Positions 1 to 27,302 of a stretch of DNA of 27,302 bases are shown here, piece after piece. The notes beneath the pieces are model-generated. The model did not search any database and was not told the DNA's origin. It saw nothing but the letters and a program-made list of their open reading frames with translations. The position numbers and the translations under genes are program-made. This stretch comes from a virus. The stretch covers positions 1-27,302 of the IMG/VR virus record IMGVR_UViG_3300006752_000172; one strand, 5' to 3'. Each line of letters starts with the position of its first letter. Within the stretch, counting starts at the first letter, position 1.

Positions 1-326
1 AGTATCAATTGATCAAATTCTAGGTTTGCATAAATCCAATCAGCCAATTCAGCATTGTCAGTTCCCATACATTCGAAGTCTGCGGCCTCAGCTTTTGCAT
101 GTTGGCTGTTGACTGAGCTACCGATCTTTAGGCACAGCTGTTCGCTACGGAACCCGCTAGTTACTTTTACTCTGCCGAAGTGGTCACGTACTGGCTGTAA
201 AATATTTTCACAAAGTGCTTTTAGTTTTTCTATCTGACCTGAGTTAGGATTGTTATTAATATCCAATCTGACAGCAGTGTCTGATTTAATTAATTCTTGA
301 AGCGTGAAGTTTCGTGAAAGTTCCAT
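1..326 (-). CDS. Peptidase M15-type endolysin, partial (3' end outside window)
   Basis: The frame opens at the ATG at 326 and stays open to the window edge, giving 108 codons. The protein begins MELSRNFTLQELI and carries a VTSGFRS motif near residues 55-61. It then has SQHAKAEAADFE near residues 75-85, where His76 and Asp83 have the H-x6-D spacing of the zinc-binding D-Ala-D-Ala carboxypeptidase/M15A fold used by many phage endolysins. The expected role is cleavage of host peptidoglycan cross-links at lysis. The last zinc ligand of the family lies further downstream and is not visible here. The gene starts 7 nt after the stop of a small membrane protein, which fits a lysis cassette. I see no strong Shine-Dalgarno sequence, so translation may be coupled to the upstream gene. 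Confidence 0.85.
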   Translation of the reverse strand, partial: MELSRNFTLQELIKSDTAVRLDINNNPNSGQIEKLKALCENILQPVRDHFGRVKVTSGFRSEQLCLKIGSSVNSQHAKAEAADFECMGTDNAELADWIYANLEFDQLI

Positions 327-333
327 AATTTTA

Positions 334-510
334 TTATGCAAGGTCTGTAAGTAATACTATTAAGACGGCTCCCATGCCGCCAACTATCCAATACTCTAAT
401 CTTTTAATACGTTCTTGCATTTCTTTTATTTGTTCAAACGTTTGCTTTTGCATTATTCTGCAAAGCTTTTCATGAGATTCTATTTTTTGTAATGCTGATT
501 TTTTTGCCAT
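334..510 (-). CDS. Small XhlA-like membrane protein, possible holin or lysis accessory protein
   Basis: This is a 58-aa protein starting MAKKSALQKIESHEKL. Residues 1-39 are charged and look like an amphipathic or coiled-coil helix. A single membrane segment follows (about residues 41-55, WIVGGMGAVLIVLL). This layout resembles the haemolysin XhlA family, small membrane proteins encoded next to phage or prophage lytic enzymes. I chose the ATG at 510 over an in-frame TTG at 525, because an AGAGGA ribosome-binding sequence sits just before the ATG. That sequence overlaps the end of the upstream 1303-aa gene. The endolysin gene follows directly. Holin function is inferred from position and topology only. 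Confidence 0.7.
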   Translation of the reverse strand: MAKKSALQKIESHEKLCRIMQKQTFEQIKEMQERIKRLEYWIVGGMGAVLIVLLTDLA

Positions 511-511
511 A

Positions 512-3500
512 TTATCCTCTACCAAATAGTAAATCTAATTTCTGTTGGGTTGTCAAGCTGTTATAATTACTTCCTTGTACCTGTGCTGACACAGCTTCTG
601 CATTAATGTTAGGTAAGTTAAGTGTTGTAGGACCTAGTGGTGTGTCTTGCATGATAGGTTGTAATGGATTTGCGAACACAGGGAACTCTGATAAAGTTAA
701 ACTTAAATCAGCCATTCTTCCTTCTAATTCTGATATTACATCAGCTGCAGTATCAAAAGGATTTGCTATTCCTATTTTTGCAGCATTTTGTTCGAAAGCA
801 TCTCTTACTTCTTTTGAAATTCTGTAAGGTCTAAATACATTTTCATCAATAGCACTAACTTCAACATTAGAAATTCTATCTAATGATCCATAAAAACCTT
901 CTTCAGAAATATTTAATAATCTTGCAGCATCCATGTCACCTTTTAAAGTTTTCTTTACATCAAACAATGCACGGTTAGCATTTATATATGCGTCTACAAT
1001 TTCTGTTGGTTCAATAGGTCCACCTCTTAGAGCAACTCTAGTAAACAATGATCTTGAATCCCTTACACCTTTTTGATAGTCAGCGACTTTAAAATTCATA
1101 GCTCGATCAGGATTTACATTGACTGCTCTGAAACCGAATAGTCCACCAAACTCATCACCGAACTCAAACTCTTGCCCGTATTTATCAAACTTACCTTTAG
1201 TAATTACGTCAACAGATTCTATAGATTGATCTAATCTTTTTAATTGATCTAATGAAAAAGGCATTTGTGCTTTTACTAAGTGTGCAAATATTTTACTGTT
1301 ACGATCGCCAAATGTATCTTGCTCACTATATACTTGAGCTCCATCTCTAGTTCTGCCACCTCTTGCAATAATATCTAATGCAGCTTCAGTCCAAATAGAT
1401 TCTGATATAAACGGTTGACCAAATTCTGATGTAGCTGTGAATAGACCTCTTGCAAAGTCATCCATAATACCGTTTTCATCGGTTCTACCATCTTGAACAG
1501 CATTAACTACTGATTGTAGCGGTCTAATTAATGTGTCGTATGCATTAGCATGACTAAAATCTATGTATTTAAAGCTGCCATCTTCTTGCTTTATAGGTAG
1601 TAGAGTCGAGTTTTTAGACCATTGGGCTGCAAACCTTCGGATTGCCTCTCTTTCCTCGTCTGTGACGTCGTATAGGGCCTGGAATGCTGCTGTTGTAGCC
1701 ATAGGTATAGCCGCAACTGTAGTCGTAAAACCAAATAATCTAGTATATCCTATGGCTTCCATTGGTTTAACAACTGTGCCATCAGCTAAAGTTACAGTCT
1801 CGTTTATTTCTCTTAACGCACGTCTTACAATATTTGTACCTGTTCTAGCAATCTCTGCTGGAAATGATACGAAGTTACCAATAGGTAGTTTTCTTAAACC
1901 TTGTACAAAGTCAGATACATAATCGTAGTTAGGTATATTGTTTCTTACAATGTCAGCTGCCTCTTCTTTTAAAAATTGTTCATCTAATCTTACGTCAACA
2001 CCGTTACGTTTAAAATACTGTCCTCTGACTACACCAATCTTTTCATATGCTTTTTCTAATCTAGATTTTTCTACAGCCCAAGAATATATTTTCCAAAAGT
2101 CATCTTCAGCTGTATACAGATCTTGTGATACAGATTTTAATTTTGATAACGGCTTTAATAGCAGTCTCATACCTTTGTCAGATGTCATAGTCTCACCAAA
2201 GTTTACGTCTTGTAGCAGTCTAGATAGATCCCCTAGTCTTACGTTAGAGTTTACAACACCAAGTTCTAACAACTCTTGATATAAATCGTTTTGTTGTCTT
2301 GTACCTTTAAGCGGTGTTTGTAATGCTTGATACGCTTGTTTGATTGCACTTAAATCTGTTGCTGGTAATATACCATTTGCTGCAGCAAAAGCTCCAGCAC
2401 TTACAAAGTTACGTAAATGTGTTACTGGTGATAGAATTGTTTTAGCAATTTGTGATGTAGCTTTAGGATACAATACTAAACTTTCATATAGTCTACCAAG
2501 TATACCAGGACTCTGTGTATTCAAGGATGTTTTCTCTAAAGCTTCTGCTACACCTTTTCTAGCAAACATAGGCTTTGCAACATCCCCAAAAGGATTACTT
2601 GCACCTGATGCAATGTTTACGTTTAAAGTTTGCGCAGGGTCGATGACTGCAATTCTTTGAAAGTCATCACCAAAAAAAGCTCTTGCTTCTGCTTCTGATC
2701 TAGCAAACATAGGTTGTGCTACTGATCGTTTGTCAGTTGCATTTCTCCACACCTCTGCTACTTCATCATTCTTTTTTATAAGATCATCGTAAAATAAATT
2801 ACGTCTTGTAATTAAAGATAGTTTGGCCATGCCACCTATCATTGTCTGCATAGGATTTTTTTGTTTACCAAACAAATCATCAAATACTTTTCTATCAGCC
2901 TCTTGCGCTACATCTCTAATAGATATTCTAGCAACTCCACCTCTCTTGACTGCATCATCTAACGCTGTTCTATTTACAAAAAAGTCAGGTATATTAAATA
3001 ATGCATCAGAAGGTTTATCCATTCTTAAACCTTTAGGTAAACCAGAAGTTTTTAATACATTGTTTACTATTTGCTCTGCTTCTAAGTCTGAGATATCTTT
3101 ACCAGCTTCTCTTGCACTAGCTTTAAATAAATCTTTTGCATTTTCAATTGCTTGTGCTGCAGGTTTGTATCTCATCCATGGTAGAATACTTTTGTCTTGA
3201 AAGATGTCGTATGTAGAACCAAGATAGTTTTTAAACTTACCACCAAATAATTGTTTAAATGTTTGTATATCTGCAGCGTCTAATGATCCACCAAGTTTAG
3301 AAAACAACTCAGACCATTTGCTTCTCATAACAGACAGACCACCAAGAATAGATTTTTCTAATTCTTCGGCAGCTTGTGCATTAGGTGCAAACTTTCTAAT
3401 ACCATCTATAACTCTTTGTTTAGCTGCTGCATCTATTTCTCCAAAAGCTGCAACACCATCATCACCAAGTCTTGCTTCACCAGATAATAATGCATCGTTT

Positions 3501-4423
3501 ACGTCACCTAAAAATTTTGCTCTTTCTTTTGCATTTTGTTTATTAAATACAGTACGCATGGGTGGGAATAGTTTGTCGACATCTACATCAAGCTCTCTTG
3601 ATAAATTTCTTGCAACGTTTGCGTCAGCTGCCTGCGCTCCAATAGATTGTCTTTGTATGTCAAAAAATTCTTGTGTCTTACCACTACGTGCTCTAAATTT
3701 AGATGCAACTGTATCAATCCATCTGTCTAATTCTGAGTTAGCTGTGTCTAATCCCTTGTTCCTGTTTGTTATTTTTTTAATAACTTGACCTGTGCCACTT
3801 AGAATACCTGTAAATAATGCACCCTCTGTACCAAATTTAATTCTGTTTAGTATTTCTCTTGTTGCATTTGGATCAGTTTGACTTCTATCTATTGCTGTAG
3901 GTCCACCTAGCAGATCACCAAACGTACCAATAGCTTCTGCATCACCTACGAACACACCTTCCGCTACACCACCACCTAATGCACCAGCAACAAACTGTCT
4001 ACCTTTACCTTTAGCAGTAAGTTCTAACGCCTCATCAGCTGCACCAACTAGACTTTTATTTCCTAATTTTACATACTTATTATTTTTAGCTGCAAGCATA
4101 GAAGCTTTTGCCAAACCTGATGCACTTTTAAATGCGATACCACCAGGGATACCAATGTTAACCAATGCTTCTGTAATTTTACCAGCAGCTGATGCTTCTG
4201 CTTTTTCATCAAATTCTGTAAGATCATCAAACCATTTTTCTACAGCAGCAGCTTTGCCACTGTTAACTCCTAAGTCCATAAGACTCGCACCCAGTGAAAA
4301 GAAACCTTTTGGTATAGCAATAAGACCTGAAGCTACGCCTGATAACATAGACTCTATTGTACCTACACTATTATTTTTTTCTGCTGTGTTAAAGTAAGAT
4401 GAATAATCAAAGTTTGAGGCCAT
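512..4423 (-). CDS. Very large internal virion / DNA-ejection-type protein (1303 aa)
   Basis: This is the longest gene in the window. The N-terminal 80 residues are Gly/Ala/Ser-rich and hydrophobic (for example SGVASGLIAIPKGFF), followed by long helical stretches. Another hydrophobic stretch near residues 960-990 (TTTVAAIPMATTAAF) could contact membrane. A short PMFAR motif occurs twice about 50 residues apart near the middle. I see no lysozyme, transglycosylase or protease motif. Its size, its place downstream of the tail nozzle and three other internal-type proteins, and its place just before the lysis genes match the large core or ejection protein of podoviruses, analogous to but not visibly homologous with T7 gp16. 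The start has a good AAGAGG ribosome-binding site and lies 3 nt after the previous stop. The exact function is not proven. Confidence 0.65.
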   Translation of the reverse strand: MASNFDYSSYFNTAEKNNSVGTIESMLSGVASGLIAIPKGFFSLGASLMDLGVNSGKAAAVEKWFDDLTEFDEKAEASAAGKITEALVNIGIPGGIAFKSASGLAKASMLAAKNNKYVKLGNKSLVGAADEALELTAKGKGRQFVAGALGGGVAEGVFVGDAEAIGTFGDLLGGPTAIDRSQTDPNATREILNRIKFGTEGALFTGILSGTGQVIKKITNRNKGLDTANSELDRWIDTVASKFRARSGKTQEFFDIQRQSIGAQAADANVARNLSRELDVDVDKLFPPMRTVFNKQNAKERAKFLGDVNDALLSGEARLGDDGVAAFGEIDAAAKQRVIDGIRKFAPNAQAAEELEKSILGGLSVMRSKWSELFSKLGGSLDAADIQTFKQLFGGKFKNYLGSTYDIFQDKSILPWMRYKPAAQAIENAKDLFKASAREAGKDISDLEAEQIVNNVLKTSGLPKGLRMDKPSDALFNIPDFFVNRTALDDAVKRGGVARISIRDVAQEADRKVFDDLFGKQKNPMQTMIGGMAKLSLITRRNLFYDDLIKKNDEVAEVWRNATDKRSVAQPMFARSEAEARAFFGDDFQRIAVIDPAQTLNVNIASGASNPFGDVAKPMFARKGVAEALEKTSLNTQSPGILGRLYESLVLYPKATSQIAKTILSPVTHLRNFVSAGAFAAANGILPATDLSAIKQAYQALQTPLKGTRQQNDLYQELLELGVVNSNVRLGDLSRLLQDVNFGETMTSDKGMRLLLKPLSKLKSVSQDLYTAEDDFWKIYSWAVEKSRLEKAYEKIGVVRGQYFKRNGVDVRLDEQFLKEEAADIVRNNIPNYDYVSDFVQGLRKLPIGNFVSFPAEIARTGTNIVRRALREINETVTLADGTVVKPMEAIGYTRLFGFTTTVAAIPMATTAAFQALYDVTDEEREAIRRFAAQWSKNSTLLPIKQEDGSFKYIDFSHANAYDTLIRPLQSVVNAVQDGRTDENGIMDDFARGLFTATSEFGQPFISESIWTEAALDIIARGGRTRDGAQVYSEQDTFGDRNSKIFAHLVKAQMPFSLDQLKRLDQSIESVDVITKGKFDKYGQEFEFGDEFGGLFGFRAVNVNPDRAMNFKVADYQKGVRDSRSLFTRVALRGGPIEPTEIVDAYINANRALFDVKKTLKGDMDAARLLNISEEGFYGSLDRISNVEVSAIDENVFRPYRISKEVRDAFEQNAAKIGIANPFDTAADVISELEGRMADLSLTLSEFPVFANPLQPIMQDTPLGPTTLNLPNINAEAVSAQVQGSNYNSLTTQQKLDLLFGRG

Positions 4424-4426
4424 GTG

Positions 4427-5794
4427 TTACCTCTTAATATTTGTTACTTGACCTTCTGTGATAGTAACTAAAACATCACCTACAGTGTAATCACCATCTG
4501 GTAAATTTTTACCTTTAATAACTTCTTGTGTTGCAGAGATAATTATATCTTGTTCTGATATTTCCCCGGAACCTTTAGCTGCTTCCATTACGTCTGTTAG
4601 TTGTGTTTTTGTAAGTAAGTTTCCTTTAAAGTTTTTTGATGCAACAGATGCTGCAGCGTCAATTGCTGACTGACCAGATAAATTTTTAGATGCTGCTATC
4701 TTAGCTTCTGCAAAACCTGTTTCTAAATCTTTATCTATCTTCTGCATTTGTTTCAATCTGTATTCGTTTAAGATTTTATTAGCTGGATCAGACGCTTTAA
4801 TATCTTTTTCAATTTCACCTTTAAGTATTAGTGTGTCGATAGCATCTTTAGTTTGAGCTGGTTTGTCAAATGCTTTACTAGTTGATTGTATAATTTGATT
4901 AATTAATTTACCTGATTTAATATCACCTTTAAAATCTCCAGACTCATTGATAGCTTGGCTGGCTGCAATCAAAGAATCATATGCAGCTTGTTTATTCATA
5001 CCTTTAATGTCCATGATGTCTCTGTATTTGTCAATTTTACTTTGACGAAGTTCTTTAGGAGACATTTCTGAACCTCCACCTGTAACTTTATTTTGACCTG
5101 TATCTGTTAATAATTTATCTAGACCGCCTGGAGGTGGTGGACCTTCCAATTCTTCTTCTGGTTTAGGTGTTCCATCTGGATAAAAATAATATGCAGCAGA
5201 AACTATTGTTAAAGGATCTTTTGCAACTTTCCAAATTCCTTTACCTACTTTTTGTGTGAGTCCTGCAGCTTTTGCAGATGTTGCTCCTTTATATAGACCT
5301 TTAAGTGCTGAACCTGTCATAGTTCCTTCCAAGTAACTACCAAAACCAGTAGGAGCTAAAGCTGTTTCTGTTACAGGTGCTCCTCCTGTTGCTCCTCCTG
5401 TTACAGTTGTCGGAGTTTTTGTAAATTTAACACCTTGATAAGAACCTGATGAAGCTATTCTAGGTGGTTTTTTCATTTGCGAAGCAACTAATTTACCTGG
5501 AGTAACTACTCCAGTTGGACCTTGAAATGCTGTTGGTTTAGCAAATAAATTTCTAATAGCTCGAGCGCCTCTCATTGCAATAGGTGCTAATCTTGCAATC
5601 CCTGCACCTGCTGCCACAAGTGGTGGTATAAATACTGCATGATGCTCTCTTCCATTTGTTTTAGGATATCTTTGATCACCAACTAAACCTGTTCCTGTAG
5701 GACCACCATTCTTTTTTGGTTCCCTGATCCCCGACATAACACCCTCTTTAATAGGGCCGCCGTATCTAAACATTGGTCTATTTAATGGTCTCAT
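4427..5794 (-). CDS. Internal virion-type protein (455 aa), unknown function
   Basis: The N-terminus (MRPLNRPMFRYGGPIKEGVM) is of a type I recognise from pelagiphage-like genomes, with a basic Gly-rich leader before the rest of the protein. Residues about 55-90 are Ala/Gly/Arg-rich (PPLVAAGAGIARLAP). A Pro/Glu-rich linker (PEEELEGPPPPGG) sits near the middle. The C-terminal half is mostly charged helix with many Lys, Asp and Gln residues, ending in a short beta-like segment (GDYTVGDVLVTITEG). It lies among the presumed ejection proteins, 6 nt after the 300-aa gene and 3 nt before the 1303-aa gene. I recognise no enzymatic motif. An internal head or injected protein is the best guess. Confidence 0.6.
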   Translation of the reverse strand: MRPLNRPMFRYGGPIKEGVMSGIREPKKNGGPTGTGLVGDQRYPKTNGREHHAVFIPPLVAAGAGIARLAPIAMRGARAIRNLFAKPTAFQGPTGVVTPGKLVASQMKKPPRIASSGSYQGVKFTKTPTTVTGGATGGAPVTETALAPTGFGSYLEGTMTGSALKGLYKGATSAKAAGLTQKVGKGIWKVAKDPLTIVSAAYYFYPDGTPKPEEELEGPPPPGGLDKLLTDTGQNKVTGGGSEMSPKELRQSKIDKYRDIMDIKGMNKQAAYDSLIAASQAINESGDFKGDIKSGKLINQIIQSTSKAFDKPAQTKDAIDTLILKGEIEKDIKASDPANKILNEYRLKQMQKIDKDLETGFAEAKIAASKNLSGQSAIDAAASVASKNFKGNLLTKTQLTDVMEAAKGSGEISEQDIIISATQEVIKGKNLPDGDYTVGDVLVTITEGQVTNIKR

Positions 5795-5800
5795 AATTAA

Positions 5801-6703
5801 TTACCTAAATATTTTTCCGTACAAACCAGCAAGACCTGTAGCCGTGCCTAGCGCTGTTTGGAATGGATTAGCTGCTCTTGGGTCTTGATATTGTTGTCCT
5901 GATACACCACCCATTAAACCAGTTAATGTATTACCGTATTGTGAAAGTCTTCCGTAAGGTTCGTACGCCGCAGTCTGTGCTGCTTGTTGATCAGCAGATA
6001 ATTGAGCTTGACCTAGACCTTGTCTCATTGCACCAAGAGAACCTAGTGCAGAAACATCTTGACCCATTCCAGTTCTACCAAAATCAGATAAACCAAATTG
6101 TTGATTCATTTGATTTCCGTACGCACCAGCCAATCCTTGTTGTGCGTTTGCAATAGATCCCTGGTTCATAAAATTTTGTTGTGCTAATTGATTTGCTTGA
6201 CCAAATCCTTGTTGTAACATTGAAGCTTGTAGTGCTGATCTATCTGCTAATGAGTCAGCTTGATATTGACCAAGCATTGCACCTTCTCTACCACCACCAA
6301 AGTTACCAGAAGCAACAGCTTGATCTTTTATAGCTTGTTCTCCACCTAATCTTTGTTTATCAAATTCTGATAACGTTGCGTCAATAACTTGTGATTGATA
6401 TGGAGACATAAAAGGTTGGTAAGCTTGTGGTCCAGTTAATGCACCTAGTCCACCAATTGTTGCTGCTGATTGTCCCAGAGCCCCGGCCCCTGCTGTCTGT
6501 GCAGTTTGTGCTGCAGCTAAAAAAGGTTGGTATGATCCAACACCTTGTTGCGCAAGATTAATTGCTTGTGTTTGTAAAGGGTCTTCACCGGCTACAAAAC
6601 CACGTCCCGTAAATTGCGATGTATCTATGGGTGCGGAGTAGGTAGCTTTTGCCTGTTCAGCATAATCTTTTACTGCTGGTTCTAAAAAATCTGATACTGC
6701 CAT
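5801..6703 (-). CDS. Ala/Gln/Gly-rich internal virion protein (300 aa)
   Basis: The protein is extremely rich in Ala, Gln and Gly, with segments such as AAAQTAQTAGAGALGQSAAT and QADQQAAQTAAYEPYG. Such composition is common in helical phage ejection proteins. The N-terminus (MAVSDFLEPAVKDYAEQA) and the GGGREGAMLGQYQADSL segment near residues 136-152 resemble a conserved protein of marine podoviruses. There are no predicted membrane segments except a weak C-terminal hydrophobic stretch. Its ATG overlaps the stop of the upstream 393-aa gene as TAATG, so translation is probably coupled. A role in DNA delivery is inferred from context and composition. Confidence 0.6.
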   Translation of the reverse strand: MAVSDFLEPAVKDYAEQAKATYSAPIDTSQFTGRGFVAGEDPLQTQAINLAQQGVGSYQPFLAAAQTAQTAGAGALGQSAATIGGLGALTGPQAYQPFMSPYQSQVIDATLSEFDKQRLGGEQAIKDQAVASGNFGGGREGAMLGQYQADSLADRSALQASMLQQGFGQANQLAQQNFMNQGSIANAQQGLAGAYGNQMNQQFGLSDFGRTGMGQDVSALGSLGAMRQGLGQAQLSADQQAAQTAAYEPYGRLSQYGNTLTGLMGGVSGQQYQDPRAANPFQTALGTATGLAGLYGKIFR

Positions 6704-7884
6704 TATACTATCCTCGATTGTAACATTTGTTGTTGATCATACATTGCTTGTGCGCCTTCTAAACCTTGTGACTCTTCAGAAATCTCACCGCCCTGTTCTA
6801 AATTATTCATTAAATTTTCCATAACTTCAGCGCCTTTATCTATATCGCCGCCTCCTGCATTTCTAACAGCATCTGCTGTAAATACAAACTCATTTTTAGA
6901 TAGTCTAGCAGGTACATCGTCAGCTCTTTCTTTGCCGCCCATCTCTACAAAACCACCTGTATTTCTATAATCTTTTTCCATGCCACCCATGTCAATCATT
7001 TCAGAAGCTTCTGCTTCCATGATTCCACCTTCTTGTTTACCAACTCTAATTTCTTCGCCACCACTAGGATAGTCAAATTGATTTGTGCCAGGTTCTTTCC
7101 CGTACCCTGGTACTTGAGTCATTAACCCACCATTAGCTGCCATCATAACCGGTTGTGGTTGTTCCATATCCGCACCTTCTGGTTGTTGTGATGCCTGCAT
7201 TACTGCTTTAACAAATTGTTCAAAAGATAAATTACCACCTTTGTTTTTGTACTTAACATATTCCATCATTAACATTTGTTCTGCTTGTGCATCTCCTGCA
7301 CCGCCGCCCATGTTTAACATAGCACGACCACCGTCAGCTGCGTAAAAATTTTGCATTACATATTTTTTCTGTGGCATAAAATCTAAACCAACACCCTTAG
7401 TTCCTGTTTGACTGTAATAATCTTTTGCTCTTTGTGTTTGTAAAGCAGGATCCATAGTTTCTACTTCTTCTACTTCTTCGTCACCACCCATAAAAAATGG
7501 AGCTGCAATAGCTGTAGCACCCAGGCCACCGGCTAAAAGTCTACCCATGCTAAAATCATTTTCTTTTTTTCCACCTTGTCTAAACATGTTTCCAACATTA
7601 CCTAGAAAACCTGTTTTACTTTTTAGTCCAGAAAGTAAATTACCTCCTGTTCCTCTTAAAAAACCTGCACCAAATTTACCACCTGAGAATGGACCTAAAC
7701 CTCCGGCATACATACCAAGACCGCCAAGTATAGCCATCTTACCTAAAGGACTTTTAGTAATTTTCTTTACAGCACGACCAGCTTTCTTTACAAGTTTACC
7801 TAAAAAATAACCTTGTCTAGGATCTTGTAAGGAACCTATTCCTGATTGTATTTGTTGGGGTTCTTGCATTCTAGATATTGCCAT
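6703..7884 (-). CDS. Internal virion-type protein (393 aa) with Gly-rich hydrophobic region
   Basis: A short N-terminal region is followed by a basic stretch (KLVKKAGRAVKKITKSPLGK, about residues 30-49). Next comes a Gly-rich hydrophobic stretch to about residue 135 (ILGGLGMYAGGLGPFSGGKF and LLAGGLGATAIAAPFFMGG) that could insert in a membrane. An acidic linker then leads into a C-terminal half with RADDVPARLSKNEFVFTADA and AVRNAGGGDIDKGAEVM segments, a combination I know from marine phage structural modules. The start has TTAAGG upstream and lies 22 nt after the preceding small gene, one of the larger gaps here. Its stop overlaps the next start as TAATG. Function is inferred as internal or ejection-related. 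Confidence 0.6.
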   Translation of the reverse strand: MAISRMQEPQQIQSGIGSLQDPRQGYFLGKLVKKAGRAVKKITKSPLGKMAILGGLGMYAGGLGPFSGGKFGAGFLRGTGGNLLSGLKSKTGFLGNVGNMFRQGGKKENDFSMGRLLAGGLGATAIAAPFFMGGDEEVEEVETMDPALQTQRAKDYYSQTGTKGVGLDFMPQKKYVMQNFYAADGGRAMLNMGGGAGDAQAEQMLMMEYVKYKNKGGNLSFEQFVKAVMQASQQPEGADMEQPQPVMMAANGGLMTQVPGYGKEPGTNQFDYPSGGEEIRVGKQEGGIMEAEASEMIDMGGMEKDYRNTGGFVEMGGKERADDVPARLSKNEFVFTADAVRNAGGGDIDKGAEVMENLMNNLEQGGEISEESQGLEGAQAMYDQQQMLQSRIV

Positions 7885-7906
7885 AAATTTACCTTAATTC
7901 CTATGT

Positions 7907-8074
7907 TTACTTGGTTTTTGACAACAAATCAAGAGGTGGCATGATAACTTTTACGTCCTGTGCCATGTCTTCATTTTTAAAACCCTTGCTTTCCCAGTCT
8001 TTTCTTTCCTTAAAAAGTTCACCTGTTTGCTTGTGTCTGTAAACAGTTTCTACTTTAGCCTGTTTTATTTCCAT
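7907..8074 (-). CDS. Small conserved-looking protein (55 aa), unknown function
   Basis: This short gene begins MEIKQAKVETVYRHKQTGEL and ends PPLDLLSKTK. It is charged and soluble-looking, with a KERKDWESKGF motif in the middle. Its ATG overlaps the TAA of the upstream 119-aa gene as TAATG, and it fills nearly all the space before the next gene, which argues that it is real. I do not recognise a domain. Neighbouring genes encode small structural and internal virion proteins, so a minor virion or assembly role is possible. Confidence 0.7.
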   Translation of the reverse strand: MEIKQAKVETVYRHKQTGELFKERKDWESKGFKNEDMAQDVKVIMPPLDLLSKTK

Positions 8075-8433
8075 TAGTCTAATCTCTCCTTTTGAATGTT
8101 TAAATAACTAATAGCAATATCAAAAGAATCTGCGGTGCTAGAAGTTATTTTTAAGGCCGTATTGCCTTCTACTATTAACGGCTGTGTTAATAATTCTTGT
8201 GTTACATTAGCTGTTAAAGCTGCTGTTTTAATAGTTGTAATATTATTATTTGCTATAGTCACTGTTGGTGTGCCTGCAGAAGTAACTTTAATAGATTTAA
8301 TAATATATGTTTCGTTTATCAATGGGTTCTGTGTTGCAACCCCTGCTACAAGAGTAGTTCCAAACATAGTTTGTGCATCTGTAGACGTAACATTATCTAC
8401 TCCAAAAAATTTATATATGTTTGATACAGTCAT
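8074..8433 (-). CDS. Small beta-rich structural protein (119 aa), unknown
   Basis: The protein begins MTVSNIYKFFGVDNVTSTDA. It continues with alternating Thr/Val/Ile segments (TSAGTPTVTIANNN, ALTANVTQELLTQPLIVEG, ADSFDIAISYLNIQ) typical of an all-beta virion protein. Both ends are coupled: its ATG overlaps the stop of the 54-aa gene upstream as TAATG, and its stop overlaps the next ATG in the same way. It lies between the tail-nozzle block and the internal proteins. I recognise it only as a general type of marine phage structural protein. Confidence 0.6.
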   Translation of the reverse strand: MTVSNIYKFFGVDNVTSTDAQTMFGTTLVAGVATQNPLINETYIIKSIKVTSAGTPTVTIANNNITTIKTAALTANVTQELLTQPLIVEGNTALKITSSTADSFDIAISYLNIQKERLD

Positions 8434-8597
8434 TATTCTAAAAAGAAACTTTTAGCTTCTATCTCCTGTTTAATTTCCTCTTGAAAAGAAGTATTTAATT
8501 TTGTTATTACTGAATCTAAATCTCTAACTAAAGATTGTAGATTTTCTTGACTATATTCCGGTCTAGCCTTTGTTAATGAATTTACAATTTTAGCCAT
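8433..8597 (-). CDS. Small helical protein (54 aa), unknown function
   Basis: The gene begins MAKIVNSLTKARPEYSQENL, continues through LVRDLDSVITKLNTSFQEEI and ends EAKSFFLE. The spacing of hydrophobic residues suggests one or two amphipathic helices, perhaps a coiled coil. Both ends form TAATG junctions, with the 307-aa gene upstream and the 119-aa gene downstream. That exact fit in the gap is the main reason to call it. The family looks like one common in marine podoviruses, but I cannot name a function. Confidence 0.75.
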   Translation of the reverse strand: MAKIVNSLTKARPEYSQENLQSLVRDLDSVITKLNTSFQEEIKQEIEAKSFFLE

Positions 8598-9520
8598 TAG
8601 CTACCGCTGTATATTCCTAGACCATCACTAGAAGTAAAGGCATCAGTATTTACAATACCATCTGCCATATTTATATTTGGATAGCTTGGTTGAAAAGTTA
8701 TTGGATCTCTTTGTGGTCTATTAGAACCATCGTCGTACTCTAAATAATCATACATACTTCTGTAAGGACCTTCTACTACACCTGGAGTCATTCTATTGTC
8801 TAATGGTCTAACAAAATTTTTAGTTATTGGTACCTTGCTTGTTTTATTACTCTCTGGTGTAGTTGTAGTTGATAACATTAATTCATTATCAAGATCATTA
8901 TAATATTCTGGATTCTCACTAACTAAACCACGCATATCATATGTAGGTTCGTCATATTTTTTTCCTAAACCAAACGCTTGGCCCAAACCTCTTATAGCAT
9001 TTCCAATAAATCCACCGCTTCTAATCAGACCCATAATGCCTCCACCTCTTGTTGCTCCAAAAGCTTCAGGGTTATACTGTCTAGCTAATCTTAATTCTTC
9101 AGGAGAGACAGTATTTCTACTATCAAAAAAACCTGGGTTAACTCTTTGTCCACCACCTGATGCAATAAAAGCACTTCTATAATCTTGTACGTCTTGAGCT
9201 GATGCTCCTTCAGCTAATGTATCAGATGTGTTTCGACCTGATTCAGCAGCACTAGTTGCTGCACCAGACATACCAACATCTCTGCCATTTTCTATAGAAC
9301 CGTAACCATTTAAACTCATGATACCTGATGGTCCTTTGTTAGCACCACCTTTTAATGAACCATGTAAATCTTTTTTAACAAGTAAATCTTTTTCTGCTTT
9401 TGTAATATATGCTAATTCTGTTTCAGGATGGTTTGGGCTAGACTTCCATTTTAAAGGAGCCATAACTTCTTTTTGTTTTCCTAAATAATTTTTTACACCA
9501 CCTTGTACTTCGTACTTCAT
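8597..9520 (-). CDS. Conserved marine-phage structural-module protein (307 aa)
   Basis: The N-terminal 85 residues contain the segments MKYEVQGGVKNYLGKQKEV, ETELAYITKAEKDLLVKKDL and GPSGIMSLNGYG, which I associate with pelagiphage-like structural modules. A Gly-rich hydrophobic patch (GGGIMGLIRSGGFIGNAIRG) lies near residues 158-177. The C-terminal third is Asp/Asn/Pro-rich and probably extended. It has no recognisable catalytic motif. It is coupled to the nozzle gene upstream (TAATG at 9520) and to the 54-aa gene downstream. A minor virion or head-interior protein is plausible. Confidence 0.6.
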   Translation of the reverse strand: MKYEVQGGVKNYLGKQKEVMAPLKWKSSPNHPETELAYITKAEKDLLVKKDLHGSLKGGANKGPSGIMSLNGYGSIENGRDVGMSGAATSAAESGRNTSDTLAEGASAQDVQDYRSAFIASGGGQRVNPGFFDSRNTVSPEELRLARQYNPEAFGATRGGGIMGLIRSGGFIGNAIRGLGQAFGLGKKYDEPTYDMRGLVSENPEYYNDLDNELMLSTTTTPESNKTSKVPITKNFVRPLDNRMTPGVVEGPYRSMYDYLEYDDGSNRPQRDPITFQPSYPNINMADGIVNTDAFTSSDGLGIYSGS

Positions 9521-11709
9521 TATCTTCTACCTCCCGGATGTATGTCTAATCTAAATGTGCCTAGCTTCCAATTTTCTCCACTAGTTGTGTTTGCTACTTG
9601 TAATTCTATTTCTCTTGCTCTTACTCTTACATCTTTTTTTGTAGTCGAAGATGTACATGTAAAATTATTTGTAACAGGTGTGCTGTTTGGATAAATTCTT
9701 GTTTTAAAATTAACAGCAGTTGTTCCTGTTTGTTCAATAAAATCTGGTATAAATCTACTAATTCTCATAATGAACTCACCGTCTCCTCTTAAATCTGGCA
9801 TACCTACAGTTTGACCAGTGTTGTTTCTACGTTGGGTAATGTCAAAAGCACCTGAAGTTATAGTTCCTATAACTGCGGTTATTACTCCTCCAGCATCGAC
9901 TTGATCAGTTCCTGTTTCGTGTTCATAGTATATAGTAGTTCCGTCAGTATTTCCAGTAACATCAAACGAGTCATTATCACTAGTCGTATAATATGTTGCA
10001 TGAGGCAGAGGAAATACAGCTGAGTCTTGCCAAGCAGTTCTAGCTAGTGTGCCAACGGTCCATATAGGTCTTTTAGAAGATGAATCTAAATAATTATATG
10101 TAACCACTTTATTGACTACGTTAGATCCAGAGCTACAATAAAACCAATTAACCTCTCCAAATAAATTGTTTAATCCACAGTTAATTAGATCTCTAGCTGT
10201 AGTGTTGAGGCCTGGTCCACCTTCTGTAGTGTAGACATGGTCTTCTACCAAACAAGGCAAAGATTGTAATTGACCATCGTATGTAAAGAACCCGTTTTCT
10301 GACATCCAATAAGCCTTACCGTCTACTTCAATACAGGCGTTTTTACCAATTAGTCCACAGTTAGTGCCTACCTGTTGAAAAGAAAAAGTAAATGGAGCAC
10401 CTACAAACTGCATTAAAAACAATGCTGTATCGGTCCAAACATAAATAGCGTCTCTACCTTTTATAGCTCCCATGATTCTTGATCCATCGGCTAGTCTTTG
10501 TGTACCTGCAGTATTGTTTGCAGTTACGGTATAAGAATCTGTTTGATCAATATTCTCTTGATCAGAAAATCTGATGAACATATCATCTTGTGTAGTGTCA
10601 TCACCAACAGTTGTTTCTGTTCCAAAAAATACTAGATGTCTGTCTGGAGTAGATACTAATACGTGTCTAGATCTTGTAGGTGCATTAGGTATAAGAGTTG
10701 CTCTATTGTTTGTTGCATTTGATGGACCTGCGTCCCATTCAAAACAAGGGCCATTGTAAATAAGTGCAATTAATTTAGTACCAAAGTTATCTAAAACCCA
10801 TAGACCTGGAGAGATAGTAAAATCTGCACCAGATGCATCTCCCCACGCAACAAAGTCAGAAATATTTGTAACAGTTGCCCCACCACTGTGCGCTGCTTTT
10901 GTTGTGCCGTTTACTTCTCTAGCCCCTCCGCTTAAAGTATTTGTACCTGTGTTGTTAGCTGTGTAACTAATGTCTTCTGATCCAATTCTTATTTCTCCAG
11001 AAGAGGGAAAGGCAGCAGAACTAGTTAAAGGAATGTCAGTTACTGTGTCATTAATAGTTGAAGCTAATGTTGTGGTTGCAGGACCATTAGCTTGACCACC
11101 ATAATTTGCAGTCCCCCATCCGAAACCACCTAATTGTTGAGATGGACCGACGTTATAATAACAAAGAACAGAGGCTGACCCAGCGTTTGTTAGGGGAGTT
11201 CCTGCCTCTGCGGTATCCATAGTAATTGTAAATGTGGTTGCACTTGGAACTGATGACACCATAAATTTTTGATCTTCAAAAGTAGCATTTGTAAAAGTAG
11301 AACCAGATAAACCAGTTACGCTATCAAATAAAACAATGTCGTCTTCCAATAATCCATGAGCCCCGGTGCATGTTACAGTTACAGTGACCGAAGAAGCAGT
11401 AGTAGTAAAATCCGAACCTGTTAAAGTTGCTCGTATAGGATGTATATCGTAGTAAGTTCCGCCTGAAAAAGCGTATAAAATTTTATTAGTTCCAATAGCT
11501 GAGTATTTAACAGAGTCATTATTCTCCCAATGATGTATTGCTCTTGCAGCACCTGTTAATTTATCCGTGCCTAACTGGCTCCACCCACCTATTTTTTCAG
11601 GTGTGCCATATCTAAAACGTACATTATCACCATCAAACCATTGCCCTTCGGCTCCTGTTTCTGTGACTTGTTTGTTAAATCCTGGTGCAAATCCTAATTT
11701 TTGTAGCAT
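9520..11709 (-). CDS. Tail nozzle / hub-like structural protein (729 aa)
   Basis: The N-terminus (LGFAPGFNKQVTETGAEGQW, then FDGDNVRFRYGTPEKIGGW) and the C-terminus (WKLGTFRLDIHPGGRR) match a large all-beta tail protein common in podovirus-like phages. Its position fits the nozzle or tubular protein B (T7 gp12-like) or the P22 gp10-like hub. Residues about 105-170 hold an aHGL..dDiV.f domain. Residues about 211-283 hold a Thr/Ser-rich beta module that also occurs in two connector genes of this window. Many WG and GxxW segments suggest propeller-like blades. It starts 4 nt after the small unknown gene and is coupled by TAATG to the next gene. The assignment to nozzle rather than another hub protein is inferred. 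Confidence 0.7.
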   Translation of the reverse strand: MLQKLGFAPGFNKQVTETGAEGQWFDGDNVRFRYGTPEKIGGWSQLGTDKLTGAARAIHHWENNDSVKYSAIGTNKILYAFSGGTYYDIHPIRATLTGSDFTTTASSVTVTVTCTGAHGLLEDDIVLFDSVTGLSGSTFTNATFEDQKFMVSSVPSATTFTITMDTAEAGTPLTNAGSASVLCYYNVGPSQQLGGFGWGTANYGGQANGPATTTLASTINDTVTDIPLTSSAAFPSSGEIRIGSEDISYTANNTGTNTLSGGAREVNGTTKAAHSGGATVTNISDFVAWGDASGADFTISPGLWVLDNFGTKLIALIYNGPCFEWDAGPSNATNNRATLIPNAPTRSRHVLVSTPDRHLVFFGTETTVGDDTTQDDMFIRFSDQENIDQTDSYTVTANNTAGTQRLADGSRIMGAIKGRDAIYVWTDTALFLMQFVGAPFTFSFQQVGTNCGLIGKNACIEVDGKAYWMSENGFFTYDGQLQSLPCLVEDHVYTTEGGPGLNTTARDLINCGLNNLFGEVNWFYCSSGSNVVNKVVTYNYLDSSSKRPIWTVGTLARTAWQDSAVFPLPHATYYTTSDNDSFDVTGNTDGTTIYYEHETGTDQVDAGGVITAVIGTITSGAFDITQRRNNTGQTVGMPDLRGDGEFIMRISRFIPDFIEQTGTTAVNFKTRIYPNSTPVTNNFTCTSSTTKKDVRVRAREIELQVANTTSGENWKLGTFRLDIHPGGRR

Positions 11710-11713
11710 AATT

Positions 11714-12049
11714 CTACTCTACTTTATCAATTATTAAATTCCAAGATAAATTATCTAGCAATTCATCTAGGTTAAAATCTCTCTTATCCATAGATTTAAC
11801 GTACTCATTTAACTCTTCAGTATCAAATATAATCCATTGACTGATTGTTTCAAACACCATCTTATCAGATTTTGATTTAAAGTAACCTGTTTTTTCAGCT
11901 CTATTATCGACCTCTTTTAAGGGTCGAATATCAAATTTAAAAGTCTGGTTTCCGTTTTTTAATCTACCCTCTACGTCCCAAATTTCTTTTTTCCGTTGTT
12001 CTGGAGTTGCTAAAACAGAGTCCGATAAATAGTTTATAAAATTTTTCAA
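11714..12049 (-). CDS. Small unknown protein (111 aa) at the end of the oxygenase array
   Basis: The reading frame begins KNFINYLSDSVLATPEQRKK after the start codon. It contains an EIWDVEGRLKNGNQTFKFDI segment and ends in an acidic helical tail (NLDELLDNLSWNLIIDKVE). The only sensible start is a TTG at 12049-12047, which shares bases with the TGA stop of the previous gene; the next in-frame Met is more than 60 residues in. It lacks the HxD...H pattern of the neighbouring oxygenases and looks alpha/beta. It sits exactly between the 2OG array and the nozzle gene. I do not recognise a family with a known function. Confidence 0.65.
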   Translation of the reverse strand: MKNFINYLSDSVLATPEQRKKEIWDVEGRLKNGNQTFKFDIRPLKEVDNRAEKTGYFKSKSDKMVFETISQWIIFDTEELNEYVKSMDKRDFNLDELLDNLSWNLIIDKVE

Positions 12050-12516
12050 GGCGTTAGGTCTTCAATAAAATCTATAGCAAGAGATATTCTAGGCTTTTTA
12101 CATGGTTTTACTACATGTGATAGTTTTGAATCAAATAAAATTATTAATCCTTCTTCTTCTTTTACATTTAAAAAACCAGGGTTTAAATCAAAATACAAGG
12201 GATTTGATTCGTCAGTCTGTATAAAAATAATAGAACTAATCTGTTCAGGTTCATGGTGGTGTAGGTTAGCATGTTGACCTACCTCGTAATAATTAGCCCA
12301 CCAACAAGACGCTTTAAATTTAATTTTTGTAGATTGTAAAAGTTTTTTAGATATTTTGTTTTTAAGAAAATCAAAAAAAATATAATCTGGATTAAACCCA
12401 GACGTTAAAGCTTTAACATTATTTAAATCTTTTTTCCAATTTTGTTTAGATAATAATATTTCTTTTTTAATGTCATTAATTAATTCTTTAGAAATACTTA
12501 AAGAAGTTAAAAACAT
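12046..12516 (-). CDS. 2OG-Fe(II) oxygenase-like protein, HxH subclass (156 aa)
   Basis: The N-terminal 65 residues are helical. The beta-helix core starts at CWWANYYEVGQHANLHHH. The putative metal site is His86-x-His88 (Glu89 adjacent), then His134 in KLSHVVKP, with Arg143 in PRISLAIDF as the 2-oxoglutarate carboxylate anchor. The core pattern (W..yy..g..n..H.H, then SSIIFIQ, then G.iilFdS.lsH) is that of the TIGR02466/2OG-FeII_Oxy_5-type families. It is the last oxygenase of the array and starts by TAATG coupling from the previous member. The substrate is unknown. Whether an HxH site binds iron like the classical HxD site is not settled by sequence. Confidence 0.75.
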   Translation of the reverse strand: MFLTSLSISKELINDIKKEILLSKQNWKKDLNNVKALTSGFNPDYIFFDFLKNKISKKLLQSTKIKFKASCWWANYYEVGQHANLHHHEPEQISSIIFIQTDESNPLYFDLNPGFLNVKEEEGLIILFDSKLSHVVKPCKKPRISLAIDFIEDLTP

Positions 12517-13142
12517 TACTTTTTAAACCAAGAAGGTAACCCTAAATGTGGACGTTTATCAAACATGTTTTGTTCAGCTCCCGGTGTTTTAGAATTATTA
12601 TAATGTAAAAAAACTTGAACACATTCATCTCCATTAAATTTTTTTCTCCAATGTTCTAATTCACAACCAGAGTAAACTAACATATCACCTGGATTTAAAT
12701 CTACTTTAACACCCTTCATACCTTTCTTACCTGAGGGTTCTAAATATATAGGCCACGCATCTCCACCTAAATTCATAGTAGTAGATATCTCACAACTAAA
12801 TCTATCCTTGTGTCTTTTAAGTTCATCACCTTTTTTATAAATTCTTGCATAAGTGTAAGCTGGGTATAATTTTAAACCCGTGGCTTTTTCCATTTGTGGT
12901 TGACATTTTAACAATAAAGTTTCCATAGCAATATTAGCATAATGAGAATATGTATTAGGTATTTGACCATTTACAGGATCTTCATACTCTCCGATAATAG
13001 TTTCAAATGGTGAAAAATATTTAAATTTTCGGCAAGTATCATATACTTGTTTTTGTATACTAAAGTAATTTGCAATAAAAGTTGCAAGATCATTTGATAT
13101 AGCTTTTTTAATTACTGTATATTTATTTTTTTTAAAAGACAT
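12516..13142 (-). CDS. 2OG-Fe(II) oxygenase, HxD subclass (208 aa)
   Basis: The motif DELKRHKDRFSCEISTTMNL gives His111 and Asp113. LEHWRKKF gives His164. The usual 2OG-binding Arg position is occupied by GDECVQVFLHY, so Gln176 or another residue may replace it. A LNPGDMLVYSG strand precedes the second His, as in dioxygenases of the prolyl-hydroxylase type. This form, ending with PHLGLPSWF, is one I know from marine phages and bacteria. I chose the ATG at 13142 over an in-frame GTG at 13148. It overlaps the end of the preceding member by 11 nt and is coupled by TAATG to the next one. Confidence 0.85.
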   Translation of the reverse strand: MSFKKNKYTVIKKAISNDLATFIANYFSIQKQVYDTCRKFKYFSPFETIIGEYEDPVNGQIPNTYSHYANIAMETLLLKCQPQMEKATGLKLYPAYTYARIYKKGDELKRHKDRFSCEISTTMNLGGDAWPIYLEPSGKKGMKGVKVDLNPGDMLVYSGCELEHWRKKFNGDECVQVFLHYNNSKTPGAEQNMFDKRPHLGLPSWFKK

Positions 13143-13635
13143 TTCCACTCACTATTAATCTATTATTATTTTTATTTGGACGAACTTCGTGTGGTAAAAA
13201 ACCAGGAAATATTAAAAGTGTTCCAGGAATAAATTTAAATGATATTGATTGATTTGTATTTATATAAGGAAAACCTACATCATAGAATACAGTAGGTGAT
13301 GATTTTTCATTACCTTCTATAAACCATACAAATGATTTTTCATCACTGTCATGTACATGTAAAGAATGATAACTATTTTTTAAATACTTTTGAACCCAAC
13401 AATTTTTTAATTTTAAATTATGTTTTTCAAAAATATCTTTTAATTGTTTATTAATAAATTCTTTAAACACTATACTTTCATCTGTATTATCCATTGCTTC
13501 GTAATATGAATTTAAATTCATTTCAGGGTTGTGTTTATCCTTTTTCAAAGAAACCTGTTTTATCTTTTTTAAAACATCCTTTTTAATTTCTATATACTCT
13601 TCTATTAAATAATAACTAAAAGTATGTCTATACAT
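13132..13635 (-). CDS. 2OG-Fe(II) oxygenase-like protein, HxH subclass (167 aa)
   Basis: The N-terminal 70 residues are Lys-rich helix. The core begins with NCWVQKYLKNSYHSLHVHDS, placing His93-x-His95 (Asp96 adjacent) at the metal site. GTLLIFPGFLPHEVRPN supplies His149, and Arg159 in NNRLIVSGNVF is the expected 2OG anchor. The IPGTLLIFPG strand is typical of TIGR02466-like members. Its start forms an 8-nt overlap (ATGTATAG) with the upstream gene, so it is probably co-translated. The region is very AT-rich. The function is predicted only at fold level. Confidence 0.8.
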   Translation of the reverse strand: MYRHTFSYYLIEEYIEIKKDVLKKIKQVSLKKDKHNPEMNLNSYYEAMDNTDESIVFKEFINKQLKDIFEKHNLKLKNCWVQKYLKNSYHSLHVHDSDEKSFVWFIEGNEKSSPTVFYDVGFPYINTNQSISFKFIPGTLLIFPGFLPHEVRPNKNNNRLIVSGNVF

Positions 13636-14221
13636 TTTTTTCTCCTAAAAAACAATTGATTGAATATCTAGTTCCTTTTGTAATAGGTTCTGTACCATGG
13701 ATCCAAATAGGTTCAGCAGGAAAAAACAAACAGTCTCCTGTTTTAAGGGTTTCTTTTATTTGCCCGTTAAAAAATCTAAACTCACCACCTTCATAATTTT
13801 CGTTTAAGTTAATAGTACAAGACCCTCTATAGGTACCACCTACATCAGTGTGGTCTTTAATACACTGACCTTTAGAATATTTTAATATCCTAATGTTTTC
13901 TGTGTAACAAATGCTCCTTGCTTCATAAGTAGATAAAACATTTTTTTGAATATATGATTCATATTGCCTAACAACCTCACCTATTATATCTGCTGCTAAA
14001 AGAAAAGCATCATTTAGTTCTTTGCTTTTATTACACATTTTAGACAAAGATATACATTTAAAATTATCTTCCTCTCTTTTTTTTGAAATGTATTTATAAC
14101 TACTTTCTTTCTCACTGAGAGTACTGTTATTTTCATACAATTTTATAAAATTGTCACAAGTTTGTTTATCAACAAATTTATTAATTCTTAATTTAAGATC
14201 TTTTATTTTTATATTATTCAT
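13628..14221 (-). CDS. 2OG-Fe(II) oxygenase, HxD prolyl-hydroxylase-like (197 aa)
   Basis: This is one of the clearest members of the array. YSKGQCIKDHTDVGGTYRG gives His124 and Asp126. LNENYEGGEFRFFNG is the standard GGEL/GGEF strand of prolyl-4-hydroxylase-like enzymes. WIHGTEPITKGTRYSINCFL supplies His175 and Arg185. All four expected catalytic or binding residues are therefore present. It overlaps its upstream neighbour by ATGAATAA and its downstream neighbour by ATGTATAG. The predicted reaction is Fe(II)- and 2-oxoglutarate-dependent hydroxylation. The substrate could be a protein side chain, nucleic acid or small molecule. Confidence 0.88.
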   Translation of the reverse strand: MNNIKIKDLKLRINKFVDKQTCDNFIKLYENNSTLSEKESSYKYISKKREEDNFKCISLSKMCNKSKELNDAFLLAADIIGEVVRQYESYIQKNVLSTYEARSICYTENIRILKYSKGQCIKDHTDVGGTYRGSCTINLNENYEGGEFRFFNGQIKETLKTGDCLFFPAEPIWIHGTEPITKGTRYSINCFLGEKNV

Positions 14222-14834
14222 TTATCTTGAGTTCAGTTTTGTGGTGAATATCTCCCAAAACACCCTTTACGAAAGTATTAAAAGATAAACTAATTCTTAA
14301 ATCTTCTGTTTGTTTTACCGGCACAGAATGAGATAGTGAAGAAGGAAATAAAATAATATCTCCAGTATTAACAGGTAATGACCAAAGTTCAGAGTTAAAT
14401 TCGTTGTATTCTTTTCTGTTAAAACTTAAATTATTGTACCTTTGCGAATGAAAGTTTATCTCATCTTTAGATGCTTTGATATATATAACACCAGAAACAA
14501 TAGAGTTTGAATGAGTGTGTTGATGATGGTATTGATTTTTTTCTGTTAAATTTAACCAGGATTGAGTTATGTGGGGGGTAACATTATCGCTTGGTTGTAC
14601 TATCTTATCAAAATAATCTTTTAAAATAACATGCAATTCATTTTTTAATTTACTTAATATTTTATTTTCTAAGATATAAGAGTCTAAACTCATAATGTTT
14701 CCGGTATTATCTCGTAAATTTTTAAAGCTATCCTCAAAGAAAAGTTTTTCTTTTTTGTTAAATTCCCTATTTAAATTTGATCTATATACTGGTGTTGGAA
14801 ACAAACCTATGATTTCAATTTTTTTATTATCCAT
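14214..14834 (-). CDS. 2OG-Fe(II) oxygenase-like protein, TIGR02466 type, HxH subclass (206 aa)
   Basis: The N-terminus (IEIIGLFPTPVYRSNL) is the LFPTPVy start typical of the TIGR02466/2OG-FeII_Oxy_5 family. SWLNLTEKNQYHHQHTHSNS gives His106-x-His108, followed by the family's SGVIYIKA strand. GDIILFPSSLSHSVPV gives His169, and EDLRISLSFN gives Arg180. Length and motif order match the family well. The start overlaps the stop of the previous member as ATGGATAA, and the same kind of 8-nt overlap joins it to the next. The HxH pair is typical for this family as I know it, not evidence of inactivation. Confidence 0.85.
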   Translation of the reverse strand: MDNKKIEIIGLFPTPVYRSNLNREFNKKEKLFFEDSFKNLRDNTGNIMSLDSYILENKILSKLKNELHVILKDYFDKIVQPSDNVTPHITQSWLNLTEKNQYHHQHTHSNSIVSGVIYIKASKDEINFHSQRYNNLSFNRKEYNEFNSELWSLPVNTGDIILFPSSLSHSVPVKQTEDLRISLSFNTFVKGVLGDIHHKTELKINE

Positions 14835-15354
14835 TACGTTCTATGTTTAGCCATCCTGTAACAATGTATTTTTCTTCTGTTGGTGAAACTATACCTGCAT
14901 GTGGGTGAGTAAAATCTGCAGGCCATATTAAAAGATTTCCTTTAATAGCTTTAAAAACTTTATTCTGTAGAGGAAATCTTGTCCCTCCTTGATCCTTTAT
15001 TGTATTTAAATAAAGCATATATACTAATTGTCTACGGCAATCTGTATAGGATCTTTCATAGTGAATATTTGTAAACCCAACATTAGTTGAATAATGTTGA
15101 ATCTTATTTTGAAACTGTGTTTTAAGACTATTTGTAATGTTATATTTTCTTGAATAGCTAACTACACACTCAGATAAATATTTAAAAAATTGAATTATAA
15201 TTGGGTGTCTTGATTCGTTAAAAAACAAAAGATCTATTGTATTATTTATATCTTTTCTAAAACCTTTATGCTCATTATGTGTTCTATAATATTCAAGTAA
15301 ATCATCACAATGTTCTAGAGGTATCTTATATTTTTCTATAAAATTGTTTTTCAT
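14827..15354 (-). CDS. 2OG-Fe(II) oxygenase-like protein, HxE subclass (175 aa)
   Basis: GFTNIHYERSYTDCRRQLVY places His98 and Glu100 where HxD normally occurs. A QGGTRFPLQNKVF segment corresponds to the GGET strand. LLIWPADFTHPHAG supplies the distal His (150 or 152), and EEKYIVTGWLNI has Lys162 where Arg is usual. The WPAdfTHpH...KYIvTGW ending is shared with a known phage and bacterial 2OG-oxygenase subgroup. I chose the ATG at 15354 because it forms TAATG with the upstream stop; an upstream TTG or GTG-type extension would overlap that gene by about 50 nt. Ligand substitutions make activity less certain than for its neighbours. Confidence 0.75.
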   Translation of the reverse strand: MKNNFIEKYKIPLEHCDDLLEYYRTHNEHKGFRKDINNTIDLLFFNESRHPIIIQFFKYLSECVVSYSRKYNITNSLKTQFQNKIQHYSTNVGFTNIHYERSYTDCRRQLVYMLYLNTIKDQGGTRFPLQNKVFKAIKGNLLIWPADFTHPHAGIVSPTEEKYIVTGWLNIERNG

Positions 15355-15842
15355 TAAAAGTAATTTATATTTATAGATATTCTTTGTTTGTGGTTTGTGC
15401 AATTTGTAGCATAATGTTCAACACTACTGTTAAATAAAACCATTCTGTTTTGCACGCAATCAACTTTATCTTTACCAATTTTAGTGTAACCGTTTGTTGT
15501 ATTGATGTAATACAAAGCAACATTGCAATCATACGGCTGATCTTTGTGGTAATCACCTTTTATTATTTTAGAATCAAGAGTTTTTAAAATAGCCATAACT
15601 CTAATCAAGCTTTTAACTTTTAATTTAGTTATTAATGGTTTTATTAAATCAAAATTATTTGATGTTATATATCCACCATCATCCTCTTTATAAAAACTAT
15701 GTGCTAAATGAAATATATTTTTTCTATTTAAATATGCTATAGAATTATTTTGAAAATACCAAGGAAAGGTATCTGATTCTAAAACTTTTTTTAAAGGAAG
15801 ATATTCATCATCAGTTAAAAAATTATCTATAATTTTGTACAT
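15354..15842 (-). CDS. 2OG-Fe(II) oxygenase, HxD subclass (162 aa), paralogue of 16476-16970
   Basis: It starts MYKIIDNFLTDDEYLPLKKV at the ATG at 15842, which forms TAATG with the previous stop. IKGDYHKDQPYDCNVALYYI gives His99 and Asp101. SSVEHYATNC gives His143, and QRISININYF gives Arg154. The NTTNGYTK, QNRMVLFNSS and C-terminal ININYF segments align closely with the gene at 16476-16970, marking the two as paralogues separated by one unrelated-subclass member. This subgroup occurs commonly in marine cyanophage-type genomes. The substrate is unknown. Confidence 0.85.
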   Translation of the reverse strand: MYKIIDNFLTDDEYLPLKKVLESDTFPWYFQNNSIAYLNRKNIFHLAHSFYKEDDGGYITSNNFDLIKPLITKLKVKSLIRVMAILKTLDSKIIKGDYHKDQPYDCNVALYYINTTNGYTKIGKDKVDCVQNRMVLFNSSVEHYATNCTNHKQRISININYF

Positions 15843-16474
15843 TAAGTACCTTTCGCCATCTCCTTTGGTATCGCTTGTATATTCCAATGTATAAACCTAA
15901 AAGGCTCTAAGCCTAAATCTACAGAAAACTCATGTTCCATATAACCTGGAAATATCATTAGAGTTCCTGGTTTAGGTTTAAAGTTTACTATGTCTGCGCC
16001 AGGCCACACCGTCCCTTCTTCAGGTTTCATTTTTAATTTAGTAGCTCTTGCTCCCGTTCTAGGTTCATGCATAATTGGATGAGAAGTCTTTTCACTACAT
16101 TTTAAAAAATAAAATCCAGAAACATGTTGATTCCAATGTACATGCGCTGAATGGTGACCACCACCTTTTTTAGCAAACTCTTGTACCCACAATTCTGAAA
16201 AAAAAGTTTGATAGTGAGACATATCAAAACCTTGTGCATCTAGAAACTGCCAAGACTTTTCACCAATATATTTTTTAAAATCTAAAAACTTAGTGTCTCC
16301 TATTAAATTTGGTGAATGAAAACTTCTACCAAAATCACCATGTTTTTTTATATATTCTTTTTGAAATTTTTTCGCATCTTTTATATATTTATCAGAAGCT
16401 TTATTTAAAGACGTTAGAAACTCAGGTTTATAATCAAACCAAAGTGTTGTTGAAAAATAATTACTAGCTTGCAT
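15842..16474 (-). CDS. 2OG-Fe(II) oxygenase-like protein, HxH subclass (210 aa)
   Basis: SELWVQEFAKKGGGHHSAHV leads into His111-x-His113 (HVHWNQHVSGFYFLK), the TIGR02466-like arrangement in which HxH is followed by an SGfYfl strand. KPKPGTLMIFPGYMEHEFSV supplies His181, and PFRFIHWNIQAIP supplies Arg193. A Lys-rich helical N-terminal region precedes the core. It starts 1 nt after the preceding stop and ends in the TAATG junction with the next member. It is one of the longer and better-conserved members, and a functional enzyme is likely. The substrate is not evident. Confidence 0.82.
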   Translation of the reverse strand: MQASNYFSTTLWFDYKPEFLTSLNKASDKYIKDAKKFQKEYIKKHGDFGRSFHSPNLIGDTKFLDFKKYIGEKSWQFLDAQGFDMSHYQTFFSELWVQEFAKKGGGHHSAHVHWNQHVSGFYFLKCSEKTSHPIMHEPRTGARATKLKMKPEEGTVWPGADIVNFKPKPGTLMIFPGYMEHEFSVDLGLEPFRFIHWNIQAIPKEMAKGT

Positions 16475-16475
16475 A

Positions 16476-16970
16476 TTAAAAATAATTTATATTAAGGCTT
16501 AGTCTCGCCCATTGGTTAGAACAATCAGTACTTTTGTGCCAGTAGCTTGAATCAAAAATTAACATCCTATTTGCAACACTTTCAATCTTTGTACCATCTT
16601 TAAATTTAGTATAACCATCATTTGTATTTATATAAAATACTGCTGTCTTGTTTTTAAATTGATAATCTATGTGCCACCCATGTTCAGATACTTTATCCTT
16701 ACCTGGAAACAAATTTGTTCTAAGTCTTAACAAAGCTTTAACCCCTAATTTTTTTAATAAAGGTTCAAATTTACCAAAATGAGGAGAATGAATTTTATGA
16801 TCTATAAATAAAGTATGTGTCTGATAATAAAGGTTACCAAGTTTTTCACCTTTATTTGTTATTTCTCTACAAACAAACCAACCAAAATCGTTAGCTTCAT
16901 ACAAATCAACAAGTTCATTGAAATAAGATTGTTCTAAAAAATTATCAATTACTTTATATTTATTTTTCAT
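16476..16970 (-). CDS. 2OG-Fe(II) oxygenase, HxD subclass (164 aa), paralogue of 15354-15842
   Basis: It begins MKNKYKVIDNFLEQSYFNEL. VSEHGWHIDYQFKNKTAVFY supplies His100 and Asp102. FDSSYWHKSTDCSNQW supplies His145, and ARLSLNINYF supplies Arg156. The ligand spacing and the terminal NINYF closely match the paralogue 15354-15842. All classical residues are intact. It starts 1 nt after the stop of the upstream hydroxylase and lies 1 nt before the next gene, so the run is effectively a single polycistron. Confidence 0.87.
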   Translation of the reverse strand: MKNKYKVIDNFLEQSYFNELVDLYEANDFGWFVCREITNKGEKLGNLYYQTHTLFIDHKIHSPHFGKFEPLLKKLGVKALLRLRTNLFPGKDKVSEHGWHIDYQFKNKTAVFYINTNDGYTKFKDGTKIESVANRMLIFDSSYWHKSTDCSNQWARLSLNINYF

Positions 16971-16971
16971 A

Positions 16972-17604
16972 TTATTTAAATGGGTATCCTAAATGCCATA
17001 ATACAAGACTATATCTTGTGCCTGACGTTACCGGTTTAACTCTATGCCATGTGTTGGATGGAAAAATTATTATAGATCCTTTAGGTAAAATTTCTTTTGC
17101 CTGAACTACATGTTTAGATTCATCTCTTAAAGAGGGATCATAGTTTCTAAAATCAAATTCTAACTCTCCCCCTTCATACTCTGACCCATCTGTTAGTTGA
17201 CAGGTCATAGATAATTTTCTTACTTTTCCATTTTCAGGTCCCTCTTTTTCATAAGGTTTATCCCAGCTATCGCAATGCCAATCATAATACTGATTTAATT
17301 TATATTTTGTAAACTGACACGATTCAGAAAAATCCCAACTGTAGTTCCAACCAGCATTTTTGTTAGCTGCCCTAACATATGGATGCACTTCTTTATAAAT
17401 CCAATTATCATTTAACCAAACAACATTACAGTTTCTAGTATTTTTCATAAACCTTAATTGTTCTTTGGTTAATTTTTTATCATCAAAACCACCTGTTCTT
17501 GCTATTTCTTCTTTTTGAGATAAACCTAATCGAATAACTTCATCACAAAACCTCGGTGTTAATACTGATTTGAAATACCAAAATTTAGCAGGGGCAGTAT
17601 CCAT
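16972..17604 (-). CDS. PKHD-type 2OG-Fe(II) hydroxylase (210 aa)
   Basis: This is the most canonical member of the array. NQYYDWHCDSWDKP supplies His110 and Asp112. SEYEGGELEFDF is the GGEL strand. GSIIIFPSNTWHRVKPVTSG supplies His187, and GTRYSLVLWHLG supplies Arg197. This pattern is that of PKHD/prolyl-4-hydroxylase-type enzymes. I chose the ATG at 17604, 1 nt after the previous stop. An upstream TTG would extend the protein by 11 residues, giving a 32-nt overlap without improving the match. Fe(II)/2OG-dependent hydroxylation is well supported. The substrate is unknown. Confidence 0.9.
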   Translation of the reverse strand: MDTAPAKFWYFKSVLTPRFCDEVIRLGLSQKEEIARTGGFDDKKLTKEQLRFMKNTRNCNVVWLNDNWIYKEVHPYVRAANKNAGWNYSWDFSESCQFTKYKLNQYYDWHCDSWDKPYEKEGPENGKVRKLSMTCQLTDGSEYEGGELEFDFRNYDPSLRDESKHVVQAKEILPKGSIIIFPSNTWHRVKPVTSGTRYSLVLWHLGYPFK

Positions 17605-17605
17605 T

Positions 17606-18109
17606 TTATATGCCTTCGTACGTAATTGTTTGTACAAAATTTAATAACTTTTTTTGATGATTAATAACTATATATTTATTGGTAGATGGAAAAATAATGT
17701 ATTTATTTTTTTTTAACTCGATAGTCCAATCCCTACCTTTTCTTCTGTTATCTTCATAGTAAAATTTAACATAACAATCCTTAGTGTGGACACCATAAAG
17801 CATTGTGAAATCAGGTGAGTTTCTTAAATCAACTGGATCAACATCACAGATTGGTTCTGAAGTTTGGTTGGGATAATAAATACCACCTTTAGATTCTTTA
17901 TTTATTAAATTAATTTTATGTTTTAAAAAAAAGAACTCTCTAATATAATTATTTAATTTTTCCCATTCTTTAGAATAAGAAAACTCATCTCTAAAAAAAA
18001 CATATTTAAATATGTCTTCGCATAATTTATATGAATTTATTTCAAAGCCTTGTGGCATTTTTAAATCACCGTAGTATAAGGCTAACTCGCTTAAAACTTT
18101 TTTATCCAT
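17606..18109 (-). CDS. Degenerate beta-helix / cupin-like member at head of oxygenase array (167 aa)
   Basis: The C-terminal half (FTMLYGVHTKDCYVKFYYED, then DWTIELKKNKYIIFPSTNKY, then LLNFVQTITYE) has the strand layout of the oxygenase double-stranded beta helix, including the kyiiFPSt strand. No HxD...H triad or anchoring Arg is present in the expected places. I recall similar ...FVQTITYE proteins as conserved in marine cyanophages, without a named function. It opens the run of eleven genes, 19 nt after the 159-aa gene, and its start has only a weak ribosome-binding site. It may be a non-enzymatic, structural or regulatory member. The fold assignment is inference. Confidence 0.6.
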   Translation of the reverse strand: MDKKVLSELALYYGDLKMPQGFEINSYKLCEDIFKYVFFRDEFSYSKEWEKLNNYIREFFFLKHKINLINKESKGGIYYPNQTSEPICDVDPVDLRNSPDFTMLYGVHTKDCYVKFYYEDNRRKGRDWTIELKKNKYIIFPSTNKYIVINHQKKLLNFVQTITYEGI

Positions 18110-18128
18110 TTCTGGAACAATTTATAAT

Positions 18129-18608
18129 CTATTGTGTATTAAGGTCAAGTAATTCCCACTCTTGAGGTACTTCTCTCCATTGATAATACCAAGCATGGGT
18201 TTGAGCATCATTCTGACTTTGTTGTTCTGCAGTTAATTCCGGTGCATCACCTATTGGTGATTGCCATCTTGCTTCACTTACATTTTTTACATATGAATCA
18301 TATATTTTTGGTGCTAAAAAAATTTCATTTTCTGAATCCCAAGTATATCCTATTTGTGGGTAATTACCCCTAAAGGCTTTTGATTGATCTGCAGAAGGTT
18401 CTAAAGTATCGGGATTACGATGTTTTCCTTCAAAGGTATTGTATGAACATTTAATCCACAAATGTGCAGGCCAACTAAAATGTGTTTGTAAAAAATTTTG
18501 TCCAATAGATTCAACTTCTTCACCTTCTTCATTTGTAGTATCTGGATCATTTACTACCATAACTTGTAGTACTTCGTTTTCCTCTGATATTTTTGCAAAA
18601 TGTGCCAT
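18129..18608 (-). CDS. Conserved marine-phage tail-module protein (159 aa)
   Basis: The N-terminus (MAHFAKISEENEVLQVMVVN) and the later WIKCSYNTFEGKHRN, RGNYPQIGYTWDSENEIFL and WQSPIG segments match a small protein that is very common in marine phage tail and fibre regions. It is acidic and soluble. The C-terminal 35 residues are Gln- and Trp-rich (TAEQQSQNDAQTHAWYYQW). It lies between the Gly-rich fibre gene (6-nt gap) and the oxygenase array. Its function is not established to my knowledge; a virion or fibre-associated role is inferred from context. Confidence 0.7.
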   Translation of the reverse strand: MAHFAKISEENEVLQVMVVNDPDTTNEEGEEVESIGQNFLQTHFSWPAHLWIKCSYNTFEGKHRNPDTLEPSADQSKAFRGNYPQIGYTWDSENEIFLAPKIYDSYVKNVSEARWQSPIGDAPELTAEQQSQNDAQTHAWYYQWREVPQEWELLDLNTQ

Positions 18609-18614
18609 ATTGTT

Positions 18615-19580
18615 TTAACTCGCTTGAAATTTATATCTTAAAACTACAATACCAGAGCCTCCCCCAAAATTATTTCCAGGATTGCCTCTACCGCCTCCGC
18701 CACCTTGTCCTCTATTTGAAGGGCCACTATTTCTACTTGGAGCAAAACTAGCCCCTCCACCTGCAGAGTAACAAGTTGGAGAACCTGAAACTGATGAAGT
18801 GGTAGCTGGACCACCATTACTAGCATTACCGCAAGATGCTGAGCCACCGGCCCCTCCACCTGCTGCTCCTCCATAAGAAGAATAAGGTTGTCTACCAGAA
18901 CCTGGGTTACCTTGTGGTGGACTAACTGGAGGTGTATTGCCTGATCCTGCAGCAGATTTTGAGGAATTAAGAGCTCCTCCTCCAGATCCCCCAGGTGAAC
19001 CTGGGTTTGTTGGTGATTCATGAGAACATGCAGCACCTGATCCTCCTCCAGTAGATGTAATTGGTCCAAATGAAGATGGACTTCCTCCACCTCCTACACC
19101 TACAGGGTATGGTCCTGTAGAAGAAATTGGTATTGTAGATCCACCAGCTTTTGGTGAAACAGAATATGAACCACCTGCATTGTTTGGAGATTCACGGTAT
19201 CCTCCGCCTCCTCCGCCTCCGCCCCAACGGCCTCCACCGGACGCGCCACCAGCGACTACCATCCAGCTAACAGCATTGCACGATGGATTAGATCCAATAG
19301 CAGAAACACAAAAAGTACCTCCGCCTGTAAATGTATGAATTTTGTAATCTCCACATGTAGTTACAGTTCCACCTGTAGCTTGTATAAAACTTAAATTTTC
19401 AGCTCCTCTAAATTGTCCAATTGATATTTGACCACTTGTAGGAATAGGTCCATTTGGAGCAGGTGCAGCTGAAGGAACTAAAGGTCCGTTTGAATAATAT
19501 TCGGTAAGTTCAATTGGATTACATCCGCCGAATTCAGTTTGAATATCTGATAATCCTGTATTAGTTGATGGGATAGGCAT
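18615..19580 (-). CDS. Glycine-rich, cysteine-containing tail fibre-like protein (321 aa)
   Basis: Residues 1-60 contain LSDIQTEFGGCNPIELTEYY and IPTSGQISIGQFRG, a fibre N-terminal motif common in marine phages. Residues 70-110 form a TGGTVTTCGDYKIHTFTGGG beta domain followed by VSWMVVAGGASGGG. From about 111 to 309 the chain is dominated by Gly, Ser, Pro and Asn (for example GNPGSGRQP and NPGSPGGSGGG), ending in SGIVVLRYKFQ. Seven Cys residues (20, 76, 91, 101, 185, 250, 270) are unusual for a phage fibre and could form disulphides. It has a strong AGGAG ribosome-binding site. It is probably a receptor-contacting tail protein, and its nearness to the hydroxylase array is notable. Confidence 0.75.
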   Translation of the reverse strand: MPIPSTNTGLSDIQTEFGGCNPIELTEYYSNGPLVPSAAPAPNGPIPTSGQISIGQFRGAENLSFIQATGGTVTTCGDYKIHTFTGGGTFCVSAIGSNPSCNAVSWMVVAGGASGGGRWGGGGGGGGYRESPNNAGGSYSVSPKAGGSTIPISSTGPYPVGVGGGGSPSSFGPITSTGGGSGAACSHESPTNPGSPGGSGGGALNSSKSAAGSGNTPPVSPPQGNPGSGRQPYSSYGGAAGGGAGGSASCGNASNGGPATTSSVSGSPTCYSAGGGASFAPSRNSGPSNRGQGGGGGRGNPGNNFGGGSGIVVLRYKFQAS

Positions 19581-19581
19581 G

Positions 19582-20694
19582 TTAACTCTCCTTCTTACTT
19601 AAAACTTCTACTTGCGCTGAAAGTTTTTTCACTGCCTCAATAAGTAAACAAGTTAATCTGTCGTATTTGACAGCTTTAATACCATCGGGTCTTTCAGCAA
19701 CAGCCTCTGGTAAAACTTTTTCTACCTCTTGTGCAATAACACCCACATCTTTTTTTCTAACAAAATATCCATCTTCACCACCTCTTTGATCAATATATTC
19801 TTTTTTCCAATCAAATAGAACGCCGTTTAATTTTTTTAAAGACTCTATCGGGTCTGGTATATTTGTAATATTTTCTTTAAGTGCAACGTCTGAAGAATAA
19901 AAAGCAGTTACATCATTTGTAGCTCTTATTTCTCCTGTAGTCCCTGAAGCTGCGGTTCCAACTCCAAAACTATCAAATTGTACATCGTTACCTGTGTCTA
20001 ATGCTAAAGAAGCTCTTGCAGTAGCACCAGTTTCTAAAACAAAATTAGAACCATTTCCAACAATAAAACCTCCATCAGTTACAGCTAAACCTGCAACATC
20101 TGCTAATTGTGCATCATAAGCTTGTACGTCACTTCCAATTGATACACCAAGAGAAGTTCTAGCAGTAGCCCCAGTTTCTGCAACCCATGTTGAACCATTA
20201 CCAACAATTATATTACTGTCAGTTGGTGTTAAAGCACCTATCGCAGTAAGTGTAGCGTTTACCGGTGAAATCTCATACACACCTGTGTTAGTTGCAACAC
20301 CATCAAGATAAATAATTTTCCAACCTTTATCAGTTGTTGCAAAAGTAACAGTTGCACCTGAACCTGAAGCGGCTTTTAATTGAACTGTATAAGCACCTGA
20401 TGTGCTATTTTTTATAAAATAAAAAGTTTCTGTAAGTAAAGGAAATGTTACAATTTGATTTCCTGTAATTGTTCCTGTTAAGTCTAATACCCTTTGTTGA
20501 GCAGTACCTGTTAAAGCACCGTTATCTATATCTAAAGCTGTAGTTTGTGCACCACCAGCAATGGATATTGATAAGTGACCGCCTGTAAGTTGCTCAATAA
20601 GGCTTAAATTTGAATTTGTTTTTGTTCCCCAAGTACCGGCATTTTCACCGGTTGCCATTAATTCTATACCTAGATCTGTGTATGTTGATGCCAT
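19582..20694 (-). CDS. Tail fibre with C-terminal S74 intramolecular chaperone (370 aa)
   Basis: The N-terminus (MASTYTDLGIELMATGENAG, then TWGTKTNSNL) is a common marine fibre start. The middle region contains a duplicated segment (IVGNGSTWVAETGATARTSL near 163-182 and IVGNGSNFVLETGATARASL near 211-230). From about residue 268, SDVALKENI, then FDWK, KDVGVIAQEVEKVLPEAV and YDRLTCLLIEAVKKL form a peptidase S74 domain, with the Ser and Lys of the SDxxLKENI motif as the likely self-cleavage dyad. Such domains trimerise the fibre and then cut themselves off. The AGGAG plus AAAAAATT ribosome-binding site is strong, which suits an abundant virion protein. Confidence 0.88.
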   Translation of the reverse strand: MASTYTDLGIELMATGENAGTWGTKTNSNLSLIEQLTGGHLSISIAGGAQTTALDIDNGALTGTAQQRVLDLTGTITGNQIVTFPLLTETFYFIKNSTSGAYTVQLKAASGSGATVTFATTDKGWKIIYLDGVATNTGVYEISPVNATLTAIGALTPTDSNIIVGNGSTWVAETGATARTSLGVSIGSDVQAYDAQLADVAGLAVTDGGFIVGNGSNFVLETGATARASLALDTGNDVQFDSFGVGTAASGTTGEIRATNDVTAFYSSDVALKENITNIPDPIESLKKLNGVLFDWKKEYIDQRGGEDGYFVRKKDVGVIAQEVEKVLPEAVAERPDGIKAVKYDRLTCLLIEAVKKLSAQVEVLSKKES

Positions 20695-20705
20695 AATTTT
20701 TTCTC

Positions 20706-22211
20706 CTAAGCTACGTGCGTTACATCTGTATAAGATGTATTCCCTGTTATGTCAATATCTTTGTATGCTAATGTTCCAAAGCCTGTTGTACCTACTTCTG
20801 CAGTTGCTTCAACCCCTGTTAGTCCTACAACTTCTGCAGGCGAAATAGCTCCAACACTTGCTGTTGAAGATACACCGGTTAATCCTACAGCATCTGAAGG
20901 AGAAATAGCACCAACTGAAGAGTTTAAAATAGCCGGTGTTGTTACACCATCAGAACCTATTATAACTATTTGTGCTTCGGTTACGTCTAAACTTCCAACA
21001 CTTGCTGTCGCTTCAACCCCTGTTAACCCTTCGACATCTGCAGGAGAAATATCTCCAACACTCGCTGTTGCAGATACACCGGTTAATGGAGCCCCTTCGC
21101 CAATTACAATTTCTCCAACACCTGTTGTTGCAGATACACCAGTTAGTCCCATAACATCTGCAGGAGAAATATCTCCAACACTTGCTGTTGAAGATACACC
21201 GGTTAATCCCACAACATCCGCAGGTAACAAAGATCCAACACTTGCTGTTGCTACTGGTAATGCAGTTAATTGAACTAATTTATTAAATGAGTCTCCATAA
21301 GGTTCTTCACCCCAACCATTTCTACCCCAACCAACTAACGTACCGGCATTATCAAAGTCTCCAACTTGAGAAGTCATTTGACTTGGAGCTGTTATTAATA
21401 CATTTAAAAATTCATCTGTGTTTATAGATCCAACAGCAGACGCACCTTGATTTGAAGGAGCAGTTATAGGAACATCTAAAAATGCTTCTGCAGTAAGTGA
21501 ACCTAATGAAGATGTTAATCCTGCAGGAGTATCACCTGTTGTTCCAATTCTAACCGCATAATCAACACCCCAACCAGAGTTTCCAAATTCTTGTCTACCC
21601 CAACCTTCTGCGTTTTCTGCCTCTATCGCACCAACGGCAGATGTTAATGTTGATGGTGCAGTTAAAGATACAATAGAAGTTAAATCAAAACCTACAGACC
21701 CAGTTGAAGTTGATAAATTTGTCGGAGCTGTTAGTGAAACAGTAATACTTGGTGAACCTTCAACACTTCCCACACTTGAAGTTGCTGATTGCCCACTTAA
21801 AGTTATTTCTATAGGACCTTGATCACCCCATTCATTAGTGCTCCATGCCCACATTCCCCAAGTGTTATCATCAACTGTATTTGCCTGACCACCCATTCCA
21901 GAGTGGTTTGTACAATAGTAATAAAGAGTGGGTGCGCTTTCAGCGACTATAATTTGTGTATAAGCTCCTGCATAACCAGGAGTACCATATGTGGTTACAC
22001 CAGTTGTGTATTCAGAACCACCACCCCATGTACCGTTACTTGTTGTTGAAAATCTTAATGGGTGGCTATTGTTTGATGAATCAGATTGATCAAATTTGTA
22101 TGTACCATTCTCAGCAATATTTATTGTAGCTTGTTGTACGCCATCAATAAAATATTTATTTCCACTGTCGGTGCTAACAACCGTTACTGTAAATGTTCGG
22201 GTTACCGACAT
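20706..22211 (-). CDS. Tail fibre-like protein with cupredoxin-like domain and tandem repeats (501 aa)
   Basis: Residues about 1-112 form a beta domain whose ending YYYCTNHSGMGG places Cys100, His103 and Met106 in a C-x2-H-x2-M pattern. An upstream His50 (SNNSHPLRFS) completes a possible type-1 copper site, like that of small blue copper proteins. Trp/Gly-rich blocks follow (NTWGMWAWSTNEWGDQG, EGWGRQEFGNSGWGVDY). Residues about 315-480 contain several copies of a short repeat of the form LTGVxATASVGDISPADV. The C-terminus is YKDIDITGNTSYTDVTHVA. The start and ribosome-binding site lie within a perfect hairpin with the upstream stop. Copper binding is inference; the fibre role follows from repeats and context. 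Confidence 0.75.
   Translation of the reverse strand: MSVTRTFTVTVVSTDSGNKYFIDGVQQATINIAENGTYKFDQSDSSNNSHPLRFSTTSNGTWGGGSEYTTGVTTYGTPGYAGAYTQIIVAESAPTLYYYCTNHSGMGGQANTVDDNTWGMWAWSTNEWGDQGPIEITLSGQSATSSVGSVEGSPSITVSLTAPTNLSTSTGSVGFDLTSIVSLTAPSTLTSAVGAIEAENAEGWGRQEFGNSGWGVDYAVRIGTTGDTPAGLTSSLGSLTAEAFLDVPITAPSNQGASAVGSINTDEFLNVLITAPSQMTSQVGDFDNAGTLVGWGRNGWGEEPYGDSFNKLVQLTALPVATASVGSLLPADVVGLTGVSSTASVGDISPADVMGLTGVSATTGVGEIVIGEGAPLTGVSATASVGDISPADVEGLTGVEATASVGSLDVTEAQIVIIGSDGVTTPAILNSSVGAISPSDAVGLTGVSSTASVGAISPAEVVGLTGVEATAEVGTTGFGTLAYKDIDITGNTSYTDVTHVA
20749..21270 (-). repeat. Tandem coding repeats in the fibre C-terminal region
   Basis: Units of roughly 54-60 nt encode LTGVxxTASVGxISPADV-type peptides. 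The segments 21031-21090 and 21151-21210 are nearly identical over 60 nt (shared core acatctgcaggagaaatat), and cagatacaccxgtta also recurs at a 60-nt offset. High nucleotide identity suggests recent duplication or slippage, which could change fibre length between relatives. Confidence 0.8.
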
Positions 22212-22229
22212 AAGGAGATTCTCCTTATG
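22209..22229 (-). promoter_or_regulatory. Palindrome covering stop, ribosome-binding site and start codon
   Basis: On the minus strand the sequence CATAAGGAG-AAT-CTCCTTATG forms a 9-bp perfect stem with a 3-nt loop. It contains the TAA of the 146-aa gene, the AAGGAG ribosome-binding site and the ATG of the 501-aa fibre gene. AAGGAG pairs with CTCCTT directly before the ATG, so initiation should need the hairpin to be opened, most simply by ribosomes finishing the upstream gene. Confidence 0.7.
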
Positions 22230-22665
22230 CTATTCTAACTATAGCTGTTGCTGCTGCTTTAGCAGGAAATTGAATAGTAAATGTTCCGCTTGAAACCGTT
22301 TTGTCTCCACCAAAAGCTACTGCACAAACTGCAGGATCACCTGATGCAGTGTCATTGTAAATCAAACATCCGTTAGCTGTGAATGAAGCTGAAGTAAAAC
22401 TAACGTCATCAAAATCAGCACAAGCTGTTGACCCATCTAAAGATGGAGTAATGTTTGTTAAAGCTTTTCCGCCTGCTGTGTAAGCAGATCCAGAAGTATT
22501 AGCGATTTCATTTGTTGCGCTGTAAGCCGTAGTCGATGCACCTAAAGTAGCTGAACTTGTGTATAGTGCAATTTTAAATGTATTCCCTGAAGACGCAGTA
22601 AAGTTGTGTGTCGCAGTCATAAGTTCGTTTTTAAAACTGTTACATATTGCCGATGTTATTGCCAT
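22225..22665 (-). CDS. Conserved virion structural-type protein (146 aa)
   Basis: The protein (MAITSAICNSFKNELMTATH, then NFTASSGNTFKIALYTSSAT, later GCLIYNDTASGDPAVCAVAF and FTIQFPAKAAATAIVRIA) belongs to a small beta-rich family very common in marine phages. It has alternating Thr/Ala strands and four Cys residues, and no enzymatic motif. A strong AAGGAG ribosome-binding site precedes the start, and it lies between the adaptor gene and the repeat-bearing fibre. A head-tail interface or tail role is suggested by position only. Confidence 0.7.
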   Translation of the reverse strand: MAITSAICNSFKNELMTATHNFTASSGNTFKIALYTSSATLGASTTAYSATNEIANTSGSAYTAGGKALTNITPSLDGSTACADFDDVSFTSASFTANGCLIYNDTASGDPAVCAVAFGGDKTVSSGTFTIQFPAKAAATAIVRIA

Positions 22666-22681
22666 AATTTTTTCTCCTTAT

Positions 22682-23446
22682 TTATGGAGACGGTGACTTA
22701 ACTTGTATTCTAACTGTTCCGTCAGTGTAGTCGTCTCGTCTTCGTCTACCCAGTTGCATTCCTGCGAACTGTTGTACTGCATTTTTATACTTATTTTCGT
22801 ATAGTGTCAACATATCTATTGGACCTTTTAAAAATCCATATGCTTCTACTAAACAAGCATATAAAAGACCTTGTGGAAAATAAGTGCTTAAATAAGTCTC
22901 TGCTGTTCCGTCTGATCCAGAACCTAATCCTGTAGGATATTTGTTATAATATACTCTAAACATATAGTTTGCATCTGGTGTCGGTGCTAAATACATACCC
23001 CCTGAAGTGGTTGTAGTATTACTTGTTGCTCCGCCAAACATGGCATAATACTTAGGAAAACCTGTTACTGAATTAGTTGTGTCTGTAGGAGCTTGTATCT
23101 CTCCTTGTGGTCCAAATTTTCTATCTACAAACTCTGATAAGTATGTTTGATCTTTTTTCTCTAACCATGTTCCATTACCTTCAGTATTTGCAGTAGAATT
23201 AAATACTTCAATACCTCTAATAAATAAAGTTCCTGCAGGCGCATTAATTGTGTTATCATTTGCAACTAAAGTACCTTCTTGAACAAATCTATCTGAATCC
23301 ATTGGAAGCTCTTGATTAATTCTCATTTCAGCAGCCATAATAATTCCATCTAAAATTGTCGTAGTTAGAACATCTGAACTTACTTCAGTGTAATCTTGAA
23401 TTGCTTGCTTTAATGTAGTGTATGTGTATTTTGAAATTCCTGACAT
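22682..23446 (-). CDS. SU10-like head-to-tail adaptor protein (254 aa)
   Basis: The N-terminal region (YTYTTLKQAIQDYTEVSSDV, then LDGIIMAAEMRINQELPM) has the tLkxaI..y......ii..AE.rI..eL pattern of the podovirus SU10-type adaptor family, which ring the portal exit. The middle is beta-rich, with GFPKYYAMFGG and RVYYNKYPTGLG. The C-terminal helices (QGLLYACLVEAYGFLKGPID, then MLTLYENKYKNAVQQF) also fit. It starts 2 nt after the previous stop. The family assignment is from pattern recognition and would need a profile search to confirm. Confidence 0.7.
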   Translation of the reverse strand: MSGISKYTYTTLKQAIQDYTEVSSDVLTTTILDGIIMAAEMRINQELPMDSDRFVQEGTLVANDNTINAPAGTLFIRGIEVFNSTANTEGNGTWLEKKDQTYLSEFVDRKFGPQGEIQAPTDTTNSVTGFPKYYAMFGGATSNTTTTSGGMYLAPTPDANYMFRVYYNKYPTGLGSGSDGTAETYLSTYFPQGLLYACLVEAYGFLKGPIDMLTLYENKYKNAVQQFAGMQLGRRRRDDYTDGTVRIQVKSPSP

Positions 23447-23448
23447 AA

Positions 23449-24270
23449 TTAAGCTCTATCATTAACGGGTCCAATTGTACACTGAAAACCGCCTCCTGTT
23501 TCTGTGCTTGATGCAGTGTTAGTTAACGTAACATTTATGCCATCAAATTGTGTGGTTGTAGATGGTTGACCTGTGCTTGGTATAGATGTTTCATTCAAAG
23601 AAACAACTTTATAACAACCAAAAACTTTTGCTAAATTAGAATGAGATCCAGCGACTGTAGGTAGAGGAGACTCTCCTCTGTAAGGTGCACTTGTTCCTCT
23701 AGTGCATCCTGTTAATTGATTTGTAGATCTTCCTGTGTATTGTATAACTTCATTTTGGTATGTTCCAACAAGAAGTGGATCTGTTGTATCAGAAGAAGTT
23801 AAAACTTTTTCTATCATAATAAAACCGGAAGTAGGGAATTGTGATCCATCTGTTAAATCAATTGTAGTAACACTATCTGTTATTGCTCCATTTAAAGTAG
23901 TAGACATTTGTAATGTTGAAATTGCTACACCACCTACCGGTAATTTAACATTTCTAAATCTTACAAAATCATTTACTTGTAAATCACCGTTTGGAAAATT
24001 AATTTTTAATGTAGTATTAGATGCAGTTACAAAAGGATTTTCAGGTAAAAAATCTTCTGTTGGAAATTCTGTTCTAGCAGTTCTTGCTCTTTGTAAAGCT
24101 TGTGGGTCTGCACTTGTTGGTTTAGGATCTAATTGTGGTTGTTTAGGTTCGTACTCTGAAATATGAACTAAAGCACCATTCCATTCTCTAACCATTTCAT
24201 TATATGGAAATGCCATGCCTGATCTATCTGAAATAGCTAAAGCATATTTACCTTGTGCAAAAGTAGTCAT
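23449..24270 (-). CDS. Conserved structural protein of the connector module (273 aa)
   Basis: The N-terminus (GKYALAISDRSGMAFPYNEM, then VREWNGALVHISEYEPKQPQ, then PQALQRARTARTEFP) matches a protein widely present in marine phages, including T4-like cyanophages. Residues 123-217 contain a Thr/Ser-rich module with IQYTGRSTNQLTGCTRGT, also seen in two other genes here. The C-terminus is FDGINVTLTNTAS...GGGFQCTIGPV. The ATG overlaps the stop of the frameshifted upstream gene as TAATG. It is probably a virion protein of the neck or tail. No function is known to me. Confidence 0.7.
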   Translation of the reverse strand: MTTFAQGKYALAISDRSGMAFPYNEMVREWNGALVHISEYEPKQPQLDPKPTSADPQALQRARTARTEFPTEDFLPENPFVTASNTTLKINFPNGDLQVNDFVRFRNVKLPVGGVAISTLQMSTTLNGAITDSVTTIDLTDGSQFPTSGFIMIEKVLTSSDTTDPLLVGTYQNEVIQYTGRSTNQLTGCTRGTSAPYRGESPLPTVAGSHSNLAKVFGCYKVVSLNETSIPSTGQPSTTTQFDGINVTLTNTASSTETGGGFQCTIGPVNDRA

Positions 24271-25213
24271 TAACCAATACCTGGGTAATATATTTTTGGA
24301 GAAATGTATGTAGAGTTAGAAGAACCATCTTCATCTTCTGCTCTTAATAATTCATCTTCATATAACATTTTTAATTCTTGAACTCTTTGTGGTGCATATT
24401 TTACAGCTAAGTAATATGCTAACCCTGCAATCATGCATGGAACAAATCTATACGGCACGTCAGTTGCATTAGTGTAAGCTCCCACATCATCAATTCTTTT
24501 TGTATAATAAAAATTTATAAAATCACCAGCTTGTGAAGTACCTGGTGTTAGGTATAGAGTAACTGTAACCTTATCTATAAATCTTTGAACCCAATATTGT
24601 GTGGGTAAACCTTTTGAAGTTTTATTAGAAAATCCTTGATACTGTGATCTACTAATTTTTGTCATTGGTGTATCTACATTTGTAGATGCAACTCTATAAT
24701 TTAACTCCTGTATATCTGTCATACCATTTGGAAATTGTAAAACTGCATCACCGCTACTGTGAGTGGCGGCAGTGCTTCCGTTAATTCCTCTAGTACATCC
24801 AGTAATATTTAAAGAAGAAATTCCGGTATAAGAGATTTGTTCGGTTCCAATCGTAAGAGTGCCACCTACTGTAGCATTCCTGTAACAGAGGCAACCGGTA
24901 TAGTTGTATCTGTAGCATTTATTCCAGCAGATAAAGTTGTGCTAATACCATCTGAAGCTCCGTCAGATGGTGATCTAAAAAAAGTATAGACTGCTTGTCC
25001 ATCAACTAGTGTAATATTTTGATTTTTAACTTCCCAAAAATGTAGACCTCTGTTGCCCCATTCAGAAAATAAAATATTTAAAGATCTTTTTGCAGTTTTT
25101 AATTGATAACCAGAAACACCTTGCATACCGATACGTTCGTATGCATCTTCAATAATTTCATCGATTCCGAGGTTCTTATCAAAAACATAAGAACCAGAGG
25201 TAGTGTTAGACAT
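24270..25213 (-). CDS. Connector/adaptor-like structural gene interrupted by a -1 frameshift
   Basis: The first frame (25213-24866, 115 aa) starts MSNTTSGSYVFDKNLGIDEI and stops at TAG 24868-24866. Near 24876-24880 the -1 frame takes over without a stop. It gives NATVGGTLTIGTEQISYTG, then LNITGCTRGINGST, and runs into the frame ending at 24270 (ELNYRVASTNVDTPMTKISR to YISPKIYYPGIG). Restored, the protein is about 314 residues and carries the same beta module found in two other genes. One A missing in GGAATG would explain the break. The internal Met at 24722 is unlikely to be a real start. It could be an assembly error, a mutation, or less likely a programmed shift, since no canonical slippery heptamer is evident. 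An adaptor-type role is inferred. Confidence 0.75.
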
Positions 25214-25214
25214 A

Positions 25215-25544
25215 CTACGCTCCTGTGATAGTTAACGTAACGCTTCCGTCAGATCCTGCTGTTTGTGTTAAAGTTGCACAAATTCCATCTTTAAAAAGAA
25301 TTCCAGAACCAGGAACATAAACTGCTAAACCTTCAGTATCATATTTAAAAGTTGCCATTAAGTTACCCGCGCCTGCACCACCTGTAGTAGCTGAGTCATG
25401 TAAAGTTAGAACTGAACCTGCTTCACCTCTGCCTTGAATAGAAGTAACTCTAGCTCTACCTGCTCTTAACAATGATATAGCACCAGCATCTTTTTGTAAC
25501 GTTGTTTGATCACTTGAAAATGATCCGCCTCCGCCTATTGACAT
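25215..25544 (-). CDS. Small virion structural protein (109 aa)
   Basis: It starts MSIGGGGSFSSDQTTLQKDA, followed by SLLRAGRARVTSIQGRGE, a beta-rich middle and a TQTAGSDGSVTLTITGA ending. This layout is common among small capsid- or neck-associated proteins in marine podoviruses. A strong AAGGAG ribosome-binding site precedes the start. The gene follows a hairpin located after the 134-aa gene. The stop lies 1 nt before the next start. A decoration or head-completion role is possible. Confidence 0.65.
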   Translation of the reverse strand: MSIGGGGSFSSDQTTLQKDAGAISLLRAGRARVTSIQGRGEAGSVLTLHDSATTGGAGAGNLMATFKYDTEGLAVYVPGSGILFKDGICATLTQTAGSDGSVTLTITGA

Positions 25545-25565
25545 AATTTTTCTCCTTATATTTTA

Positions 25566-25585
25566 TGTGGGGCCAAAGCCCCACA
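25566..25585 (-). terminator. Hairpin after the 134-aa gene
   Basis: TGTGGGGC-TTTG-GCCCCACA is a perfect 8-bp stem with a 4-nt loop, located 11 nt after the stop at 25597. No strong U-run follows, so it may be a weak terminator, an RNA-stabilising 3' hairpin or a processing site rather than a classical terminator. Confidence 0.5.
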
Positions 25586-25596
25586 CTAATTATTTA

Positions 25597-26001
25597 TTAC
25601 GCTATTGTTGCGCCTTGAACTGAAGTTGCAACCCAACCAATAGTACTATTCCAAACTAGAGTAACTGATTCAGCTACTGCGTCGAACGTAATTGTCGTTC
25701 CGTTTGCAAAAGTAGTTGGAGTTAAAGTTCCGTCTCCACCATCAACAATCATAGTAACTATTTTAACTTGTCCTGAAGTTGTTCCATCAGCTAAAGTCAA
25801 TGCATCAGCTCCAGTAGTAGTTACTTCAGTTATTAGGTTAGTTAAATCAACTGCACCTGCTCCTGATAAAGATTGAACACCACCTCTAATAGCTTTTCCA
25901 TAAGCTGCATTAGATGTGACTGCACCTGTAGTTGCGTTTTTAGTTATATCTTCAAAACCATTTTCCGATCGGACTGGTCCTGTAAATGTAGTATTTGCCA
26001 T
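25597..26001 (-). CDS. Capsid-associated / decoration-type protein (134 aa)
   Basis: The start MANTTFTGPVRSENGFEDIT is common in marine phages directly downstream of the capsid gene. The rest alternates Thr/Ala strands (ALTLADGTTSGQVKIVTM, VTLVWNSTIGWVATSVQG), a beta-rich virion protein pattern. It has the best ribosome-binding site in the window (AGGAGG at 26010-26015, 8 nt before ATG) and its own upstream promoter candidate, suggesting high expression. A capsid decoration or head fibre role is inferred from position. Confidence 0.7.
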   Translation of the reverse strand: MANTTFTGPVRSENGFEDITKNATTGAVTSNAAYGKAIRGGVQSLSGAGAVDLTNLITEVTTTGADALTLADGTTSGQVKIVTMIVDGGDGTLTPTTFANGTTITFDAVAESVTLVWNSTIGWVATSVQGATIA

Positions 26002-26046
26002 GTTAATATCCTCCTAGATATCAGAATACTGTCCCTAGGGTTGTCG

Positions 26047-26086
26047 ACTATACGCGTCAGCATTCATCATTTATTAAATGTATAGT
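26047..26086 (-). promoter_or_regulatory. Leader hairpin at predicted transcript 5' end
   Basis: ACTATAC (26086-26080) can pair with GTATAGT (26053-26047). The first base falls about 7 nt past the -10 box, so the stem would start at or next to +1. Terminal 5' hairpins are known to protect phage mRNA. Confidence 0.4.
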
Positions 26087-26092
26087 GTAAAT

Positions 26093-26121
26093 ATTATATG
26101 TTATTTTTTAGTAGAGTGCAA
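26093..26121 (-). promoter_or_regulatory. Sigma70-like promoter for the 134-aa gene
   Basis: A perfect TATAAT (26098-26093) lies 17 bp downstream of TTGCAC (26121-26116, 3 of 6 matches to TTGACA). It sits in the largest non-coding gap of the window (26002-26168), upstream of a gene with a strong ribosome-binding site. The predicted start is near 26086. Host polymerase use is inferred. Confidence 0.55.
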
Positions 26122-26168
26122 GAGAGCCTGTAGTGTGGAGTGGATTTTTCCAACGATGTAGCTTTTTA

Positions 26169-26378
26169 TTAAGTAGCTACTGAAACTTCTGGAGTAGAAC
26201 CTTCTATAGTGTTCTGTCTGTGGGCGATAGCTGCTTCTTCTAGCTTAATCTTTGTAATGACTTCTTTAACTTTGTCATCGATTCTTACCATTTCAAGAGT
26301 GTATCTGTTATTGTCCAGATGCTCCTGTTCCCACTTCAACTCCAAGGACCTTTTTTGTTTGTATAGGTCTTGTATCAT
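26169..26378 (-). CDS. Small helical protein (69 aa), coiled-coil-like
   Basis: It starts MIQDLYKQKRSLELKWEQEH. The charged heptad-like pattern through residue about 55 (EMVRIDDKVKEVITKIKLEE) suggests a coiled coil. The C-terminal tail is short and polar. A GAGG ribosome-binding site lies 6 nt before the ATG, inside the preceding gene. The two genes overlap by 71 bp in different frames, which is unusual in this window. Function is unknown. Confidence 0.6.
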   Translation of the reverse strand: MIQDLYKQKRSLELKWEQEHLDNNRYTLEMVRIDDKVKEVITKIKLEEAAIAHRQNTIEGSTPEVSVAT

Positions 26379-26568
26379 CTATAACCTCTTCAAAAGTTAT
26401 TCTGTTTATCTTGTCATCATAACTGACTCCAAGATCTTCCCACTTTATACTCTTTTCTCCAAGTTTGTCAAGTATAGCCTCTTCTACGCCTTTAGCACTA
26501 TCTTCAGCTAATATGGTAAATTTAGCGTGATGATTATAGGCCCAGATGTTGATGAGAAGTTTTTTCAT
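26308..26568 (-). CDS. Small unknown protein (86 aa) downstream of the capsid gene
   Basis: It starts MKKLLINIWAYNHHAKFTIL and continues with AEDSAKGVEEAILDKLGEKS and KWEDLGVSYDD. The pattern suggests a small alpha/beta fold. The ribosome-binding site is weak (AGAAAG region). Its 3' end overlaps the start of the 69-aa gene by 71 bp. It follows a hairpin after the capsid stop. I do not recognise a family. Confidence 0.6.
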   Translation of the reverse strand: MKKLLINIWAYNHHAKFTILAEDSAKGVEEAILDKLGEKSIKWEDLGVSYDDKINRITFEEVIDDTRPIQTKKVLGVEVGTGASGQ

Positions 26569-26591
26569 GGTTTTGTCTTTCTATTTGTTAA

Positions 26592-26618
26592 TTGTGGCAG
26601 GACTGTGTCCCGCCACAA
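26592..26618 (-). terminator. Hairpin after the major capsid gene
   Basis: TTGTGGCGGGAC-ACA-GTCCTGCCACAA forms a 12-bp stem with one G-U pair and a 3-nt loop, located 11 nt after the capsid stop at 26630. There is no clear U-run after it, so partial termination or 3' stabilisation of the capsid mRNA are both possible. Confidence 0.55.
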
Positions 26619-26629
26619 AAATTTAATGA

Positions 26630-27302
26630 TTATGCTCCTGGTGAAGCAAAAATACCTCTAGGGTCAGATACACCAAATACGTATCTTTCTCTAGCTTTGT
26701 ATCTTACATTACCAGTATCGAAGTCACCTTCCATCTTAGTAGATAGAGGAGTTCTTTCGAAATGTTTCATACCATTAGGCACGTCTGTTAAGATATAGAA
26801 CGCATCTGTGTCTGTTAAAAAATTATTAACAGAGTATCCTTGAGGAATCATCCCCATAGATCTAAGTGCGTTGATATCATTATCAGCAGTTCCAACTCTA
26901 CCAGCAGAAGCCATAAGTCTTTCAGCTGTGAATTGTAGCGCAGATGGAATGATCATCTTTGTAGCTTTAGCAGCAATTTTTAAACCTCTTTCATCAGTAA
27001 GTGCAGCAATGTCAATCATTGATTGCTCTAATGAAGTTTCGTTTAAGTCAGCCGCAGTTGTCAACGTGTTCTGGAAAGTTCCAGCAAGCGTTGGGTGAGC
27101 TGTATTGAACAAAGTAACACCATCACCAGAAGTGAAAGAGCCACCAGGTAGACCATTGTTTAATGGTGCTACTGCTTTAACTTGTTTAGTTTGAGCCATA
27201 GATCTTGCTAAAGCTTTTGTATATCTAGAAGCAAGTCTGTCATACAAGTTGTCTTCAATAGCTTCCTCAGTGATAGCAAACGCTAACGCAATTGTTTCGT
27301 TA
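26630..27302 (-). CDS. Major capsid protein, partial (5' end outside window)
   Basis: The frame is open to the window edge. The visible 18 codons upstream of the TTG at 27247 read NETIALAFAITEEAIEDN, continuing into LYDRLASRYTKALARSMAQT. That TTG is therefore internal and not a start. ITEEAIEDNLYD, LFNTAHPTLAGTF, LTDERGLKIAAKATKMIIP and PNGMKHFERTPLSTKMEGDF are typical of HK97-fold capsid proteins of marine podoviruses; the family call comes from recognition of these segments and the end YKARERYVFGVSDPRGIFA. It assembles the icosahedral head. A hairpin follows the stop. Confidence 0.9.
   Translation of the reverse strand, partial: NETIALAFAITEEAIEDNLYDRLASRYTKALARSMAQTKQVKAVAPLNNGLPGGSFTSGDGVTLFNTAHPTLAGTFQNTLTTAADLNETSLEQSMIDIAALTDERGLKIAAKATKMIIPSALQFTAERLMASAGRVGTADNDINALRSMGMIPQGYSVNNFLTDTDAFYILTDVPNGMKHFERTPLSTKMEGDFDTGNVRYKARERYVFGVSDPRGIFASPGA

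Follow-up and report, generated by a model that had tools for sequence, protein, structure and literature searches.

An island of 2OG-Fe(II) oxygenase-type genes with an ordered four-gene core in the tail module of HTVC023P-type pelagiphages

Clustered 2OG genes have been described in HTVC023P-type pelagiphages by Wittmers et al. (2022; PMC9599517), who reported genes close to one another without being adjacent, alongside a ferrochelatase partner, and considered the family too short and diverse for trees. HTVC023P (gp63–gp71) resembles the locus analysed here, a stretch of 27,302 bases that we call the window: both come from the same phage group and carry orthologues of the same core genes (g11, g10, g8 and g2, listed below) in the same place. 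In HTVC023P, however, the four core genes and one further oxygenase gene precede the nozzle gene, whereas in the window eleven genes are adjacent, and the 'ferrochelatase partner' is here, by fold and motif, another 2OG oxygenase.

Comparable clusters occur in other phages. In the cultured cyanophage Synechococcus phage syn9, ten consecutive DSBH-type genes (gp45–gp54; NC_008296.2, 37053–43144) adjoin tail-fibre assembly genes and include phrog_61, 81, 274 and 2954 types. Unlike the window, syn9 is a T4-like cyanomyovirus; a JmjC-type gene is part of its run, two tryptophan halogenases are encoded close by, and no g11-type gene was found. Cyanophage S-SCSM1, whose genome holds 24 2OG genes (PMC9602691), shares with the window a large number of divergent PF13640/PF13759 genes within a single phage, but at the locus examined they form small groups rather than an unbroken run. 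The pelagiphage HTVC008M (gp068–gp072) and Mosig (gp55–gp60) carry tandem 2OG genes flanked by tail-fibre and neck genes, and as in the window the 'ferrochelatase' has a g10-type gene upstream; they differ in being myoviruses with five to six such genes, and in HTVC008M the cluster is encoded on the other strand from the tail genes beside it. Tail- or neck-adjacent clusters are found in HTVC033P and Sf-CH11 as well as in HTVC008M, Mosig, S-SCSM1 and syn9.

Layout and family membership of the array

The nozzle protein of the window is 40–47% identical to HTVC023P-type proteins over 88–100% of its length, and gene order is similar. Judged by its sequence, the window covers part of the genome of an HTVC023P-type pelagiphage relative, and its host is probably a SAR11 bacterium; no polA was recognised in the 27,302-base fragment. 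The array and its neighbours are as follows.

9520..11709, minus strand: tail nozzle/stabilisation protein (phrog_3287), the downstream boundary of the island
11714..12049, minus strand: g0, conserved small ORF separating array from nozzle; family-less, not a recognised oxygenase
12046..12516, minus strand: g1, PF13759-type oxygenase, HxH, accessory (PF13759 E 2e-9)
12516..13142, minus strand: g2, 'ferrochelatase' of phage annotation, prolyl-hydroxylase-fold 2OG oxygenase by prediction, HxD, core (phrog_2954 E 2e-52)
13132..13635, minus strand: g3, PF13759-type oxygenase, HxH, accessory (PF13759 E 2e-6; phrog_81 E 6e-27)
13628..14221, minus strand: g4, PF13640 2OG oxygenase, HxD, accessory (PF13640 E 3e-11)
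14214..14834, minus strand: g5, PF13759/TIGR02466 oxygenase, HxH, accessory (PF13759 E 6e-22)
14827..15354, minus strand: g6, PF13640 2OG oxygenase, HxE, accessory (PF13640 E 6e-8)
15354..15842, minus strand: g7, phrog_274-type 2OG oxygenase, HxD, accessory (phrog_274 E 7e-42; Pfam below cut-off)
15842..16474, minus strand: g8, PF13759/TIGR02466-type oxygenase, HxH, core (PF13759 E 1e-12)
16476..16970, minus strand: g9, 2OG oxygenase (phrog_274), HxD, accessory (PF13640 E 2e-4, below cut-off)
16972..17604, minus strand: g10, PiuC/PKHD-type 2OG oxygenase, HxD, core (PF13640 E 9e-16)
17606..18109, minus strand: g11, degenerate protein of predicted 2OG-oxygenase fold, lacking iron ligands, first gene of the array, core
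18129..18608, minus strand: fibre-side neighbour (phrog_7759)
18615..19580, minus strand: Gly-rich fibre/tip protein (PF21722)
19582..20694, minus strand: tail fibre with S74 chaperone (PF13884, tail-fibre PHROGs)

The initial annotation had described ten oxygenase-like genes and one degenerate member, tightly packed between fibre genes and the tail nozzle and filling over a fifth of the window. Coordinates, family and motif agree with this description, and the annotations of the neighbouring genes confirm the location. The run (12046–18109; 6,064 bp, 22% of the window) lies entirely on the minus strand, and its junctions are 1-nt gaps, 1-nt TAATG overlaps or overlaps of 8–11 nt. These were scored with an internal ATG replacing the mechanical start in four cases, three TTG and one GTG; the ORF listing begins g7 at a TTG at 15887 and g6 at a TTG at 15402. 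Relatives of g0, between the array and the nozzle, are present in other phages.

The ten adjacent genes at 12046–17604 match 2OG-Fe(II) oxygenases by profile or fold and carry an invariant H-x-D/E/H...H. Nine of them match PF13640, PF13759 or 2OG-type PHROGs, with g7 and g9 staying under the cut-off in Pfam; a double-stranded beta-helix is predicted for g2 and g11, and the other members are assigned by profile. The H-x-D/H/E...H...R/K pattern noticed in the single sequence holds across relatives: the first motif and the distal H are 100% conserved in each orthologue group from g1 to g10, and R follows in most. HxD is found in g2, g4, g7, g9 and g10, HxE in g6, and the HxH variant in g1, g3, g5 and g8. 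Thus H121/D123/H198/R208 of g10 (listed-start numbering) are invariant in 36 sequences, as are H111/H113/H181/R193 of g8, H114/E116/H168 of g6 (listed-start numbering), HxD...H...R of g9, HxD...H of g7 and, in 4 sequences, HxD...H...R of g4. Matches to known structures include PiuC for g10 (PDB, E 3e-5) and 3BVC for g5 (E 2e-8), which also scores over the TIGR02466 cut-off. By these signatures, g1–g10 keep an intact 2OG-Fe(II) iron site. The PHROGs label 'DNA endonuclease V' (phrog_274) for g7 and g9 is contradicted by their best matches, which are 2OG families, and by their invariant HxD...H; at E 1, neither gene matches any Pfam nuclease or glycosylase.

Within the array, g7 and g9 are 37% identical and BLAST detects weaker pairs (g1/g3, g3/g8 and g4/g10). 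Recent tandem amplification was rejected, given so few detectable pairs and the closer similarity of most window genes to genes of other phages. The array therefore appears to have been assembled from old lineages rather than freshly duplicated.

The run had also been called AT-rich, and on that ground a separately acquired block. GC is indeed lower in the run (0.26–0.30) than in most of the flanks (0.32–0.45), but GC3 is the same in both (0.12–0.21 against 0.11–0.21; 0.27 in the small ORF at 11714–12049). Because third-position GC is unchanged, the AT-richness reflects amino-acid composition and is no sign of acquisition. Internal promoters or terminators were rejected, their counts being near the level of shuffled sequence.

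The 'ferrochelatase' and the degenerate member

By profile (Pfam/PHROGs), g2 matches the 'ferrochelatase' families phrog_2954/3531 alone. Its HxD...H...R motif (H113/D115/H166/R168) is invariant, and its AlphaFold model (pLDDT 94.4) has the fold of a prolyl hydroxylase. The top Foldseek matches are P. putida P4H (with EF-Tu) and PHD, and the 50 matches listed are all 2OG-type oxygenases. No ferrochelatase Pfam match was found at E 1 in 41 members of the g2 family. Pfam absence, predicted fold and motif together speak against a ferrochelatase, and by fold and motif g2/phrog_2954 is a prolyl-hydroxylase-fold 2OG oxygenase. This re-identification, which seems undescribed, corrects an annotation used in two papers. 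More generally, the most conserved members of the island carry wrong names, 'ferrochelatase' being one.

Bacterial chromosomal homologues of g2 lie mostly on MAG or single-cell contigs. Two were read closely, of which one (L257) is clearly phage, and they were dropped as a clue to substrate. On a SAR86 contig (L264), a short homologue stands beside a rhodanese-domain gene.

The first gene of the array, g11, belongs to no Pfam family. Its AlphaFold model (pLDDT 88.2) gives VIA Z scores of 15.0 to 2RG4 and 14.2 to P4H, and across 54 sequences no conserved His, and no iron-binding HxD/E...H, was found in the fold core (DSBH region). Apparently g11 has kept the fold and is dead, rather than being an active superfamily member. 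It is nevertheless under purifying selection, with a dN/dS of 0.075 as against 0.074–0.098 in its catalytic siblings, an observation that seems undescribed. The phrog_7759 gene lies directly upstream of g11 in 121 of 143 g11 loci; g11 accompanies all but one of the phrog_7759 homologues scoring at least 81 bits and is missing with all of those at 73 bits or less.

An ordered core and strain-dependent insertions

Among 25 dereplicated phages, 2–11 such genes (median 6) occupy a fixed site between the fibre genes and the nozzle, and the window holds the largest array. The view that so many different members in a row are unusual stands in part: one to five is usual and this run far exceeds it, but relatives with 2–11 at this site and the ten-gene run of syn9 are precedents. 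The window is an extreme example of a gene island already known to vary between strains. In all 88 loci with the four core genes, their order is g11, g10 (PiuC-like), g8 (HxH-type), g2 ('ferrochelatase'), with accessory genes inserted in a strain-dependent manner. This ordered core seems to have gone undescribed until now.

Array content is uncorrelated with nozzle similarity (rho 0.035), and phages with 96–97% identical nozzles can have no array cluster in common, which together support block exchange. Accessory genes turn over independently of nozzle lineage, and this too seems undescribed. With the Gly-rich tip protein the correlation is weak (Mantel rho 0.22, p 0.02), comes from one of several tests and could be produced by adjacency alone; a close tie between fibre type and array content was accordingly rejected. 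In HTVC027P and L051, as in HTVC008M, cluster and tail genes are encoded on opposite strands, so the two need not be co-expressed.

What the enzymes may modify

A virion- or host-surface-related job, as first proposed from the location, is plausible; the further idea that ten iron enzymes would weigh heavily on a phage of iron-poor surface ocean is speculative. We tentatively favour, at a little under an even chance, a hypervariable oxygenase island at a fixed position in the tail module whose enzymes modify the phage's own tail or receptor-binding proteins by side-chain hydroxylation. Array, fibre and nozzle genes would form one translation unit, and accessory genes would change which residues are modified, so that adhesion, stability or host range may be tuned between strains. 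Dead subunits act as scaffolds or allosteric partners in other enzyme families, and by analogy g11 might do so for the core enzymes. Tail-protein hydroxylation is favoured by the family and active sites of the ten enzymes, the nearness of the g2 and g11 folds to protein hydroxylases (the P4H that modifies EF-Tu, and PHD2), the site between fibre and nozzle across relatives, the tail- or neck-adjacent clusters of other phages, the constant core order, the selection on g11, the co-occurrence of g11 with high-scoring phrog_7759 genes and the weak correlation of array content with the tip protein. Fold likeness does not name a substrate: g11 also reaches Z 13 against AlkB-type enzymes. A literature search for phage prolyl hydroxylases acting on tail fibres returned nothing relevant.

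Alternatively, the substrates in infected cells might be glycans or lipids of the host surface, or small molecules, serving receptor masking or superinfection exclusion; the genes would then owe their place in the tail module only to recombination hot spots at fibre loci. Turnover independent of nozzle lineage is what hot-spot cargo should show, glycosyltransferases lie near the nozzle in HTVC023P and HTVC027P, and a carbohydrate-cluster 2OG oxygenase model gives a weak match to g5. We nevertheless think this unlikely: sugar-metabolism genes are absent inside the array, and constant core order with strong purifying selection argues for one coordinated function over a mixed cargo.

AlkB/TET-like modification or repair of nucleic acids, as proposed for cyanophage 2OG proteins, would suit a fold whose 2OG enzymes include some that act on DNA, the presence of AlkB among the structural neighbours of g11 and the DNA-enzyme labels of several members in PHROGs. 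Those nucleotide-enzyme labels clash with the 2OG signatures of the same genes, however, none of the ten falls in AlkB or TET families above the Pfam cut-off, and the genes sit in the tail module away from replication genes; we regard this role as distinctly improbable. Still harder to sustain is a metabolic draw-down of 2-oxoglutarate or iron, ferrochelatase partner included, published as an auxiliary-metabolism model (Sullivan et al., 2010, PMC3037559; Wittmers et al., 2022, PMC9599517), since one enzyme would be enough and ten divergent, separately conserved ones suggest different substrates; its ferrochelatase half fails because g2 is itself, by fold and motif, a 2OG oxygenase. That the proteins are mostly non-catalytic, the DSBH fold serving as tail decoration, would fit the lack of iron ligands in one member and the 'minor coat protein' annotation of some relatives, but is scarcely credible with iron ligands invariant in g1–g10 across all sampled orthologues.

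With phrog_2954 re-identified, the iron/heme scenarios in the literature (PMC9599517, PMC11561400) lose their 'ferrochelatase partner'; the naming of a gene family that matches 156 phage records is affected too. Within tail-protein hydroxylation, the conserved quartet may be one complex in which the dead homologue guides three hydroxylases, with the accessories writing a strain-specific residue pattern on the receptor-binding tail tip. We consider this specific form quite unlikely; if true, it would amount to chemical diversification of host recognition through gene-content switching. The ordered core with its apparently dead partner gives a definite four-protein set to purify and test.

Composition of the oxygenase array

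The window is a fragment, 27,302 bases long, of a virus. The array in it is a run of eleven minus-strand genes, numbered g1–g11 by rising coordinate, between fibre genes (18129–22211) and the tail nozzle. Features referred to below are:

9520–11709 (−), tail nozzle/stabilisation protein
11714–12049, small ORF, conserved but without a known family, with relatives at the same place in many phages
12046–17604 (−), ten intact 2OG-Fe(II) oxygenase superfamily genes (g1–g10)
12046–12516, 13132–13635, 14214–14834, 15842–16474 (−), g1, g3, g5 and g8, PF13759/TIGR02466 type
12516–13142 (−), g2, 'ferrochelatase' in PHROGs
17606–18109 (−), g11, degenerate member
18129–18608 (−), phrog_7759-type protein
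18615–19580, Gly-rich tip protein (PF21722)
19582–20694, S74 fibre
20706–22211, fibre-like protein with repeated GLTGVxATxxVGxISPAD-type units

Sequence profiles (Pfam and PHROGs) assign nine of the ten intact genes; g7 and g9 fall under the Pfam cut-off and are clear by PHROGs and motif alone. The iron ligands are 100% conserved among orthologues from related phages in all ten (g1 and g4 having just four sequences each), with an HxD signature in g2, g4, g7, g9 and g10, HxE in g6 and HxH in the PF13759-type genes. With internal ATGs substituted for mechanical TTG/GTG starts, junctions are 1-nt gaps, TAATG overlaps or 8–11-nt overlaps. The initial annotation's ten tandem oxygenase genes plus one degenerate member are borne out by Pfam, PHROGs, invariant ligands and the predicted folds of g2 and g11, as are its tight packing and, by gene order, its placement.

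In g1, g3, g5 and g8, every orthologue has His instead of D/E at the second ligand position, and this HxH aligns with that in PDB 3BVC and 2RG4; the sequences may indicate a three-His iron site or different chemistry.

The g2 protein, which carries RHKDR...LEHWR, has no Pfam match. Its predicted structure (41-sequence alignment; pLDDT 94.4, pTM 0.89) matches 651 chains at E ≤0.001, the best 50 of which are 2OG-type oxygenases, headed by the P. putida prolyl-4-hydroxylase/EF-Tu complex (E 5e-9, TM about 0.6). Judged by predicted fold and motif, the phage 'ferrochelatase' is a 2OG oxygenase. Its phrog_2954/phrog_3531 relatives occur in 156 phage records, and the label is already inside published AMG analyses, as the partner of 2OG AMGs (Wittmers et al., 2022; PMC9599517) and, as phrog2954, as a seasonal AMG category (PMC11561400). 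Oxygenase signatures also occur in proteins that PHROGs/GenBank call 'DNA endonuclease V' or 'DNA endonuclease' (15354–15842, 16476–16970; phrog_274, phrog_2297).

Ordered core and degenerate member

In IMG/VR, 80 loci are closer to the window nozzle than HTVC023P, HTVC027P and 023Pt_psg01, whose nozzles are 40–47% identical to it. Among relatives' array genes, the families of g11, g10, g8 and g2 stand out as a core. Their order is the same in 88/88 loci holding all four, some of these coming from separate parts of a single contig and many having been picked by g11 or g2 similarity; g10 precedes g2 wherever both occur. Core proteins are 76–86% identical to their nearest relatives and accessories 28–63%. 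Accessory insertions occur ahead of, within and behind the core; in the window, g9 separates g10 from g8, g7–g3 separate g8 from g2, and g1 follows g2.

Of 143 g11 loci, 121 have the phrog_7759-type gene immediately upstream, and nine of the remainder are contig ends. Versions of the phrog_7759-type protein that closely resemble the window's are found almost only with g11; weakly similar ones occur without it.

The predicted g11 structure (54 sequences, pLDDT 88.2) matches PHD2, P4H and the PF13759 structures 2RG4/3BVC (VIA Z 15.0, rmsd 2.7 over 151 residues), and no conserved His is present in the DSBH region across the 54 sequences of the family. On this modelling g11 is a 2OG-oxygenase fold without a metal site. 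Its dN/dS (median 0.075, 25 pairs) is the same as in the catalytic core genes (0.074–0.098), so g11 is being maintained rather than decaying.

Turnover and precedents

Array content shows no association with nozzle similarity (Mantel rho 0.035, p 0.37) or the S74 fibre (rho −0.03), and a weak one with the tip protein (rho 0.22, p 0.02). Phages with 96–97% identical nozzles can share zero 2OG clusters. We infer that the island turns over, by exchange or rebuilding, faster than its flank does. The run's reduced GC, previously read as marking an acquired block, is real but no evidence for exchange, because GC3 is alike in array (0.12–0.21) and flanking genes (0.11–0.21).

So many different oxygenases in a row had been thought unusual; the number is well above the usual one to five, yet it has precedents. 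Dereplication leaves 25 loci that span fibre, array and nozzle; they have 2–11 2OG-fold genes each (median 6), the window being the maximum, and contig L224 has a second unbroken eleven-gene run. Grouping the 186 such genes from 34 loci at 45% identity gives 70 clusters, of which 43 are singletons. Cyanophage syn9 has a ten-gene run (gp45–gp54), compared with eleven here: profile matches (2OG, JmjC or array) cover nine, and the tenth, gp46, belongs by a PHROG common to gp52, itself a match. S-SCSM1 has 24 2OG genes (PMC9602691). A g10-type gene also lies upstream of g2 in HTVC033P, HTVC008M, Mosig, the T4-like contig L257 (binned as Porticoccaceae) and, by T4-GC number, P-RSM4.

Eight nonorthologous 2OG AMGs were described in the window's phage group as 'frequently nearby ... 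(although not adjacent)' (PMC9599517). This spacing may be partly apparent, interleaved 2OG genes carrying the names ferrochelatase and DNA endonuclease V; the syn9 record names five of its ten run genes DNA endonuclease V, minor coat protein or ferrochelatase.

In tail/neck regions of marine myoviruses (syn9, L257, Sf-CH11, HTVC008M), 2OG clusters repeatedly have tryptophan halogenase genes as neighbours. In HTVC027P, HTVC008M and contig L051, the cluster and the adjacent tail genes are on opposite strands; the cassette is thus invertible.

Possible substrates

The array may hydroxylate tail proteins, a tentative reading to which we give somewhat under an even chance. It would be co-expressed late with tail genes and act on a protein substrate located in the tail. 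Such a substrate is suggested by arrays that recur near tail or neck genes in phages unrelated to one another, by the ordered core with its conserved dead subunit, by nearest folds that are protein hydroxylases, and by the many divergent enzymes, which would imply many modification sites. The rival explanations are modification of glycans or lipids, modification of nucleic acids, or a drain on 2OG. Counting against tail-protein hydroxylation are the weakness of the tip-protein link and the opposite-strand arrays.

We conclude that the array is real and striking, though an extreme case within an already known type of phage gene island. What seems new is that the core has a fixed order, that its dead member is conserved, that the island turns over independently of the nozzle, and that the phage 'ferrochelatase' is re-identified as an oxygenase.
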